This document shows, one piece after another, positions 1 to 62,774 of a stretch of DNA of 62,774 nucleotides. Source of the DNA: an uncultured Bacteroidales bacterium (lineage in GTDB: Bacteria > Bacteroidota > Bacteroidia > Bacteroidales > UBA932). Below the pieces are notes generated by a model. It was not told the origin of the DNA, did not search any database, and saw only the letters and a list, made by a program, of their open reading frames with translations. The stretch is from the NCBI GenBank assembly GCA_905235995.1, contig CAJONI010000010.1, forward strand, positions 1 through 62,774, given 5' to 3'. The position numbers and the translations under genes were made by a program. How positions within the stretch are numbered: the stretch's first letter is position 1; each line of letters begins with the position of its first letter.

Positions 1-1503
1 CTCCAGGTTCTTGTAGTCCATCTTTTCGCTTTCAAAGATGAGCGGATACACGATGAAGGCCTGGCGCCCCTTGGCAATTTCATCGCGGATGAAGTTGTGC
101 ATGGCGTGGCGCTTGCCCTCGCCCACGCAGAGGGTGGTGACCGGTTTGCGGCCGGGGGGCATTTCGTCGATGACGGAGACATCCAGATCGCCGTACAAGG
201 TCATCGCCAGGGTGCGGGGGATGGGCGTGGCGGTCATCACCAGGACGTGCGGCGCCACGTCCGACTTCGACCAGAGCCGCGCACGCTGGTCTACGCCGAA
301 GCGGTGCTGCTCGTCGATGACGGCCAGGGCCAGGTTCCTGAACTGCACCGTGTCCTCAATCAGGGCATGGGTCCCGACCAGGATCTGGACCGAGCCGTCG
401 AGCAGCCCCCGGTGTATCGCCTCGCGCTCCTTCGCCCTGGTGTTGCCGGTGAGCAGGGCCACGGTAGCGCCCGAAGGGGCCAGAAACTTCTGCATGCTGT
501 TGTAGTGCTGGTTGGCAAGCACTTCGGTCGGAGCCATCACGCAGGCCTGGAAGCCGTTGTCGAGGGCCATCATGGCCGCGAGCACGGCCACGAGGGTCTT
601 TCCGCTGCCCACGTCGCCCTGCAGAAGGCGGTTCATCTGCCTGCCGCTGCCCATGTCGGCCCTGATCTCCTTCAGGACGCGCTTCTGCGCCCCTGTGAGC
701 GGGAACGGCAGGGAGTCGTAGGTCTTGTTGAAGTAGTCGCCTATGCGGCGGAATACGACTCCGCTCTCGGCTCTCATGCGTATGCTCTTCTGGCGCAGCA
801 GTGAAAGCTGCAGGTAGAAAAGTTCCTCGAACTTGAGCCTGCGCTGGGCACGGGTCAGGTCCTGCACCGAGCCGGGGAAGTGGATGCTGCGAAGGGCGAA
901 ATCGAGAGGAGCGAGGCGTTTCCGGGCCAGGATATGGGAAGGGAGTGTCTCGGACAGGGTCGGCAGCACTTTATCGAGAAGCGTAGCTTCGAGCTTCTCG
1001 AAGAACTTGTTGGTGATGCCGGCGGCGCGCAGGCGCTCCGTGCTCGAGTACACACCCATCATCACCCCGGTCTGCGAAAGCTTCTCCTCGGTGGCAAGGT
1101 CGACCTCCGGATGGACCATGTTCCAGCTCTGCCCGAACACCGAGGGCTTGCCGAACACGATGTACTCCTTGCCGACAGACAGCTTGTCTTCCATCCATTT
1201 CAGGCCTTTGAAAAATACCAGGTCTATGCTGCCCGTGCTGTCGGAGAACCTGGCCACCAGCCTCATCCTGCGGCCCGCTCCCAGCTTGTCGATGCGGGTG
1301 ATGTACCCGCGCAGCTGCACGTAGGCAGAAGAGGAGTCAATCTCCCGCACGCCGTAGAAGCGGGAGCGGTCGATGTAGCGGAATGGAAAGGTATAGAGCA
1401 GGTCCCGGAACGTGCGGATGCCGAGCTCCTCGCCCAGAAGCTCCGCCCGCCTTGGCCCGACGCCCGGCAGATACTTGATATCGCTGTCCAATATTTGAGG
1501 CAT
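1..1503 (-). CDS. recG: ATP-dependent DNA helicase RecG (3' part outside window)
   Basis: RecG reverses stalled replication forks and moves Holliday junctions. The 501 codons present start MPQILDSDIKYLPGVGP, the usual N-terminal wedge-domain opening, and read into the helicase core. Walker A is GDVGSGKT, followed by the PTEVLANQH segment and the DEQHRFG Walker B box. The reading frame is open to base 1, so the C-terminal helicase lobe lies outside the window. The ATG at 1501-1503 is chosen because a perfect -7 box (TATATTTG) ends only 3 nt upstream of it, which suggests a leaderless or nearly leaderless message. It is divergent from pdxA. Identification is certain. Confidence 0.97.
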   Translation of the reverse strand, partial: MPQILDSDIKYLPGVGPRRAELLGEELGIRTFRDLLYTFPFRYIDRSRFYGVREIDSSSAYVQLRGYITRIDKLGAGRRMRLVARFSDSTGSIDLVFFKGLKWMEDKLSVGKEYIVFGKPSVFGQSWNMVHPEVDLATEEKLSQTGVMMGVYSSTERLRAAGITNKFFEKLEATLLDKVLPTLSETLPSHILARKRLAPLDFALRSIHFPGSVQDLTRAQRRLKFEELFYLQLSLLRQKSIRMRAESGVVFRRIGDYFNKTYDSLPFPLTGAQKRVLKEIRADMGSGRQMNRLLQGDVGSGKTLVAVLAAMMALDNGFQACVMAPTEVLANQHYNSMQKFLAPSGATVALLTGNTRAKEREAIHRGLLDGSVQILVGTHALIEDTVQFRNLALAVIDEQHRFGVDQRARLWSKSDVAPHVLVMTATPIPRTLAMTLYGDLDVSVIDEMPPGRKPVTTLCVGEGKRHAMHNFIRDEIAKGRQAFIVYPLIFESEKMDYKNLE

Positions 1504-1506
1504 ACA

Positions 1507-1514
1507 CAAATATA
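1507..1514 (-). promoter_or_regulatory. -7 box of recG promoter (TATATTTG)
   Basis: A perfect match to the Bacteroidetes TAnnTTTG -7 element on the minus strand. Only 3 nt separate it from the recG ATG. No clear -33 TTTG is seen at the expected distance. Confidence 0.6.
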
Positions 1515-1559
1515 GAAAAATATTTGTAAATTGCAGGGTTTTCCATAGTACTCACACCA

Positions 1560-2642
1560 ATGAACAATGACAAGATAGTAGTCGGCATCACGCAGGGTGA
1601 TACAAATGGCATCGGCTACGAAGTAATCATAAAGGCGCTGGCCGACGCCCGCATCCTCGACAGCTGCGTCGTGGTGCTTTACGGCTCCTCCCGATTCCTT
1701 GGCATCTACCGCAAGTTCGTGCCCGAAGTGGAACAGCTGGCCACCAACGTGATCAATTCAGCCGAAGACGCCCGTTCGAAGCGCCTCAACATCATCAACG
1801 CGGTGCCTGAGAGCCTGTCGATGGAGATAGGCCAGCCCACTCCCGACGGCGCGAAAGCCGCCATCATGGCCCTGACCGCAGCCGTCGCCGACGCCAAGCG
1901 CGGAGCCATCGACGCAATCGTCACCGCTCCCTTCAACAAGCACAGCGTAGCCGAGGCGGGATTCCAGTTCCCGGGCCACACCGAATACCTCATCCATGAG
2001 TTCGGAAAGGAAGACGGCCTGATGTTCCTCTGCTCCGAGAACCTTCGCGTGGGCGTGGTCACCAACCACCTCCCCCTGTCCAAGGTGAGCAGCGCCATCA
2101 ATGTCGATACCATTGTCAGCAAGCTGCGCCTGATGAACGATTCGCTGAAAAACGATTTCGGTTTCATCAAGCCCAAGATAGCGGTACTGGGGCTCAACCC
2201 CCACGCCGGCGACGGAGGTTCGCTGGGAACGGAAGAGATCGAAATCATCTCCCCCGCAATCCAGAAAGCCAATCAGGAGAACATCCTGGCATTCGGTCCA
2301 TATTCGCCCGACGGCTTCTTCAGCATCCACATGCAGGGACAGTTCGACGCGGTGCTGGCCATGTACCACGACCAGGGCCTGATTCCCTTCAAGGCGCTGG
2401 CATTCGACAGCGGAGTGAACTTCACAGCCGGCCTGCCCATCGTCCGCACCTCGCCCGACCACGGCACCGGCTACGACATCGCAGGCAAGAACAAGGCCAT
2501 GCCCGGCCCCATGCAGAGGGCCATCTTCGCGGCGATCGACTTCAGCAACAACCGTCACCGCATCGCTGAGATGTACGCCAACCAGCTGGAAGTAAAGCCT
2601 TTCGAAAACAACAGAAGGGAGCGGAACTCCCAGCCTGAATAG
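1560..2642 (+). CDS. pdxA: 4-hydroxythreonine-4-phosphate dehydrogenase PdxA
   Basis: PdxA oxidises 4-phosphohydroxy-L-threonine in the DXP-dependent pyridoxal phosphate pathway; dxs, which supplies DXP, is also in this window (60661-62538). The 360-residue protein has the family opening GITQGDTNGIGYEVI, the PFNKHSV segment, the metal-site histidine in FPGHTEYL, and the NPHAGDGG and MYHDQGLIPFK blocks near the C terminus. Length is normal. The stop codon TAG overlaps the GTG start of rnhA by one base (TAGTG), so the two are probably translated from one transcript. The promoter is not clear; the upstream region is AT-rich. Confidence 0.96.
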   Translation: MNNDKIVVGITQGDTNGIGYEVIIKALADARILDSCVVVLYGSSRFLGIYRKFVPEVEQLATNVINSAEDARSKRLNIINAVPESLSMEIGQPTPDGAKAAIMALTAAVADAKRGAIDAIVTAPFNKHSVAEAGFQFPGHTEYLIHEFGKEDGLMFLCSENLRVGVVTNHLPLSKVSSAINVDTIVSKLRLMNDSLKNDFGFIKPKIAVLGLNPHAGDGGSLGTEEIEIISPAIQKANQENILAFGPYSPDGFFSIHMQGQFDAVLAMYHDQGLIPFKALAFDSGVNFTAGLPIVRTSPDHGTGYDIAGKNKAMPGPMQRAIFAAIDFSNNRHRIAEMYANQLEVKPFENNRRERNSQPE

Positions 2643-3112
2643 TGGAGAGGGCTGCCATAGAACTATTCACCGACGGGGCCTGCAGCGGCAATCCGGGACC
2701 GGGAGGCTATGCCGCCATCCTGCGTTGCGGAAGCTATGAAAAAGTATTCTCTGCAGGCTACGCCACCACCACGAACAACCGCATGGAGCTGCTTGCAGTC
2801 ATCACCGGTCTGGAAGCCATACGCTGGGACAAGGCCGAGGTGACGGTGTGGAGCGATTCCTCCTATGTGGTCGACGCCGTGGAAAAAGGATGGGTGTTCT
2901 CATGGGAGCAGAAGGATTTCGCCAAGAAGGCGAATCCCGACCTGTGGAAGCGCTTCCTGGCCGTGTACCGGAAGCATCATGTCCAGTTCCACTGGATACG
3001 CGGCCACAACGGACATCCGGAAAACGAGCGCTGCGACCGGCTTGCGGTCGCAGCATCCCAGGGTCCTGACCTTCTGGTCGACCTCGGCTACACGCAGGAA
3101 GCAGGTTTATAG
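2642..3112 (+). CDS. rnhA: Ribonuclease HI
   Basis: Cleaves the RNA strand of RNA-DNA hybrids, as in primer and R-loop removal. The 156-residue protein carries all four acidic catalytic positions: Asp in FTDGACSGNPGPGG, Glu in NRMELLAV, Asp in SDSSYVVDA, and Asp in the C-terminal NERCDRLA segment, plus the basic loop GWVFSWEQK. The GTG start at 2642 is chosen because it overlaps the pdxA stop (TAGTG) and places FTDG at the usual distance from the N terminus. Its 3' end overlaps the convergent mqnC gene by 25 bp. Confidence 0.95.
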   Translation: MERAAIELFTDGACSGNPGPGGYAAILRCGSYEKVFSAGYATTTNNRMELLAVITGLEAIRWDKAEVTVWSDSSYVVDAVEKGWVFSWEQKDFAKKANPDLWKRFLAVYRKHHVQFHWIRGHNGHPENERCDRLAVAASQGPDLLVDLGYTQEAGL

Positions 3113-4197
3113 TCCTGGTTCCTGAGCCACGGGGTGAAGCCGGCTCCTTCGATGGTTTCCTGAAGGATTCCTGACCCGGCATCTCTCTCCAGATGTTGCG
3201 CCCCCGCCGCCGAAACGACGTTTTCTTCTATCATGATCGAGCCCATGTCGTCGGCACCGGCGTGCAGGGCGCGGGCCCCGGTCTCCAGGCCGACGGTGAG
3301 CCACGAGGCCTGGATGTGGTCGACGTTGTCGAGCACGAGCCGGGCAATGGCGATAGTCCTGAGGAATTCCTCGTCCGGACTCCATCGACGGGGCTCTCCG
3401 GGAAGCGAGATCCCTTCGGGAAGCTTTCCTTCGGAAGCGAGCTTTTCAAGCTGGGTCCCCTTGAGCTGCATGGGCCAGCAGATGAAAGCCCGGAAACCGA
3501 CAGTCCCTTCGGGGCGCTCATCCTGCAGCGTCCGGATTGCAAGGAGATGGTCGATCCGCTCTTCGAGGGTCTCGACATGCCCATAGACCATGGTCGCGGT
3601 AGTGCCCATCCCCAGGGCATGAGCCTCTCGCATAACCTCAAGCCATTGGGTGGCAGTAGGTTTCGCCGGGGAGAGGAAACGCCTCACCCTGTCGCACAGG
3701 ATCTCCGCCCCGGCGCCCGGAAGGGTATCGAGTCCTGCCGCACGCAAACGCACGAGCACCTCGCGGTATGAAAGCTTCGAAAGGCGGGCGATATGGGCCA
3801 CCTCGGGCGGCCCCAGGGCGTTGAGCCGAAGGTCCGGATCGTACTCCTTCAGGCGGCGGAAGAGATCTTCGTACCATTCGATCCCGTAGCGAGGATGCAG
3901 GCCTCCCTGCAGCAGCAGCTGGTCGCCTCCCAGCGCCCGAAGTTCGTCAATCTTCGGCAGATATTCTTCGAAATCAAGGGTATATGCCTTTTCGGGCTCA
4001 TCCGGACGGCAATGGAAATTGCAGAACTTGCAGGCGGAAAGACAGACGTTCGTATAGTTGACGTTGCGGTCGATCTGATAGCTCACCCGCCGTTCCGGCA
4101 CATGCCGGAACCGTTCGACTTCCGCCCGCCGGCACAACTCCTCCAACGGCGCCTCCCGATACAGCCGCAAGGCCTCTTCTTTCGTCAACCTTTTCAT
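3088..4197 (-). CDS. mqnC: Cyclic dehypoxanthine futalosine synthase MqnC (radical SAM)
   Basis: MqnC performs the radical SAM cyclisation in the futalosine route to menaquinone. The 369-residue protein has the CxxxCxxC cluster motif in CLSACKFCNF, the LLQGGLHP segment of the MqnC/CofG/CofH group, and the GSIMIEENVVSAAGA block typical of MqnC near the C terminus. The paralogue MqnE was considered, but the C-terminal EENV block and length favour MqnC. It lies 104 bp downstream of glnS on the same strand, with an inverted repeat between them. Its last 25 bp overlap the end of rnhA on the opposite strand. Confidence 0.9.
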   Translation of the reverse strand: MKRLTKEEALRLYREAPLEELCRRAEVERFRHVPERRVSYQIDRNVNYTNVCLSACKFCNFHCRPDEPEKAYTLDFEEYLPKIDELRALGGDQLLLQGGLHPRYGIEWYEDLFRRLKEYDPDLRLNALGPPEVAHIARLSKLSYREVLVRLRAAGLDTLPGAGAEILCDRVRRFLSPAKPTATQWLEVMREAHALGMGTTATMVYGHVETLEERIDHLLAIRTLQDERPEGTVGFRAFICWPMQLKGTQLEKLASEGKLPEGISLPGEPRRWSPDEEFLRTIAIARLVLDNVDHIQASWLTVGLETGARALHAGADDMGSIMIEENVVSAAGAQHLERDAGSGILQETIEGAGFTPWLRNQDYKPASCV

Positions 4198-4240
4198 TCT
4201 GTCTTGCTCGTTTGCTGGTTAGCAGTGTAAACGATGACGG

Positions 4241-4296
4241 TTGCTTGCGCGAAGCGTCGGTCCGACAGGCAATACCCAGAGCGCCAGCGCAAGCAA
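4241..4296. repeat. Nested inverted repeat between glnS and mqnC
   Basis: Perfect 10-bp arms TTGCTTGCGC (4241-4250) and GCGCAAGCAA (4287-4296) enclose 36 nt. That interval contains a second short hairpin, GTCGG-T-CCGAC, at 4256-4266. There is no T-run, so it does not look like a simple intrinsic terminator. It lies in the 104-bp gap between glnS (upstream) and mqnC, and could be an mRNA-processing or attenuation structure; this is inference. Confidence 0.5.
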
Positions 4297-4301
4297 GAGT
4301 C

Positions 4302-5954
4302 TTATAATTTGAAGGAATCTTTCAGGCTGGTGGTCTTGTTCATTATGAGGTGGTCGGGCGTGGAGTCGGGGTCTTTCCTGAAGTAGCCCACACGCTCGAA
4401 CTGCACCGCGATCTCGCCCGGATCGCCGAGCAGAGCCGGCTCTGCCCAGCCCTTGCTCACCACCAGGCTCTCCGGATTGAGGAAGTCCTTGTAGTCCTTG
4501 TCTTCAGGCACCAGCGACATGTCTTCCAGGGTGAAGAGCCTGTCGTAGTTGCGACACTCGATCTCCCTGGCGAAAGCCGTGCTCACCCAGTGTATGGTCC
4601 CCTTTACCGAACGCCACTGGCCGGACTGCGGATGAGTCGTCGGATCGTAGGTGCAGCGCAGCTCCACCACCTTGCCGTCGGCGTCCTTCACCACCTCATT
4701 GCACTTGATGATGTAGGTGTATTTCAGACGCACCTCGCCGTCAGGCCTGAGCCTGAAATATTTCTTGGGAGCGTCTTCCATGAAGTCTGCCCGGTCGATG
4801 AGCAGTTCGCCCGTGAAGGGGACGCGGCGCTTCGGCCCGTCGGGGGCGGCGGGATTCAGGGGAGCCTCGAACCATTCCACTTTGCCGGGCTCCCAGTTGG
4901 TGAGCGTGACCTTTATGGGATCGCCAGAGACGACCATGTAGCGGTTGCTTCTCTCGTTGAGGTCCTGGCGGACACAGTATTCCAGCAGGCCGATGTCCAT
5001 CAGCTGGTCGCGCTTGCTCACTCCGATCCTGTCGCAGAACATCTTCAACGCTTCGGGCGTGTAGCCGCGCCGGCGGACACCGCAGAGGGTCGGCATGCGG
5101 GGGTCGTCCCAGCCCGACACGTAGCCCTTCTCCACCAGTTCCAGCAGCTTGCGCTTGCTCATGAGGGTGTAGGTCAGGTTGAGACGTGCGAACTCGTACT
5201 GGTGCGACGGGTAGATGCCAAGCGTCTCGATGAACCAGTCGTAGAGCGGACGGTGTATATCGAACTCAAGGGTGCAGATGGAGTGGGTGATGTGCTCGAT
5301 CGAATCGCACTGCCCATGGGTGTAGTCGTACATCGGGTAGATGCACCACTTGTCGCCGGTGCGGTGGTGCGACGCGTGCTTGATGCGGTAGAGGATGGGG
5401 TCGCGGAACATCATGTTGGGATGCGCCATGTCGATCTTCGCGCGGAGCACCTTTGCGCCGTCGGGGTACTTGCCGGCCTTCATCTCACGGAAGATGCGGA
5501 GATTTTCCTCGACGCTGCGGTTGCGCCAGGGGCTGTCGACGCCGGGAGTCTCCACTGTGCCGCGGTTGACGCGGATCTCCTCGAGGGTCTGGTCGTCGAC
5601 ATAGGCCAGGCCGCGCTCTATGAGCTGCTCCGCCCATTCGTAGAGCTGGTCGAAGTAATCGGAAGCGTAGCGCTCCTCGGCCCACTGGAAGCCGAGCCAC
5701 TTGATGTCTTCCTTGATGGCGTCCACATATTCGACGTCTTCCTTCGTGGGGTTGGTGTCATCGTAGCGCAGGTTCGTGCGTCCGCCGTACTTCATGGCAA
5801 GCCCGAAATTGATGCACAGGCTCTTGGCGTGTCCCAGATGGAGGTAGCCGTTGGGCTCCGGAGGAAAGCGGGTCACGATGCTGTCGTACTTGCCGGCTGC
5901 CAGGTCGGCTTCGATGATCTCTTCGAGGAAATTGTTCTTCCGTTCTTCTTCCAT
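4302..5954 (-). CDS. glnS: Glutaminyl-tRNA synthetase
   Basis: Charges tRNA-Gln directly. The 550-residue class I synthetase has the HIGH-type motif within RFPPEPNGYLHLGHAKS near residue 35, the GlnRS/GluRS acceptor-binding segment around FRDPILYRI, the KMSKS-equivalent MSKRKLL, and the C-terminal anticodon-binding beta barrels. Length is typical of bacterial GlnRS. It has its own -7 box (5977-5984) and is divergent from yicC. Direct GlnRS use suggests the cell does not depend only on transamidation for Gln-tRNA. Confidence 0.97.
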   Translation of the reverse strand: MEEERKNNFLEEIIEADLAAGKYDSIVTRFPPEPNGYLHLGHAKSLCINFGLAMKYGGRTNLRYDDTNPTKEDVEYVDAIKEDIKWLGFQWAEERYASDYFDQLYEWAEQLIERGLAYVDDQTLEEIRVNRGTVETPGVDSPWRNRSVEENLRIFREMKAGKYPDGAKVLRAKIDMAHPNMMFRDPILYRIKHASHHRTGDKWCIYPMYDYTHGQCDSIEHITHSICTLEFDIHRPLYDWFIETLGIYPSHQYEFARLNLTYTLMSKRKLLELVEKGYVSGWDDPRMPTLCGVRRRGYTPEALKMFCDRIGVSKRDQLMDIGLLEYCVRQDLNERSNRYMVVSGDPIKVTLTNWEPGKVEWFEAPLNPAAPDGPKRRVPFTGELLIDRADFMEDAPKKYFRLRPDGEVRLKYTYIIKCNEVVKDADGKVVELRCTYDPTTHPQSGQWRSVKGTIHWVSTAFAREIECRNYDRLFTLEDMSLVPEDKDYKDFLNPESLVVSKGWAEPALLGDPGEIAVQFERVGYFRKDPDSTPDHLIMNKTTSLKDSFKL

Positions 5955-5976
5955 GGTCTATTGTGGTTTGAAGGCA

Positions 5977-5984
5977 CAAATATA
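5977..5984 (-). promoter_or_regulatory. -7 box of glnS promoter (TATATTTG)
   Basis: A perfect TAnnTTTG element on the minus strand, 22 nt upstream of the glnS ATG. It gives a short leader. Confidence 0.65.
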
Positions 5985-6026
5985 TCAAAAAAATCACTAT
6001 CTTTCGGTTTTCAAACCATTCAAAAT

Positions 6027-6902
6027 ATGCTCAAGTCAATGACCGGCTACGGCAAGGCCCAGTGCCTGATCGGAGCCGACAAATATCTGGTGGAAATCCG
6101 CTCCGTAAACGGAAAGAACGCCGACATCTCGTTAAAGACGCAACTCATCCCCAGGGAAAAGGAGCCCGAGGTGCGCAAGTATCTGTCCGAAAAGCTGGGA
6201 CGCGGCAACATCGACCTGTTCATCACCGTAGAGCGGGCTGCCGGCCCCTCCTCACGCAAGATCAGCCGCGAGGCGGTACAGGCCTACCTGAAGCAGCTCC
6301 AGGAAGCCGTCGACGGCACCTGTCTGGCCGCCAGCCATCCCTCCGAGATGCTGCTCGCCATCATGCGCCTGCCCGACGTGACCGATGTCCCTTCCGAGAC
6401 CCTTTCCGAATCCGACTGGGAGATACTCTTTGCCACCATCCGCATGGCGGCCGAGGGCCTCGACGAATTCAGGATAAGGGAGGGCGTGAGCCTGGAGCGC
6501 GACGTACTGGCACAGGTCGACAAGATCGAGTCGTATATTCCCGAGGTCGAGCGCTATGAGGCCGAACGCGTGGCCGCCATCCGCGAGCGGATCGAGGCCC
6601 GGGTGCGTGAGCTGGCCCTGCAGCCCGACGCCAACCGTCTGGAGCAGGAGATGATCTTCTGGCTCGAGAAACTGGACGTCAACGAGGAGAAGGTCCGGCT
6701 CAGGCAGCACTGCAGCTATTTCCGCCAGACCGTGGAATCGGAGCCGACTCCGGGCCGCAAGCTGGGTTTCATAGCCCAGGAGATGGGGCGCGAGATCAAT
6801 ACTCTCGGTTCCAAGGCCAACCACGCCGAAATCCAGAAGTGGGTGGTCAAGATGAAGGACGAACTGGAGAAAATAAAAGAACAAACTTTAAACATCCTTT
6901 GA
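6027..6902 (+). CDS. YicC family endoribonuclease
   Basis: The 291-residue protein begins MLKSMTGYGKAQ, the family signature, and has the N-terminal YicC domain (RSVNGKNADI near residue 30) and the C-terminal DUF1732 domain ending in GRKLGFIAQEMGREINTLG and a Lys/Glu-rich tail. YicC/YloC proteins are reported as RNases acting on small RNAs and mRNAs; the role here is inferred from family. The frame is open far upstream across the antisense of glnS, but the conserved N terminus fixes the start at 6027. A near-match -7 box (TATCTTTC, 5998-6005) lies upstream. Two bases separate its stop from the next ATG. Confidence 0.93.
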   Translation: MLKSMTGYGKAQCLIGADKYLVEIRSVNGKNADISLKTQLIPREKEPEVRKYLSEKLGRGNIDLFITVERAAGPSSRKISREAVQAYLKQLQEAVDGTCLAASHPSEMLLAIMRLPDVTDVPSETLSESDWEILFATIRMAAEGLDEFRIREGVSLERDVLAQVDKIESYIPEVERYEAERVAAIRERIEARVRELALQPDANRLEQEMIFWLEKLDVNEEKVRLRQHCSYFRQTVESEPTPGRKLGFIAQEMGREINTLGSKANHAEIQKWVVKMKDELEKIKEQTLNIL

Positions 6903-6903
6903 C

Positions 6904-9900
6904 ATGAAAAGAATCCTGATCCTGCTGGCGGCACTCACGCCGCTGTTATGCTACGCTGCTGACCGTCAGGAAGCCCGCCTGCTCCGCTTTCCCGCGGTGG
7001 GCGGCGACCAGATCGTGTTCAGCTACGCCGGCGACCTCTACCGTGTCGGCATCGACGGAGGTGAGGCCGTGAAACTCACCTCGCACGTAGGTTACGAAGT
7101 GTTTCCGCGCATCTCTCCCGACGGAAAGACCGTGGCTTTCACCGGCCAGTACGACGGAAACACCGAAGTCTACACCATTCCCGTGGCGGGCGGAGAGCCC
7201 AGGCGCGTCACCTGGTCGGGCCTTGTTGGCCGTGACATGGTAGGCGAGCGCATGGGCCCCAACAACATCGTCATGTGCTGGACGCCCGACGGCAAGCAGA
7301 TCGTCTACCGCAGCAAGCAGTGGTGTTTCAGCGGCCTCCGCGGACAGCTGATGACGGTACCTGCGACCGGAGGCCCCGGAGTGGAGATCCCCACGACCGA
7401 GGGTGGCTTCTGCAGCTATTCGCCCGACGGCAGGAAACTGGCGCTCAACCGCATGTTCCGTGAATTCCGCACCTGGAAGTACTATCGCGGCGGCCAGGCC
7501 GATGACATCTGGATCAATACCGTAGGAACTACCAAGCTCGAGAAGATCACCGACAACGACGCCCAGGACATCTTCCCCATGTGGATCGGCAACGAGATCT
7601 ACTACCTCTCCGACCGCGACCGGACGATGAACCTCTTCGTCTACGACACCAGGACCAAGGCCACACGCAAGGTCACCGACTTCACCGAATACGACTGCAA
7701 GTTCCCCTCCTTTTCCAAGGACTACGTGGTGTTCGAGAACGGCGGCTATATCTACAAATATGACGTCAGGAAGGGTACCTGCGAAAAAGTGACAGTCTAC
7801 CTGGAGAGCGACAACCTCTACAGCCGTCCCGAATACAAGAACGTCTCCGACCGCCTGAATTCCTACAGCCTCTCGCCTGACGGCGAGCGCGTGCTCCTGG
7901 TGGGCCGCGGCGACGTCTTCTCCCTCCCCGCCCGCAAGGGCGACGTGCGCAACGTCACCCACACACCGGGTGCGCATGAGCGCGAAGCAGAATGGAGCCC
8001 GGACGGCAAGAACGTCGCCTGGTTCTCCGACAAGGACGGCGAATACCAGGTTTACGTTGCACCATCCAATGACATGGAGCATCCCCGCCGGCTGACCCAT
8101 TTCAGCGACGGCTATCCCAGCAACCTGCAGTGGTCGCCCGATGGCAAGACCCTCTACTTCAATACGCTGAAGCGCGACATCTACAGCCTCGACGTGGCTT
8201 CCGGCAAGCTGGACCGCATCATCGTAAGCCAGACCAGCGCCCCGCGCGGCTTCACCCTCTCTGCCGACGGAAGCTGGGCCACCTACACCATGGGCCTTGA
8301 CAACGACATCTCGGCCGTGTATCTCTACGACGTGGCTTCAGGCAAGTCCTACCAGGTCACGGACCGCTGGTACGACGCTTCCGGACCTATGTTCTCGCAG
8401 GATGGCAAGTATCTGTTCTTCACCTCGGGCCGCGAACTCCGCTCGCAGTATTCGCAGGTGGAATGGAACGCCTCCTACAACATCAACTCCTATGTGTTCG
8501 TCATCCCGCTGGCCAAGGACACGCCCGACCCGACTACTATGACCAGCGACGAATACGGCGTCAAGCCGGCCAAGCCCGAAGGACCCAGGACCGGCGGCCC
8601 TGCGCCAGGTGCGCCCGGCAAACCGGCTCCTGAGAAACCCGTAGCGGAAAAACCGGCCAAGACCAAAGTCGACGTTGAAGGCATCGGCCAGCGCGCCAGC
8701 GTCCTGCCGCTGCCGGCCGGCCGCTACCGCCTCATCCTGGCCGACAACGACAAGCTCTACTACAGCAGCTTCGGCGGCGGCATGCCAGGCATGCCTGCCG
8801 GCGGTCCTGGCGGTGCACGAAACGGTGCCGCAGCAGTCAAGGTACTCGACCTCAAGACCCTGCAGACCTCCGACGGCCCGAAGAACATGCCCCTGGCCTT
8901 CACGCCCGACCACAAGAAATGCCTCGTCCGCGACGGCGGCAAGTTCTATGTCACGGCCTTCGGCGGCCCGGCCAAGCTCGACACGCCCGTCCCGACCCAG
9001 GAGATGGACATGCTCGTCGACCACGAAGCCGAATGGAAGCAGATCTACGACGAGAGCTGGCGCGTGACCCGCGACAACTTCTATGTGGAGAACATGCACG
9101 GTCTCGACTGGAACGCCATCCACGACAAGTACGCAGTCATGCTCCCCTACGTCAAGCACCGCCACGACCTGACCTATCTCATCGGCGAGATGATAGGCGA
9201 GCTGACCATCGGACACGCCTACATCACCTCAGGTGAAACCCCCGAGATTCCGCGCATCGCCACCGGCCTGCTGGGCGGCAAGTTCAGCAAGGACTCCAAC
9301 ACCGGCGCCTTCCGCATCGAACATATCTTCAAGGGTGCATCGTGGGACAAGACCCTCGTCTCCCCGCTCGACGCCGCCGGCGTGAACGCCCGGGTAGGCC
9401 AGTATGTCACGAAGGTGAACGGCACCCCGTCCAACGAACTGGCCGACATCTACCAGGCCCTCGTGGGCAAGGTGGGCAAGACCGTCGCCCTTGAGATCGC
9501 CGACAACGCGGCCGGCAAGAATGCCCGCACAGTGTATGTGAAACCCGTGGCCGACGAGAGCAACCTGGCCTACTACGAATGGGTCAACAAGAATATCGAG
9601 AAGGTAGACAAGGCTTCGAACGGCGAGATAGGCTACATCCACATCCCCGACATGAGCACGGAGGGCCTCGACATGTTCACCAAGCTCTTCTACACGCAGC
9701 TCGACAAGAAGGCCCTGATCATCGACGACCGCATGAACGGTGGCGGAAATGTCTCCCCGATGATCCTGGAGCGCCTTCAGCGTGAGGTCTATCGCATGAG
9801 CATGTACCGCAACGGCGCCAACAAGACCGTCCCTAACCAGGCATTCTACGGTCCGAAGGTATGCCTCATCGACAAGTATTCCTCGTCCGACGGCGACCTC

Positions 9901-10236
9901 TTCCCGTATGGCTTCCGCCAGCTCGGTCTGGGCAAGCTCATAGGCAAGCGCTCGTGGGGCGGCATCGTGGGCATCTCCGGCTCGCGCCAGTATCTGGACG
10001 GACAGGACATGCGCACCCCGTTCTTCACCTCCTATTCGCTTGAGGGCGACTGGATCATCGAAGGCTACGGCGTGGATCCCGACATCGACATCGACATCAA
10101 CCCGTTCGAGGACCACCAGGGCAAGGACGCCCAGCTCGACAAGGCCATCGAAGTCCTGAAAGCTGAGATGAAAAACTGGAAACCCCTGCCTCCCACCCCT
10201 CCGGCCCCCGACAAGAGCAAAATCGGCCTGGAATAA
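6904..10236 (+). CDS. Tricorn-like S41 family peptidase with beta-propeller domains
   Basis: A 1110-residue secreted protein. Residues 1-19 form a signal peptide ending CYAAD. Two propeller regions follow, with repeated SPDGK-type WD40/PD40 blades (about 25-340 and 340-560). A Pro/Gly/Lys-rich insertion spans about 560-605 (GPAPGAPGKPAPEKP), then comes the Tricorn core domain, a PDZ-like domain (about 830-900) and the S41 catalytic domain. Expected catalytic residues are visible: His about 771 in IGHAYI, Ser about 995 in SSSDGDLFP, and Glu in IIEGYGVDPDI. The family degrades peptides; a periplasmic role is inferred from the signal peptide. It starts 2 bp after yicC and ends in a strong terminator. 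Confidence 0.92.
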   Translation: MKRILILLAALTPLLCYAADRQEARLLRFPAVGGDQIVFSYAGDLYRVGIDGGEAVKLTSHVGYEVFPRISPDGKTVAFTGQYDGNTEVYTIPVAGGEPRRVTWSGLVGRDMVGERMGPNNIVMCWTPDGKQIVYRSKQWCFSGLRGQLMTVPATGGPGVEIPTTEGGFCSYSPDGRKLALNRMFREFRTWKYYRGGQADDIWINTVGTTKLEKITDNDAQDIFPMWIGNEIYYLSDRDRTMNLFVYDTRTKATRKVTDFTEYDCKFPSFSKDYVVFENGGYIYKYDVRKGTCEKVTVYLESDNLYSRPEYKNVSDRLNSYSLSPDGERVLLVGRGDVFSLPARKGDVRNVTHTPGAHEREAEWSPDGKNVAWFSDKDGEYQVYVAPSNDMEHPRRLTHFSDGYPSNLQWSPDGKTLYFNTLKRDIYSLDVASGKLDRIIVSQTSAPRGFTLSADGSWATYTMGLDNDISAVYLYDVASGKSYQVTDRWYDASGPMFSQDGKYLFFTSGRELRSQYSQVEWNASYNINSYVFVIPLAKDTPDPTTMTSDEYGVKPAKPEGPRTGGPAPGAPGKPAPEKPVAEKPAKTKVDVEGIGQRASVLPLPAGRYRLILADNDKLYYSSFGGGMPGMPAGGPGGARNGAAAVKVLDLKTLQTSDGPKNMPLAFTPDHKKCLVRDGGKFYVTAFGGPAKLDTPVPTQEMDMLVDHEAEWKQIYDESWRVTRDNFYVENMHGLDWNAIHDKYAVMLPYVKHRHDLTYLIGEMIGELTIGHAYITSGETPEIPRIATGLLGGKFSKDSNTGAFRIEHIFKGASWDKTLVSPLDAAGVNARVGQYVTKVNGTPSNELADIYQALVGKVGKTVALEIADNAAGKNARTVYVKPVADESNLAYYEWVNKNIEKVDKASNGEIGYIHIPDMSTEGLDMFTKLFYTQLDKKALIIDDRMNGGGNVSPMILERLQREVYRMSMYRNGANKTVPNQAFYGPKVCLIDKYSSSDGDLFPYGFRQLGLGKLIGKRSWGGIVGISGSRQYLDGQDMRTPFFTSYSLEGDWIIEGYGVDPDIDIDINPFEDHQGKDAQLDKAIEVLKAEMKNWKPLPPTPPAPDKSKIGLE

Positions 10237-10270
10237 AAAAAAGAGCCTCGGTAACCGAGGCTCTTTTTTT
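10235..10270. terminator. Bidirectional intrinsic terminator
   Basis: A perfect 10-bp stem AGAGCCTCGG / CCGAGGCTCT with a 3-nt loop (10242-10264), preceded by A8 and followed by T7. It therefore works on either strand: for the Tricorn-like gene (plus) and for the convergent chain-length determinant, whose stop codon lies in the T-run. Confidence 0.95.
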
Positions 10271-11372
10271 ACACTTCATCTTCGGAAGTGAAGATATCTT
10301 TGAAGAATGCGACGACGGTGTCGCCGAAGACAACCCAAGCGCAGGCGAGAATGAAGCCGACGAAGAACCAGATGATGCACACCTTTGCGCGGCTGTTGGA
10401 CGCCTGTAGAGGCACCGTAGCGGGCTGGACGACGGCATAGACAGGTTTCACCTCCTGGATCTTGGCCTTCGCCATCTCCCTCTGCTGAGCCATCTGCGAA
10501 TAGATCTGGTTGGCCAGCTGCGCCTCATTCTCGAGCCTCTGACGCTCGCTGTTGACCGACTGCAGGATCACGCTGCGGTCGTAGTCCACGCGAGCCGCAT
10601 AGGCCGCCTGTGCGCGCACCAGCTCGGCATGGGCCTCATCGGCCATCTGCACGTAGTATTCGTAGTCGGCAGTAGCTTTACGGGTGCGGTATTCCGTCAC
10701 GAAATCCTGCAGACGCTGGCACACGGTGTCAGCCAGCTGCTTGACGATCATCGGGTCGTCGAGAGTAACGCCGATGGTCGTCACGCCTGTCTTCTTGTCG
10801 ACTGAAGTGGCCACTGCGGAGCGCAGCGCTTTGACGGCATAACCCTGACGAGGCGTAAGCTGATCGGGATTGATAACCGAATCGTCGTACAAATACTTCG
10901 CATCAGCCTCGGCAATCTTCCGGGCCTTCTTCTCGCTGACAGGCTTGTCGCGGCCCAGCAGATGCAGGAAGACCGTCGTAGTCTCGGGCACGGCACCAGC
11001 CACGAGCGCTTCCTTCTTCACGAAAGGCGTCACCGGCACCTCGAGCAGCGAGCACAGGAAAGGTGTGCTGGAGCTGATCTCAGGGAACAGCGAGATGTTG
11101 AGAGCATCTGGCGAAGAATTGAGCGAAATTCCTCCGCCCAGCATGCTGGCCAGTGCCGAAGCTGTGCCGCTGGCCCGGTTCTGTACCTCCGGAGCCAGAG
11201 TGACGGTGACCTGATATGTGCGCTTCATCATCAAGGCGTAGGTCACTCCCAGAACAGAGAAAATGAAAGTTACCAGGACGATGAACTTCCAACGGCGGAA
11301 CAGCTTGCGCAGGATGCCCTTCCAGTCGATCTCCAGCCCGTCCTCTTCGATATAGCGGTTTTCTTCTTCCAT
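10269..11372 (-). CDS. Wzz-type polysaccharide chain-length determinant
   Basis: A 367-residue inner-membrane protein of the Wzz/PCP group. It has a cytoplasmic N terminus, a first membrane segment at about 33-52 (FIVLVTFIFSVLGVTYAL), a long periplasmic coiled-coil-rich region with the LQASNSRAKV segment before the second helix, and a second membrane segment near 335-355 (CIIWFFVGFILACAWVVF). No tyrosine kinase domain is fused. It follows the export gene by 3 bp on the same strand, so the pair likely controls length and export of a surface polysaccharide. The synthesis genes are not adjacent. Confidence 0.88.
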   Translation of the reverse strand: MEEENRYIEEDGLEIDWKGILRKLFRRWKFIVLVTFIFSVLGVTYALMMKRTYQVTVTLAPEVQNRASGTASALASMLGGGISLNSSPDALNISLFPEISSSTPFLCSLLEVPVTPFVKKEALVAGAVPETTTVFLHLLGRDKPVSEKKARKIAEADAKYLYDDSVINPDQLTPRQGYAVKALRSAVATSVDKKTGVTTIGVTLDDPMIVKQLADTVCQRLQDFVTEYRTRKATADYEYYVQMADEAHAELVRAQAAYAARVDYDRSVILQSVNSERQRLENEAQLANQIYSQMAQQREMAKAKIQEVKPVYAVVQPATVPLQASNSRAKVCIIWFFVGFILACAWVVFGDTVVAFFKDIFTSEDEV

Positions 11373-11375
11373 GCC

Positions 11376-13781
11376 TTATTTGTCCTTGGTGCGTTGTATG
11401 ATCAGGAAGATGGAAGCCATGCTGGTTCCCAGGGAGGCCACTGTGGTTGCCATGGAGGCTACACGTGCGAGAGTCTCGCCGGCGGCTCCTTCCCTCTTGA
11501 TTTTCGCGGGTACCACTATCTGGTCACCCGGCTGGATACGGGTACCGCCCCTCAGTTTCTCGGAATTGCCGTTCATGTGGATCACATAGACCTTGCTCCT
11601 CTTCGCACCGGTCAGGTAGCCGCCACAGGCTTCGATATAGCCTGCTCCATTCTTACCCGGTTCGTAGGTAAGGACGCTGGGCATCATGACCGAGCCGATG
11701 ACCCTCACCGTATTGCGGATCAATGGAATGTCGAGTACGTCTCCCTCAACCACTTCGATATCGTATCTTGAGCCAGGATTCGCAAGGGCCTGGTCGAGCC
11801 TGATCGCAACCTGGTAGCGGCTTGCAATGGTATCTAGTCCGGTCGAGTCCAACGTGGCGTTCTGGGCGCCCCTGTATTCGAGTACCTTGAGCAATTGCTC
11901 CCTCTCGTCATCGGTCATGTTGCGGTAGAGGCGCGCTCCGGCCAGATAGGCGTAGTTCGTCGTACCGCCCGCCTTGCGCACTATGTCACTCAGGCGCTCG
12001 CCGCGGTTGGTCAGGGTGAAATCGCCGGCAAAATTGACCTCGCCGGTCACCGTCACGTGTGTCTGGGAGGTGTATGCGGGACTGCGGTGGACGGTCACTT
12101 CGTCGTAGGGCTCCAGATAGACCTTTGCGCCCCCGTCGTCCACGAAGCCGTCACGAAGGCGGACGCTGATTATCTCGCCGAGACGCTCGTCGGACACAAG
12201 GCCCTGGGCATCGCGCTTGCGGCGGGCGATGTCGACGCGGGCGAGCGAAGCGCCTTCCCTCAGGCCGCCGGCCATGATGATGAGGTCTTCGACAGTGGTG
12301 TTTCGGGCATAGGGGAAAACTCCGGGGTTCGTCACCATGCCATAGATTGACATGGTTGCCTGCTCCTGGATATCAGCACGGCTGGTGATGAAGAGTTCGT
12401 CGTTTTTCTGGAGGACTATGTCGGGATCGGCGCCGGAGAGCACGCGGCCCAGATTGACCGAGATCACCTCGAAACTCTTGTCCTCGTCGTGCTGGCGGTG
12501 CAGCACTGCGAGGTTCAGGAACGCGTCGGGTAGCAGACCACCAGCCTTGGACACCAGCTGGCGGACCGTCTTCACGTCGCCGCCAAGTTCATAGGTCCCT
12601 GCCTGGTAGACAGCACCGCTGACCGACACCCTGTTCTCGTAGTATGAATTGAGTTCCGACACTGTAACTTCGTCGCCATCCTGCATCTCGAAACTGCGGA
12701 ACCTGGGTGCCTCGACGGTCCTGACTTCATAGTTCTTGCCGTTCTGGCGCACTACGGTGACGCTCTCGGTAAAGGCCCCGCTCGCGAAACCTCCGGCATA
12801 GGCCAGCAGATCCTCGAGGGTCTCTCCGGCTTTCAGCTCGAAGCTCATTGGACGCCTCACCTTGCCTCCGATCTTCACCATGCATGTATAGGGCCTGACA
12901 AGGACCACGTCGCCTTCTTCCAGGCGGATGTCACGCTCCCGGCTGCCCTTGACCAGAAAGTCATAGACGTCAACGGTCCCGACTATCTTGCCCGCACGGT
13001 TGACCACTATCTCACGGAGAGAACCCGGTTCCACCACTCCGCCGGCCAGGTAAAGCACGTGGAACACTGTCGAGAAGGCAGGGACCATGTAGGTGCCGGC
13101 ATGCTGGACGTCTCCCAGGACGTTCACCTGGATGGAGCGGATCTGGCCGAGGCTCAGGCGGATGTCAGTGCCGTCGGAACTGCGGTTCAGGCCCCCGTAG
13201 ATACCTGCGAGCTTGCGCTTGAGGTACTTGTTGGCCTCTTCGATGGTCATGCCGCTCAGATATACCGGGCCGAGGATATCGACGTTGATGCTGCCCTCGG
13301 GGGATATGACGCTGCGCAGGGTGGTCTGGTTGGCTCCGAAAATATCGATTATGACTTCGTCGCCCGGGCCGAGATGGTAGTTCTTCGGGGTGGCGAGATT
13401 CTCGCTGGGAGCGAAGTTGAGTTCGCGGTTGCGAAAGATGTCACGGCCGTATACCATAGGTCCGTTTTCCGTATCCTGGAAATCGGCGGGAGCGAAGTCC
13501 ACCTCACCCTGCACGATGTGGGACCTGTCATCAGAGCCCGAAACGGCCTGTGCGACAGCCGTCTGCTGGCTGTCGTAGAGTTTTTTCACGCGTTCGGCCT
13601 GGGCGCGGTCCACCCCGCGGACCACCAGTTCGCGCAGAAGCTCGTTCTGGGTCTTGCCCTGTTCGATCCCGGCCTTCACGTAGTCGAGCACCTGGACATC
13701 TGTCATAGTGCTTTGAGCCATGGCCGCCAGGGTGCTTCCCAGCAGCGCTGCGAGCAGGAACAACCGTTTCAACATCTTCAT
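11376..13781 (-). CDS. Wza-like polysaccharide export protein with SLBB domains
   Basis: Outer-membrane polysaccharide export protein of about 801 residues. A signal peptide (MKMLKRLFLLAALLGSTLAAMA) is followed by the Poly_export domain (LGPGDEVIIDIFGANQ) and several SLBB repeats, among them VLGDVQHAGTY, VSGAVYQAGTYELGG, IYGMVTNPGVFPYA and VTGEVNFAGDF. There is no lipobox cysteine, unlike classical Wza. An in-frame ATG exists at 13814, but the -7 box (13812-13819) overlaps it, so the start at 13781 is preferred. Together with the Wzz-type gene it forms a two-gene unit. Confidence 0.9.
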   Translation of the reverse strand: MKMLKRLFLLAALLGSTLAAMAQSTMTDVQVLDYVKAGIEQGKTQNELLRELVVRGVDRAQAERVKKLYDSQQTAVAQAVSGSDDRSHIVQGEVDFAPADFQDTENGPMVYGRDIFRNRELNFAPSENLATPKNYHLGPGDEVIIDIFGANQTTLRSVISPEGSINVDILGPVYLSGMTIEEANKYLKRKLAGIYGGLNRSSDGTDIRLSLGQIRSIQVNVLGDVQHAGTYMVPAFSTVFHVLYLAGGVVEPGSLREIVVNRAGKIVGTVDVYDFLVKGSRERDIRLEEGDVVLVRPYTCMVKIGGKVRRPMSFELKAGETLEDLLAYAGGFASGAFTESVTVVRQNGKNYEVRTVEAPRFRSFEMQDGDEVTVSELNSYYENRVSVSGAVYQAGTYELGGDVKTVRQLVSKAGGLLPDAFLNLAVLHRQHDEDKSFEVISVNLGRVLSGADPDIVLQKNDELFITSRADIQEQATMSIYGMVTNPGVFPYARNTTVEDLIIMAGGLREGASLARVDIARRKRDAQGLVSDERLGEIISVRLRDGFVDDGGAKVYLEPYDEVTVHRSPAYTSQTHVTVTGEVNFAGDFTLTNRGERLSDIVRKAGGTTNYAYLAGARLYRNMTDDEREQLLKVLEYRGAQNATLDSTGLDTIASRYQVAIRLDQALANPGSRYDIEVVEGDVLDIPLIRNTVRVIGSVMMPSVLTYEPGKNGAGYIEACGGYLTGAKRSKVYVIHMNGNSEKLRGGTRIQPGDQIVVPAKIKREGAAGETLARVASMATTVASLGTSMASIFLIIQRTKDK

Positions 13782-13811
13782 ATATTTGTTCGGATTATTG
13801 GGTTCAACTGG

Positions 13812-13819
13812 CAAATATA
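13812..13819 (-). promoter_or_regulatory. -7 box for the polysaccharide export pair (TATATTTG)
   Basis: A perfect TAnnTTTG element on the minus strand, about 30 nt upstream of the ATG at 13781. It separates the export pair from the upstream nusB-fabG operon. Confidence 0.65.
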
Positions 13820-13826
13820 CAAAAAA

Positions 13827-14573
13827 TTACATTCCCATACCACCATCCACGAGAATCACCTGCCCGGAAACATACGAGGCAAGGTCGGAGGCAAGGAAGG
13901 TACATACTTTCGCCACTTCTGCCGGCGTGCCGCCGCGGCGCATCGGAATCTTGGCTTCCCACTGCTTCAGCACGTCGGGGCCCAGCTTCTCGGTCATGTC
14001 GGTCAGGATGAAGCCGGGAGCGACCACGTTGGCGCGAACGCCCTTGGGGCCCAGTTCGGCCGCTATGGACTTGGCGAGGCCTATCATGCCGGCCTTGGAT
14101 GCGGAGTAGTTGCACTGTCCGGCGTTGCCGTGTACGCCTACGATCGAACTGATGTTGATGATCGAGCCGCCTCTCTGCCTGAGCATCACGGGACTCACGG
14201 CGTGGATGAAGTTGAAGGCGCTCTTGAGGTTGACCGTCAGCACGGCGTCCCACTGGAGTTCAGTCATGCGGAGCATCAGGCCGTCTTTGGTGATGCCGGC
14301 GTTGTTGACCAGTATGTCTATGCGGCCGAAGTGTTCGACCACCTGATCAACGGCCTGGTGGGTCTGCTCGAAGTCGGCGGCGTTGGAGGCGATGGCGAGC
14401 ACCTTTACGCCAAAGGCCTCGAGTTCCTTTTTCGTGGTCTCGCCGATTTCGTCGATGACCAGGTCCGTGAAGGCGATATCTGCGCCTTCTTCTGCAAATT
14501 TGAGGGCGATCTGCTTTCCGATGCCTCTCGCCGCGCCCGTAATCAGCGCGACCTTTCCTTTCAGTAATTCCAT
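13827..14573 (-). CDS. fabG: 3-oxoacyl-[ACP] reductase FabG
   Basis: NADPH-dependent ketoreductase of fatty acid elongation. The 248-residue short-chain dehydrogenase has the cofactor motif TGAARGIG at residues 13-20, NNAG near 90, the catalytic Ser in NISSIVG and the Tyr/Lys pair in YSASKAG, and ends GGMGM as FabG proteins do. It is the last gene of the leftward operon and starts 1 bp after rimO. The acpP/fabF genes usually found beside fabG are not here. Confidence 0.95.
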   Translation of the reverse strand: MELLKGKVALITGAARGIGKQIALKFAEEGADIAFTDLVIDEIGETTKKELEAFGVKVLAIASNAADFEQTHQAVDQVVEHFGRIDILVNNAGITKDGLMLRMTELQWDAVLTVNLKSAFNFIHAVSPVMLRQRGGSIINISSIVGVHGNAGQCNYSASKAGMIGLAKSIAAELGPKGVRANVVAPGFILTDMTEKLGPDVLKQWEAKIPMRRGGTPAEVAKVCTFLASDLASYVSGQVILVDGGMGM

Positions 14574-14574
14574 A

Positions 14575-15870
14575 TCAATACTCAGCTGTTAAATCATATT
14601 CATCCGCACCGGTGATGGTGACGTCGAGGAATTTGCCTGTCAATGCATCCGGCGTAGCTGCGGGCAGCGCAGCCGGATCGACAAGGATTTCGCCGTCGAC
14701 CTCGGGAGATTCCGTCCTGGAACGGGCGACCAGATAACTGGTCTGGCCCGGCATGGCGGAGCCTTCTTCCACCCGGTCGACGAGAACCCTTTCACGTTTG
14801 CCTACACGCGCCTGGTTGCAAGCCAGCGAGATGCCGCTCTGGAGTTGCATGAGCCGGTCGTAGCGCTCCTGTTTCACTTCCGGAGGGACCTCGTCCTTGT
14901 AATGCAGGGCCCCGTAAGTATCCTCTTCCTCAGAGTATTGGAACGCTCCCAGCCTCTCGAAGCGACTCTCCTTCACAAAATCGAGCAAATCCTCGAATTC
15001 TTCTTCCCCTTCGCCCGGATGCCCCACTATAAGTGTCGTGCGCAGCACTACTCCCGGCACCATGCGACGCATCTTCTCGACCAGTTCCCTGGTCTGGCGT
15101 CCGTCGACTCCCCGTCGCATCATCTGCAAAACCTTGTCGGCGCTGTGCTGCAGCGGAATGTCGATGTATGGACAGAGCTTTGGATTGTCGGCCATGATGC
15201 GGAGCACATCCTCAGGGAAGCTGCTTGGATAGGCATAGTGCAGACGTATCCACTCTATGCCGTCGATCAGGCAAAGTCGCTCCAGAAGCTCGCCCAGACG
15301 ACGCTTTCCGTAAAGGTCAAGGCCGTAGTAGGTGGTATCCTGGGCGATGACGATGAGTTCCTTCACGCCCTGTGCGGCGAGCATCTTCGCCTCCTCTACC
15401 AGCGACTCCATGGGCACGCTCACGTGCGGGCCCCGGATCAGCGGGATGGCGCAATAGGCGCAACGCCTGTCGCAGCCCTCTGAAATCTTGAGATAGGCAT
15501 AGTGCGACGGAGTGGTGAGCACGCGGCCAAGCGTATCGAAGCTGAGCACCCCGTCCCAATGGTCGACTTCCGGAAGCTCGGCAGGCAGTTCCTTGCGGTA
15601 GCGTTGCGACAGGCAGCCGAACACCGAAACCTTCTCCACCATCCCCTGCTTCTTGGCCTCCACGGCCTCAAGGATCGCAGCTATCGACTCCTCCTTGGCG
15701 TCCTGGATGAAGCCGCAGGTGTTGATCACCACCTCGTCGACGCCTCCGTCGGCAAGGTCGTGGCTTTCAGGCACGAGGGTATAGCCGCGCTCCTGCAGGA
15801 GACGCAGCAGGTGCTCCGAGTCCACGCGGTTCTTGGAACACCCCATCGTCACCACCTGGATGCGCTTCAC
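14575..15870 (-). CDS. rimO: Ribosomal protein S12 methylthiotransferase RimO
   Basis: Adds a methylthio group to the conserved aspartate of ribosomal protein S12. The 431-residue protein has the N-terminal cluster domain (TMGCSKNRVDSE, CGFIQDAKEES), the radical SAM motif CDRRCAYC near residue 135, and a C-terminal TRAM domain. The features distinguish it from MiaB. The start is GTG, overlapping the upstream stop by one base (TAGTG), the same arrangement as pdxA/rnhA. Confidence 0.95.
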   Translation of the reverse strand: MKRIQVVTMGCSKNRVDSEHLLRLLQERGYTLVPESHDLADGGVDEVVINTCGFIQDAKEESIAAILEAVEAKKQGMVEKVSVFGCLSQRYRKELPAELPEVDHWDGVLSFDTLGRVLTTPSHYAYLKISEGCDRRCAYCAIPLIRGPHVSVPMESLVEEAKMLAAQGVKELIVIAQDTTYYGLDLYGKRRLGELLERLCLIDGIEWIRLHYAYPSSFPEDVLRIMADNPKLCPYIDIPLQHSADKVLQMMRRGVDGRQTRELVEKMRRMVPGVVLRTTLIVGHPGEGEEEFEDLLDFVKESRFERLGAFQYSEEEDTYGALHYKDEVPPEVKQERYDRLMQLQSGISLACNQARVGKRERVLVDRVEEGSAMPGQTSYLVARSRTESPEVDGEILVDPAALPAATPDALTGKFLDVTITGADEYDLTAEY

Positions 15871-16325
15871 TACTTAGCTTCTTCGGGTTTCTCTTCTTCT
15901 TTATTTTCCTCCTCTTCTTCGGCCTCGAACTCGAGGGAGGCATGGTTGCGGAGCTCTTCGTACCAGCCCAGTATCTTCTTCATGTGCGATACATAGAAGC
16001 GGTCAGGATCGTAGTCGGGGATCACTTCGGAGAAGAAGGCCTCTATCTTGCGCGGGCTGTCCTTGGGGCTCGGCGCTTCACCTTTTTCAAGTTTTGCGGC
16101 CATCGAAGCGAGCACGTCGCGAAGGGGCACGTCTGTCTGGTCGGTATAGACCGAGATGTCGGAGAGGGCGCTTACCTTGGCGCTGGCTCCAAGCATCTGG
16201 CGGTGGCCCGTAGCAAGGTTCTCGGCGATGATGCCGCCGCGTCCCTGCGCCACATAGGCGAACAGGCCGTGTTCTCCGGAAACGGAGAGGATTTTTTTCA
16301 GGTCGGTTTTTTCAGTCTTTTCCAT
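15870..16325 (-). CDS. DUF5606 family protein
   Basis: A 151-residue protein with the compact N-terminal domain of the DUF5606 family (KKILSVSGEHGLFAYVAQG, SALSDISVYT), a helical middle (YVSHMKKILGWYEELR) and a strongly acidic Glu-rich tail. The family is largely confined to Bacteroidetes and has no established function. It overlaps coaE by 14 bp and rimO by 1 bp, so it is translated as part of a tightly packed operon. The aligned linkage to rimO and coaE suggests a housekeeping role; that is inference. Confidence 0.85.
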   Translation of the reverse strand: MEKTEKTDLKKILSVSGEHGLFAYVAQGRGGIIAENLATGHRQMLGASAKVSALSDISVYTDQTDVPLRDVLASMAAKLEKGEAPSPKDSPRKIEAFFSEVIPDYDPDRFYVSHMKKILGWYEELRNHASLEFEAEEEEENKEEEKPEEAK

Positions 16326-16905
16326 CTTTCATCAAATCTAAGATATCCATGATAGCCGGCAGCAATGCCTGCCGGTCGTTGCTTACAATAGTCCAGTCGG
16401 CACGTGCAGCCCGCTGTTCATCAGTCCATTGCTTAGCCATCCTGCTGCGCACCTGCGCTTCCGTTAGCCCGTCGCGGAGCATCGTCCTCCGCACCCTTGT
16501 CTCTTCCGGCAGCGACACGGCAAGCACACGGTCGTAAAGCCCCGCCAGATTCGGTTTCTCGAGCAATATCGCCGATTCTATCACTCCCACGGGGGCGTCA
16601 TGGGCTTCCTTCCAGCTGGCGAAATCGCGTGCCACGGCCGGATGCACCAGTTCCTCAATGGCTGCAAGCATCTGCGGGTCAGCAAAAATCCTGCCTGAAA
16701 GAGCCGCCCTGTCGAGCCGGCCGTCCGGACCGAGAACCTCACGGCCCACAAGCGCCACCACCTCTTCCAGAAGCCCGGGATCGCTGTCGTACAGCTCCTT
16801 GGCCGCCATGTCACAATCATAGACAGGGGCTCCGAGCACCCCGAAAGCGCGGGCGACTGTCGATTTGCCGCTGCCGATTCCGCCTGTACAGAGAAGGATA
16901 CGCAT
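16312..16905 (-). CDS. coaE: Dephospho-CoA kinase
   Basis: Catalyses the last step of coenzyme A synthesis. The protein opens MRILLCTGGIGSGKSTVAR with a P-loop at residues 8-15, followed by DCDMAAKELY and the HPAVARDF segment. An in-frame ATG 30 bp further upstream lies inside the end of the ybbR-like gene. The start at 16905 is preferred because it puts the P-loop at the usual distance, giving 197 residues. It overlaps the next gene by 14 bp. Confidence 0.93.
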   Translation of the reverse strand: MRILLCTGGIGSGKSTVARAFGVLGAPVYDCDMAAKELYDSDPGLLEEVVALVGREVLGPDGRLDRAALSGRIFADPQMLAAIEELVHPAVARDFASWKEAHDAPVGVIESAILLEKPNLAGLYDRVLAVSLPEETRVRRTMLRDGLTEAQVRSRMAKQWTDEQRAARADWTIVSNDRQALLPAIMDILDLMKDGKD

Positions 16906-16916
16906 GACTGTCAAAG

Positions 16917-17846
16917 CTATTCCACCATCAGGCACTCCACCATTCCGGGATCTATGCGCCAGGCATATATGTCCCTGTCCGTGACCAGTCGCGGGATCAC
17001 CTTGGTGCTCCCCGCTCCGGCGTAATCGGCATAATCCACCACCAGCGACAGGTCGTCGGCAGTAATGCGTCCGCCCCAGGGGCGGAAGGAGCAGCGGTAG
17101 GTAAGCTCAAGCCGGGATGGCAGCACGAGCAGCGTGCGGCCGGCAGGCGTGCCTTCGACCGACACCGGCAGGGTCACGGTATTCTCGACATAACGGTCCA
17201 CCGAGACCTCGTACCACACCCTGTCGGTCGCCAGCCTGAGACCCGGAATCTGCTGCAGGGCAACGTAACCCTGCAGGTCCTGGTCAAGCGCCTTGGCCGA
17301 GATGTTTTTCGTACGTACCTGCGTGATGCGCAGGATTTCCTTTACCGGGCCGTAGACCTGCACTGAATCGGGCTTGACGTAGACCTCCCCGACCTGCATG
17401 TATTGAGGGCGGAATCCGAAGTCGGTGACCGCAACCACAGGTACGGTGACGAAATCTTCCCGGGTGAAAGGGAAAGTGAGCTGGTCGGTTTCTATGAAAT
17501 CCACGCTGAACCGGTCGCCCAGCTGCTCCACCAGCTTCTCGCGCACGTCGGAAACGGGAAGGACGAACAAGTCGTCGACCCCCTCGACCGGTATGAAACG
17601 GCGCTCGTCGACCGCTATGCGCAGCTCGACGGGCTTGCGACGCGCACGGAGCAGGTAGAACCCAGTCCCCTTGCCGCGCAGCAGAAGGATTTCTCGCGCC
17701 GTGGCTTCTGGGGCATACCCTTCCATGAGGGTCGTCACCCGCACCGTGCAGGGCAGGGATGCGGAATATGGCAACGAAAAGGTGTGCATCGCCCACACGA
17801 AGCAGGCGATGAGCAGGGAGGCCACCAGGAGCCGGATGTCTTTCAT
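16917..17846 (-). CDS. YbbR/CdaR-like domain protein
   Basis: A 309-residue envelope protein with one N-terminal membrane anchor (LLVASLLIACFVWAMHTF) and YbbR-type beta domains beyond it (the VYVKPDSVQVYGP segment is typical). In Firmicutes, CdaR regulates the diadenylate cyclase CdaA; no cyclase gene is present here. In Bacteroidetes the order yajC-ybbR-coaE is common, and it is seen here. The function in this phylum is not established. Confidence 0.8.
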   Translation of the reverse strand: MKDIRLLVASLLIACFVWAMHTFSLPYSASLPCTVRVTTLMEGYAPEATAREILLLRGKGTGFYLLRARRKPVELRIAVDERRFIPVEGVDDLFVLPVSDVREKLVEQLGDRFSVDFIETDQLTFPFTREDFVTVPVVAVTDFGFRPQYMQVGEVYVKPDSVQVYGPVKEILRITQVRTKNISAKALDQDLQGYVALQQIPGLRLATDRVWYEVSVDRYVENTVTLPVSVEGTPAGRTLLVLPSRLELTYRCSFRPWGGRITADDLSLVVDYADYAGAGSTKVIPRLVTDRDIYAWRIDPGMVECLMVE

Positions 17847-17852
17847 CCGAAG

Positions 17853-18176
17853 TCAGGACTGCTGGGCATCACTGAAGTCCTTGACCAGTGATGCCTTGTC
17901 GACCTTGATCTTGACGTCCTTGTCGATCTCGAGCATAACCTTGTTGCCGTTGACTTCCAGCACTGTGCCGTAGATACCGCCTACGGTCACCACCTTGTCG
18001 CCTTTCTTCAGGCTGTCACGGAAGTTGTTAAGCTCTTTCTGGCGCTTCTGCTGGGGACGGATCATGAAGAGCCACATCACCACGAAGATGAGTGCGAGCA
18101 TCAGCAGCATGGTCATTCCGCTGCCGCTACCCTGTGCACCGGCCGTAGCCTGCAGGAAAAATGTGAAATAGTTCAT
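17853..18176 (-). CDS. yajC: Preprotein translocase subunit YajC
   Basis: A small inner-membrane partner of SecDF. The 107-residue protein has one membrane helix (MLLMLALIFVVMWLFMIRP) followed by the family motif RPQQKRQKELNNF and the KGDKVVTVGGIYGTV domain. It sits 6 bp upstream of the ybbR-like gene in the leftward operon. Confidence 0.95.
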   Translation of the reverse strand: MNYFTFFLQATAGAQGSGSGMTMLLMLALIFVVMWLFMIRPQQKRQKELNNFRDSLKKGDKVVTVGGIYGTVLEVNGNKVMLEIDKDVKIKVDKASLVKDFSDAQQS

Positions 18177-18204
18177 CGCTATCGATTATTGATTTGTTTC
18201 TTAC

Positions 18205-18230
18205 GGTCATTCCGGGTTTGTCCCGGCTTC
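18205..18230. repeat. GC-rich palindrome, copy 1 (after nusB)
   Basis: Core CCGGG-TTTGT-CCCGG at 18212-18226, within TCATTCCGGG...; the right arm is incomplete. On the minus strand it starts 4 nt after the nusB stop codon and precedes yajC. It belongs to a dispersed family also seen near 20738, 28595, 35840 and 44289. Confidence 0.7.
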
Positions 18231-19169
18231 TTAATCAACCAGTCCACGCCCCAGCTTGACGATCTCTCCGCTGGCTACCTTCTCCTGGATCAGTTTGTCG
18301 AGGATGCCGTTGACGAAGATGCGGCTGTTGGGGGTGCTGTAGTATTTGGATATCTCCACGTATTCGTTGATGGTCACCTTCACCGGGATGGTCGGGAACG
18401 TCACGGCTTCGGTCAGGCCCATGACGATCAGGGTGGCGTCGGTGGCCACGATACGGTCGGACTTCCAGTTGTCGAGGTGCTGCGAGATCAGTTCGAAGTA
18501 CTCGTCGTAATGGGCGGCGGACTCCGAGAAGAGACGAAGGGCGAACTCCTTGTCGTCTTCCTTGAGGAAGGTGGAGGGATGTACTATACGACCCCTTCTG
18601 GGGGTGTCGTCGACCAGGGCGATGATGGTGTTGAGCACATAGTCGAGGTCGTCGATCCAAAGTATCGACATGTCCTCAAGGATGGAGAGAAGCTCCGGGT
18701 TGTCTTCGAACTCATCCTGGAAGATGCAGGAGAAGAGCCGGCAGTCCTCTTCGAGAGAATCCTCTCCCGAGGCCATGTAATTGAGATAGTATTCCTTGGT
18801 TATCAGCGAATTGTAGACATGTTTGACAAAGGGTTCATATTCACCCCACACCAGCCCGCGCTTCTGGCAGATCCTGCCGAACTCGGGATCGTCGGAGAGC
18901 ATCTGCGCGAAACGGTTGCGCACGAACTTCATGTTCGGATGGAGTTCTTCTTCCGTAGGGTGGAACTTCCGCATGCCCGCCGCAATCTTTTCTTCAGCAA
19001 CCCTCACCAGCGGGTCGGCTATGTTCAGCATGAGATAGCACAGGTCCTTGACCTTCTCGCAGGACTCGAGAAGTGACTTCTCGGCGGCGGCAACATTGTC
19101 GGAACCCGAACCTTCGTAGGCAAACAGAGTCTTGAACGCCTTGATGCGGATCAATCTTCGGGAAAGCAT
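18231..19169 (-). CDS. nusB: Transcription antitermination factor NusB, long form
   Basis: A 312-residue protein with the NusB opening MLSRRLIRIKAFKTLFAYE and the C-terminal NusB fold (KVTINEYVEISKYY, FVNGILDKLIQE). It is about twice the length of E. coli NusB. The extra central helical region is the usual Bacteroidetes form. NusB binds boxA with S10 during rRNA transcription. It is the first gene of the leftward operon and has a clean -7 box at 19193-19200, divergent from the PUR-like gene. Confidence 0.92.
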   Translation of the reverse strand: MLSRRLIRIKAFKTLFAYEGSGSDNVAAAEKSLLESCEKVKDLCYLMLNIADPLVRVAEEKIAAGMRKFHPTEEELHPNMKFVRNRFAQMLSDDPEFGRICQKRGLVWGEYEPFVKHVYNSLITKEYYLNYMASGEDSLEEDCRLFSCIFQDEFEDNPELLSILEDMSILWIDDLDYVLNTIIALVDDTPRRGRIVHPSTFLKEDDKEFALRLFSESAAHYDEYFELISQHLDNWKSDRIVATDATLIVMGLTEAVTFPTIPVKVTINEYVEISKYYSTPNSRIFVNGILDKLIQEKVASGEIVKLGRGLVD

Positions 19170-19192
19170 TTCAAAGTTTTCTGAATTTTTTA

Positions 19193-19200
19193 CAAAGATA
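19193..19200 (-). promoter_or_regulatory. -7 box of nusB promoter (TATCTTTG)
   Basis: A perfect TAnnTTTG on the minus strand, 23 nt upstream of the nusB ATG. It lies back to back with the PUR-gene promoter 25 bp away. Confidence 0.7.
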
Positions 19201-19225
19201 AGTGGTTTCGTTCAAAAATAAAATC

Positions 19226-19233
19226 TATCTTTG
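19226..19233 (+). promoter_or_regulatory. -7 box of PUR-like gene promoter (TATCTTTG)
   Basis: A perfect TAnnTTTG with a TTTC at 19206-19209 in the -33 region. It lies 38 nt upstream of the ATG at 19272. Confidence 0.7.
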
Positions 19234-19271
19234 TAGGAGAATATCGAAAAACGTTTAAAAAACAAGAAACC

Positions 19272-19640
19272 ATGTACTACGAGGATTTTGATCATGCAGG
19301 CTTCCAGGAGCGGAACGGAGACGACGTGTATTCGAAGCCTGTCCGCGCGGGAAAGCGTACCTACTTTTTCGATGTGAAGGCCACCAAAGGCAACGACTAC
19401 TATCTGACCATTACTGAAAGCAAGCGCCGCATCGAGCATGACGGGCGCTACGTGTACGACAAACATAAGATTTTCCTCTACAAGGAAGACTTCGACAAAT
19501 TCGCCGACGGACTCCAGGAAGTTGTCAATTTCATCCGGGAACGCTGCCCCGCCGGCCCTGACACCCAGCCAGAGTCCCGGCACGAAACCTCCGCCCAGGC
19601 GCCGGACTCATTCTCCCAGGTTGATTTCGAAGAACTTTGA
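19272..19640 (+). CDS. PUR-alpha-like nucleic-acid-binding protein (DUF3276)
   Basis: A 122-residue protein containing one PUR repeat (YSKPVRAGKRTYFFDVKATKGNDYYLTITE), the form common in Bacteroidetes and spirochaetes. These proteins bind single-stranded DNA/RNA. The C-terminal 30 residues are disordered and acidic. It is a single-gene unit, with its own perfect -7 box and a strong terminator 4 nt after the stop. The biological target is unknown. Confidence 0.9.
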   Translation: MYYEDFDHAGFQERNGDDVYSKPVRAGKRTYFFDVKATKGNDYYLTITESKRRIEHDGRYVYDKHKIFLYKEDFDKFADGLQEVVNFIRERCPAGPDTQPESRHETSAQAPDSFSQVDFEEL

Positions 19641-19644
19641 ATAG

Positions 19645-19667
19645 ACCGGCGCTTCGCCGGTTTTTTT
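19645..19667 (+). terminator. Intrinsic terminator after the PUR-like gene
   Basis: A 7-bp stem ACCGGCG / CGCCGGT with a 3-nt loop and T7. Its T-run ends only 4 nt before the ATG of the next gene, so that gene's transcription would need read-through or an internal promoter. Confidence 0.9.
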
Positions 19668-19671
19668 CTGA

Positions 19672-20733
19672 ATGTCCGAACTCCCTTTCGCCCTTGAAAA
19701 GCTGCCGGTTGGCAAGAGCATCGTCGGTCGTGATGAAGAGATCGACAGCGTGGTCGCCGCACTTTCTCCGGGAGGAAAGAGCCTTGCCATACTGGCCGAA
19801 GCCCGCAGCGGCAAGGAAACCGTAGTGCGTGAAGCACTGTCACGCCGTTCATCCATGCCGGGACGGATGGTGGTCTGCGATATCGACCTGACGAACGTCC
19901 GCAGTTTCGAGGACTTCACCGCCGTATGGTGCGACAGTATGCGCGAAGCCGCCCAGGAGGTGAACCGGGGTGCACTTCTCCCCTTCGAGATCCATATCGA
20001 CGAAATCGCAGGCAACAAGCTCTTCGAACTTCCCGGCATCGTATCCAGCGAAGCCGGAGTGATGCTGGTGGTCTACTTCAAGGAATTCCAGAACCTCCTG
20101 CATCTTGAGGGCGAAACATTCCGCCTGGAGCAGCTCGACCGCATCTGGAGTCGCCAGAAAGGCGTCCGCTACATAATCACAGGGTCCTTCATCAACGCGA
20201 TGAAGAGTATTTTCCTGGAGCGCAAGTGCTTTTACGGCATGTGCCGCACTCTCGAGTTCAAGCCGCTAGACAAGAAGACCGTGTGCCAGTACATCCACTC
20301 CACGTTCCTCAACTACGGCCGCATCATCGAAATGGAAGAGGCTATGGCCATCTGCGAGGTAGCCTCCTGCAACATGTGGTACATCAAGCAGATATGTGCT
20401 TTCTGCTGCTCGCTGGCAGGCTACTACATGAACCGCAAGGTAGTCAACGAGGCCCGCGACTCGATCATCTCGATCCATGAGCCCCGCTTCAAGCAGACCA
20501 TCTTCGACCTTACCGGCCAGCAGGTCAACCTGCTCCACGCCGTGGTCGACGGAACCACGCGCTTCTCCACCGCCGAGACCATGGAGCGCTACCACCTCAA
20601 CTCCTCCGCAGGCGTGGCCCGGAGCAAGGAAGGCCTCATGAAAAAGGAAGTGCTGACCTTCGACCAGGACGACAACGCCCGCATCATCGACCCCCTCTTC
20701 GACTACTGGCTCCGCCATTATTATTTCATTTAA
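19672..20733 (+). CDS. AAA/ATPase_2-like protein with degenerate nucleotide-binding motifs
   Basis: A 353-residue protein resembling the archaeal-type ATPase_2 family in domain order: an N-terminal P-loop domain, a sensor-like segment (VRYIITGSFINAMKSIF), a helical lid, a winged-helix-like region (QQVNLLHAVVDG..) and the C-terminal IIDPLFDYWLRHYY block typical of the family. The Walker A position reads AEARSGKE (42-49), lacking the Ser/Thr after GK. The Walker B position reads VVYFKEFQ (133-140), with Lys for the usual Asp. It may bind nucleotide poorly or not at all. The start lies 4 nt after a terminator T-run. Confidence 0.75.
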   Translation: MSELPFALEKLPVGKSIVGRDEEIDSVVAALSPGGKSLAILAEARSGKETVVREALSRRSSMPGRMVVCDIDLTNVRSFEDFTAVWCDSMREAAQEVNRGALLPFEIHIDEIAGNKLFELPGIVSSEAGVMLVVYFKEFQNLLHLEGETFRLEQLDRIWSRQKGVRYIITGSFINAMKSIFLERKCFYGMCRTLEFKPLDKKTVCQYIHSTFLNYGRIIEMEEAMAICEVASCNMWYIKQICAFCCSLAGYYMNRKVVNEARDSIISIHEPRFKQTIFDLTGQQVNLLHAVVDGTTRFSTAETMERYHLNSSAGVARSKEGLMKKEVLTFDQDDNARIIDPLFDYWLRHYYFI

Positions 20734-20737
20734 CATC

Positions 20738-20759
20738 ATGCCGGGCCACGACCCGGCAT
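20738..20759. repeat. GC-rich palindrome, copy 2 (after the ATPase gene)
   Basis: Perfect arms ATGCCGGG / CCCGGCAT around a 6-nt loop, starting 4 nt after the stop codon and 13 nt before the sirtuin ATG. There is no T-run, so it is not a standard terminator. Confidence 0.75.
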
Positions 20760-20772
20760 CATATACCGAACC

Positions 20773-21480
20773 ATGAAAAAACTCGTCGTCCTCTCAGGCG
20801 CCGGAGTAAGCGCCGAAAGCGGCATCAAGACCTTCCGCGACAGCGACGGTCTCTGGGAAAACTACAACGTTGCCGATGTGGCCGACATCGACGGCTGGTA
20901 CCGCAACCGCGGCCTTGTGCTGGAATTCTACAACGAACGCCGCCGCCAGCTCGAAAAAGCCGAGCCCAATGCCGCCCATCGCATCATTGCCGAGCTTGAA
21001 CGCTATTTCGAAATGACCGTGGTCACTCAGAACGTCGACAACCTGCACGAACGCGCAGGCTCGTCGCACATCATCCATCTCCACGGCGAACTGACCAAGG
21101 TACGTCCTGAGGACCGTGAGGACATAGGCGAAGGCACCAGGGGAGTGAAGGACGTGGGCTACAGCGACGTGAACCTGGGCGACACCGACTCCCGCGGAGT
21201 ACAGCTGCGCCCGCACATAGTCTGGTTCGGCGAGGCAGTGCCCATGATGACTCCTGCCGCGCGCAAGGTCTCCCAGGCCGACATCCTGCTGATCATCGGC
21301 ACTTCGCTCAACGTCTATCCCGCCGCGGGCCTGTTCCGCTACGTGCAGCACGGCACGCCCATCTTCCTGATCGATCCCAAGCCCATAATGCTCGACTACC
21401 AGCCGTTCCGGCAGATCCAGGCGCCCGCCACCGCAGGCATGGCCGAACTGAAACAGATTCTACTCGATGAATACCTCTAG
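20773..21480 (+). CDS. Sir2-type NAD-dependent protein deacylase lacking zinc cysteines
   Basis: Sirtuins remove acyl groups from lysine using NAD. The 235-residue protein has the NAD-binding GAGVSAESGIKTFRDSDGLW segment, the TQNVDNLHERAG motif and the catalytic His in HLHGEL. It contains no cysteine at all, so the Zn-ribbon of classical sirtuins is absent. The corresponding region (about 115-150) is a short polar loop. This form is common in Bacteroidetes by family knowledge. It heads a run of overlapping genes (sirtuin-ubiX-rfbA-phosphoesterase) and overlaps ubiX by 14 bp. Confidence 0.92.
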   Translation: MKKLVVLSGAGVSAESGIKTFRDSDGLWENYNVADVADIDGWYRNRGLVLEFYNERRRQLEKAEPNAAHRIIAELERYFEMTVVTQNVDNLHERAGSSHIIHLHGELTKVRPEDREDIGEGTRGVKDVGYSDVNLGDTDSRGVQLRPHIVWFGEAVPMMTPAARKVSQADILLIIGTSLNVYPAAGLFRYVQHGTPIFLIDPKPIMLDYQPFRQIQAPATAGMAELKQILLDEYL

Positions 21481-22030
21481 ACAGGTAGTCCTGGCCGTCA
21501 CCGGTGCCAGCGGAGCGATTTATGCGCGGCGCTTCATCGAACGCGCCGGCACCCTTCCTGGCGTGGACCTGCACCTGCTGATGACCGACACGGCCCGGAA
21601 GGTGTGGCTGCACGAACTCGGTTCGGAGCCGCCGCGGACGGGCAGCTTCCGCTGGCTCGACGACAACGGCTTCGACGCGCCTTTCTGCTCTGGCAGCTCC
21701 GCGGCCGACGTGATGGTGGTCCTCCCCTGCTCGATGGGCACGCTGGGCCGCATCGCCGCCGGCCTGGCCGACGACGCGCTGGCCCGCATCGCGGACGTTC
21801 AGCTGAAGGAGCGCAGGCCGCTGATCCTTGTCCCGCGCGAAACCCCGCTGAATCTCATCCACTTGCGCAACATGACGACTCTCTCCGAGGCTGGAGCCGT
21901 CATCGCCCCGGCCGCCCCCGGCTTCTACTCCCGCCCCGCCGACCTCGATACCCTCGTCGACGCCTTCGTCAGCCGCATCCTCTCCCTATCCGGCCTCGCC
22001 CCGATCGACAAACAGTATAAATGGCAATAG
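21467..22030 (+). CDS. ubiX: Flavin prenyltransferase UbiX
   Basis: Makes prenylated FMN, the cofactor of UbiD-type decarboxylases. The 187-residue protein has the [12 protein letters not shown] opening, the [24 protein letters not shown] block and the [13 protein letters not shown] motif. In an organism using futalosine menaquinone synthesis (mqnC is at 3088-4197), UbiX/UbiD homologues are proposed to decarboxylate 1,4-dihydroxy-6-naphthoate. That would be a fitting role, but it is inference. It overlaps the sirtuin gene by 14 bp and is 1 bp from rfbA. Confidence 0.94.
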
Positions 22031-22031
22031 T

Positions 22032-22907
22032 ATGAAAGGTATAGTACTCGCAGGAGGCAGCGGAACACGCCTCTACCCCATAACCAAAGGCGTCAGCAAG
22101 CAGCTGCTGCCCATCTACGACAAGCCGATGGTCTACTACCCCATATCGGCGCTGATGCTCGCGGGCATACGCGAGATTCTGATCATCTCCACTCCTCACG
22201 ACCTGCCGGGCTTCCGCCGGCTTCTGGGCGACGGCTCCGACTACGGGGTCAGCTTCTCGTATGCCGAACAGCCATCTCCCGACGGACTTGCCCAGGCCTT
22301 CATAATCGGCAGGGAGTTCATCGGCGACGACTGCGCGTGCCTGGTGCTGGGCGACAACATCTTCTACGGCTCAGGCTTCACCGGGATGCTCCGGGAGGCA
22401 GTGCGGACAGCCGAGGAAGACCATAAGGCCACGGTGTTCGGCTACTGGGTGGCCGATCCGGAGCGCTACGGCGTGGCGGAGTTCGACGCCCAGGGCAACT
22501 GCATCAGTATCGAGGAGAAGCCCGCCAACCCCAGAAGCAACTATGCGGTGGTGGGGCTCTACTTCTACCCCAACAAGGTGGTCGACGTAGCTGCGAACAT
22601 CAAGCCCAGCGCCCGCGGAGAACTGGAGATCACCACTGTCAACCAGTGCTTCCTGGAATACGGAGAGCTGAAGGTGCAGACCCTGGGACGGGGCTTCGCC
22701 TGGCTCGACACGGGCACTCACGACAGCCTTGCCGAGGCCGGCAATTTCGTGGAAGTGATCGAGAAACGCACCGGCCTGAAGGTCGCATGCCTCGAGTCGA
22801 TAGCCTACAAGAACGGCTGGATCAGCGCAGACAGGCTCCGCGCCGTCGCCGAGCCTATGCGCAAGAACCAGTACGGGCAGTATCTGCTTTCACTCTTGGA
22901 AGAATGA
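22032..22907 (+). CDS. rfbA: Glucose-1-phosphate thymidylyltransferase RmlA/RfbA
   Basis: Makes dTDP-glucose, the first step to dTDP-rhamnose. The 291-residue enzyme has the nucleotide-binding [13 protein letters not shown] signature, [23 protein letters not shown] and the [19 protein letters not shown] block. It is full length. The rfbB/C/D genes are not adjacent. The stop overlaps the next ATG (ATGA). Confidence 0.96.
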
Positions 22908-24802
22908 AACGCTTCCTGACCGTCCTGCTCGCGCTTTCGCTCGTGCTGTCGGCCGCTGCGCAGACGGAGCCCGTGCGCTTCGCCTACCTGAGCGACATCC
23001 ATATCGCTGAGAGTGCCAGGTCACACATATCCAATCTGGAGCGCTGCATCGACGACATAAATTCCCAGCCCGGCATCCAGTTCGTGCTCTTCGGAGGCGA
23101 CATCACCGAGAACGGCGCTGACGACGAGATCGAGCTTTCAAAAGGGCTTATCTCCGCCCTCCGGAAACCCTGGTGGGTTGTCCAGGGCAACCATGACGCC
23201 AAGTGGTCGGAGAGCGGCTGCAACACCTTCGCAAGGGTATATGGCTACGAACGTTTCGAGTTTGAGGCGGGCGGCATCAAGTTCCTCGGCTGCAACAGCG
23301 GGCCCAACATGCGCATGGCGCCGGCCCTGATTCCCCGCGAAAGCATGACCTGGCTGGACTCGACAGTACGGGCTACCACGCCGGAGCAGCCGTTGATCTT
23401 CGTGAACCACTATCCTCAGGACACTTCGCTGCTCAATTATTTCCAGGTCATCAACACGCTCAGGCAAGGCAACATACAGCTTGTCCTCGGAGGGCACTGG
23501 CATCGCAACACCATACTTGACTACCAGGGAATTCCGGGCATACTGGGACGCTCTCCCGACCGCGGCAGGGAAGTAGGCTACAATATAGTCGACATTGCGG
23601 ACGGAGTATTTTCAATCCATGAGCGCATCCTGGTGGACGACAAGGGGCAGCCTGCAGCTCCCCAGGACAGGGAACCCTGGTTTACACACCGCCTGACCGA
23701 CACTCCGCAATACGCACCCGACTCTGCCGCCCTGGCAGACAATCCTTACGGCCTGCCGCTCGACTATCCCTTCATCCGCTTCGATGTAAACCGCGAATTT
23801 CCGCAGGTCCGGCCTCTCTGGCGGCATCAGGATGAAGGTGACATTGGCTGCGCCGCCATAAAAACCGGTCGGTTAGTGCTATACGCGAATGAAGCCGGGG
23901 TCGTCAAGGCCCTCGACGCCCGCAGCGGCAAGGAGCGCTGGCGCTTCGCCACCGGAGGCAAGGTATTCTCGACCCCTGCCGTCTGGCGCAGGCGCGTGGT
24001 CGTGGGCTCCACCGATGGCTGCATCTACTGCCTCTCGCTGCGCAACGGCAGGCTGCGCTGGAAACATCGCTGCGAAAAGTCGGTGCTTGCCACGCCGGCC
24101 ATCCGGCGCGGAGTCGCCTACGTGGGTTCTTCCGACAATGTATTCAGGGCTTTGAAAGTCCGGAACGGAAAGTTGCTCTGGGCGCGGGACGGCATCGCCG
24201 GCTTCGTCGAGTGCAGGCCGTTCGTGGACGGGGAGCAGGTAGTGTTCGGCGACTGGGCAAACACCCTGTATTCACTCGATCCCCGCACTGGAGAGCTGCA
24301 GTGGACATGGAAGACGGGAAGGTCCTCCAAATTCTCTCCTGCCGCCGTCAATCCCGTAAAGGCCCACGGCAAGATATTCATTGTCACGCCCGAGCGCAGG
24401 ACCTATGCCCTGGACGCAAAGACCGGAGAACAGCTCTGGGTCTCGAACGGCGGACGCGAATCGATAGCCCTTTCGCCCGACGAATCGAAGGTCTATGTAA
24501 AGACGATGTACGACAGCGTGCAGGCCTATTCGACCCAGTCGGAAGATGTGGAAAAGCTTTGGGAAGTCAACCCCGGTTTCGGCTACGAAATCGCCCCTAC
24601 CCCCTGCGCATGCAGCGCCGACGGGGCTCTCCTGTTCGTCCCTACGGACAAGGGTAATATCTTCTGCCTCAACGCAAACGACGGTTCACCGGTCTGGAAG
24701 CACAAGATCTCCGTCGCACTGGTCAACAGCATCGTCCCCCTCCCCGGCCGCAAGCTCCTTGTCGCCACGATGGACGGCGTCGTAACGCTTCTGCAATACT
24801 GA
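22904..24802 (+). CDS. Secreted metallophosphoesterase fused to a PQQ-type beta-propeller
   Basis: A 632-residue protein with a signal peptide ([17 protein letters not shown]). Residues 25-260 are a calcineurin-like phosphoesterase carrying the full metal-site set: [33 protein letters not shown] and GGHWHRN. Residues 300-632 are a propeller of PQQ/PD-like repeats ([65 protein letters not shown]). The longer frame upstream overlaps rfbA and is rejected, because the signal peptide starts at 22904. The substrate is unknown; the propeller may bind a ligand or carbohydrate. Confidence 0.88.
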
Positions 24803-24827
24803 TGATCAGGGCGTAGCGGCGGGTGGT

Positions 24828-24850
24828 GCTCGCATAAGCCGAGCTTTTTT
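24828..24850 (+). terminator. Weak intrinsic terminator after the phosphoesterase gene
   Basis: A 5-bp stem GCTCG / CGAGC with a 7-nt loop followed by T6, in the 82-bp gap between two convergent genes. The stem is short, so confidence is moderate. Confidence 0.5.
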
Positions 24851-24884
24851 CGCGAGGCGTTGCGACACCAGAGCCGCGGAGCCA

Positions 24885-25619
24885 TTATTTCAGCCTGAAA
24901 ATGTAGGTAATGGTACCTTCCTGGGAGATGGGGGCGGCGGGATTGGCAGAGAAATGGGCCTTGAGGGCAGCCTGCTTGGCCGCGCTCCAGAGCGAGCGGT
25001 CCTGCACCGAAGTGCCCTCGATACCCGGAATCGCCTCCGTCACATTGCCTTCCCTGTCCACGAAAATCTTGACGACCACGCGGCCGGACTTCTGCACCCC
25101 GTAGGCCGGCAATGGCAGCGAACCCACCACATTGCGGCCCGCCAGCCGGGCCGACGGCTCTCCGTCGGAAGAACCGGCCATAGTGTTGCCGCTGGCATGC
25201 CCCTCGTCCAAACGAGACGAAGTCTCTGCCGCAGTCTGCGGCGCGAGCGTGTCCTTCCGGTTGTTGGCAGCAGATGGGAAAAGCGCCCGGCGGTTGATTT
25301 CACGCTTGGGTTCAGGGACTTCGACGTCGCCTTCGTCGCCGACGGTCGCCTCTTCAGCTTCGTTGGCCTTGGTTCCCTCGACCGGCGACTCGGAACGCTT
25401 CACCAGCTCCACCTCACGGTCCGGTTCCGGCGCTTCGCTCCGAGGCTCAACGCCGAACGTTACTTCCTGGAATTCTGGCTCTTCCGGGAATTCCATGACG
25501 ATCGTTTTCTCCTCCGGAGGTGGATACAGGTAGGTAAGGCCTGATCTCATGCAGACCATCAGCAGCAACGCATGCGCCGCCGCCGTCAACCCTATTCCCA
25601 CCAGTTTGGAGCGATCCAT
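24885..25619 (-). CDS. TonB-family energy transducer
   Basis: A 244-residue protein with an N-terminal membrane anchor (LVGIGLTAAAHALLLMVCM), an acidic, Pro/Glu-rich periplasmic linker (about 35-150), and a C-terminal TonB domain (GRVVVKIFVDREGNVTEAI ... ITYIFRLK). It lies downstream of exbB and exbD in one leftward unit, so the three probably energise outer-membrane receptors. No TonB-dependent receptor gene lies in this window. Confidence 0.9.
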   Translation of the reverse strand: MDRSKLVGIGLTAAAHALLLMVCMRSGLTYLYPPPEEKTIVMEFPEEPEFQEVTFGVEPRSEAPEPDREVELVKRSESPVEGTKANEAEEATVGDEGDVEVPEPKREINRRALFPSAANNRKDTLAPQTAAETSSRLDEGHASGNTMAGSSDGEPSARLAGRNVVGSLPLPAYGVQKSGRVVVKIFVDREGNVTEAIPGIEGTSVQDRSLWSAAKQAALKAHFSANPAAPISQEGTITYIFRLK

Positions 25620-25630
25620 GGAAGAAAGAG

Positions 25631-26044
25631 CTATTCAGGCGAAGTAGCCATGATGACCTTGAAATGATTGCGCTTGGCGATGTTCATCAGCGCCACCACT
25701 TCCTTCACGGGTACGGTCTCGTCGGCATAGATAGAGAAGGTAGGGTCGTCCTCGAACTGCAGCAGCTCGACCACCGCCGGTTCTATCTCACTGAACGCCA
25801 CCGGCTTCGGGTTGCCGTTTATATGGTAGGTGACCCGGTTCTCATCGGGATAGTGCTTGATCGACACGCTCACCGTGGCCTTCGCCGCCACCTGCCCCGT
25901 GCTCTTGGGCAGCAGGAGCTTGAGCGCGTTGGGGTTCACAAGGGTCGAAGTGACCAGGAAGAAGATCAGCAGCAGGAACACGATGTCGGTCATCGACGAC
26001 ATCGAGAACGAGGGGTTGATCTCCGTGCTACGCTTGATGGCCAT
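25631..26044 (-). CDS. exbD: ExbD/TolR-type biopolymer transport protein
   Basis: A 137-residue protein with the family pattern NPSFSMSSMTDIVFLLLIFFLVTSTL. The single membrane helix contains the essential Asp. A periplasmic domain with the DETVPVKEVVALMNIAK segment follows. It is 3 bp downstream of exbB and 11 bp upstream of tonB. ExbD and TolR cannot be told apart securely from sequence; the TonB gene downstream favours ExbD. Confidence 0.92.
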   Translation of the reverse strand: MAIKRSTEINPSFSMSSMTDIVFLLLIFFLVTSTLVNPNALKLLLPKSTGQVAAKATVSVSIKHYPDENRVTYHINGNPKPVAFSEIEPAVVELLQFEDDPTFSIYADETVPVKEVVALMNIAKRNHFKVIMATSPE

Positions 26045-26047
26045 GGC

Positions 26048-26749
26048 TTACTCCAGGTTTTTGGCGTCCTTGCGGGCCTGGGCGGCATCGAGGAACTCGA
26101 TGGAAATGGCCTCCATCTTGGTAACCAGCGAAGTGACCCTGGCGGTCAGGAAGTTGTAGGCGAAGTAGGCCAGGATGCCCACTATCAGACCGCCTACGGT
26201 GGTGATCATTGCCGTGTAGATACCGCTGGAGAGCAGAGTGATGTCGATGTTGTTTCCGGCCTGCGACATGTTGAAGAAGGCCTGCACCATACCCATCACG
26301 GTGCCCAGGAAACCGATCATCGGGGCGCCGCCTGCGATTGTGGCAAGGACGGGGAGGCCCTTCTCGAGCTTCGCCACCTCTACGTTGGCCACGTTCTCCA
26401 CCGATATGCGGATGTCTGCCAGAGGCTTGTCGATGCGCTCGATGCCCTTCTCGATCATTCGGGCGATGGGAGTGTCGCTGCGCTTGCAAAGTGCGCGAGC
26501 CGAACGTACCTTCCCTTCCATCAGGTAGTTGTCCACATCCTTGATGAAGTTCTTGTCGATCTTGCCAGCCTGGCCGATGGCCCACCACTTCTGGCCGAAG
26601 ATGTAGATGGCCACGATGGAGAGCACGAGCAGCACGATCATCAGCCATCCGCCTTTGGTGGCCATGTCAATCAGTGAAAAGGAGAGTTCTTCCTGTACGG
26701 GGACCGCTTCGACCATATCGGCGGCGGTTTGGAGGAAATTGAAAAGCAT
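26048..26749 (-). CDS. exbB: ExbB/TolQ-type proton channel subunit
   Basis: A 233-residue MotA/TolQ/ExbB-domain protein with three membrane segments: about 30-50, 125-150 (PVLATIAGGAPMIGFLGTVMGM, the conserved channel segment) and 165-190 (TTVGGLIVGILAYFAYNFL). It provides proton flow to power TonB. It starts 24 bp after the end of truA on the same strand. Confidence 0.92.
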   Translation of the reverse strand: MLFNFLQTAADMVEAVPVQEELSFSLIDMATKGGWLMIVLLVLSIVAIYIFGQKWWAIGQAGKIDKNFIKDVDNYLMEGKVRSARALCKRSDTPIARMIEKGIERIDKPLADIRISVENVANVEVAKLEKGLPVLATIAGGAPMIGFLGTVMGMVQAFFNMSQAGNNIDITLLSSGIYTAMITTVGGLIVGILAYFAYNFLTARVTSLVTKMEAISIEFLDAAQARKDAKNLE

Positions 26750-26773
26750 TTTGGTTTATGATATTGATTATTA

Positions 26774-27529
26774 TTAACTTATTGGTTCAAGCGCGTAGGG
26801 GTAAGTGATCCTCTCGAGGAAGAGCGCATGCCCGGGAACCGAGTGCCCTGCCATGCCTCTGTCGTGAGAGTCAAGCACTTCGTCTATCCACTGCGGCTCC
26901 CTGCGCCCCCTTCCCACTTCCAAAAGCGTGCCGACCATGGCTCGGACCATGTTGCGCAGGAAGCGGTCGGCCGTCACGGTGAAGACCATATGTCCTTCGT
27001 CGTCACCCTCCCAGCGGGCCTCGGTCACCGTGCAGATGGAGGTCTTGTTGGCTCCGCCTGTCTTCTCGAAGCAGGAGAAGTCGCGCCTGCCGGGGATGCG
27101 GGCCGCAGCCTCATTCATCGCCGCCATGTCGAGCGGATAGAAGCAGCGCCAGGAGAAGCGCGCATAGGGGTCTTTCTTCGCATGGAGATAGTAGCGGTAG
27201 GTGCGGCTGGTCGCGTCGAAGCGCGCGTGCGCATTGTCGGCTACCCTGTAGAACGCCTCTGCCACGATGGCAGGAGGCAGAATGGCATTTAATTTGCGTA
27301 AGGAGGGGGCGATGCTTCCCTCCGGCAGCGCCGTCAGGTTGAAATGGGCAATGAAATGCCTGGCATTCACCCCGGTATCAGTCCTGCCAGCGCCAACGAC
27401 GCCGATCTTTTCGCCAAAGACGATTGAAAGCGCCCGCTCAAGCTCCTGCTGGACCGTCGGGGAATTCGCCTGGGTCTGCCAGCCGCAGAAGGGCGAACCG
27501 TCGTAGGAGAGCTGCACGAAAAGACGCAT
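26774..27529 (-). CDS. truA: tRNA pseudouridine(38-40) synthase TruA
   Basis: Modifies U38-U40 in tRNA anticodon stems. The protein begins MRLFVQLSYDGSPFCGWQTQ and has the catalytic Asp in GAGRTDTGVNARHF, the RTYRYYLH segment and the FLRNMVRAMVGTLLEVGRG block. The open frame extends far upstream across moxR antisense. The conserved N terminus fixes the start at 27529, giving 251 residues. It is divergent from the moxR-bat operon and probably cotranscribed with exbB. Confidence 0.95.
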   Translation of the reverse strand: MRLFVQLSYDGSPFCGWQTQANSPTVQQELERALSIVFGEKIGVVGAGRTDTGVNARHFIAHFNLTALPEGSIAPSLRKLNAILPPAIVAEAFYRVADNAHARFDATSRTYRYYLHAKKDPYARFSWRCFYPLDMAAMNEAAARIPGRRDFSCFEKTGGANKTSICTVTEARWEGDDEGHMVFTVTADRFLRNMVRAMVGTLLEVGRGRREPQWIDEVLDSHDRGMAGHSVPGHALFLERITYPYALEPIS

Positions 27530-27541
27530 CGAAAAAAATGT

Positions 27542-27549
27542 TACCTTTG
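27542..27549 (+). promoter_or_regulatory. -7 box of the moxR-bat operon promoter (TACCTTTG)
   Basis: A perfect TAnnTTTG on the plus strand, 46 nt upstream of the moxR ATG. It is the only clean promoter seen for the eight-kilobase bat operon. Confidence 0.7.
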
Positions 27550-27595
27550 TGGGTTGGTTCAATCGACAAAAATACAAAAAAACACCAAATAAATC

Positions 27596-28588
27596 ATGGA
27601 TAGCGTAAACATTAAAGAGCTCAACGAACGCATCGGACAGGAAAGCGCCCTGGTCGACATCATCCAGATGGAGATGGGCAAGGTGATCGTCGGGCAGAAA
27701 CAGCTTGTGGACAACCTCCTGATCGCCCTGCTGGCCGACGGACACATCTTGCTCGAAGGCATGCCCGGCCTGGCCAAAACCCTGGCGATCAATACGCTCG
27801 CCCAGATCGTGGACGCCCGCTTCAACCGCATACAGTTCACCCCCGACCTGTTGCCGGCTGACCTTGTGGGCACTATGATCTACAGCCAGAAGAGCGAGAC
27901 CTTCCAGATCAAGAAGGGCCCCATCTTCGCCAACTTCATCCTGGCCGACGAAATCAACCGCAGTCCGGCCAAGGTGCAGTCGGCCCTGCTCGAAGCCATG
28001 CAGGAGCGTCAGGTGACCATAGGCGAAACCACTTTCCCCCTGCCCCAGCCGTTCCTGGTGATGGCAACGCAGAACCCCATCGAGCAGGAGGGCACCTATC
28101 CCCTGCCAGAGGCCCAGGTCGACCGCTTCATGCTGAAGGTCAAGGTCACCTATCCCAGGAAGGAAGAGGAGAAGCTCATCGTCCGCATGAACAACCAGGG
28201 CGAATTCCCCAAACCCGCCACGCAGCTCAAGCCCGAAGATATAATCCGCGCCCGCAGGGTCGTCCGCGACGTCTACATGGATGAGAAGATCGAGCGCTAC
28301 ATCGTCGACATCGTCTTCGCCACCCGCCAGCCGGAAGAATACGGCCTTGGCAGGCTCAAGGACATGATAGGCTACGGCGGCTCGCCCCGCGCCAGCATCT
28401 CGCTCGCATTGGCGGCCAAGGCCTACGCCTTCATCAAGCGCCGCGGCTACGTGATCCCCGAAGACGTCCGCGCCGTGTGCTACGACGTGCTGCGCCACCG
28501 CATCGGCCTGACCTACGAAGCCGAAGCCGAGAACATCACCACCGAAGAGATCATCACCGAGGTCCTCAACGCCGTCGAAGTGCCATAA
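27596..28588 (+). CDS. MoxR family AAA+ ATPase
   Basis: A 330-residue AAA+ chaperone-type ATPase with Walker A GMPGLAKT near residue 59, Walker B LADEINRSPAKVQSALLEAM, sensor 1 MATQNPIEQEGTYPLPEAQ and sensor 2 GSPRAS. MoxR proteins act with DUF58 and von Willebrand A (VWA) domain partners, which follow directly here. It is the first gene of the aerotolerance operon. A short palindrome sits between it and the next gene. Confidence 0.95.
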   Translation: MDSVNIKELNERIGQESALVDIIQMEMGKVIVGQKQLVDNLLIALLADGHILLEGMPGLAKTLAINTLAQIVDARFNRIQFTPDLLPADLVGTMIYSQKSETFQIKKGPIFANFILADEINRSPAKVQSALLEAMQERQVTIGETTFPLPQPFLVMATQNPIEQEGTYPLPEAQVDRFMLKVKVTYPRKEEEKLIVRMNNQGEFPKPATQLKPEDIIRARRVVRDVYMDEKIERYIVDIVFATRQPEEYGLGRLKDMIGYGGSPRASISLALAAKAYAFIKRRGYVIPEDVRAVCYDVLRHRIGLTYEAEAENITTEEIITEVLNAVEVP

Positions 28589-28594
28589 TGTGAG

Positions 28595-28615
28595 ATTCCG
28601 GGTCAAGCCCGGAAT
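28595..28615. repeat. GC-rich palindrome, copy 3 (between moxR and the DUF58 gene)
   Basis: Perfect arms ATTCCGGG / CCCGGAAT around a 5-nt loop, starting 6 nt after the moxR stop codon, inside the operon. There is no T-run. Confidence 0.75.
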
Positions 28616-28624
28616 GACGTGACA

Positions 28625-29506
28625 ATGGAAAATGATTTGTTAAAGAAGGTACGCAAGATCGAGATACGCACGAAGGCGCTCTCGCACCAGGTGTTCGCCG
28701 GAGAATATCACTCGGCGTTCAAGGGGCGGGGCATGGCCTTCAGCGAAGTGCGTGAGTATCAGTACGGCGACGACGTCCGCAACATGGACTGGAACGTCAC
28801 CGCACGCCTTCGTTCCCCATACGTCAAGGTTTTCGAGGAAGAACGCGAACTTACGGTCATGCTGCTGGTCGACGTAAGCGGCTCCCGACTTTTCGGCACC
28901 ACCACCCAGTCCAAGAAGGACCTGATGGCCGAGATAGCCGCAGTGCTCTCGTTCTCCGCCTCGATCAACAACGACAAGGTCGGAGCCCTGTTCTTCAGCA
29001 GCCGCGTGGAAAAGTTCATCCCGCCCAAGAAGGGCCGCAGCCACCTTCTCCGCATCATACGCGAGCTGGTTGAATTCGAGCCCGAAGACCGCGGCACCGA
29101 CATCGGCGCGGCGCTTAGCTTCCTGGCCAACGCCCTGAAGCGCCGCTGCACCGCCTTCCTCCTCTCCGACATGCTCGACCTCGACGCGAACCGCCACCCC
29201 CGCTACGAAGACGCACTCAAGATCGCGGCAGGCAGGCACGACATCTCGGTCATCGACATCTACGACCCGCGTGAGCGCTGCATCCCCAACGTCGGCCTGG
29301 TGCACGCCCGCGACGCCGAGACAGGCCGCGACCGCTGGATCAACACCTCCTCCGCCGAGGTGAGGCGCAACTATGAGGCATGGGGCCGCGAAGCCGACGA
29401 CCGTACCCGGAACCTCCTGCGGCGCTACCACGTAGACAGCGTGCGCATCGCCACCGGCGAAGATTACGTGAAGAGCCTCGTGGCCTTCTTCAAAAACAGG
29501 GCATGA
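28625..29506 (+). CDS. DUF58 domain protein of the bat operon
   Basis: A 293-residue cytoplasmic protein with the DUF58 core (GRGMAFSEVREYQYGDDVRNMDWNVTAR) and a VWA-like fold with MIDAS-type VDVSGS near residue 88. It probably works with MoxR. An in-frame GTG 6 bp upstream (28619) is possible, but it lies at the edge of the palindromic repeat. The ATG at 28625 is preferred. Confidence 0.92.
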   Translation: MENDLLKKVRKIEIRTKALSHQVFAGEYHSAFKGRGMAFSEVREYQYGDDVRNMDWNVTARLRSPYVKVFEEERELTVMLLVDVSGSRLFGTTTQSKKDLMAEIAAVLSFSASINNDKVGALFFSSRVEKFIPPKKGRSHLLRIIRELVEFEPEDRGTDIGAALSFLANALKRRCTAFLLSDMLDLDANRHPRYEDALKIAAGRHDISVIDIYDPRERCIPNVGLVHARDAETGRDRWINTSSAEVRRNYEAWGREADDRTRNLLRRYHVDSVRIATGEDYVKSLVAFFKNRA

Positions 29507-29507
29507 T

Positions 29508-30461
29508 ATGCGTAGAAAACTCATAATCATAGTACTTCTGGCGATTTCAGCCGCCCTGCCCCTCCGCGCCGAAACCATCGTCGACGAGGAGCTCCGCAGC
29601 CGTCTGAGCCGCGACTCGATACTCATCGGCGACCAGGTGGAATGGACTTTCGACCTGAAGCTGGCCCCCGGCGAATCGGCCAGGGTCGGCCTTCCCGGCG
29701 AGATACCCGTTCCCGGCGTCGAGACGCTGGGCGCCCTCGCGGTCGATACGGTCGCCCACAAGGACGGCACTATGGTACTGCACGGACACATGACAATCAC
29801 CAGCTTCGACAGCGGCAGCTACGCCCTGCCGCCCCTCTTCGTGCTGGTGGCCCGCCCCGATGGAACACTCGACACCCTGGCCTACGCCAGCCCGAAGCTC
29901 GAGGTCAACACCATCCCCGTCGACACTGCGACCTTCGAGGCCTATGACATCAAGGGCCAGATAAAATACCCCCTGACCTTCAAGGAGATACTCCCCTGGA
30001 TCGGCCTGGCGCTGCTGACAGCCGCACTGGTCTGGCTGCTTGTGCGATGGATTCGCATGAGACGGCAGAACCGAACCCTGTTCGGCAAGCCGGTGGTGGA
30101 GGATCCGCCCCATATCACGGCCCTGCGAAGCCTCGAGAAGACCCGTTCGCAGAAGCTCTGGCAGGCTGGCAGGCAGAAACAGTTCTACACCCAGGTTACC
30201 GACGCCCTTCGCCAGTACATAGCCAGCCGATACGACATATCCGCCCTCGAGCAGACTTCCGCCGAGATGTTCAGCGACCTGAAGGACAAGGAGATAGACC
30301 CTGCCTTGCTGGAAAAGCTCCAGGACCTCTTCACGACGGCCGACTTCGTGAAGTTCGCCAAGCATACGGCATCCGACGCGGAAAACGAGGAAGCCATACC
30401 CACGGCAGTCCGCTTCGTGAACGAAACCTACATGCAGCAGATGGAAGAAGAGGAGGAATAG
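29508..30461 (+). CDS. BatD-like/DUF4381-type membrane protein of the bat operon
   Basis: A 317-residue protein: signal peptide (LIIIVLLAISAALPLRAE), a periplasmic beta domain (about 25-150) recalling part of BatD, one membrane helix (ILPWIGLALLTAALVWLLV), and a cytoplasmic helical domain (ALRSLEKTRSQKLWQ ... DFVKFAKH). That last domain resembles the C-terminal cytoplasmic part of the BatD protein encoded downstream. It lies between the DUF58 and VWA genes, 1 bp and 4 bp from its neighbours. The precise role is unknown. Confidence 0.8.
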   Translation: MRRKLIIIVLLAISAALPLRAETIVDEELRSRLSRDSILIGDQVEWTFDLKLAPGESARVGLPGEIPVPGVETLGALAVDTVAHKDGTMVLHGHMTITSFDSGSYALPPLFVLVARPDGTLDTLAYASPKLEVNTIPVDTATFEAYDIKGQIKYPLTFKEILPWIGLALLTAALVWLLVRWIRMRRQNRTLFGKPVVEDPPHITALRSLEKTRSQKLWQAGRQKQFYTQVTDALRQYIASRYDISALEQTSAEMFSDLKDKEIDPALLEKLQDLFTTADFVKFAKHTASDAENEEAIPTAVRFVNETYMQQMEEEEE

Positions 30462-30465
30462 AGAC

Positions 30466-31452
30466 ATGTTTTTCGAATATCCCAATCTGCTCTGGCTCGA
30501 GCTGCTGCTCATCCCCCTGGCCGCCCTTTACCTGTGGCGCTGCCTGAAGGGACGTGAGCCCTCGCTCACCGTGCCCGGACTCGGCCAGTGGGATGCCAGG
30601 AGCGGCCGTCTGGCCACCTGGGCACGGCATCTGCCCTTCATCCTCAGGATGGTAGCCCTTGCCGCAATCATCGTGGCCATAGCCCGTCCCCGCTCGTCGG
30701 AGAATTTCGAGAAGGTCGACACCGAAGGCATAGACATAGTGCTGACGATGGACGTCTCCACCTCGATGCTCGCCCGCGACTTCAAGCCCGACCGCATCAG
30801 CGCAGCCAAGGACATCGCCATAGAATTCATCGCCAGCCGTCCCGCCGACCGCATGGGCATAGTCGTCTTCGCAGGTGAAAGCTACACCCAGGCCCCGCTG
30901 ACCACCGACCGTGCCACGCTCATCAACCTGATGAAGGAAGTCGAGACCGGCCTCATCGACGACGGCACCGCAATCGGCAACGGCATCGCCACCGCGGTGG
31001 CCCGGCTCAAGGATTCCGACGCCAAGAGCAAGGTGATCATCCTGCTGACCGACGGCATGAACAACAGCGGAGAGGTGGCCCCGCTCATGGCCGCAGAGAT
31101 AGCCAAGACCTACGGCATCCGCGTCTACACCATCGGCGTCGGAGCGATGGGTGAGGCCCCCTACCCCTTCATGACCCCCTGGGGCGTGCAGGTGCAGAAC
31201 GTAAAGGTGGAGATCGACGAAGACCTGCTCCGCCAGATAGCCGACATTACCGGCGGCAAGTATTTCCGGGCGACGAACAACACCAAGCTCATGGAGATCT
31301 ATTCCGAAATCAACCAGATGGAGAAGACCCGCACCACCGTCGACAGTTTCCCCGTCTATTCGGAACTGTTCATGCGCTTCGCGCTGATCGCCCTCTTCGC
31401 CCTGCTGGGCGAGCTGCTGCTGAGGTTCATCATTTTAAGGAGGATCCCGTAA
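30466..31452 (+). CDS. batA: BatA, VWA-domain membrane protein
   Basis: A 328-residue protein with membrane helices at the N terminus (about 8-25 and 55-75) and the C terminus (about 305-325), around a VWA domain. The MIDAS motif DVSTSM is near residue 95; TDG and the later Thr/Asp positions are present. Bat proteins were named for aerotolerance in Bacteroides fragilis. It is paired with batB. Confidence 0.92.
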   Translation: MFFEYPNLLWLELLLIPLAALYLWRCLKGREPSLTVPGLGQWDARSGRLATWARHLPFILRMVALAAIIVAIARPRSSENFEKVDTEGIDIVLTMDVSTSMLARDFKPDRISAAKDIAIEFIASRPADRMGIVVFAGESYTQAPLTTDRATLINLMKEVETGLIDDGTAIGNGIATAVARLKDSDAKSKVIILLTDGMNNSGEVAPLMAAEIAKTYGIRVYTIGVGAMGEAPYPFMTPWGVQVQNVKVEIDEDLLRQIADITGGKYFRATNNTKLMEIYSEINQMEKTRTTVDSFPVYSELFMRFALIALFALLGELLLRFIILRRIP

Positions 31453-31453
31453 C

Positions 31454-32461
31454 ATGGTCTATCTCGCACAAAGTCAATATCTGCTGCTCCTGCTGATAGT
31501 GCCGCTGCTCTTCGTGGCCTACGCGCTCTACCGGCGCTTTCGCCGCCGCCGCATCGCACGTCTTGGCGACCCGGCGCTCGTGGCCAGGCTCATGCCTGAC
31601 GCTTCGACAGGAAAAGGATGGCTGAAGGTCACCCTGCTGGCGGTCGCATGGCTGTTCTTCGTCATCGGCCTGGCCCGCCCCCAGCTCGGAGCCCGCCTCA
31701 AGGAGCACGAATCGCAGGGAGTGGAGGTGATGATCGCACTCGACGTGTCGAACTCCATGCTGGCCGAGGACTACTCCCCCAACCGTCTCGAGCGTTCCAA
31801 ACTGGCAATATCCCGCCTTGTGGACCGCCTGCAGGGCGACCGCATCGGACTGGTGGTCTTCGCCGGAGAGGCCTTCGTGCAACTGCCCATCACCGCCGAC
31901 TACGTTTCGGCCAAGATCTTCCTGAAAAACATCGACACGGGAAGCGTCCCCATCCAGGGAACCGCCCTTGCGGAAGCCCTCATGACTTCGGCACGCAGTT
32001 TCAGCACCCAGAGCGAGCGTTCTCGTGCCATAATCCTGATAACGGACGGTGAGGACCACGAAGGCGACGTCGCGGAAGCAGCCCGAACCATCGCCGAGCA
32101 GGGCATACGCATCTACACCATCGGCGTGGGCTCCCCGCAGGGCAAGCCTATCCCGCAGCCGGGCGGAGGCCTGCTCAAGGACTCGGACGGCAACATCGTT
32201 GTCACGCGGCTCGACGAGGACGTCCTCCAGGAAATCGCCGGAATCGGCGGCGGCAAGTATGTCCGCGCAGGCAACAGCGAATTCGGCCTGAATCCCATCA
32301 TCGACGACATCCGGACCCTCGACAAGGAGCAGTTCAGCTCAGTGGTATTCGAGGATTACGACGAACAATACATGTACTTTTTCGCCATCGCGCTTTTCTT
32401 CCTGGTGCTGGAACTCCTGGTACCGGAGAGGAAGGCCCGGCGGCGCCTGTTCAAGCACTGA
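31454..32461 (+). CDS. batB: BatB, VWA-domain membrane protein
   Basis: A 335-residue paralogue of BatA with the same layout: helices near 10-25 and 55-73, MIDAS motif DVSNSMLAED near residue 96, TDGEDHEGD, and a C-terminal helix (MYFFAIALFFLVLELLV). It starts 1 bp after batA. Confidence 0.92.
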   Translation: MVYLAQSQYLLLLLIVPLLFVAYALYRRFRRRRIARLGDPALVARLMPDASTGKGWLKVTLLAVAWLFFVIGLARPQLGARLKEHESQGVEVMIALDVSNSMLAEDYSPNRLERSKLAISRLVDRLQGDRIGLVVFAGEAFVQLPITADYVSAKIFLKNIDTGSVPIQGTALAEALMTSARSFSTQSERSRAIILITDGEDHEGDVAEAARTIAEQGIRIYTIGVGSPQGKPIPQPGGGLLKDSDGNIVVTRLDEDVLQEIAGIGGGKYVRAGNSEFGLNPIIDDIRTLDKEQFSSVVFEDYDEQYMYFFAIALFFLVLELLVPERKARRRLFKH

Positions 32462-32464
32462 CAC

Positions 32465-33214
32465 ATGAAACGATATCTGCTCATGATCCTGGCCCTGACG
32501 CTCTGCGGAGGCATATGCTTCGCACAGAGCGAAAGGAAGAGCGTGCGCCACGGCAACCGGCAGTTCAAGAAGGAACGCTACGCCGAGGCCGAGATCGACT
32601 ACAAGAAAGCCCTGGTGGCCGACTCCACCTCCGTGGCGGCCGGCTACAACCTGGGCAACACCTGCTACCGAATGGAGAACTACGCCGAAGCCGACCGCTG
32701 GTACAAGGCGGAGCTCGACTCCCTCTCCAAGGGCAAATATGGTGCTGACGCCTGGCACAACGCGGGCAACTCGTTTCTGAAACAACGCAGGTGGCAGGAG
32801 GCCATAGACGCCTACAAGAACTCGCTGCGCCGCCGGCCCGACGACATGGAGACCAAGGCCAACCTGGCCTACGCCCAGAAGATGCTCGAGAACGAGCAGC
32901 AGGGCGGCGGCGGCCAGGACCAGAATCAGGATCAGGACCAGAACCAGGATCAAAATCAGGATCAGAATCAGGACAAGAACCAGGATCAGAACGACGACCA
33001 GAAGGACCAGGATCAAAACCAGGACCAGAACAACAACCAGGACCAGAACCAGGACCGGCAGCAACAGCAGCAGGATCAGCAGCCAAAGATAACGCCTCAG
33101 GCAGCCCAGCAAATGCTGCAGGCCATCCAGGCCCAGGAAAAGGACACCCAGGACAAGGTCAAGAAGGAGAAGGCCGCCCGCCTGAAATCAAAACAGAAGG
33201 AGAAAAATTGGTGA
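32465..33214 (+). CDS. batC: BatC, TPR protein with a QDQN low-complexity tail
   Basis: A 249-residue protein. The signal peptide ends ICFAQ. Two to three TPR units span about 25-140 (NRQFKKERYAEAEIDYKKAL, AWHNAGNSFLKQRRWQEAID), then a Gln/Asp/Asn repeat tract of about 57 residues, then a Lys-rich C terminus. TPR plus charged tail is the usual BatC form. The repeat tract may vary in length between strains. Confidence 0.88.
   Translation: MKRYLLMILALTLCGGICFAQSERKSVRHGNRQFKKERYAEAEIDYKKALVADSTSVAAGYNLGNTCYRMENYAEADRWYKAELDSLSKGKYGADAWHNAGNSFLKQRRWQEAIDAYKNSLRRRPDDMETKANLAYAQKMLENEQQGGGGQDQNQDQDQNQDQNQDQNQDKNQDQNDDQKDQDQNQDQNNNQDQNQDRQQQQQDQQPKITPQAAQQMLQAIQAQEKDTQDKVKKEKAARLKSKQKEKNW
32914..33085 (+). 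repeat. In-gene CAG/GAT/AAC repeat coding for (QDQN)n
   Basis: An imperfect repetition of a 6- or 12-bp unit (CAGGAT, CAGAAC) within batC. Synonymous changes (GAT/GAC, AAT/AAC) show that it is old and selected at the protein level, not a recent slippage. Confidence 0.8.
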
Positions 33215-33215
33215 T

Positions 33216-35834
33216 ATGAAACGCATTCTCACAGGATTGCTGCTGCTGGCCAGCCTCGTGGCTTCGGCCCAGAGCCTGAAGGTAGAAGGACCGGGAGTGG
33301 TCTCGCTCGACGAGACTTTCCGCATAGTCTTCACCGCCGATGCACGCATGAGTGACTTCGAATGGCCCGGAACCGAGGACTTCGAAGTGGTCTGGGGCCC
33401 CCAGAAGGGTTCCATGTCGAGCACCAACATAGTCAACGGCAAGCGTACCTCGACCCACCAGGAGACAGTCACCTACCTGCTTCAGCCCAGGCATACCGGC
33501 ACCTTCACCATACCTGCAGCCACGGCCAAGGTCGACAAGCAGTCCGTCTCCTCTTCCCCTCTCCGCATCGAAGTCGTGGCCGGACAGCCCCAGGCTGGTT
33601 CTTCTCAGCAGGGACAGGGTTCCCATCAGGGACAGACGGCGCCCGACCGCTCCGGCAGCGATCCCTCGGTCACCGGCACGGTGTCCAACCAGGACATCTT
33701 CATGCGCCTGACCCTGAGCAAGACCAACGTGGTCAAGGGCGAGCCCATCACCGCCACGCTCAAGATCTACACCCGCGCCGACATTGCGGGCTTCGAGGAC
33801 ATCAAGTTCCCCACTTTCAACGGATTCTGGAGCAAGGAGACGGTTTCTGTCACCAACCTTGAGTTCAAGCGCGAAAACGTCGACGGCGCAATCTACAACA
33901 GCGCCCTGCTGCGCCAGTGGTCGCTCATCCCGCAGCAGAGCGGCAACCTGACCATCGACCCTGCCGAGATGGTATGCCAGATTCGCGTCCGTTCGGCTTC
34001 GTCGGGCAGCCCGCTGTCGATCTTCGACGACTTCTTCGACCAGTACCAGACCATTCGCAAGCGCATCAGCACCCCGACCCTTCAGGTGAAGGTTCGCGAG
34101 CTTCCTGCGGGCTCTCCGGCATCTTTCGGCGGCGGAGTGGGCGATTTCAAGATCTCTGCGAAGATGAGCAGGGACGACATCAAGTCCAACGAAGCTGCCT
34201 CGCTCATCGTCACCATCTCCGGCAACGGCAACCTGTCGATGCTCGAAGCCCCGAAGGTGAACTTCCCGCCGGACTTCGAGGTCTACGACATGAAGGCCAC
34301 CGACAAGACCTCCGCCAGCGGCACCAGCGGCTCGAAAACCTTCGAGTACCCGTTCATTCCCCGCAGCTACGGTGAATTCACCATCCCTTCGATTGAATAC
34401 GGATATTACGACATGGCCCACGGGAGGTATGCCACCACTTCCACAGGGCCCATCCAGGTCACGGTGGAAAAGGGCGAGGAAATCGCCGGAGGAGGCGTCG
34501 CAGTCGCCGGCTCGAACCGCCAGGGCGTACGCAACCTCTCCGAAGACATTCGCTACATAGCCCTGGGCGACGGAAATCTCAGGAAGAAAGGCGCTTTCTT
34601 CGCCGGCTCACCCCTGTTCTTCGCTCTCCTGGTCGCACTGGCGATCATACTCCTCATAGCCAACTTCCTGATCAGGCGTTCGCAGGAGCGCAGGGCCGAT
34701 ATCGCCGGTTCGAAGAACCGGGGTGCCGTCAAGATGGCCCGCAAACGTCTGAAGGCGGCAGAAGCCTATCTTAGACAGGGACTTGGAGGCGCATACTACG
34801 AAGAACTCCACAAGGCGCTGCTGGGCTACGTGTCCGACAAGCTGATGCTCCCCGCAGCCGACCTTTCGAAGGAAGTCATAGCTGAGAAACTCAAGGAACG
34901 AGGCGTGGCCGATGCCAACGTCGAGGCGCTCACCGCGCTCATCGACAAGTGCGAATTCGCGCGCTACGCCCCTGAAAGCGCACAGGCACAGATGGAAAAC
35001 GAATACAACGACGCAATCGGCGTGATTGCCGCCATCGAGGGACAGCTCAAGAAGCCGAAGGCAGCGCCCAAGGCTCCCCTGGCAATACTGCTGGCGCTGG
35101 TCCTCGCCGGAACTGCCCTCAGCGCACAGGCCCAGGACGACGTCTCCGGGCTCTGGACCAGGGCCGGAGAGGCTTTTGCCGCAGGACAGTGGCAGAACGC
35201 CCTCAATTACTACCAGATGATAGAAGGTGAGCAGCTCGAAAGCGCAGACCTCTACTACAACATAGGCAACACCTACTTCAAGATGAACGACCTGGGGCAC
35301 GCCATCCTCTACTACGAGAAAGCTCTCAAGCTAGACCCCGCACATGATGATGCGGCCCACAACCTTGAGATCGTGCGCCAGCTTACTCTTGACAAGGTGG
35401 ATTCGGTCCCTGAATTCATACTGGTGGGCTGGTTCCGCAACCTTAGGCAGGGGCTTTCGGCCGATGCCTGGGCATGGATCACGCTCGCACTGCTTCTCGT
35501 CGCAGGAGTGCTGTGGCTGATGTTCCTCCACTCCGACCGTGAAGCGCTCAGAAAGCTGGCCTTCATCCTTGCCATCATCCTCCTGGCAGCGGCCATCTTC
35601 ACCTTCATATGCTCCATACGACAGAAGCACGCGGTGACCCGGAGCGACAGCGCCATAGTCACTGCCCCGGTCTGCCCGGTGAAGAGCTCCCCCGCCGAGA
35701 ACGGCAACACGGTGTTCGTCCTTCACGAAGGCACCAAGGTCCGCCTCCTCGACAATGTGGGAGAGTTCTCCAAGATAGAAATAGCCGACGGCCGACAAGG
35801 CTGGGCCAGCACCGCTACCTTCGAAGTGATTTAA
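33216..35834 (+). CDS. BatD-BatE fusion protein
   Basis: One 872-residue frame covers two proteins that are separate in Bacteroides. Residues 1-614 are BatD: signal peptide, periplasmic beta domains (VEGPGVVSLDETFRIVF...), one membrane helix (about 460-487) and a cytoplasmic helical domain. Residues 616-640 look like a second signal peptide (AILLALVLAGTALSAQAQ). Residues 641-872 are BatE: TPRs (LYYNIGNTYFKMNDLGHAI), two membrane helices (about 748-770 and 781-802) and a C-terminal SH3b-like domain (VRLLDNVGEFSKIEI). No stop or separate start is seen at the junction. It ends in a bidirectional terminator. Confidence 0.9.
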   Translation: MKRILTGLLLLASLVASAQSLKVEGPGVVSLDETFRIVFTADARMSDFEWPGTEDFEVVWGPQKGSMSSTNIVNGKRTSTHQETVTYLLQPRHTGTFTIPAATAKVDKQSVSSSPLRIEVVAGQPQAGSSQQGQGSHQGQTAPDRSGSDPSVTGTVSNQDIFMRLTLSKTNVVKGEPITATLKIYTRADIAGFEDIKFPTFNGFWSKETVSVTNLEFKRENVDGAIYNSALLRQWSLIPQQSGNLTIDPAEMVCQIRVRSASSGSPLSIFDDFFDQYQTIRKRISTPTLQVKVRELPAGSPASFGGGVGDFKISAKMSRDDIKSNEAASLIVTISGNGNLSMLEAPKVNFPPDFEVYDMKATDKTSASGTSGSKTFEYPFIPRSYGEFTIPSIEYGYYDMAHGRYATTSTGPIQVTVEKGEEIAGGGVAVAGSNRQGVRNLSEDIRYIALGDGNLRKKGAFFAGSPLFFALLVALAIILLIANFLIRRSQERRADIAGSKNRGAVKMARKRLKAAEAYLRQGLGGAYYEELHKALLGYVSDKLMLPAADLSKEVIAEKLKERGVADANVEALTALIDKCEFARYAPESAQAQMENEYNDAIGVIAAIEGQLKKPKAAPKAPLAILLALVLAGTALSAQAQDDVSGLWTRAGEAFAAGQWQNALNYYQMIEGEQLESADLYYNIGNTYFKMNDLGHAILYYEKALKLDPAHDDAAHNLEIVRQLTLDKVDSVPEFILVGWFRNLRQGLSADAWAWITLALLLVAGVLWLMFLHSDREALRKLAFILAIILLAAAIFTFICSIRQKHAVTRSDSAIVTAPVCPVKSSPAENGNTVFVLHEGTKVRLLDNVGEFSKIEIADGRQGWASTATFEVI

Positions 35835-35839
35835 AAAGA

Positions 35840-35869
35840 ATGCCGGGCCACTGACCCGGCATCTTTTTT
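35840..35869. terminator. Bidirectional terminator built on the GC-rich palindrome (copy 4)
   Basis: Arms ATGCCGGG / CCCGGCAT around a 7-nt loop, flanked by an A-rich left side and T7 on the right. It starts 5 nt after the batD-batE stop. It serves the bat operon and the convergent mscS-type gene. It is the same palindrome as copy 2 but with the T-run added. Confidence 0.9.
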
Positions 35870-38550
35870 TATTGTTCATCGTGAATCAGATGGACATCGC
35901 ACTGCGGGAACGGGATGGTGATTCCGGCGTTGTTGAGTGCCTCATAGATCACTTCCTTTGATTTGTCAATATAACCGATCCGTTCGGCTACCAGCACGTA
36001 CTGCTTCACGGCAATGTCCACGGAGCTGTCGCTCATGTCGTTCACGACCACATACACACCGTACTGGGGATCCACGATCTCGCGGCCATACTTGTCCTTG
36101 GTGCGCATTTGCTGCATGGCGTCCACCAGCACCTGGCGCACTTTCTTCACATCGGTCCCATAGGCGACTCCAACGATTATCTTCGTGAACTCATAGGAGT
36201 TGTTGCGCGTGAGGTTGTTGAAGTTCTTGCCGAAGAGAGAGGCATTGAGGAACGACATTTCGGTGCCGTCGAGCGTCTCCACCACCACGCACTGGTAGTT
36301 GATGGCCACCACCTGGCCGCGCACGCCGTCGCATTCGATCCAGTCGCCCACACGCAGGCGGCCTCCCATGAGCTGGATACCGTAGATGAAGTTGTTGAGG
36401 ATATCCTTGAGGGCCAGACCGATACCAGCCGACAGACCACCGGCCACCAGGGTCAGGGAACCTGTCGGTATCCTCCATACCGCTACTACAATCACCACAT
36501 AGGTCATCCATATCAGCACGCTGATTATGCTGTTGCCCAGCGACAGGTTGATCTCGTTGTTCCTGATGGAGCTGCGGTTGTGCTTGCGCATGAAGGCTGC
36601 GTAGCTGACATACTGCCAGAAGGCGTGAACGGCCCGGTTGAAGTACCTCAGGAAGAAGAACAGGCACAGCAGGCCGACGATGCTTCTGCCGGAGATACGG
36701 AGAGTCTCAAACCCGTCCTTGTCGAACAGCTGGACGAAGGGGATATTGAAAAACTTGTCGTAGAGGTCGTCGAAGTCGAAGATGCCCAGGGACATATGGA
36801 CGCAAAGCGGCAGGGAGATTACGAAGAATACAGGAATGGCCACCTGCCGGATGAAATCGTAGAACCAGGTGGCGCCAAAGAGGAGGGACTCCCGGTCTGC
36901 TCCCGACACATACGTGATCCGGTTGCGCATGGCGTCCACCCGCTTGTCAAGCCAACGCTCCTTATATCGTCCCAACAGGTCTGAAATACAGACGATAGTG
37001 AGCAGGACCGCCAGCTGGAAATACCACCAGATCAGGATCAGCAGGGCGATGAAGGTGTATCCCAGGAAGGCAAGGACGAAAGCGACGACGTAGATGATCA
37101 GCGAAGTCCAGCCCAATCCGCTGTCGATAGGCGTGGCCTTTCCGCTTTCCTTGATACAGAAGATCAGCTGGCGCACCACGGCGAAGGCGAGGATGGGCGG
37201 GAAAAGGAAATTCATCAGCCTGTCCGGGACGAAGGTAATGCGGCAGACGATGATGATCAAGCTGATAATGAAGGTGGGGATATAGAGCCTGAGGCTTGGA
37301 CGGATGTTATCCGGGTTCACACGCAGCAGCAGGGAACCGGAAATGACGATGAGCAGCCAGAGGAAGGTATTTATGTGCTGGGCGCCTAAGCGAATGTACT
37401 CGTTGGTATCTCCGGATACGCTGATACCCAACACCAGATAGTAGAGGATGGTGCCAAACAGCACAGAGAACAGCGTCAGGTTGTTTGTGGGCAGGAAGCG
37501 TCTGATCCTGGCATTCCGGCTCAGGAGCCACAGGACAAAGAACGCAAGTACCCAGAAGATGACCAGGGCGATGAGCTGGATTGCGGTCACAAGGACCAGC
37601 ATGGAATTCGCTCCTTTGCTGGACAGCCCGGCAAACAGGTCCGACTCCTGTTCTTCTTCGGACTCTTCGGACTTTTCTGAGTCTTCGGAGTCATCACTGT
37701 TCAACTCGTTATAATCATATTGATTGTTCAGATCGACCTTGACCCTTTCCCAAGCCCCGCGGGGATCTGCCAGGATATCCAGGAAGGAGGTCTGTCCATC
37801 GACGAACACGTATCTCTCAAGTTCCTGATAACGTGATTGCGCATAGTCATAAGATTCCTTCATGCGCCAGTAGGCGGCCTGATAGTGTGTGCTATCCGCA
37901 ATCATGGCGTCGCGGTTCCTGGCATTCTGCTTCAAGAGTTCAGAGGCATACAGAATACATGAATCGCGGTGTACCTCACCTTCCTCATCCAATACGAAAG
38001 GAGATGAAAGCGAGTCCTTTATAGCAATCTTGATGACTTCCTTCTCCAGGGATGAAGCCAGCTCGGAATACTGCTGGTCCAGGGAATCTACGTGATACAG
38101 CAGGCTGTCCGGCAGTATCTCGATCTCGATCTCGGTCATCACGGGAGGAAGACGCCGGAGAGCCTCGATCAGGCGGGCATAGCGGTCGACCTCGATGTTC
38201 AGGTCATTGACAATGCGGTCGTACGGCTTTCTGTCTTTACTGAAATCCCGGTAGGCACCGGATACTTTCTGAAGGGCATAGGCCAGATCGAAAGTCATTC
38301 CAGGCTCCTGGGTGTACAGGAGGAGGGACAGTTCGTTGGTTGCCGTGATCACGTCGACCATCCGCTGATGCTGAAGTTCATATTCCTTATCGAAGATGGC
38401 CTGTTCCTCTGAGCTCTTTTCATAAACCATCTTCAACTCGGAACGAAGATCCCTGAGCACCTCGGTCAAGGGTTGCCCGTTCACGATGCAGAAGACCGGA
38501 ATGGCAAATACGAAGAGCGAGGAGACAATCGTCAGTAATTTCTTTTTCAT
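35869..38550 (-). CDS. Large MscS-type mechanosensitive channel
   Basis: An 893-residue protein with an N-terminal signal sequence, a periplasmic helical/coiled-coil region (about 25-290), an acidic Ser/Glu stretch (SDDSEDSEKSEESEEEQ), about ten membrane helices, and the MscS core. The pore helix is LVAGGLSAGIGLALKDILNNF and the beta domain follows (GDWIECDGVRGQVVAINYQCVVVETLDG). This layout resembles the large MscK/MscM-type channels that relieve osmotic stress. The frame is open 117 bp further upstream, but a perfect -7 box (38584-38591) lies there, so the ATG at 38550 is used. Confidence 0.88.
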   Translation of the reverse strand: MKKKLLTIVSSLFVFAIPVFCIVNGQPLTEVLRDLRSELKMVYEKSSEEQAIFDKEYELQHQRMVDVITATNELSLLLYTQEPGMTFDLAYALQKVSGAYRDFSKDRKPYDRIVNDLNIEVDRYARLIEALRRLPPVMTEIEIEILPDSLLYHVDSLDQQYSELASSLEKEVIKIAIKDSLSSPFVLDEEGEVHRDSCILYASELLKQNARNRDAMIADSTHYQAAYWRMKESYDYAQSRYQELERYVFVDGQTSFLDILADPRGAWERVKVDLNNQYDYNELNSDDSEDSEKSEESEEEQESDLFAGLSSKGANSMLVLVTAIQLIALVIFWVLAFFVLWLLSRNARIRRFLPTNNLTLFSVLFGTILYYLVLGISVSGDTNEYIRLGAQHINTFLWLLIVISGSLLLRVNPDNIRPSLRLYIPTFIISLIIIVCRITFVPDRLMNFLFPPILAFAVVRQLIFCIKESGKATPIDSGLGWTSLIIYVVAFVLAFLGYTFIALLILIWWYFQLAVLLTIVCISDLLGRYKERWLDKRVDAMRNRITYVSGADRESLLFGATWFYDFIRQVAIPVFFVISLPLCVHMSLGIFDFDDLYDKFFNIPFVQLFDKDGFETLRISGRSIVGLLCLFFFLRYFNRAVHAFWQYVSYAAFMRKHNRSSIRNNEINLSLGNSIISVLIWMTYVVIVVAVWRIPTGSLTLVAGGLSAGIGLALKDILNNFIYGIQLMGGRLRVGDWIECDGVRGQVVAINYQCVVVETLDGTEMSFLNASLFGKNFNNLTRNNSYEFTKIIVGVAYGTDVKKVRQVLVDAMQQMRTKDKYGREIVDPQYGVYVVVNDMSDSSVDIAVKQYVLVAERIGYIDKSKEVIYEALNNAGITIPFPQCDVHLIHDEQ

Positions 38551-38583
38551 AGGCTGCTTATCGTCCGTTAAGGGGATATTCAG

Positions 38584-38591
38584 CAAATTTA
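38584..38591 (-). promoter_or_regulatory. -7 box of mscS-type gene promoter (TAAATTTG)
   Basis: A perfect TAnnTTTG on the minus strand, 33 nt upstream of the ATG at 38550. It helps decide that start. Confidence 0.65.
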
Positions 38592-38635
38592 AGAAAAAAC
38601 AGCCGAAAAAAGCCAGATATGTGGATAAAACCTCG

Positions 38636-39793
38636 CTAGAGACTGCGGAGGGCTTCGATGGGATCAAGGGCGGCGGCGCGGCGGGCGGGAAGGAGGCCGG
38701 AGGCGAGGCTGACCAGGGATGCCAGCAGGACTGCCGTGAAGACCCAGGCCCAGGGAGCGGAGAAACTGCCGTCGAGCGAGATGGCTGCCAGATTGCCCAG
38801 AATCAGGCCCAGGGCCACACCGGCGGCACATCCTATCATGCCAGTCAGCAGGGCTTCCGCGAGGAACTGGTGTTCTATGTCGCGGGCCCTGGCACCGAGC
38901 GCCCGACGGACTCCAATCTCGCGGGTCCGCTCCTTCACCGACACCAGCATACTGTTCATCAGGCCCACGGCCGCCCCTAGCAGGGTTATCATGCCTATCG
39001 CAAGGGCGACGAGCGACAGCTTCGAGCGCAGCGACGCCAGACTGGCCTGGGCGCTGTCGGCCTGGACTATCTCGAAATCGGGTTCCGCCCCTGGAGGGAG
39101 ACGGCGTATCGCCGCCATGGCGCGCCCGGCCAAGGCCACCGCTTCGCCCATGCTCCCTGCCGCTACTCTCATTGTAACGGTGCACGAAGGCTCGGTGCCC
39201 GAAAGCGGGCAGAGTATGCTTCCGTCGAGCCCCGTGCCGAAGACGGCGCCCTGCCGGGCGATGGCACCCACTACCCGCAGCCTGCGCCCTGCTACCGTAA
39301 CTTCTCGTCCCACAGGGTCTTCGTCGCCGAACAGGCGACGGCGCACGTTGTCGCCAAGCAGCGCCACAGGGGCGTGCTGCTCTATCTCCAGGGGAGAGAA
39401 ATTGCGCCCGGCGGCAAGCGTCACCGCCTCGCAGGCAAGATGGGACCCGTCGGTCGCAAGGACGCGGACCACCGGGTCGGTGGAGGCGCCGCCGCTTCGG
39501 ACGATGGCGGCCTGGTCGAGGATGGCGCTGACCGATACAGTGGGAGATGCCTGGGCGGCAAAGGCGACGGCCTGGCGGGAATCGACAGGCGGAGCGTCAT
39601 CCTTGGACCGGATGGTCAGCAGACCTGCGCCGAGCTTGTCGAAGCTGCCGGCGACACGGTCGGTAAGTACGTCTACCGCAGTTTCCACACCCACGAGAGA
39701 GGCGACGCCTACAGCGATGATGGCCACCGTGATCCTGACACGGCGGCGGTTGGCAGAAAGGGAATCCCAGGCAAAAAGGAAAGAATCTCTCAT
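38636..39793 (-). CDS. FtsX/MacB-type ABC transporter permease
   Basis: A 385-residue permease with an N-terminal membrane helix (ITVAIIAVGVASLVGV), a MacB-type periplasmic domain (about 45-240) and three C-terminal helices with the FtsX signature (LLGAAVGLMNSMLVSVKERTREIGVRRALGA). It would act with an ATPase subunit to move a substrate across the envelope; no ATPase gene is adjacent. A GTG 3 bp upstream is an alternative start. Confidence 0.88.
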   Translation of the reverse strand: MRDSFLFAWDSLSANRRRVRITVAIIAVGVASLVGVETAVDVLTDRVAGSFDKLGAGLLTIRSKDDAPPVDSRQAVAFAAQASPTVSVSAILDQAAIVRSGGASTDPVVRVLATDGSHLACEAVTLAAGRNFSPLEIEQHAPVALLGDNVRRRLFGDEDPVGREVTVAGRRLRVVGAIARQGAVFGTGLDGSILCPLSGTEPSCTVTMRVAAGSMGEAVALAGRAMAAIRRLPPGAEPDFEIVQADSAQASLASLRSKLSLVALAIGMITLLGAAVGLMNSMLVSVKERTREIGVRRALGARARDIEHQFLAEALLTGMIGCAAGVALGLILGNLAAISLDGSFSAPWAWVFTAVLLASLVSLASGLLPARRAAALDPIEALRSL

Positions 39794-39851
39794 CACAAGT
39801 CCTCCAGAAAATATTTGACTTCCAAAAATAGGAATTTTTCGCGGTTTAAAC

Positions 39852-39859
39852 TAAATTTG
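39852..39859 (+). promoter_or_regulatory. -7 box of rluB promoter (TAAATTTG)
   Basis: A perfect TAnnTTTG; an in-frame ATG follows 9 nt later (39869) and another 36 nt later (39896). It probably drives rluB-era-parC-aroK. Confidence 0.65.
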
Positions 39860-39895
39860 CGCGATAATATGCAATATTCTACACGCAGATTTGTG

Positions 39896-40666
39896 ATGGA
39901 AAAGAAACAGCCGCGAAAGAAGTTCAGGAACACTCCCGATGAAGACGGTTCGGTCCGCCTCAACAAGGTCATAGCAAATTCCGGAATCTGCTCCCGGAGG
40001 GAGGCCGATACTTATATCCAGACCGGCCTGGTGACGGTCAACGGAGTGAGGGTCACGGAGCTGGGCACGAAAGTCGATCCCCTCAAGGATGACATCCGCT
40101 TCAACGGACAGCGCCTCAAGGGCGAGAAGAAAGTCTACATAGTGATGAACAAGCCCAAGGGCTACGTGACCACCCTCTCCGATCCGCACGCCGACCGGAC
40201 GGTGATCGACCTCATTTCCAAGGACATCTGCCCGCAGCGCGTTTTCCCTGTAGGCCGCCTCGACAAGGCCACCACCGGCGTTCTCCTGCTGACCAACGAC
40301 GGAGAGATGACCGAGCGTCTCACCCACCCCTCCCATCAGGTGCGCAAGATCTACCACGCCTGGCTCGACCGCAACCTCGAGAAGCAGGATTTCGACCGCA
40401 TCCTCGCCGGCATCGAGCTAGCCGACGGCCCCATAGCCGCCGACGCCCTCTCCTATGTGGATGACGACAAGAGCCAGATCGGACTCGAGATACATTCCGG
40501 ACGCAACCGCATCGTCCGCCGCATATTCGAGAGCATGGGCTACAAGGTCCGCAAACTCGACCGCGTGTACTTCGCCGGCCTGACGAAGAAGCAGCTGCGC
40601 CGCGGAGCCTGGCGTTTCCTCGAGGAGAAAGAGATCAACCTTTTGAAGATGGGAGCGTTCAAATGA
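39896..40666 (+). CDS. rluB: Pseudouridine synthase of the RsuA/RluB family
   Basis: Modifies 23S rRNA by family. The protein has a basic N terminus, an S4 RNA-binding domain (VRLNKVIANSGICSRREADTYIQTG) and the catalytic domain with Asp in VGRLDKATTGVLLLTNDG and the HSGRNRIVRRIFESMGY block. Two starts are possible: 39869, only 9 nt after the -7 box, and 39896. The second is used because it allows a normal leader. The far longer upstream frame is a shadow of the permease gene. Its stop overlaps the era start. Confidence 0.9.
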   Translation: MEKKQPRKKFRNTPDEDGSVRLNKVIANSGICSRREADTYIQTGLVTVNGVRVTELGTKVDPLKDDIRFNGQRLKGEKKVYIVMNKPKGYVTTLSDPHADRTVIDLISKDICPQRVFPVGRLDKATTGVLLLTNDGEMTERLTHPSHQVRKIYHAWLDRNLEKQDFDRILAGIELADGPIAADALSYVDDDKSQIGLEIHSGRNRIVRRIFESMGYKVRKLDRVYFAGLTKKQLRRGAWRFLEEKEINLLKMGAFK

Positions 40667-41547
40667 TGCATCGCGCCGGATTCGTCAACATAATAGGCAA
40701 CCCAAACGTCGGCAAGTCGACGCTGATGAACGCCCTCGTGGGCGAAAGGCTCTCCATCGTGACGGCCAAGGCCCAGACCACGCGGCACCGCATCATGGGA
40801 ATCGTGAACGGGGACGACTGGCAGATAGTCTTCTCCGACACCCCGGGCATACTCAAGCCCAGCTACGCCCTCCAGAGAAGCATGCTCGACTTCGTCGACA
40901 CCGCTATCGGCGATGCCGACATTATCCTCTACGTCACGGACGTAGTGGAAAAGAAAGACAAGAACGAAGCCTACATCGAGAAGCTGCAGCGCCTCACCTG
41001 CCCGGTCATGGTGGTCGTCAACAAGATCGACCTCAGCGACCAGGCAAGCGTCCTGGCCCTGATCCGGGAGTGGCAGGCCCTCCTTCCGGACGCGGAAATC
41101 TTCCCCGTATCGGCGAAGGAGCGCTTCAACCTGGAAGGCATACTCGATTCCATCGTGGCGAAACTCCCCGTCAGCCCGCCCTGGTTCGACAAGGAGCAGT
41201 TCACCGACAAGAGCATGCGCTTCTTCGCCTCGGAAATCATTCGCGAGAAGATACTTGAGAACTACGACAAGGAGATCCCATACTGCACTGAAGTAGTGAT
41301 CGAACAGTTCAAGGAAGGCGCGGAGCGCTACGATATAAGCGCCGTGATACAGGTGATGCGCGACTCCCAGAAAGGCATCATCATCGGCAAGGGGGGCGCC
41401 TCGCTCAAGAAGGTGGCCACCCAGGCCCGGCTGGAGATGGAGGACTTCTTCCAGAAGAAGGTCTTCCTGCAGGTGTTCGTCAAGGTGGAACCCGGCTGGA
41501 GGGATGACAAGAAAATGCTCAGGAAATACGGTTATATTTTGGATTAA
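40663..41547 (+). CDS. era: GTPase Era
   Basis: Essential 30S-assembly GTPase. The 294-residue protein has G1 GNPNVGKST, G2 region AKAQTTRHR, G3 DTPG, G4 NKID, and a C-terminal KH domain (IIIGKGGASLKKVATQARLEME). It is full length. It overlaps rluB by 4 bp (ATGA) and is 12 bp from parC. Confidence 0.97.
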   Translation: MMHRAGFVNIIGNPNVGKSTLMNALVGERLSIVTAKAQTTRHRIMGIVNGDDWQIVFSDTPGILKPSYALQRSMLDFVDTAIGDADIILYVTDVVEKKDKNEAYIEKLQRLTCPVMVVVNKIDLSDQASVLALIREWQALLPDAEIFPVSAKERFNLEGILDSIVAKLPVSPPWFDKEQFTDKSMRFFASEIIREKILENYDKEIPYCTEVVIEQFKEGAERYDISAVIQVMRDSQKGIIIGKGGASLKKVATQARLEMEDFFQKKVFLQVFVKVEPGWRDDKKMLRKYGYILD

Positions 41548-41559
41548 AGGAGTGGTGTC

Positions 41560-44283
41560 ATGAAAGAAGACGACGAAGATTTCGAAGGACTGGAAGAGTT
41601 GGAAGAAGAAGTTGCTGCCGAGGAGGAGGACCTGGTAGTCGACGAAGACGCTGTCGACCCTGCACAGGGAAAGTTCGACCGCCTGGTGGCTGAGGGCGAG
41701 AACAAGTACAAGCTCTCGGGCATGTACCGTGACTGGTTCCTCGACTATGCCTCATATGTGATCCTCGACCGTGCAGTGCCGCATATCGAAGACGGCCTCA
41801 AGCCAGTGCAGCGCCGTATACTCCACGCCATGCACAAGGTGGAGGACGGGCACTACCACAAGGTGGCCGGAATCGTGGGCGACACCATGAAATACCACCC
41901 CCACGGCGACACCTCCATCAAGGACGCGCTCGTGGGCCTCGGCCAGAAGGAATACATGATCGATACCCAGGGCAACTGGGGCAACATCTTCACGGGCGAC
42001 TCCGCCGCCGCCTCCCGCTACATCGAGGCCCGGCTCAGCAAGTTCGCACTCGAAGTCGCCTTCAACAAGAAGATCACGCAGTGGGTGCCCTCGTACGACG
42101 GCACCAACCAGGAACCCGTGGTCCTGCCCATGAAGTTTCCCCTCCTGCTGGCACAGGGCACCGAAGGCATAGCCGTAGGCCTGGCGGTAAAGATACTTCC
42201 CCACAACTTCAACGAACTGCTCGACGCCAGCGTGGCCGCTCTCCGGGAGAAGGAATTCGAGCTGATGCCCGACTTCCCCACCGGCGGCCTGGTCGACTGC
42301 TCCCGCTACAACAACGGAGTGAGGGGCGGCAAGGTGAAGATCCGCGCCCGCATAGTCAAGACCGACAAGCGTACCCTGACCATCACCGAAATCCCCTACG
42401 GACAGACCACCGAGAGCCTCATCGACTCCATCATCAAGGCCAACGACAAGGGCAAGATCAAGATCAGGAAGGTCGACGACATGTCGAGCAACGGCGTGGA
42501 GATCAACATCACGCTCCAGAACGACGTCTCCCCCGACAAGACCATCGACGCCCTCTACGCATTCACCAACTGCGAGATAGCACTCTCCCCCAACGCTTGC
42601 GTAATCATGGACCGCAAGCCCCATTTCATGGGAGTGGACGAAATCCTTCGCTACAACGCCTTCCACACGCGCGACCTGTTTGAACAGGAGCTGAAGATCC
42701 AGCTCGACGAACTGGAGGGCGACTGGCACTGGTCGAGCCTCGAAAAGATTTTCTTCGAGCAGAAGGTATACCGGGTGCTGGAGAACGACGCGGTGTCGTG
42801 GGAGGAACAACTGCAGGACGTGGAGCGGGAGATGGGCCGCTTCCAGCACCTGCTCCGCCGCCCCATCACCCCGGAAGATATTGTGAAACTGGTCGAGAAG
42901 CCCGTGCGCAAGATCTCCCGCTTCGACATCAAGGCGGCCGAGGAACGCATCCGCGGCATAGAGACCGACATCGAAGAAGTGCGCAACAACCTCGAGCACC
43001 TCACGGAATACACCATACGCTACTTCCAGCAGCTCAAGCGGAAGTACGGCGCCCGATTCCCGCGCAAGACCGAGGTCACCGCCTTCGAAAGCATCCAGGC
43101 CGAAAAGGTGGTGACCCTCAACGCCAAGCTCTACGCCAACAAGGCCGACGGCTTCGTGGGCACCGACCTCAAGAAGATCGACGGCGGCGAATACATCTGC
43201 GAGTGCTCGGACATCGCCGAGATAGTGGTCTTCCTGAAAGACGGCAAGTATCTGGTTACCAAGGTGAAAGACAAGGCCTTCGTCGGGAAGGACATCATCC
43301 ACGCGGCAGTGTTCAACCGAGGCGACGAACGCACCGTGTACAACGTGGTGTACCGCGACGGCAAGCCCGGCGGAGTCTATTACGCCAAGCGCTTCGCCAT
43401 CACCGGCATCACCCGCGACAAGGAGTACGACCTGACGCAGGGCAAGCCAGGGAGCACGGTGCTCTGGTTCACCGCCAACAGCAACGGCGAAGCCGAGGTG
43501 CTGCGCATCCAGTACCGCCCGCGCCCGAAACTGAAGAAGCTGGTGGACGAATACAACTTCGCCGAACTGGCGATCAAGGGCCGCGCGGCCAGGGGCAACG
43601 TTGTGACGAGCAAGAACTCCATCCAGCGTATCACTCTGAAGTCCAAGGGAGTATCCACCCTTTCCGGAAAGAGGATATGGCTCGACGAAGACATCTGGCG
43701 TCTCAACGACGCCGAGCGCGGCCGCTACCTGGGCGAATTCGCGGAAGGCGACCTCATCCTCGTAATATGCAAGGACGGAACCTACTACACCACCGGCTTC
43801 GACCTGAGCACGCACTTCCAGGGCGACATACTGAGCCTTGAGAAGTTCGACCCGGAAAGGACCTACTCCGCTATCTACTACGACGGACAGGCGAAGGCCT
43901 GGTACGTGAAGCGCTTCGGTTTCGAGCCCAACTCCGGAATCGCGGTGAGTTTCATATCGGAGGGCAAGGGATCCAGGCTCGGAGAGTTGAGCGAGGACCG
44001 CTGGCCGCAGATGGAAGTGAGCTTCCAGGGCAAGAATGCGGGGCGCGAGCCCGAGCTCATCGACGTCGAGGAGTTCATCGGCAAGAAGAGCTTCCGCGCC
44101 AAGGGCAAGAAGGTTTCCCCGCTGGATGTCAAGGAGGTACACTTCGTGGAACCGCTCGTCAAGGAGCTCCCGGAACCCGAACCGGAACCGGACGACGAAC
44201 CCGAAACCACAATTGAGCCTGAAGAGCCCGTGCAGCCGCTCGAACCCGACTGGAGCAACCCCGAAGAACCAACTCTGTTTTAA
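41560..44283 (+). CDS. parC: DNA topoisomerase IV subunit A (ParC type)
   Basis: Type II topoisomerase breakage-reunion subunit of 907 residues. After an acidic N-terminal extension (about 35 residues rich in Asp/Glu) come the winged-helix domain with HPHGDTSIKDALV (quinolone-resistance region), the active-site Tyr154 in SRYIEARL, and a C-terminal beta-pinwheel. No GyrA-box (QRRGGKG type) was found in the C-terminal domain, which favours ParC over GyrA. The C terminus is a Pro/Glu-rich tail. parE is not in the window. Confidence 0.88.
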   Translation: MKEDDEDFEGLEELEEEVAAEEEDLVVDEDAVDPAQGKFDRLVAEGENKYKLSGMYRDWFLDYASYVILDRAVPHIEDGLKPVQRRILHAMHKVEDGHYHKVAGIVGDTMKYHPHGDTSIKDALVGLGQKEYMIDTQGNWGNIFTGDSAAASRYIEARLSKFALEVAFNKKITQWVPSYDGTNQEPVVLPMKFPLLLAQGTEGIAVGLAVKILPHNFNELLDASVAALREKEFELMPDFPTGGLVDCSRYNNGVRGGKVKIRARIVKTDKRTLTITEIPYGQTTESLIDSIIKANDKGKIKIRKVDDMSSNGVEINITLQNDVSPDKTIDALYAFTNCEIALSPNACVIMDRKPHFMGVDEILRYNAFHTRDLFEQELKIQLDELEGDWHWSSLEKIFFEQKVYRVLENDAVSWEEQLQDVEREMGRFQHLLRRPITPEDIVKLVEKPVRKISRFDIKAAEERIRGIETDIEEVRNNLEHLTEYTIRYFQQLKRKYGARFPRKTEVTAFESIQAEKVVTLNAKLYANKADGFVGTDLKKIDGGEYICECSDIAEIVVFLKDGKYLVTKVKDKAFVGKDIIHAAVFNRGDERTVYNVVYRDGKPGGVYYAKRFAITGITRDKEYDLTQGKPGSTVLWFTANSNGEAEVLRIQYRPRPKLKKLVDEYNFAELAIKGRAARGNVVTSKNSIQRITLKSKGVSTLSGKRIWLDEDIWRLNDAERGRYLGEFAEGDLILVICKDGTYYTTGFDLSTHFQGDILSLEKFDPERTYSAIYYDGQAKAWYVKRFGFEPNSGIAVSFISEGKGSRLGELSEDRWPQMEVSFQGKNAGREPELIDVEEFIGKKSFRAKGKKVSPLDVKEVHFVEPLVKELPEPEPEPDDEPETTIEPEEPVQPLEPDWSNPEEPTLF

Positions 44284-44288
44284 ACGTC

Positions 44289-44326
44289 ATTCCGGGCCTG
44301 ACCCGGAATCTGCCTGACCCGGAATC
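44289..44326. repeat. GC-rich palindrome, copy 5, with a duplicated right arm (after parC)
   Basis: Perfect arms ATTCCGGG / CCCGGAAT (44289-44309) start 5 nt after the parC stop. The 15-bp segment GCCTGACCCGGAATC at 44296-44310 is repeated at 44312-44326. It sits between parC and aroK in the same direction and has no T-run. Confidence 0.75.
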
Positions 44327-44332
44327 CAAGAT

Positions 44333-44848
44333 ATGATCGTCGCTTTAACAGGCTTCATGGCGAGCGGGAAGACGACCTTCGGCCGGGCTGCGGCGGCCCG
44401 GCTCGGCTGGGATTTCATCGACCTCGATCAGGAGATCGGCAAGACACACGGCTCGCCGGCGGAGCTTTTCGACTCCAGGGGCGAGGCATGCTTCCGCGCG
44501 GTGGAAACGGAAGTCCTTTCCGAAGTCCTCTCATCCGCCCCCGGCGACACGGTGCTGGCTCTCGGCGGCGGAGCGATCCTCCGCGAGGAAAACCTGCAGA
44601 TGTTGCGCGAAGCCGGTGTCCCCATCGTCTGGCTTGACACTGATTTCGACATAATACTCTCGGAACTCGACAATTCCGACCGCCCGACGGTCCGGGGCAA
44701 ATCGGTCGCGGAAGTCAGGGCCATGTACGAAAAGCGGCGCCCGCTCTACGCAGACGCCGCCGATTTCGTTTTTCCTGTCCGGACCACGGATTATGCCCGG
44801 GTCATAGAAGATTTGGCGGGAACGATAAACAGCTTCAAAAAGATTTGA
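44333..44848 (+). CDS. aroK: Shikimate kinase
   Basis: Phosphorylates shikimate in aromatic amino acid synthesis. The 171-residue enzyme has P-loop GFMASGKTT, the DLDQEI metal site, the RGEACFR substrate loop, and LGGGA. aroE, the step before it, is 1.2 kb away on the other strand. It ends 4 bp from the end of the convergent ssb gene, with no terminator visible between them. Confidence 0.95.
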   Translation: MIVALTGFMASGKTTFGRAAAARLGWDFIDLDQEIGKTHGSPAELFDSRGEACFRAVETEVLSEVLSSAPGDTVLALGGGAILREENLQMLREAGVPIVWLDTDFDIILSELDNSDRPTVRGKSVAEVRAMYEKRRPLYADAADFVFPVRTTDYARVIEDLAGTINSFKKI

Positions 44849-44852
44849 AAAC

Positions 44853-45350
44853 TCAGAACGGCAGGTCGTCCGTGCCGTCGTCGTTGAGGTCGTCAGAGCT
44901 GACGATGGGAGTGGTGTGCTGCGGCTGCTGAGGGGCGGCTGCCGGAGCTCCGCCATAGGACGGCTGGCTGTAGCGCGACTGCTGACCCTGGCCCTGACCC
45001 TGCTGGCTTCCGGCGCCTTCGGGACGGCGGCCAAGGAGCTGAATCGTGTCGGCCTGGATCTCAGTGACATAGCGCTTCTGGCCATTCTGGTCGTCCCAGC
45101 TGCGGCTGCGGATGCGACCCTCCACGAATATCTGACTGCCTTTGCGTATGAAGTTTTCCGCCAGGTCGGCCAGCTGACGCCAGGCAATGACGGTGTGCCA
45201 TTCCGTTACTTCGCGGGACTCCCCGTTGCGGTCCTTGAATCTTTCGCTGGTTGCCAGCGTAATGGTGGCGACCGATGCGCCGCCCTGGAGATGCCTTACT
45301 TCAGGATCCTTCCCCACATTTCCGATGAGTAATACTTTGTTAAGTGACAT
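44853..45350 (-). CDS. ssb: Single-stranded DNA-binding protein
   Basis: A 165-residue SSB with the OB fold opening MSLNKVLLIGNVGKDPEVRH, WHTVIAW and QIFVEGRIRSR, a Gln/Gly/Pro-rich linker and the partner-binding tip DDLPF. A near-match -7 element (ACTATTTG, around 45390 on the minus strand) lies upstream. It is convergent with aroK. Confidence 0.96.
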   Translation of the reverse strand: MSLNKVLLIGNVGKDPEVRHLQGGASVATITLATSERFKDRNGESREVTEWHTVIAWRQLADLAENFIRKGSQIFVEGRIRSRSWDDQNGQKRYVTEIQADTIQLLGRRPEGAGSQQGQGQGQQSRYSQPSYGGAPAAAPQQPQHTTPIVSSDDLNDDGTDDLPF

Positions 45351-45417
45351 GATACCTTAAATTTTCGCTAAAGTAGCGTTTATCTTCAAATAGTCCAAAA
45401 TCATTTTGCAAAAATCA

Positions 45418-45425
45418 TACCTTTG
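45418..45425 (+). promoter_or_regulatory. -7 box of a gene-free segment (TACCTTTG)
   Basis: A perfect TAnnTTTG on the plus strand, with no coding region of normal size downstream: the next genes on both sides are on the minus strand. No TTTG at the expected -33 position, so it is a moderate candidate. Confidence 0.45.
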
Positions 45426-45508
45426 CGCCCGGACGGATGGACCTCCAGGGTGTCAAAGCCTGGTCGTGCGGTTAAGGGTTATTTTGGGAAGCCCGTCCGT
45501 CCACGCGC
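45426..45508 (+). ncRNA. Candidate structured small RNA
   Basis: Starting right after a -7 box, the segment can close on itself. GGACGGATGG (45431-45440) pairs with CCGTCCGTCC (45493-45502) over 10 bp with one G-U pair. An outer GCGC/GCGC pairing (45425-45428 with 45505-45508) sits across a small internal loop. Inside, CCAGG (45445-45449) pairs with CCTGG (45459-45463). The end-to-end stem recalls 6S-type or other regulatory RNAs, but no known family motif was recognised, and SRP RNA motifs are absent. No T-run follows. It could instead be a 3' structure for the minus-strand gene ending at 45516. Confidence 0.35.
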
Positions 45509-45515
45509 ACAGGAA

Positions 45516-46086
45516 TCAAACGTACCAGTCGCTCACCGTGAGAGACTTACCGGCCTTCCGGAGTTGTCGGACCTTGTCCATAAGGAACGTTTCCAGCATC
45601 TGGTCATGCGGCAAATGCAGCTTCTTGCGTATGTTCTTGCGCTTGTTGTAGAATGTCTGTACGTGTTCATAGCCCATCACCTTTCCGATACATGGAGGTT
45701 CGAGACCGAGCGTAAGCATTCCGCAAAGTCCGATCTCGGCCTTCGTCAAGTCGGGATGATCAAGGGCCAGACTGGTCATCAGCCCTGAGTCGTAGGCGTC
45801 TGCAAGTATTCTGAACGCTTCTTTCAGCACTCGTCCCTCCCCGCGTGACGAAGTCAGGATGCGGTCGAGCCGCTTCGCAAGCAGGAAGCCGTTGTTGCCG
45901 CTTTCCGCCGCGGAATTGGCAACCTCGACAAGCAGGTCTACAAGTATCCGGATGGCCGGATCGAGCCGTCCCCTGCTCTCGGCAAGGAGGAGGCGAAGCC
46001 TCCGGAGCTCATTCTGACAGTGGATCAGGCGCAGGGCTACAAAGATGAGCAGGCCTGCAAGTAAAAAAAAACAATAGGATTGACAT
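45516..46086 (-). pseudogene. Membrane-anchored HTH regulator, frameshifted at a T9 tract
   Basis: An ATG at 46086, 2 nt after the aroE stop, opens MSILLFF and then hits a run of nine T (46063-46071 as A on the plus strand). With nine T the frame ends after 24 codons. With eight T it reads on without interruption to 45516, giving about 189 residues: one membrane helix (LLAGLLIFVALRLI), a coiled-coil-like region and a C-terminal LuxR-like HTH (LTKAEIGLCGMLTLGLEPPCIGKVMGY). The rest of the frame (45516-45830 at least) is intact, so the break is either recent, a slippage switch or a sequence error. Confidence 0.75.
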
Positions 46087-46088
46087 GA

Positions 46089-46853
46089 TTATAGCCATAG
46101 GGCACTACATGCCTTGACACGCTCGACGTCTGGCTCCACACCGGTCATCAGTTTGTAGCCGGAAGCGGCCTGTTCCGTCAACCACTCGAAACCCGGGATA
46201 TAAGTGGCTCCCGCCTCCCGGCAACGTTCCGGCAGGCAGGGATTCTTGTAATTGGCCTCCACCACCACCTTGCCCGCAAGTGGAAGGCGTTCCACGAGCT
46301 CAATCTCGAGGGGCAGGGCGTAGATCAGGATGCCGGCTTCCTGTACATGTTCCTCCACCTGGTCAAGCCGCAGCGGCACCATGCCTCCGCGGGAGAAGCA
46401 GAAGTCGCGCACCTTGGCGAAGTCGCGGTTGGCCACCATCACGGGCATACGCAGCTTCTGGGCTGCCAGTGCCGCAGCCTTGGCCGCTCCGCCGCATCCT
46501 ATCACCATGACGCGCCTCCGCTGCTGCTTCGCGATCGGTTCCAACAGCTTCTGGATGGCCCAGAAATCGGAATTGTAACCGTAGATATGACCGTTATGCT
46601 TCTTGACTATGTTGACGGCGAAAAGTTCCCTGGTGATGGTGTCGGAGACATCGACCTTCCGGAAAGCGGCGTCCTTGAACGGAGCGGTCACGTTGACGGC
46701 CTGGTAACCGTCGAGAAACCTTTGCCATGCGACTTCGAAATCGCGTTCCTCGATCAGGTCGTAGGTCATCTCCGGATTGTCGGGATATGCCGCCCGGAAA
46801 AGCTCGGGACTCTTGCTGTGGGCCACCGGCCAGCCCATCAAACCGTATTTCAT
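46089..46853 (-). CDS. aroE: Shikimate dehydrogenase family protein
   Basis: Reduces 3-dehydroshikimate to shikimate. The 254-residue enzyme has the substrate-binding AHSKSPELF segment, catalytic Lys in NVTAPFKDAAF, the NADP-binding GCGGAAKAAAL and the C-terminal EWLTEQAASGYKLMTG block. The start at 46853 overlaps the stop of the upstream methyltransferase gene (ATGA); the longer frame is a shadow. The sequence is diverged from E. coli AroE in the loops, as in other Bacteroidetes. Confidence 0.88.
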   Translation of the reverse strand: MKYGLMGWPVAHSKSPELFRAAYPDNPEMTYDLIEERDFEVAWQRFLDGYQAVNVTAPFKDAAFRKVDVSDTITRELFAVNIVKKHNGHIYGYNSDFWAIQKLLEPIAKQQRRRVMVIGCGGAAKAAALAAQKLRMPVMVANRDFAKVRDFCFSRGGMVPLRLDQVEEHVQEAGILIYALPLEIELVERLPLAGKVVVEANYKNPCLPERCREAGATYIPGFEWLTEQAASGYKLMTGVEPDVERVKACSALWL

Positions 46854-47632
46854 TGCTGTGATTGTTTCAGGATATGCCGCTGGCGTACGGCTTCGAATGC
46901 CAGGATGGCGGCCGACACCGAGATGTTGAGCGAATCCATCGCCCCTGCCATGGGAATGCGTATATGTGCGTCGGCCCGCTCTCTCCAGAACGTGGAGAGG
47001 CCCTTGTCCTCGGCGCCGAAGACAAGGGCGGTGGGCCGCACCATATCGGTCTGATAGTATAGCTCGGAATCCTGCAGCTGCGCGGTGAGCACCGAGATGC
47101 CGTGGCCGGAGAGCCAGGCGTAAGCATCCCTTGAAGAACATGCGACTGTCGGCACGGTGAACACCGCACCGAGGCTCGCGCGGATGAGATTCGGGTTGAA
47201 GGAGTCGGTGGGGACGTCGCACACCAGGACGGCGTCGACTCCCGCGGCGTCGGCGGTGCGAAGCACAGCACCCAGGTTGCCCGGCTTCTCGACGCGCTCA
47301 AGCACCAGTACGAGAGGGTTTTCGGACAGGCTCAGCTCTTCCAGCCCCGAAGAGCGCGTACGGAACACTGCCAGCACGCCCTCCGTCCCCTCGCGATAGG
47401 CCACCTTGGCATAGGCATTGCCACCCAGGATGAAATCCGCTGATTCCGAGTCTGGTTCGCCTTCACGGATGAATAGCGTCACCTGCTCGAAGCCCGCGGC
47501 ACGTGCACGTTCCACCTCGCGGCGTCCTTCCACCACGAACAGGCCGCGTTCCCTCCGCTCGCGGGAGGAAGTCTCAAGTGCCAGAAGCTCCTTGACCTTG
47601 GGGTTTTGCGGGGATGTGAGGACCTCCGCCAT
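46850..47632 (-). CDS. TrmH/SpoU family RNA 2'-O-methyltransferase
   Basis: A 260-residue SPOUT methyltransferase with an N-terminal substrate-binding domain (VVEGRREVERARAAGF) and the catalytic knot: LERVEKPGNLGAVLRTADAAG, VFGAEDKGL and DSLNISVSAAIL. The target, rRNA or tRNA, cannot be set from sequence. It lies 4 bp downstream of lysS and overlaps aroE. Confidence 0.92.
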   Translation of the reverse strand: MAEVLTSPQNPKVKELLALETSSRERRERGLFVVEGRREVERARAAGFEQVTLFIREGEPDSESADFILGGNAYAKVAYREGTEGVLAVFRTRSSGLEELSLSENPLVLVLERVEKPGNLGAVLRTADAAGVDAVLVCDVPTDSFNPNLIRASLGAVFTVPTVACSSRDAYAWLSGHGISVLTAQLQDSELYYQTDMVRPTALVFGAEDKGLSTFWRERADAHIRIPMAGAMDSLNISVSAAILAFEAVRQRHILKQSQQ

Positions 47633-47636
47633 GGTG

Positions 47637-49178
47637 TCACTCAGGCTTTTCGGCCTTGGGCTCAGTCTTTTCGGGCCGCATCTGCGGGAAGAAGAGCACG
47701 TCCTGGATGGTCGACGAACCCGTCATCATCATGGTCAGGCGGTCGATGCCCATGCCCATTCCGGAGGTCGGGGGCATGCCGTACTCGAGGGCGCGCACAA
47801 AGTCCATGTCGATGTACATGGCCTCGTCGTCGCCGGCATCCTTGAGCTTCACCTGCTCGTTGAAGCGATCGAGCTGGTCGATGGGGTCGTTCAGCTCGCT
47901 GTAGGCGTTTGCCAGCTCCTTGCCGCATACGAAGAGCTCGAAACGCTCGGTCAGGCTCTGGTCGTCGCGGTGGCGCTTGGTCAGCGGGCTCATCTCCACC
48001 GGGTAGTCGGTGATGAAGGTGGGCTGGACGAGATTCTTTTCGCAGTACTCTCCGAAGATTGCGTCGATGAGCTTGCCCTTGCCCATTTCGGGCTTGATGG
48101 GGACGTTGAGCTTCCTGCAGGTCTCCCGGAGGGCCGCCTCGTCCATTCCTGCGACATCCACGCCTGCATATTCCCTGATGGCCTCGAGCATCGGAAGACG
48201 GCGGTACGGAGCCTTGAACTCGACCTCGTTGCCCCAGACGTCGAATTTCGTGGAGCCGTTGATGGCCACGGCGATACGCTCGACCATGGTCTCCACGAAC
48301 TTCATCATCCACTTGTAGTCCTTGTAGGCCACATAGATTTCCATGCAGGTGAACTCGGGATTGTGGGTGCGGTCCATGCCTTCGTTGCGGAAGTCCTTGG
48401 CGAACTCGTAGACGCCCTTGAAGCCACCCACTATCAGCCTCTTGAGGTAGAGCTCGTTGGCGATGCGGAGATAGAGCGGGATGTCGAGGGTGTTGTGGTG
48501 GGTGATGAAAGGGCGTGCGGCGGCGCCGCCGGGGATCGACTGGAGTATGGGGGTCTCGACCTCGAGGTAGCCGAAACTGTTGAAATACTCGCGCATGGTG
48601 GCGATTATCTTCGAACGCTTCTCGAAGATCTCCTTGACGTGCGGGTTGACGATCAGGTCGACGTAGCGCATGCGGTAGCGGAGCTCGGGGTCGACGAAGC
48701 CGTCGTGGACGGTGCCGTCGGCGTCGGTCTTGACGATGGGAAGCACGCGGAGCGACTTGCTGAGCACAGTCAGGCTTTTGGCGTGGATCGACAGTGCGCC
48801 CGTCTGCGTGATGAAGGCATAGCCCTGGATACCGATGATGTCACCTATGTCGAGGAGTTTCTTGAAGACGGTGTTGTAGAGGGTCTTGTCTTCTCCGGGG
48901 CAGATCTCGTCGCGCTTGACATAGACCTGGATGCGTCCGCTTTCGTCCTGAAGCTCGATGAAGGAGGCTGCTCCCATGATGCGGCGGCTCATCATCCTGC
49001 CGGCGACGGTCACGTCCTGGAAGTTGCCCTTTTCAGGGTCGAAGCCGGCCCGTATCTCGGCAGAAGAGGCATTTACCGGAAATTCCGCGGCGGGATAGGG
49101 CTCGATGCCCAGTTCATGAAGTTTCTGGAGCGATGCGCGCCTGCCCAGTTCCTGTTCGTTGAGGTCAGTGAATTCCAT
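47637..49178 (-). CDS. lysS: Lysyl-tRNA synthetase (class II)
   Basis: The 513-residue enzyme has an N-terminal OB-fold anticodon domain (VAGRMMSRRIMGAASFIELQD), motif 2 FRNEGMDRTHNPEFTCME and motif 3 GMGMGIDRLTMMMTG. The Lys/Glu-rich C-terminal tail is short. It heads a leftward unit lysS-spoU-aroE-regulator and has a perfect -7 box (49219-49226), divergent from recJ. Confidence 0.97.
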   Translation of the reverse strand: MEFTDLNEQELGRRASLQKLHELGIEPYPAAEFPVNASSAEIRAGFDPEKGNFQDVTVAGRMMSRRIMGAASFIELQDESGRIQVYVKRDEICPGEDKTLYNTVFKKLLDIGDIIGIQGYAFITQTGALSIHAKSLTVLSKSLRVLPIVKTDADGTVHDGFVDPELRYRMRYVDLIVNPHVKEIFEKRSKIIATMREYFNSFGYLEVETPILQSIPGGAAARPFITHHNTLDIPLYLRIANELYLKRLIVGGFKGVYEFAKDFRNEGMDRTHNPEFTCMEIYVAYKDYKWMMKFVETMVERIAVAINGSTKFDVWGNEVEFKAPYRRLPMLEAIREYAGVDVAGMDEAALRETCRKLNVPIKPEMGKGKLIDAIFGEYCEKNLVQPTFITDYPVEMSPLTKRHRDDQSLTERFELFVCGKELANAYSELNDPIDQLDRFNEQVKLKDAGDDEAMYIDMDFVRALEYGMPPTSGMGMGIDRLTMMMTGSSTIQDVLFFPQMRPEKTEPKAEKPE

Positions 49179-49218
49179 CGTAGGAGATATCTTCTTGATA
49201 CGTTTTTTGTCAGGGGCA

Positions 49219-49226
49219 CAAAGTTA
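49219..49226 (-). promoter_or_regulatory. -7 box of lysS promoter (TAACTTTG)
   Basis: A perfect TAnnTTTG on the minus strand, 40 nt upstream of the lysS ATG. An A8 run lies directly upstream, in the spacer. Confidence 0.7.
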
Positions 49227-49234
49227 GCATTTTT

Positions 49235-49267
49235 TTTGCGTAAAGGGCGTTAAAAATGTTATCTTTG
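49235..49267 (+). promoter_or_regulatory. recJ promoter (-33 TTTG, -7 TATCTTTG)
   Basis: TTTG at 49235-49238 and TATCTTTG at 49260-49267 are 21 nt apart, matching the Bacteroidetes promoter spacing. It shows that the in-frame ATG at 49256 lies inside the promoter, so the true recJ start is at 49289. Confidence 0.75.
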
Positions 49268-49288
49268 CAGGTTGAGGAATCATTTATC

Positions 49289-51031
49289 ATGAGCATCGAG
49301 AAGAAATGGGTCGTCAAGGAGCCGGGAAATCCCGCAGCAGTGCGCCAGCTGGCGCAGGAGCTCGGGATAGACCAGGTGCTGGCCAACCTCCTGGTCCAGC
49401 GCGGCATCGACACGTTCTCCAAGGCACGGGAATTCTTCCGTCCCGACCTGAGCATGCTGCACGACCCCTTCCTCATGAAGGACATGGACAAGGCCGTCGA
49501 CCGGATGGACAAGGCCATCCGCGACCACGAGCGCATCTTCGTCTACGGCGACTACGACGTCGACGGGACGACAGCGGTCTCGCTTGTCTACTCCTTCTTC
49601 CGCCAGTTCGACACCAACATCGAATACTATATCCCCGACCGCTACGACGAGGGCTACGGAGTGTCATACAAGGGCATAGACACCGCCCGCGACCACGGCT
49701 GCACCCTGATAATCACCCTCGACTGCGGCATCAAGGCCGTCGAGAAGGTGAAGTATGCCGGCAAGTTCGGCATCGACGTGATCATCTGCGACCATCACCT
49801 CCCCGACGTGGAACTTCCGCCCGCAGTGGCCGTGCTCGACCCCAAGCGGGAGGATTGCAACTATCCCTTCGACGACCTCTCGGGCTGCGGAGTGGGCTTC
49901 AAGCTGGTGCAGGCCTACGCCAACAGGCACGGCATTCCCTTCGAGCAGTACCAGACCCTGCTCGACCTGCTGGTGGTCAGCATAGCCTCCGACCTCGTTT
50001 CCGTGACGGGAGAGAACCGTGTGCTTGCCTACTACGGCCTGAAGCAGCTCAACGAGAACCCGCGCAACGGCCTGGTGCCCATCATCAAGCTCTCCGGCCT
50101 GGAGAAGCACCGCATCACCATCGACGAGATAGTGTTCAAGATCGGCCCCCGCATCAACGCGGCGGGGCGCATGGAGTCGGGCCGCACGGCCGTCGACATG
50201 CTCACGGCCCGCGACGACGAGGAGGCCATGAAGATTGGAGGGGAGATCAACGACCACAACAACGACCGCAAGAAGATAGACCGGGAGATCACCGAGGAAG
50301 CCCTGAAGATGGTGCGCGAGATGCCGGATTTCGCCACCCGCAAGTCGACCATAGTCTACAACCCCTCATGGCACAAGGGCGTGGTCGGCATCGTCGCCTC
50401 CCGCCTGGTGGAGGCCTACTACCGCCCCACCATCGTGATGACCAAGTCCAACGGTTTCATCACCGGCAGCGCCCGCTCCATCGCCGGCTTCGACCTCTAC
50501 GACGCCATCGAAAGCTGCGCCGACCTGCTCGAGAACTTCGGCGGCCACATGTACGCCGCCGGCCTGACGATCAAGGAAGAGAACTTCGAAGAGTTCTGCC
50601 GCCGTTTCGAAGAAGCCGTCGCTGTCCGCATCGAGAATGTGGTGATGGTCCCGACCGTTGACATCGACTCCTATCTCGACTTCAACCAGATCACCCCCAA
50701 GTTCTTCCGCCTGCTCAAGCAGTTCCAGCCCTTCGGCCCCGGCAACCAGTCGCCCGTGTTCATCACCGAGAACGTCTACGACAACGGCAACGGCCGCAAG
50801 GTAGGCAGCGCGGAGCACGGCGAGCTCAAGCACCTCAAGCTCGAGCTCATCCAGGAAGACGAGCCCTACCACCACATCTCGGCCATCGCCTTCAACATGT
50901 CGGAGCACTTCGACCACATGCAGGCCGGCAATCCCGTCGACATCTGCTATTCCATAGCCGAAAACTACTACCGCGGCATAGCCAACATCCAGCTCCGCGT
51001 GAAGGACATAAAGGAGAAGGAACTGTTCTGA
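49289..51031 (+). CDS. recJ: Single-stranded-DNA-specific exonuclease RecJ
   Basis: 5'-3' exonuclease for recombination and repair. The 580-residue protein has the DHH-family motifs VYGDYDVDGTTAV, LDCGIKA, CDHHLPD, the DLVS segment, the DHHA1 domain (GRGSAR-type motif seen as FITGSARSIAGFDLY, and FGGHMYAAGL) and a C-terminal OB-like region. Length is normal. The start is set by the promoter position. Confidence 0.95.
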   Translation: MSIEKKWVVKEPGNPAAVRQLAQELGIDQVLANLLVQRGIDTFSKAREFFRPDLSMLHDPFLMKDMDKAVDRMDKAIRDHERIFVYGDYDVDGTTAVSLVYSFFRQFDTNIEYYIPDRYDEGYGVSYKGIDTARDHGCTLIITLDCGIKAVEKVKYAGKFGIDVIICDHHLPDVELPPAVAVLDPKREDCNYPFDDLSGCGVGFKLVQAYANRHGIPFEQYQTLLDLLVVSIASDLVSVTGENRVLAYYGLKQLNENPRNGLVPIIKLSGLEKHRITIDEIVFKIGPRINAAGRMESGRTAVDMLTARDDEEAMKIGGEINDHNNDRKKIDREITEEALKMVREMPDFATRKSTIVYNPSWHKGVVGIVASRLVEAYYRPTIVMTKSNGFITGSARSIAGFDLYDAIESCADLLENFGGHMYAAGLTIKEENFEEFCRRFEEAVAVRIENVVMVPTVDIDSYLDFNQITPKFFRLLKQFQPFGPGNQSPVFITENVYDNGNGRKVGSAEHGELKHLKLELIQEDEPYHHISAIAFNMSEHFDHMQAGNPVDICYSIAENYYRGIANIQLRVKDIKEKELF

Positions 51032-51066
51032 GCGCCTTCTCCGGTAAACACAATCTCACTCATATC

Positions 51067-51990
51067 ATGAAAAGAATTCTGATCGCCCTGCTTCTTATGG
51101 CGGGATGTCTTGTCATCGCCTCATGCGACGGGCCGAAAGCCAAGCATGTCATTTTCATCGGCGTTGACGGTGTTTCGACGCCTGCATTCAAGGATCCGGC
51201 ACTGCTGGCACGCATGCCCAATGTCAAGATGATGATGGAACAGGGAAGCTATACCCTGGAGAAGCGTTCCGTGATGCCGTCGGCTTCGGCCATAAACTGG
51301 GCCACCATCTTCAACGGCCTGCCCACCGAGCAGCACGGCTACGGCCAGTGGAATTCTTCCAGGCCCGAGATACCCGCCGTCCTGGATAACGGGAGGGGCA
51401 TGCCGCCCACCGTCTATACCCTGATGCGTGAGCAGCGGCCGGAAGCCGAGACGGGCTGCGTGTACAACTGGGACGGTATAGGGCCGCTGATCGACACAGC
51501 TGTAATCGACTACTATCTGTATGATCCGGGCTATCACGAACCGGAGAACTATGTGCTGGAAAATTACACGAATGAGCGGGCAGTAAAGTATATCCTGGAA
51601 AAGAAGCCCGCGTTCTTCACCTTCTACATCGGCGACGTGGACGAGGTGGGCCATCGCTGCGGCTGGGAATCACCTGAGTATTACGATTGTCTGGAAGAGA
51701 CCGACCGCATGGTCGGCATCATCCTCCAGGCGGCCAGGGACGCCGGCATCTTCGACGATACCATCTTCGTGTACTCGTCGGACCACGGCGGCTCCGGCCA
51801 TGGCCACGGGAAACTGGAAATGGCGCATCTTGAGACTCCGTTCGTCCTCTATGGGAAGAACATCCGCAAAGGCCATGTCCTTGAGGAGCCCATGATGCAG
51901 TACGACCTCACCGCCACCCTGGCCTACGCCCTCGGCCTCAAGACCCCGAAGGAATGGCGCGGTCGGCCCATGGTGGAGATGTTCAAATAG
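51067..51990 (+). CDS. Lipoprotein phosphodiesterase/nucleotide pyrophosphatase-like
   Basis: A 307-residue alkaline-phosphatase-superfamily protein with a lipoprotein signal (LVIASC lipobox near residue 20). Metal-binding blocks are visible: FIGVDGVSTPAF, the nucleophile region around SASAINWATIFNG, DVDEVGHRCG and SSDHGGSGHGHG. It is probably attached to a membrane facing the periplasm. The substrate is unknown. It stands alone between recJ and the accessory region. Confidence 0.88.
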   Translation: MKRILIALLLMAGCLVIASCDGPKAKHVIFIGVDGVSTPAFKDPALLARMPNVKMMMEQGSYTLEKRSVMPSASAINWATIFNGLPTEQHGYGQWNSSRPEIPAVLDNGRGMPPTVYTLMREQRPEAETGCVYNWDGIGPLIDTAVIDYYLYDPGYHEPENYVLENYTNERAVKYILEKKPAFFTFYIGDVDEVGHRCGWESPEYYDCLEETDRMVGIILQAARDAGIFDDTIFVYSSDHGGSGHGHGKLEMAHLETPFVLYGKNIRKGHVLEEPMMQYDLTATLAYALGLKTPKEWRGRPMVEMFK

Positions 51991-52045
51991 CATACACCAT
52001 GGCGAGGATGGCCCGGAAGCCTTGAAGGAGATTCTTGCGTGCGGG

Positions 52046-52735
52046 CTACTCCTTTTTCAACACCTCTCGATACTTCCTGGATATCGGCAAAGAAGTATCG
52101 CCCACTTGCAAGGAGTCGGAGGAAACAGAAGTGATGGCAGACCGCTGCACAAGGTAGGCGCGATGAATACGCACGAATCCTTCCCCCAACAGATTCTCCC
52201 ATTGTGTAATACCCGTCTTATTGCGGTAAGATTGCCCGTCAAGCGTTACAATGCGTACTTCAGTGTCATTGGACTCGATGTATGCGATATCCGTCACGTC
52301 CATCGTCACTGTCTTTCGATCAGAGAAGAACGTAATGGTCCGCGGTTTGCCAGCGTACCTGCGATCCAGCCATTTGCGCCATTGCAGATCGCCCAGGGCA
52401 AGCACCGTCATCAATAGCCCGAGGAAAACAGGATTGATCAGGACAGGGTTCAGATCGATCAATTCATACACCTCTGTCCGCATGAACGGACTCCACAGCA
52501 GATGGTGTACGAGGAGAAGTTGCAGGATGGAAGCGGTCAACACTGCCAGAAAAAGATAGACCCTTTCCAGTATTGTTTCGGTCTTGGGCATACAATACTC
52601 CAGGGCCAGCGCACAGGGGCAGAAGACCAGGCTTATCAGCAGAGCTTGCGAAAAAGAGTAATCCATACTGATAAGAATGGCGGAGATGAGCGCCAGGGCA
52701 AGCAGCCAATAACCAATGCGGCAGACTATCTTCAT
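52046..52735 (-). CDS. Membrane-bound LytTR-domain transcriptional regulator
   Basis: A 229-residue protein with four predicted membrane helices in residues 5-120 (YWLLALALISAILISM, LLISLVFCPCALAL, VYLFLAVLTASILQLLLV, VFLGLLMTVLALG) and a C-terminal LytTR DNA-binding domain (IAYIESNDTEVRIVTLDGQSYRNKTGI ... FVRIHRAYLVQ). The sensor and DNA-binding parts are thus in one protein. It is divergent from the small membrane protein and TlpA-type genes, a likely target. The start at 52735 follows its -7 box by 5 nt, so the message may be leaderless; the frame is open 36 bp further upstream across the box. Confidence 0.88.
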   Translation of the reverse strand: MKIVCRIGYWLLALALISAILISMDYSFSQALLISLVFCPCALALEYCMPKTETILERVYLFLAVLTASILQLLLVHHLLWSPFMRTEVYELIDLNPVLINPVFLGLLMTVLALGDLQWRKWLDRRYAGKPRTITFFSDRKTVTMDVTDIAYIESNDTEVRIVTLDGQSYRNKTGITQWENLLGEGFVRIHRAYLVQRSAITSVSSDSLQVGDTSLPISRKYREVLKKE

Positions 52736-52740
52736 ACGGA

Positions 52741-52748
52741 CAAATATA
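52741..52748 (-). promoter_or_regulatory. -7 box of lytTR gene promoter (TATATTTG)
   Basis: A perfect TAnnTTTG on the minus strand, only 5 nt from the ATG. Confidence 0.65.
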
Positions 52749-52771
52749 CACAAGTTCCTCCAGTCCGTCAA

Positions 52772-52838
52772 GGAGAGTAGCCGCTACGGATGGATTTGGC
52801 ACGGTCAGAGTAGGATATAACTTTGGAGAATAGCCGAT
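52772..52838 (+). promoter_or_regulatory. Candidate operator: direct repeat GGAGAnTAGCCGnT
   Basis: Two copies, at 52772-52785 and 52825-52838, 53 bp apart (about five helix turns), agreeing at 12 of 14 positions. The first lies just upstream of the lytTR promoter. The second lies in the spacer of the divergent promoter. A role as binding site for the LytTR protein is inference. Confidence 0.35.
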
Positions 52839-52854
52839 TATCAGTGTAACTTTG
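52822..52854 (+). promoter_or_regulatory. Promoter of the small-membrane-protein/TlpA pair
   Basis: TTTG at 52822-52825 and TAACTTTG at 52847-52854 with 21 nt between, a textbook Bacteroidetes promoter. The TTTG is itself the end of an upstream TAACTTTG (52818-52825), giving a possible second, tandem promoter. Confidence 0.75.
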
Positions 52855-52874
52855 CAAAAGAAAATCCTTTTATC

Positions 52875-53267
52875 ATGAAAGAAGAAGTATATATGGTGGC
52901 TGACTCTCTGGGCGTCTTTCACCCCGAGACTATCGAAGTGCCGGAATGGACTGTTTCCCGCCTCTTCATCGAAGGCGGAATGACTGGCATGACTATCATC
53001 ACGGTCTTTCTCATCTTGTTGTTTCTCGCCGCCTGGAAAGCCCCACGCTGGGTGCGTGAAATCGGCATCGGGGCGCTGGTAGCTTCGGCCTTTTGGACAG
53101 GGATCGGCATCTTCCAGGTATTTGGGCTGGCAGAACAGTTCGGCACCGAAGTCACAGATGGAATCATGTATGGCGGATTGCGGATAGCGATGATCTCATT
53201 CATGTATGGCTTAATCGTTTATTTCATCTCATTGGTCATCCGCGTCATTCAAAAACCCAGAATATGA
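52875..53267 (+). CDS. Small membrane protein of unknown function
   Basis: A 130-residue protein with three predicted membrane helices (MTIITVFLILLFLAAW, IGALVASAFWTGIGIFQVF, MISFMYGLIVYFISLVI). No family recognised. It is first in a two-gene unit with the TlpA-type lipoprotein (ATGA overlap) and divergent from the membrane LytTR regulator. That layout suggests a regulated envelope function. Confidence 0.75.
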   Translation: MKEEVYMVADSLGVFHPETIEVPEWTVSRLFIEGGMTGMTIITVFLILLFLAAWKAPRWVREIGIGALVASAFWTGIGIFQVFGLAEQFGTEVTDGIMYGGLRIAMISFMYGLIVYFISLVIRVIQKPRI

Positions 53268-54385
53268 AAAAGATGTTCCTCGTTTCCGCTTTTCTGCCGA
53301 TGCTCTGCGTCGGCTGCACTTCTGACAATACATGCACCATCCAAGGAACTGTCACGGTCCCGGATACTGCAAAGGATTACTATGCAGTCATGGTATGCTG
53401 CAACAACGATGTCGATACCTGTCTGGTCAAAAACGGGGCTTTTACGCTCAAGACGGTTCAGAATCCGCACCTCCAGCAGCGAATCCGTTTTATCGACGCT
53501 GAAGGAAATGAAGTCGGTGACGGAGGCCTTTTCGATATGATGGAAATTGTGGCCGACACCCGGAAGATGACGGTCGATTTCGACAACCTAACCGCTTCCG
53601 GCAGCCCGTTGACCACAGCGATGAATGAAATGGTCCTACAGGTATACCAGATCCTGGAAGGACCCGGGCCGGAATTGGATGAGATGATCTCTGCATCCGA
53701 AGCGGGTGATAAGGAAAAGATGATGGAGATATCTATGCGTACGGGCCAGAAGATGGATTCCGTCCTCCGCACGAACTATCTCGCCCATCTCGATGATGCT
53801 GTTGGCTTGCAGGCAATGACTCTCATGGCCTTCGACCTGGATTATGAAGAAATGGTGAATCTGCTCGACCAGGGAGCCGACTTTATCAGGGAGGACGATA
53901 ATATTGCCATGACGCTGAACTACAAGCTCGCCCCCAGCAAAGAGGATGGAAAAGTGGTTTTCGTCAAAGTGGAGCCCGACGGGTGCGTGATCTCCCAGGA
54001 AGAACAGGATGCCTCCGCTTGCCTGGAATACCTCAACGGGACCGGTCGGGATGGCTATGTGCTGCTTGACTTCTGGGCCAGCTGGTGCGGCCCCTGCCGC
54101 GAAGCGATACCCGAAGTCATCCAACTGAACAGCACATTCTCGCCGAAAGGCCTGAAGGTCATAGGCATCACGGTCAAGGACAAGCCGGAGAATTCACTTG
54201 CCGCAATGGCAGAACTGGGAATAGATTACAACCAGATCTTCGATCTCGACGGCATCATCTGCTCAAAGTTTCCCATCGCAGGAATACCGCATTTCTTCCT
54301 CCTCAATCCGGAAGGCGATATCGTCTGTGATGGCCACAGCCTCCGCGTATTCGATCATTACCTTCAGCAAGGATATAACGAATAA
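53264..54385 (+). CDS. TlpA-type thiol-disulfide lipoprotein with DUF4369-like domain
   Basis: A 373-residue lipoprotein (lipobox LCVGC near residue 18). The N-terminal part (about 25-230) resembles the DUF4369 domain often fused to thioredoxins in Bacteroidetes. The C-terminal thioredoxin domain has the redox motif WASWCGPC and the cis-Pro in IAGIPHFFL. It probably reduces or exchanges disulfides in the periplasm. The start at 53264 overlaps the upstream stop; the longer frame is rejected because of the signal peptide. Confidence 0.9.
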   Translation: MKKMFLVSAFLPMLCVGCTSDNTCTIQGTVTVPDTAKDYYAVMVCCNNDVDTCLVKNGAFTLKTVQNPHLQQRIRFIDAEGNEVGDGGLFDMMEIVADTRKMTVDFDNLTASGSPLTTAMNEMVLQVYQILEGPGPELDEMISASEAGDKEKMMEISMRTGQKMDSVLRTNYLAHLDDAVGLQAMTLMAFDLDYEEMVNLLDQGADFIREDDNIAMTLNYKLAPSKEDGKVVFVKVEPDGCVISQEEQDASACLEYLNGTGRDGYVLLDFWASWCGPCREAIPEVIQLNSTFSPKGLKVIGITVKDKPENSLAAMAELGIDYNQIFDLDGIICSKFPIAGIPHFFLLNPEGDIVCDGHSLRVFDHYLQQGYNE

Positions 54386-54426
54386 GCCATACCCGCACAA
54401 CAGCGTTCTTTTTCCTCTGCTATGAT

Positions 54427-54566
54427 GCAATCAGTTTGCGCCGCACCTCTGGACGCTCGGTCCATGAAGGCGCCTTCTGACATCTCGTGCGTCCACCATT
54501 CGGCCCAAACTGCCAGTTTTGCGGACGCTCAAGGTATGAGATGAATAAAAGATGGATTGAGCGTCC
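54427..54566. repeat. RAYT-associated repeat, copy A (3' side of the transposase gene)
   Basis: About 140 bp that aligns without gaps to copy B (55617-55756) at roughly four-fifths identity by hand. It holds a 12-bp palindrome GAAGGCGCCTTC (54466-54477), a small AAACTG/CAGTTT hairpin, and a perfect 10-bp inverted repeat GGACGCTCAA (54523-54532) / TTGAGCGTCC (54557-54566) with a 24-nt loop. It ends 4 nt before the transposase stop codon. It fills most of the gap 54386-54570. Confidence 0.85.
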
Positions 54567-54570
54567 AGGG

Positions 54571-55506
54571 CTATAGACAAAGGCATCGCCGGAGTTGTGC
54601 TTCACAGGTTTTTTTCTTACGTGCCTTCCAGAGGTTCCGCCATATCAGGTCGTGCAGGAATTCCCGTTGTGACCGGGTAGTCTCATAGATGGTGCTGACG
54701 TTGCAGTATTTTGGAAGACAGGTTTCATCAATCAAATGGCATAGTTCCAAATCTGTTATCCAGACCAGGTCATGCTTGCCGTTTTCGTTCCGTAACAGTT
54801 GACTGATGTCCAGGTCTGGTGTCCCCTGTTCGATCAATTCCAGTGTGATGACCGGTAAAGAAGAATTTTCTTCTTTTTGCTCTTTCTGAAGCATTTCATC
54901 GCCAATCCGGTTCATCTGATACAGATAGTTCCGAGCCGTACCGTAGTAGGATTCAACCGTGGTAACGTCGATGATGTCCTCTCTCAGGAGCAGTCCGGAG
55001 CCATCCATCCGATATGATGTCGGGATGTCGGCATTTCTCGGTAAATATTTGTAGCGGTGTGAATCGGGCATGAGTACCAAAGATTGTACTTTTCCTAACT
55101 GTTTGGAAAAAAACACATTGGAAGAGCCGTAGGGGTAACCGAACGGTGTAGGGGCCAGGCCGTGATGTAGTCCCTGGCGATTTACGTAATTGAGTGCCGC
55201 CATCGTATGGTGGAATCCTTCGACAGGCAAAATAAAACAAAACTTTTCTGCCAGCCTTCCCAATCGTTTATTCCGAGCGTTGAAATAGCGAGTGTAGGCG
55301 AGCCGGTAGCGCCTCATGGCTTCCTTGGGGGAGTCTGTCTGTAAAAGACAGTGAAGATGGGTTGTCATGAAGCCGTCGGACAACAGTCGGGAATCTGTTT
55401 CCAAGATGGCCATGGCCAGACAATTGAAGCCGCGGATCAGGTCAGCTTCATTCCGGAACAATACTTCATTGTGAGAAGAGAGGGAGATGTGATAGGTCTT
55501 CCGCAT
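54571..55506 (-). CDS. REP-associated tyrosine transposase (RAYT, Y1 HUH family) with long C terminus
   Basis: A 311-residue protein. Residues 1-125 match the Y1-transposase/RAYT layout: the HUH motif His50-Leu-His52 in MTTHLHCLL, the YTRYFNARN segment, and the candidate nucleophile Tyr107 in ALNYVNRQGLHHG, followed by a YPYGSSN block like the PWSSY of RAYTs. Residues 125-311 are an extension with no recognised domain. The base composition is clearly richer in AT than the neighbours. It lies between two diverged direct repeats. RAYTs are single-copy and act on REP palindromes; IS200 TnpA is the alternative, but it is shorter. Confidence 0.8.
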   Translation of the reverse strand: MRKTYHISLSSHNEVLFRNEADLIRGFNCLAMAILETDSRLLSDGFMTTHLHCLLQTDSPKEAMRRYRLAYTRYFNARNKRLGRLAEKFCFILPVEGFHHTMAALNYVNRQGLHHGLAPTPFGYPYGSSNVFFSKQLGKVQSLVLMPDSHRYKYLPRNADIPTSYRMDGSGLLLREDIIDVTTVESYYGTARNYLYQMNRIGDEMLQKEQKEENSSLPVITLELIEQGTPDLDISQLLRNENGKHDLVWITDLELCHLIDETCLPKYCNVSTIYETTRSQREFLHDLIWRNLWKARKKKTCEAQLRRCLCL

Positions 55507-55587
55507 TGCATTTCGTTTCTCTGGTTACACATATCATTCGCACTATTCGTCCGCCGCGTTCAACCGCCACAGCCGAAATGCTTACAG

Positions 55588-55595
55588 CGAAGATA
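55588..55595 (-). promoter_or_regulatory. Near-match -7 box for the RAYT gene (TATCTTCG)
   Basis: One mismatch to TAnnTTTG, the same variant as seen before purA. A TTG lies about 18 nt upstream. Confidence 0.4.
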
Positions 55596-55616
55596 CAACA
55601 ATTCCAGCGAATTCAA

Positions 55617-55756
55617 TGCAAAAAGATTGCGCCGCCATTATAGACGCTCGCTCCATAGGTGCGCCTTCTGATGCCTCATGCGTCCACGATTCGACCCAAA
55701 CTGCCGGTTATGTGGACGCTCAAGGCATGAGATGCATAAAATATGGACCGAGTGTC
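55617..55756. repeat. RAYT-associated repeat, copy B (5' side of the transposase gene)
   Basis: Direct repeat of copy A, in the same orientation, lying 110 bp upstream of the RAYT start. The GGACGCTCAA arm (55714-55723) is kept, but the partner arm has decayed to CCGAGTGTCT, and the GGCGCC palindrome is altered. It lies in the 425-bp gap 55507-55931, which otherwise holds only the RAYT leader and the DUF486 promoter. Confidence 0.85.
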
Positions 55757-55898
55757 TTCCGATACTTCCGTGCTTCCATGGCTCCACATCTACAACAGTA
55801 AAGAGTATGTTATTCCCAGCACCTATGGAATTCAAGCTTATCCCACCAAGGGAACGGAATGTGGACGGTTCATTAGAACAAAGCTAGTCTTTTTTATC

Positions 55899-55906
55899 TA
55901 CCTTTG
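55899..55906 (+). promoter_or_regulatory. -7 box of DUF486 gene promoter (TACCTTTG)
   Basis: A perfect TAnnTTTG, 25 nt upstream of the ATG at 55932. It sets that start over an upstream in-frame ATG at 55743, which would read through repeat copy B. Confidence 0.7.
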
Positions 55907-55931
55907 CGGCCCGGAAATCAAACACACGCCA

Positions 55932-56300
55932 ATGCAAGCCATTTGGACCGTTCTGATGCTGGTTTGCTCCAACATCTTCATGACATTCGCCTGGTATGGG
56001 CATCTCAAGCTGCAGGAGATGAAGATCTCCACCGGATGGCCGCTCATCCTGGTCATACTCTTTTCGTGGGGCATAGCCTTCCTGGAGTATTGCCTCACCG
56101 TTCCGGCAAACCGCATAGGCTTCGTCGGCAACGGCGGGCCGTTCAACCTCATGCAGCTGAAAGTCATTCAGGAAGTCATCTCCCTGACGGTCTTCTCGAT
56201 AATAGTGCTGCTCGTCTTCAAGGGCCAGGCCATCCAGTGGAACCACATCGCGGCCTTCGCCTGCCTGGTGCTGGCGGTGTTCTTCGTTTTCCTGAAATAA
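55932..56300 (+). CDS. DMT-family DUF486 membrane protein
   Basis: A 122-residue protein with four membrane helices and the DUF486 pattern (CSNIFMTFAWYGHLK, ILFSWGIAFLEYCLTVPANRIG, QLKVIQEVISLTVF). The family belongs to the drug/metabolite transporter superfamily; the substrate is unknown. It has its own promoter and is convergent with the MFS genes, 8 bp apart. Confidence 0.9.
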   Translation: MQAIWTVLMLVCSNIFMTFAWYGHLKLQEMKISTGWPLILVILFSWGIAFLEYCLTVPANRIGFVGNGGPFNLMQLKVIQEVISLTVFSIIVLLVFKGQAIQWNHIAAFACLVLAVFFVFLK

Positions 56301-56308
56301 CAGGCTGC

Positions 56309-57673
56309 CTATTTCCCGGTCGGGGAGTCGAGATGCAGCTCGGGGTGACGGCGGGAAGTGCGGGCGAAGATCATGGCTATGGCCACGGATGCGATGCAGA
56401 GGGCCACGAACATCAGTTCGACGCGCACGGGACCGGATACTGCCGGAGCGGCTTCAGCGACCGTTGTGGCTGCGGCCGAACCTATGATGATGCCGGCGAT
56501 CCACTTGAAAGCCAGGAGGCCCAGGTTCTGCACCCAGTAGACCAGGGAGAAGGTGGTTCCCAACACCTTGTCGGGCACGATCTTCGGTACCGAGGGCCAG
56601 AGGGCGGCAGGGACAAGGGAGTAGCCGAATCCGAGGAACACCATGCCGAGATAGCCGTAGAACGGCACTCCAGCAGGAGCGAAAGCCAGGAGAAGATGCG
56701 CTATCAGGGCAAGGACCGAGCCTATGATCATCCATAAGGTTCCCTTTCCCTTCTTGTCGACCAGCATACCGAACAGGGGTGCGAAGATTACGGTCGAGAA
56801 AGGCAGCATCGCCACCATCCAGCCTGCCGTGGAGGCGGGGATATCGAAACGGGGGATGAGGATGGCGCCGGCGAACTTCTTGAAAGCCACGATGCTGCTG
56901 TAGAAGAGCACGCAGAGCAGCCCCAGCATCCAGAAATTCTTGTTCGTCAAAACTTTCCATACGTCGGAAAGCTTGAACGGATCTTCACCTGGAACCTGTG
57001 CATCGAGACCCATGACGCGGTCGCGCCGGGCGTCGAGCGCCACGAACACGGCCCAGAGGATGAGGCTGACCGCCATCAGGCCGACGCCGAAGACGGCAGG
57101 ACGGGCGGTCTCGGCCAGCGAATAGACATGTCCGGCATTCTCTACCACAAGCAGGGGCGATACCACGAGGGCCACTGCGGTACCCAGGCGCGCGACGGCA
57201 AGCTGGAGACCCATGGCAAGGGCCATGGGCCCGCCACGGAACCATTTGGCTATGGAGCGCGTCACTGTCGTGCCTGCTATCTCGCTTCCCAGTCCGAACA
57301 GCATGCAGCCCACATAGGCCAGCTTCAGCGACGTAGAAGGGGTATAGCCTGCAGTGATGGCGTGCAGCACCAGCAGCGCGCCCGCCATCATCATGCCGAC
57401 GAAAATCGAGCCCGTGACGCGTATCCCCCACTTGTCCAGGAGGATGCCGCAGAACACCAGGCCGCCGAACACGCAGAGCACGCTGTAGCCGCTGGTGTAG
57501 AGGCCATATCCCGCAGCGTCCCAGCCAAGGACCGTCCTCGACGGATCCTCGAAGAGATAGGATATGGTCGAGAACATGTCGTCGAAGAAGAACGACGCGA
57601 ACAGGGGCGCCGACAGACATGCCAGCGCCACCCATGCAAGCCGCGAATAACGGCGTTTCTGGTCTACAGCCAT
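56309..57673 (-). CDS. MFS transporter (second of a tandem pair)
   Basis: A 454-residue protein with twelve predicted membrane helices and MFS loop motifs (GILLDKWGIRVTG; GMLVDKKGKGT). It shares the segment LVPAALWPSVPKIV with the upstream transporter, which shows common descent. The layout resembles the oxalate/formate-antiporter-like group, but no substrate can be assigned. It starts 3 bp after its paralogue. Confidence 0.88.
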   Translation of the reverse strand: MAVDQKRRYSRLAWVALACLSAPLFASFFFDDMFSTISYLFEDPSRTVLGWDAAGYGLYTSGYSVLCVFGGLVFCGILLDKWGIRVTGSIFVGMMMAGALLVLHAITAGYTPSTSLKLAYVGCMLFGLGSEIAGTTVTRSIAKWFRGGPMALAMGLQLAVARLGTAVALVVSPLLVVENAGHVYSLAETARPAVFGVGLMAVSLILWAVFVALDARRDRVMGLDAQVPGEDPFKLSDVWKVLTNKNFWMLGLLCVLFYSSIVAFKKFAGAILIPRFDIPASTAGWMVAMLPFSTVIFAPLFGMLVDKKGKGTLWMIIGSVLALIAHLLLAFAPAGVPFYGYLGMVFLGFGYSLVPAALWPSVPKIVPDKVLGTTFSLVYWVQNLGLLAFKWIAGIIIGSAAATTVAEAAPAVSGPVRVELMFVALCIASVAIAMIFARTSRRHPELHLDSPTGK

Positions 57674-57676
57674 CTC

Positions 57677-59308
57677 CTATTCCTGCACTATGTTGGGTTC
57701 TTCAAGTCTGAGGTGCTTCTTCTTGTCGACAACCTTCAGGTAAAGGCCTATCAGCATGGCGGCCACGCCGAGGCAGGCCAGCATCACGAGGGCCCAGGTG
57801 TAGTTCAGCTGGTCCGGAGGGGTGCCGGGGGCGTTGGTACGGCTAAGCACGTTGCCGATGAGGATCGGGAAGAGCCAGAGGCCGATGTTCTGGATCCAGA
57901 AGATCAGTGCGTAAGCCGAACCTATGATCTTTTCGTCCACCAGCTTGGGCACGGAAGGCCAGAGGGCCGCCGGCACCAGCGAGAACGAAGCACCGAGCAC
58001 CAGGATGGTGACGTAGGCCACGATAGTGCCACCTACCGCACTGCCCTTGAACATGGGCAGGACAAAAGCGAAGGTGAGGTGGCAGATAACCAGCAGCATG
58101 GAGCCTATGAGCAGCATCGAGGCCGCCTTGCCCTTGTGGTCCACATAGTTGCCGAGAATGGGGGTGATGGCCACTGCAAGCAGCGGGAACACTGCGAAGA
58201 TGGTCTCGGCGGTGCCGCGGTTGAAGCCCATCACGCAATAGACCACCAGGGCCACTACGGCCATGGCCATCAGGCCGGCCTTCAGGGCCTTGTTGTTCTT
58301 GATGAAGTTGCTGGAGAAGGCGCAGGCAGCGACCACCAGCATGATCAGGTACTGAATGATCGTGACCGACTCCCCTGCCCAGAACGAACCTTCTGCAGGG
58401 ACGGTGAGGGTCAGGTTGCACTGCAGCATGTTGACGGCATACTTCTGGAACGGGAATATGGCCGAATAGTAGAGCACGCAGAGCAGCGCAACCAGCCAGA
58501 AGCCCAGGCTCGAGAGTATCTTGCCTATATCCTTCACCCTGAACGGATCTTCCTTCTCCTCGGCCTCCCCGGTCTGCTCATCGAGCTTCCTGTCCATGAA
58601 GAAGTAGGTGATGAACATGATCAGGGCGATGCAGAGCAGCACCACGCCGAAGGCCACGGAGCGCGATACGTCGATGACTCCGCCGAGCTTCGCGAAATAG
58701 GGCGAGAAGATCATGCAGGTGGCCACGCCCAGGCGCGCGAGCGCCATCTCGGAACCCATGGCAAGGGCCGTCTCACGTCCCTTGAACCACTTCACGATAC
58801 CGCGGCTGACCGTGATGCCGGCCATTTCGGCGCCACAGCCGAAGATCATGAAACCCATGGCCGCCACCTTGGCGGAAGCGGGCATGCCATGGTAGAACGG
58901 CAGGATGTCGTCGATGAAGCCGACTCCGGTGTGCCAGTTCAGGTGTTCGGTGAACCAGACCTCAGCGTTGGAACCGATGAAGGCCTCGCTGATGGCCATG
59001 TATTTGATGATGCCGCCGACCAGCATCACGGCGCCCGAGAGGACGGCAGTGAAGCGCACGCCCATCTTGTCGAGTATGATGCCGGCGAATATCAGGAAGA
59101 ACACGAAGACGTTGAGGAAGGTTTCGGAACCCTGCATCGTGCCGAAAGCCTTGGAGTCCCACCCGCGTGTGGATTCCATCAGGTCCTTGATGGGAGAAAG
59201 GATGTCCATGAAGATGTAGGCGCAGAACATGCCCAGCGCCAGCAGGAGCAGCGCGATCCAGCGCATCGTGGCCGAATCTCTCAACGTTTGTCTGGTTGTT
59301 TCAGTCAT
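57677..59308 (-). CDS. MFS transporter (first of a tandem pair)
   Basis: A 543-residue protein with about twelve membrane helices, the loop motifs GIILDKMGVRFTAV and GNYVDHKGKAASM, the shared LVPAALWPSVPKLV segment, and an acidic central cytoplasmic loop (EQTGEAEEKEDPF). It is longer than its paralogue because of a periplasmic insertion after helix 3 (about 95-135). The ATG at 59308 is used because the upstream ATG (59374) lies beyond the -7 box (59338-59345). Confidence 0.88.
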   Translation of the reverse strand: MTETTRQTLRDSATMRWIALLLLALGMFCAYIFMDILSPIKDLMESTRGWDSKAFGTMQGSETFLNVFVFFLIFAGIILDKMGVRFTAVLSGAVMLVGGIIKYMAISEAFIGSNAEVWFTEHLNWHTGVGFIDDILPFYHGMPASAKVAAMGFMIFGCGAEMAGITVSRGIVKWFKGRETALAMGSEMALARLGVATCMIFSPYFAKLGGVIDVSRSVAFGVVLLCIALIMFITYFFMDRKLDEQTGEAEEKEDPFRVKDIGKILSSLGFWLVALLCVLYYSAIFPFQKYAVNMLQCNLTLTVPAEGSFWAGESVTIIQYLIMLVVAACAFSSNFIKNNKALKAGLMAMAVVALVVYCVMGFNRGTAETIFAVFPLLAVAITPILGNYVDHKGKAASMLLIGSMLLVICHLTFAFVLPMFKGSAVGGTIVAYVTILVLGASFSLVPAALWPSVPKLVDEKIIGSAYALIFWIQNIGLWLFPILIGNVLSRTNAPGTPPDQLNYTWALVMLACLGVAAMLIGLYLKVVDKKKHLRLEEPNIVQE

Positions 59309-59337
59309 TGTCTGTAAATGCTTGTTGCTTGAAGCCA

Positions 59338-59345
59338 CAAAAATA
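59338..59345 (-). promoter_or_regulatory. -7 box of the MFS pair promoter (TATTTTTG)
   Basis: A perfect TAnnTTTG on the minus strand, 29 nt upstream of the ATG at 59308. It is back to back with the purA promoter. Confidence 0.6.
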
Positions 59346-59358
59346 TGAAAAAAATCGC

Positions 59359-59366
59359 TATCTTCG
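59359..59366 (+). promoter_or_regulatory. Near-match -7 box for purA-dxs (TATCTTCG)
   Basis: One mismatch to TAnnTTTG, 18 nt upstream of the purA ATG. Confidence 0.5.
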
Positions 59367-59384
59367 CGGGTCAATGATTATGCC

Positions 59385-60659
59385 ATGAAAACACTCGACG
59401 TAGTTCTCGGCCTCCAGTGGGGCGACGAAGGCAAAGGAAAGATCGTGGACGTCCTTGCGGAACGCTACCCCGTGGTGGCCCGTTTCCAGGGCGGCCCCAA
59501 CGCAGGCCACTCCATCCACTTCGGCGATACCTCGTTCGTCCTTCACTCCGTCCCTTCCGGCGTCTTCCGCAAGGGAGCCATAAATATCATAGGCAACGGC
59601 GTGGTGCTCGACCCCACCATCTTCCGTGAGGAATGCGAGGCCATAGAAGCCCTCGGCGTGCCGGTGCGCGAACGCGTCCGCATCGCCAGGCGCGCACACC
59701 TGATACTTCCGACTCACAAGATGCTCGACGCAGCGGACGAGCAGTCGCTGGGCAAGGGCAAGATCGGTTCCACGCTCAAGGGCATAGGCCCGGCCTATTC
59801 CGACAAGACGGGCCGCAACGGCCTGCGCGTGGGCGACCTCTTCACCCCTGATTTCCAGGAACGCTACGCCACCCTCAAGCGCAAGCACGCCGCCCGCCTC
59901 TCGCAGTACGACTTCACCGCTCCCTTCAGCCTCGAGACCGCGGAAGCCCAATGGATGAAGGACATAGAATACATCAAGAGCTTCGAGATCGTGGACTGCG
60001 AATACGAGACCAACGCCCTGCTCGACGAAGGCAAGGCCATCCTGGCCGAAGGCGCCCAGGGCTCGATGCTCGACGTCGACTTCGGTTCCTACCCCTTCGT
60101 CACCTCCTCGTCGACCGCCTGCGCAGGCGCCTGCACCGGACTGGGCGTGGCCCCCGGTCGCATAGGCAAGGTCTACGGAGTGTTCAAGGCCTACTGCACC
60201 AGGGTTGGCAGCGGCCCCTTCCCCACCGAACTCAATGACGCCACAGGCGAACAGCTCCGCCAGAAAGGCCACGAGTTCGGCGCCACAACCGGCCGTCCCC
60301 GCCGCACCGGCTGGCTCGACATCCCCGCCCTTAAATATGCCGTGATGATCAGCGGAGTGACCGACCTGATCATGATGAAGGCCGACGTGCTCGACGGCTT
60401 CGACACCGTCAAGGTGGCCTGCGGCTACCGCGTGGACGGCAAGAGTTGCGACCGCGTCCCCTACGACGTTTATGCCGACATCGAACCCGTCTACAAGGAG
60501 TTCAAGGGCTGGAAGGGCAATCTCGGCGCCTGCCGCAGCGAAGACGACCTTCCCCGTGAATTCAAGGAATATGTGGCCTATATTGAAGAGGCCCTGGGAC
60601 TGCCGGTCCGCATCCTGTCCCTCGGTCCCGACCGCGCCCAAACCCTGATCCGCAAGTAG
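59385..60659 (+). CDS. purA: Adenylosuccinate synthetase
   Basis: Joins IMP and aspartate using GTP on the way to AMP. The 424-residue enzyme has the GTP loop GLQWGDEGKGK, catalytic His in GGPNAGHSI, GPAYSDKTGRNGLRVGD, and FVTSSSTACAGACTGLGV. It is full length. The dxs gene starts 1 bp after its stop. Confidence 0.97.
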   Translation: MKTLDVVLGLQWGDEGKGKIVDVLAERYPVVARFQGGPNAGHSIHFGDTSFVLHSVPSGVFRKGAINIIGNGVVLDPTIFREECEAIEALGVPVRERVRIARRAHLILPTHKMLDAADEQSLGKGKIGSTLKGIGPAYSDKTGRNGLRVGDLFTPDFQERYATLKRKHAARLSQYDFTAPFSLETAEAQWMKDIEYIKSFEIVDCEYETNALLDEGKAILAEGAQGSMLDVDFGSYPFVTSSSTACAGACTGLGVAPGRIGKVYGVFKAYCTRVGSGPFPTELNDATGEQLRQKGHEFGATTGRPRRTGWLDIPALKYAVMISGVTDLIMMKADVLDGFDTVKVACGYRVDGKSCDRVPYDVYADIEPVYKEFKGWKGNLGACRSEDDLPREFKEYVAYIEEALGLPVRILSLGPDRAQTLIRK

Positions 60660-60660
60660 A

Positions 60661-62538
60661 GTGGCAATTCTCGAAACCATAGACGACCCCTCCGCCATCC
60701 GGGGTCTGGACACCGCCTCCCTCGAGCAGCTCTGCAAGGAGCTGAGGGAATACATCATCGCCTGCTGCGCTGAAAACCCCGGCCATATAGGCTCCAGCCT
60801 GGGCGCAGTGGAGATCGCCGTGGCAATCCACAAGGTATTCGATACCCCCAATGACAAGGTGGTATGGGACGTGGGGCATCAGGCCTATGCCCACAAGATC
60901 TTGACAGGCAGGCGCGAAGCCTTCAGGCAGAACCGCAAGTTCGGCGGCATCAGCGGCTTCCCGCGCCGCGACGAGAGTCCCTACGACGCCTTTGGGGTCG
61001 GACACGCGTCAACTTCCATTTCCGCCGCGCTCGGCATGGCCGTGGCGGCTCAGCTGGAAGGCCGCAATGAACACGTCATCGCAGTCATCGGCGACGGTGC
61101 GATGTCCGGAGGCCTGGCCTTCGAAGGGCTGAACAACGCCGGGAGCCTCAACGCCGACCTGCTGGTTGTCCTCAACGACAACCAGATATCCATCGACATG
61201 GGCAGCGGCGCACTCCACAAATACCTGCTCAAGGTAACGACGGACCGTCGCTACAACAAGCTGAAGAAGAGCGTATGGGACCGCCTCGGCTCCGGCCGTT
61301 TCCGCGGATGGCTGCAGAAGGTGGTCAAGAACACGAAACGCAGCCTGACACCCGCCGACTCCGCGGCGCTTTCCCTTTTCGACGCACTGGGATTCCGCTA
61401 CTTCGGTCCGGTCGACGGCAACGATATCGGTGAAATGACATATATGCTGCAGAGGCTCAAGCACATTCCCGGCCCGAAGCTACTCCATGCCATCACCACC
61501 AAAGGCAAGGGCTACGGCCCGGCCGAGAACGACCAGACGGTCTGGCACGCCCCTGGAACCTTCGACGTCGAGACCGGTCGCCGCACCGGCTCCGCCTCCG
61601 GAAGCGCCAAGTTCCAGCAAGTCTTCGGAGAAACCCTCCTCGAACTCGCACGCAACGACAGCCGCATCGTCGGCATCACCCCCGCCATGGCGACGGGCTG
61701 CAGCATGAACATAATGCAGCAGGAGATGCCGGAGCGGGTGTTCGACGTAGGCATCGCGGAAGAGCATGCCGTCACCTTCTCGGCGGGCCTCGCCGCCGAA
61801 GGCATGATTCCCTTCTGCAACATCTACTCCAGCTTCGCACAGCGGGCCTACGACAACGTTATCCACGACGTGGCACTGCAGAAACTCAAGGTCATACTCT
61901 GCCTCGACCGCAGCGGCATCGTCGGTGAGGACGGCGCCACGCACCAGGGAGCCTTCGACCTGGCGGCCCTGCGCCCGGTTCCGAACCTCACCCTCGCCGC
62001 CCCGCTCGACGAGGCGTCCCTGCGCGACATGATGTACTCGGCCACCCTGGACGGCTACGGTCCCACGGTCATACGCTATCCCAGGGGTACCGGCATGGGC
62101 TCGGAATGGAGAGGCCGCCCCTTTAATTATATAGAGCCCGGCACCGCCGTCAAGCTCCACGAGGGCGCCGGAGTCGCCTTATTATCTATAGGTACGGCCG
62201 GAGCCGCCGGAATGAAGGCGGTCGAGAGGGCCGGCAAGGAGAAAGGCGTCGAGGTCCTCCACTACGACATGCGTTTCCTCAAACCCCTTGACATCAAGGC
62301 ACTCGAGGATGCATGCTCAAAGTGCAGCCGGATAGTGACCCTGGAAGACGGCGTGACGATGGGCGGACTGCACGGCGCCGTGGCCGAATTCATTGCCGCC
62401 CGCGGGCTGGCCTGCACCCTCGTTCCGCTGGGCATCCCGGACCGTTTCATAGAGCAGGGAACCCCCGCCCAGCTGCACTCAGACTGCGGTTTTGACACAG
62501 ATTCTGTCTATAAGGCGCTTTTGGGTGAAAATTTTTAA
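60661..62538 (+). CDS. dxs: 1-deoxy-D-xylulose-5-phosphate synthase
   Basis: Makes DXP for isoprenoids and for pyridoxal phosphate (with pdxA in this window). The 625-residue protein has the thiamine-diphosphate site GDGAMSGGLAFEGLNNAG and LNDNQISI, catalytic Glu in FDVGIAEEHAVTFSAG, and GEDGATHQGAFDLA. GTG start at 60661, one base after the purA stop. Full length. Confidence 0.96.
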   Translation: MAILETIDDPSAIRGLDTASLEQLCKELREYIIACCAENPGHIGSSLGAVEIAVAIHKVFDTPNDKVVWDVGHQAYAHKILTGRREAFRQNRKFGGISGFPRRDESPYDAFGVGHASTSISAALGMAVAAQLEGRNEHVIAVIGDGAMSGGLAFEGLNNAGSLNADLLVVLNDNQISIDMGSGALHKYLLKVTTDRRYNKLKKSVWDRLGSGRFRGWLQKVVKNTKRSLTPADSAALSLFDALGFRYFGPVDGNDIGEMTYMLQRLKHIPGPKLLHAITTKGKGYGPAENDQTVWHAPGTFDVETGRRTGSASGSAKFQQVFGETLLELARNDSRIVGITPAMATGCSMNIMQQEMPERVFDVGIAEEHAVTFSAGLAAEGMIPFCNIYSSFAQRAYDNVIHDVALQKLKVILCLDRSGIVGEDGATHQGAFDLAALRPVPNLTLAAPLDEASLRDMMYSATLDGYGPTVIRYPRGTGMGSEWRGRPFNYIEPGTAVKLHEGAGVALLSIGTAGAAGMKAVERAGKEKGVEVLHYDMRFLKPLDIKALEDACSKCSRIVTLEDGVTMGGLHGAVAEFIAARGLACTLVPLGIPDRFIEQGTPAQLHSDCGFDTDSVYKALLGENF

Positions 62539-62544
62539 AAATAT

Positions 62545-62575
62545 TTTGAGGTTTCGTCGAAAACCCATATATTTG
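62545..62575 (+). promoter_or_regulatory. tRNA operon promoter (-33 TTTG, -7 TATATTTG)
   Basis: TTTG at 62545-62548 and TATATTTG at 62568-62575, 19 nt apart. It lies 13 nt upstream of tRNA-Thr. Confidence 0.8.
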
Positions 62576-62588
62576 CAGTCCCAAAACA

Positions 62589-62662
62589 GCCGACGTAGCT
62601 CAGTTGGCCAGAGCAGCTGATTTGTAATCAGCAGGTCGCGGGTTCGAATCCCGCCATCGGCT
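62589..62662 (+). tRNA. tRNA-Thr (anticodon TGT)
   Basis: A full cloverleaf with D stem GCTC/GAGC, anticodon stem GCTGA/TCAGC, loop TTTGTAA with anticodon TGT (62623-62625), and T stem GCGGG/CCCGC. The acceptor stem has one C-A mismatch (62594 with 62656). CCA is not encoded. It is followed 31 nt later by tRNA-Tyr. Confidence 0.95.
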
Positions 62663-62693
62663 CTGAAAAACTGAAGCCTCGGGCTCCAGACCT

Positions 62694-62774
62694 GGGCAGA
62701 TACCAGAGCGGTCAAATGGGGCAGACTGTAAATCTGCTGGCGCACGCCTACGGTGGTTCGAATCCATCTCTGCC
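62694..62774 (+). tRNA. tRNA-Tyr (anticodon GTA), cut by window end
   Basis: A class II tRNA with acceptor GGGCAGA, anticodon stem CAGA/TCTG, loop CTGTAAA with anticodon GTA, a long variable arm and a T arm ending ATCTCTGCC. The last acceptor base and discriminator lie outside the window. In many Bacteroidetes a Thr-Tyr-Gly-Thr cluster precedes tuf; the next genes are not visible. Confidence 0.95.

Follow-up and report, generated by a model that had tools for sequence, protein, structure and literature searches.

Does the transposase-like gene described here, together with the two repeats that flank it, form a system of the REP/RAYT type, in which a RAYT lies among the repeats on which it acts? 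The gene is located in the window, i.e., the whole stretch of DNA analyzed (62,774 nucleotides), which belongs to an uncultured Bacteroidales bacterium (genome G000). The relevant features of the window are as follows.

54571..55506, minus strand: gene for a RAYT-like HUH/Y1 transposase of 311 aa (ORF, 45-homologue alignment, AlphaFold, Foldseek, dN/dS), with H50, H52, Y107 and Q111 and a mostly helical C-terminal extension from about residue 130
54437..54444, plus strand: 5' tag TGCGCCGC of repeat copy 1 (sequence; TGCG position count over 59 elements)
54448..54568, plus strand: predicted REPIN copy 1, on the 3' side of the RAYT gene (outer stem 15/15 pairs, inner 12/15)
55628..55635, plus strand: 5' tag TGCGCCGC of repeat copy 2 (sequence; TGCG position count over 59 elements)
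55639..55759, plus strand: predicted REPIN copy 2, on the 5' side of the RAYT gene, in direct orientation (outer stem 14/15 pairs, inner 12/15)

The original prediction described two ungapped repeats of the same orientation and about four-fifths identity on either side of the gene, and this description was accurate. Positions 54425-54565 and 55616-55756 (141 nt each) align directly and without gaps at 80% identity (E 4e-31 in a sequence search of the own genome). These repeats lie 6-146 nt past the stop and 109-250 nt ahead of the start, and the single gene-sized ORF between them is 54571-55506 on the minus strand. The structured cores of the two copies are 54448-54568 and 55639-55759, each preceded by the TGCGCCGC tag, and strong RNA folding is predicted for both.

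Identification of the transposase

The protein contains the motif T-H50-L-H52 and, at a distance of 55 from H52, Y107; the residue at Y+4 is Q (Q111). Among 45 aligned homologues, H50 and Y107 were invariant and H52 was conserved in at least 90%, in agreement with the HUH motif (His50/His52) and the candidate Tyr107 proposed previously. The three own paralogues have the motifs TH[LFW]H and YVNRQG, and no W is invariant.

With the Pfam profile Y1_Tnp (PF01797), the window protein scored 13.5 bits, which is under the cut-off of 23, and 4 of the 45 homologues were matched at E up to 0.1 (best 8.9e-5). No NCBIfam match to the window protein was found; REP_Tyr_transpos matched 6 of the 45 homologues (best E 1.5e-11), and the three of these that were tabulated (A2 members) scored 29-44 bits against its curated cut-off of 80. 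A profile-based sequence search of PDB detected nothing relevant. Because the matches to Pfam and NCBIfam were below threshold or absent, a comparison of folds was used. The best Foldseek match of the AlphaFold model (mean pLDDT 92.3) in PDB was 4ER8 (E 1e-5; TM 0.35 for the query and 0.62 for the target), the structure of E. coli TnpA-REP, a RAYT, bound to a REP hairpin. The IS608 and ISDra2 transposases ranked after it. On the basis of this modeled fold and of the homologues that bridge to known profiles, the window protein is a RAYT. The proposed check against PF01797 thus did not reach its cut-off, and the Y1/RAYT placement came from the fold and the bridging relatives instead; this cut-off serves for detection and does not define the family, so the low score reduces certainty and leaves the fold result unaffected. 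The C-terminal extension, previously considered unusual, is indeed present, but it is not unique, as extended RAYT subclasses have already been described (accessible part of PMC6006769).

The genome that contains the window is an 88% complete draft (1.96 Mb, 78 contigs). Besides three distant homologues, it has two close RAYT paralogues, one on C26 (68% identical) and one on C34 (55%). Across 40 genomes of the genus, we detected 52 RAYT matches (some of them fragments) in 19 genomes, with up to seven per genome; the RAYT sets include close-species duplicates. A scan of named genomes with two peptide patterns yielded 38 loci, all in uncultured Bacteroidales/Bacteroidia assemblies; the record titles of 12 give a ruminant host or organ, and 10 others carry RUG names, presumably denoting rumen genomes. 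A profile search of 148 relatives gave matches in 43, many of which cover just the N-terminal part of distant genes. In tblastn searches, no RAYT match was found in 72,556 plasmid records or in 50,697 phage records.

The window RAYT is sister (support 100/99) to a clade formed by the RAYTs of G010, G017, G018, G033 and G037. Its dN/dS values against three orthologues were 0.06-0.07 with saturated dS (above 2). Two less diverged orthologue pairs gave 0.07-0.10, and one very close pair gave 0.14-0.17; two C26 pairs yielded no dS. These ratios indicate that the RAYT is under purifying selection.

Architecture of the repeats and a common 5' tag

When sister loci were searched with both window copies, elements matched on both strands (58 strand hits); the repeat unit is therefore nearly its own reverse complement and has two inverted halves. 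Half-units were also found singly (L128 and L131). A long hairpin, in which outer arm pairs with outer arm and inner with inner, had 90.1% paired cells in 25 elements, with eight pairs showing changes on both sides. Five measures of its covariation were reached by 0, 5, 3, 1 and 0 of 500 shuffles, in which relatedness remains. Judging from these alignments, each window repeat is a REPIN, whose two inverted REP-like halves are predicted to form one hairpin of ~120 nt. Separate hairpins of the individual REPs were also considered as the conserved structure and were rejected, as no covariation excess was seen for them in the same sequences. Rfam searches detected nothing in window positions 54200-56000 at E up to 0.1, nor in L155, L156 and L204 at gathering scores.

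In 45 of 59 elements (0.5% by chance), the sequence TGCG preceded the start of the covariance model, on the 5' side, at a distance of exactly 11 nt; these include 35 of the 46 RAYT-side elements and 10 of the 13 solo elements. The tag consensus is TGCGCCGC, and that of positions -11 to -3 is TGCGCCGCC. The tag also occurs beside diverged stems, being found in 20 of 31 RAYT-side elements whose stem start is not GGACGC. It is missing at -11 from 14 of the 59 elements, and none of the five elements in the L045/L048/L149/L150 RAYT clade has it. On the other side of the hairpin, the motif AT[GC][AG]GAT was present within 16 nt of 18 of the 59 elements, vs 0.12% at random, and the corresponding 5' span never contained it; 41 elements, both window copies included, lack this 3' motif. 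The GT[AG]G foot, a trait of the GTAG REP superfamily, was found near the hairpin in just one element of 28, vs 16.5% expected at random. All of these chance rates were taken from the window sequence only. The 59 elements comprise 46 at RAYT loci and 13 solo ones (of at least 49) and omit the close-species orthologue duplicates L018, L022, L034, L046, L030, L153 and L027, one L120 duplicate, L135, the half-units, the partial hits of L143 and weaker second-strand hits. By analogy with GTAG (accessible part of PMC8266576), the TGCG tag might be a guide or cleavage signal. The arms of window-family elements carry GGACGC/GCGTCC, and several other clades are without it.

Dispersal of the repeats and co-occurrence with RAYTs

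The original prediction made its reading conditional on dispersal of the repeat in the genome. Dispersal was observed in the genomes of relatives but not at home, where a sequence search at E up to 1 detected only the two bracket copies. As the repeat sequence occurs only twice in this 88% complete draft, the evidence for dispersal comes from the relatives. By sequence, the window repeat was found nine times in G010, and matches occurred in 7 of the 40 genomes. The repeat that flanks the C34 paralogue gave 30 matches in G022 (some representing one place on both strands) and, in G000, two full copies with otherwise partial matches only. Full copies of the C26 repeat were found only in G000, with one 73% match in G038 and otherwise weak partial ones.

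A covariance model (R1) detected at least 92 elements in the 40 genomes (E up to 0.001, strands merged), at least 43 of them within 3 kb of a listed RAYT and at least 49 elsewhere; up to 90 candidates per genome were scored, and the element counts may be low. The four R1 elements of G000 are all brackets, namely, the window pair and the C26 pair. The model thus recovers paralogue brackets with different stems, including both C26 copies; it gave no match to the C34 brackets. Together, sequence and covariance-model searches, of the kind proposed in the original prediction, placed the window repeat twice at home and further members of its family in related genomes.

Both a RAYT and an element were present in 16 genomes, a RAYT only in three (G028, G029 and G030), an element only in two (G019 and G020) and neither in 19 (Fisher p 2.8e-6, ignoring the kinship of the genomes). 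The proposed REPtron-like arrangement, a RAYT among its cognate repeats, is supported by the structural match to 4ER8, the covarying REPIN, the copies in sister genomes and this co-occurrence.

In a crude ORF test, 10 of 17 solo elements were outside ORFs, as were all four at the 17-kb locus L120, the sole locus with good context. Synteny between the element cluster on C42 of G010 and the sister genomes is broken, precluding an empty-site comparison. At L120 in G010, a 376-nt segment around a REPIN is duplicated (13578-13952 and 15948-16323; 97% identity) within 2.4 kb.

Repeats bracketing other RAYT genes

Bracketing pairs were sought around 50 RAYT genes from the collected loci, some of them duplicates from close species; a pair was defined as repeats of at least 40 nt, direct or inverted, at E up to 1e-5, with a copy within 3.5 kb on each side. 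Such a pair was found around 40 of the 50 genes and around 0 of 119 random control positions, which were all taken from the window and for which the pair had to surround a gene-sized gap. Of the ten genes without a pair, six (L025, L033, L040, L048, L143 and L158) have one flank shorter than 450 nt. At L149 the gene start was misassigned in the analysis, and its twin L041 has a direct pair. No pair was found at L016, L157 and L159, although the covariance model gives L016 one element. At L050, L144 and L145, one side of the pair reaches farther than 2.8 kb from the gene, and these pairs may belong to dispersed repeats instead of being brackets. The distant RAYTs L144, L145 and L147 (31-37% identical to that of the window) have several repeats of 100-300 nt around them.

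The C26 paralogue is bracketed by 140-nt direct repeats (95% identical) and the C34 paralogue by 305-nt direct repeats (91% identical), both unlike the window repeats in sequence. Bracket orientation is direct at the window and inverted in its sister clade, and the distance to the gene also varies among loci.

At most RAYT loci examined, the bracketing repeats were more like each other than like those of other loci, with a mean identity of 0.85 within a locus vs 0.61 between loci (21 loci). The window pair is 0.79 alike, and the best values of its copies to any other element compared are 0.72 and 0.67. Within the sister clade, the best matches are orthologous repeats of the same side, which are closer than the two sides of one locus. 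RAYT similarity and repeat similarity were correlated over 20 loci (Mantel rho 0.33, a value as high in 11 of 5000 permutations; phylogeny ignored).

Different locations of orthologous RAYTs

In G010, G017, G018, G033 and G037, the sister-clade RAYT occupies one site beside an ABC-transporter gene, presumably lptB, and has inverted brackets. Comparison with sister genomes, which had been proposed as a way to find empty sites, showed that this site is empty in G000: the flanks are adjacent there, separated by 95 nt vs 3504 nt in G018. The G018 segment contains the RAYT, both REPINs, one of which ends about 30 nt from the border, and a 666-aa ORF outside the bracket. G026 is also contiguous across the site. 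The site is not spanned by a single piece in any of the other 38 genomes, so that inversions there complicate the inference of the older state.

In G000, the window RAYT is next to a TlpA-like gene and a gene for a small membrane protein (both named by look) and has direct brackets. Thus, place and bracket orientation both differ between G000 and the five genomes. Judging from these sequence comparisons, the difference in place would reflect either transposition or duplication and loss. The more distant RAYTs of G016 (L019) and G034 (L016) are in neither neighborhood. A LytTR/TlpA-like neighborhood (window positions 52046-54385) occurs near RAYTs of different clades in different genomes.

Additional genes within and near the brackets

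The 305-nt direct repeats of the C34 paralogue enclose, besides the RAYT, a HicA gene (PF07927, E 8e-8) and an HTH gene (L010, 3215-3812). The latter was just below the cut-off of HTH_3, and we assume it to be the HicB partner of HicA. In G017, the left flank has a diverged counterpart (94 nt, 78.6%), which is 126 nt from the right-flank gene, and no repeat, RAYT or HicA is found between these C34-type flanks. Among the best 16 non-self hits, which are from 16 genomes (including G017), right-flank homology begins at query positions 4177-4313; the right repeat of C34 ends at 4112, i.e., before this homology starts. Five of these loci, taken with 1.5 kb beyond (L200-L204), contained nothing like the repeat, RAYT or HicA.

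By eye, the first ~65 nt of the 305-nt repeat resemble the unoccupied G017 spacer (L156, 3237-3300 vs L204, 3940-4066), as if the repeated unit included chromosomal DNA that was there before; pieces of this repeat start also match other places in several genomes. DNA similar to the C34 HicA region (71 and 70%) was seen in G034 (C45) and G035 (C26), on contigs without a listed RAYT.

Two further genes (L009, 3624-4300) are enclosed by the C26 bracket; one encodes a putative membrane protein and the other a regulator of the XRE type (HTH_3, E 1.6e-11). A homologue of this membrane protein (57.5%) adjoins an other-clade RAYT in G037.

In the clade of the own C34 RAYT, a Myb/GcrA-like multi-HTH gene (189-212 aa) is directly upstream of 5 of 7 RAYTs and on the same strand:

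L042, 3339-3977: Myb/GcrA-like gene
L043, 3427-3996: Myb/GcrA-like gene
L140, 5922-6659, minus strand: Myb/GcrA-like gene, up to 245 aa by first start
L142, 5918-6517, minus strand: Myb/GcrA-like gene, overlapping the listed RAYT ORF by 4 nt
L151, 4377-4961: Myb/GcrA-like gene

It is possible that its product is a partner of the C34-clade RAYTs. Repeats were also seen near the distant homologues of the own genome. Palindromes of the TGACGGTA type occur on both sides of the distant Y1 gene on C68 (L012, 551-587 and 1587-1678), and inverted repeats around GTGTGCCC are found near one gene end on C17 and C44 (L011, 1390-1529; L013, 1478-1614).

Comparison with known systems

With the REPtrons of Gammaproteobacteria and E. 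coli TnpA-REP, the system shares the HUH/Y1 fold, a RAYT among its cognate repeats, a REPIN composed of two REPs in inverted orientation, further copies in related genomes and a RAYT kept by selection. However, the unit is longer here (a ~120-nt hairpin with two 15-bp stems), a 5' TGCGCCGC tag is found in place of GTAG, and the protein has a C-terminal extension and Q, not N, at Y+4. In addition, a genome can contain as many as seven RAYT homologues, whose repeats are divergent, and REPIN copy number is low.

TnpA-REP subclass 2.6 (RAYT group 5), as presented in the accessible part of PMC6006769, is likewise found in Bacteroidetes, with copies elsewhere and atypical flanking structures without GT[AG]G. 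Its motifs there are NH[LIV]H, WQ and YIH[QN]NP, with a median HUH-Y distance of 82 and a length of 179, whereas the three own paralogues have TH[LFW]H and YVNRQG, W is not invariant here, and the window protein has an H52-Y107 distance of 55 and a length of 311 aa. Motifs and HUH-Y spacing (55 vs about 82) thus rule out the subclass 2.6 label as defined in that text.

TIRtrons, with their TIRYT genes, also have a Y1 gene between long, partly self-complementary, non-GTAG repeats, some of them dispersed (accessible part of PMC3733652). In contrast to what is given there, brackets are direct as well as inverted here (direct in the window, inverted in the sister clade, vs the terminal inverted repeats of TIRtrons), and one REPIN architecture with a common 5' tag extends across divergent sequences. 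The CGTC-tagged REPs in the same source resemble the window family in GGACG/CGTCC, but those printed there have a terminal unpaired tag, stems of 8-9 bp and no associated transposase. A CGTC-REP reading of GGACGC/GCGTCC was rejected, as CGTC is inside 15-bp arms here and several other clades lack the motif.

IS200/IS605 elements (IS608, ISDra2) share the fold and Q at Y+4; they differ in that distinct left and right ends, a second gene-sized ORF and near-identical multi-copy insertions in G000 were not found here.

Interpretation and alternative explanations

Taken together, the data make it very probable that the locus is a REPIN/RAYT system, REPtron-like in the broad sense, of an uncultured Bacteroidales genus, with presumed activity. 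The RAYT would bind the folded single strand of its own REPIN, recognize TGCG in the way that GTAG is read by E. coli TnpA-REP and cut beside the hairpin with Y107 by HUH chemistry, and a unit of roughly 130-150 nt would occasionally be copied to a new place. In G000, no spread of the window REPIN outside its own bracket is seen. Sequence comparison indicates that, on the time scale of the genus, the RAYT with a fresh REPIN pair has come to occupy different places. What is new here is the TGCG tag, the long REPIN, the several paralogues with their own repeats, some of them with cargo, and the differing places. In the accessible parts of the RAYT/REPIN papers examined, we found no description of this family, of the TGCG tag or of HicA within a bracket.

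Another possibility, which we regard as rather unlikely, is that the two REPINs are the ends of a composite mobile unit and that the RAYT moves everything between them, cargo included. Such a unit would explain the C34 RAYT, HicA and HicB-like genes between 305-nt direct repeats, the nearly joined C34-type flanks of G017 without repeat, RAYT or HicA, the right-flank homology that starts beyond the right repeat in 16 genomes, with L200-L204 also free of the unit, and the joint bracketing of the C26 RAYT, an XRE gene and a gene for a putative membrane protein. It also fits the distribution of the window-clade RAYT, which occupies a common site in five genomes and another place in G000, whose counterpart of the common site is empty. 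However, bracket orientation differs between the window and its sister clade, so the ends of the unit are not fixed. Five genomes retain the RAYT at one site, inversions around this site complicate its history, the G018 segment missing from G000 also holds the 666-aa ORF outside the bracket, and G000 has no near-identical second copy (the next is 68% identical).

That the repeats are regulatory hairpins of the RAYT gene (terminators or mRNA stabilizers) and not substrates appears improbable: the closeness of the window repeats to the gene and their strong RNA folding would fit this role, but at least 49 of at least 92 elements are away from any listed RAYT, the 5' tag is common to RAYT-bound (35/46) and solo (10/13) copies, and orientation and distance vary among loci. 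It is very improbable that the locus is an ordinary IS200/IS605 insertion whose ends carry subterminal hairpins, even though the HUH/Y1 fold and Q at Y+4, as in Q131 of the H. pylori enzyme (accessible part of PMC6006769), would be expected of such an element. G000 has only two close paralogues (55 and 68% identical), the brackets are near-equal repeats rather than distinct left and right ends and enclose no second gene-sized ORF, and the gene shows purifying selection and no plasmid or phage match.

Implications for the RAYT family

Returning to the REPIN/RAYT reading, one genome of this genus can have as many as seven homologues, many of which come with a repeat of their own; this provides a natural series for enzyme/hairpin co-divergence. 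As tag and architecture are constant and the stem sequence is variable, the recognition code is directly testable. RAYTs have been described as single-copy, vertically inherited and not self-copying (accessible part of PMC8049555). The different sites of orthologues, together with the empty site in G000, are relevant to the possibility that RAYTs can themselves move. As a speculative and unlikely extension, tagged REPINs (TGCGCCGC - long hairpin - AATGGGAT) might be interchangeable ends, any two of which, in either orientation, would let the RAYT relocate the DNA between them, so that paralogues would diversify into enzyme/repeat pairs ferrying cargo such as a HicA-type toxin and its partner. 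If true, the system would stand between REPtrons and composite transposons, as a domesticated, cassette-like form of single-strand transposition.
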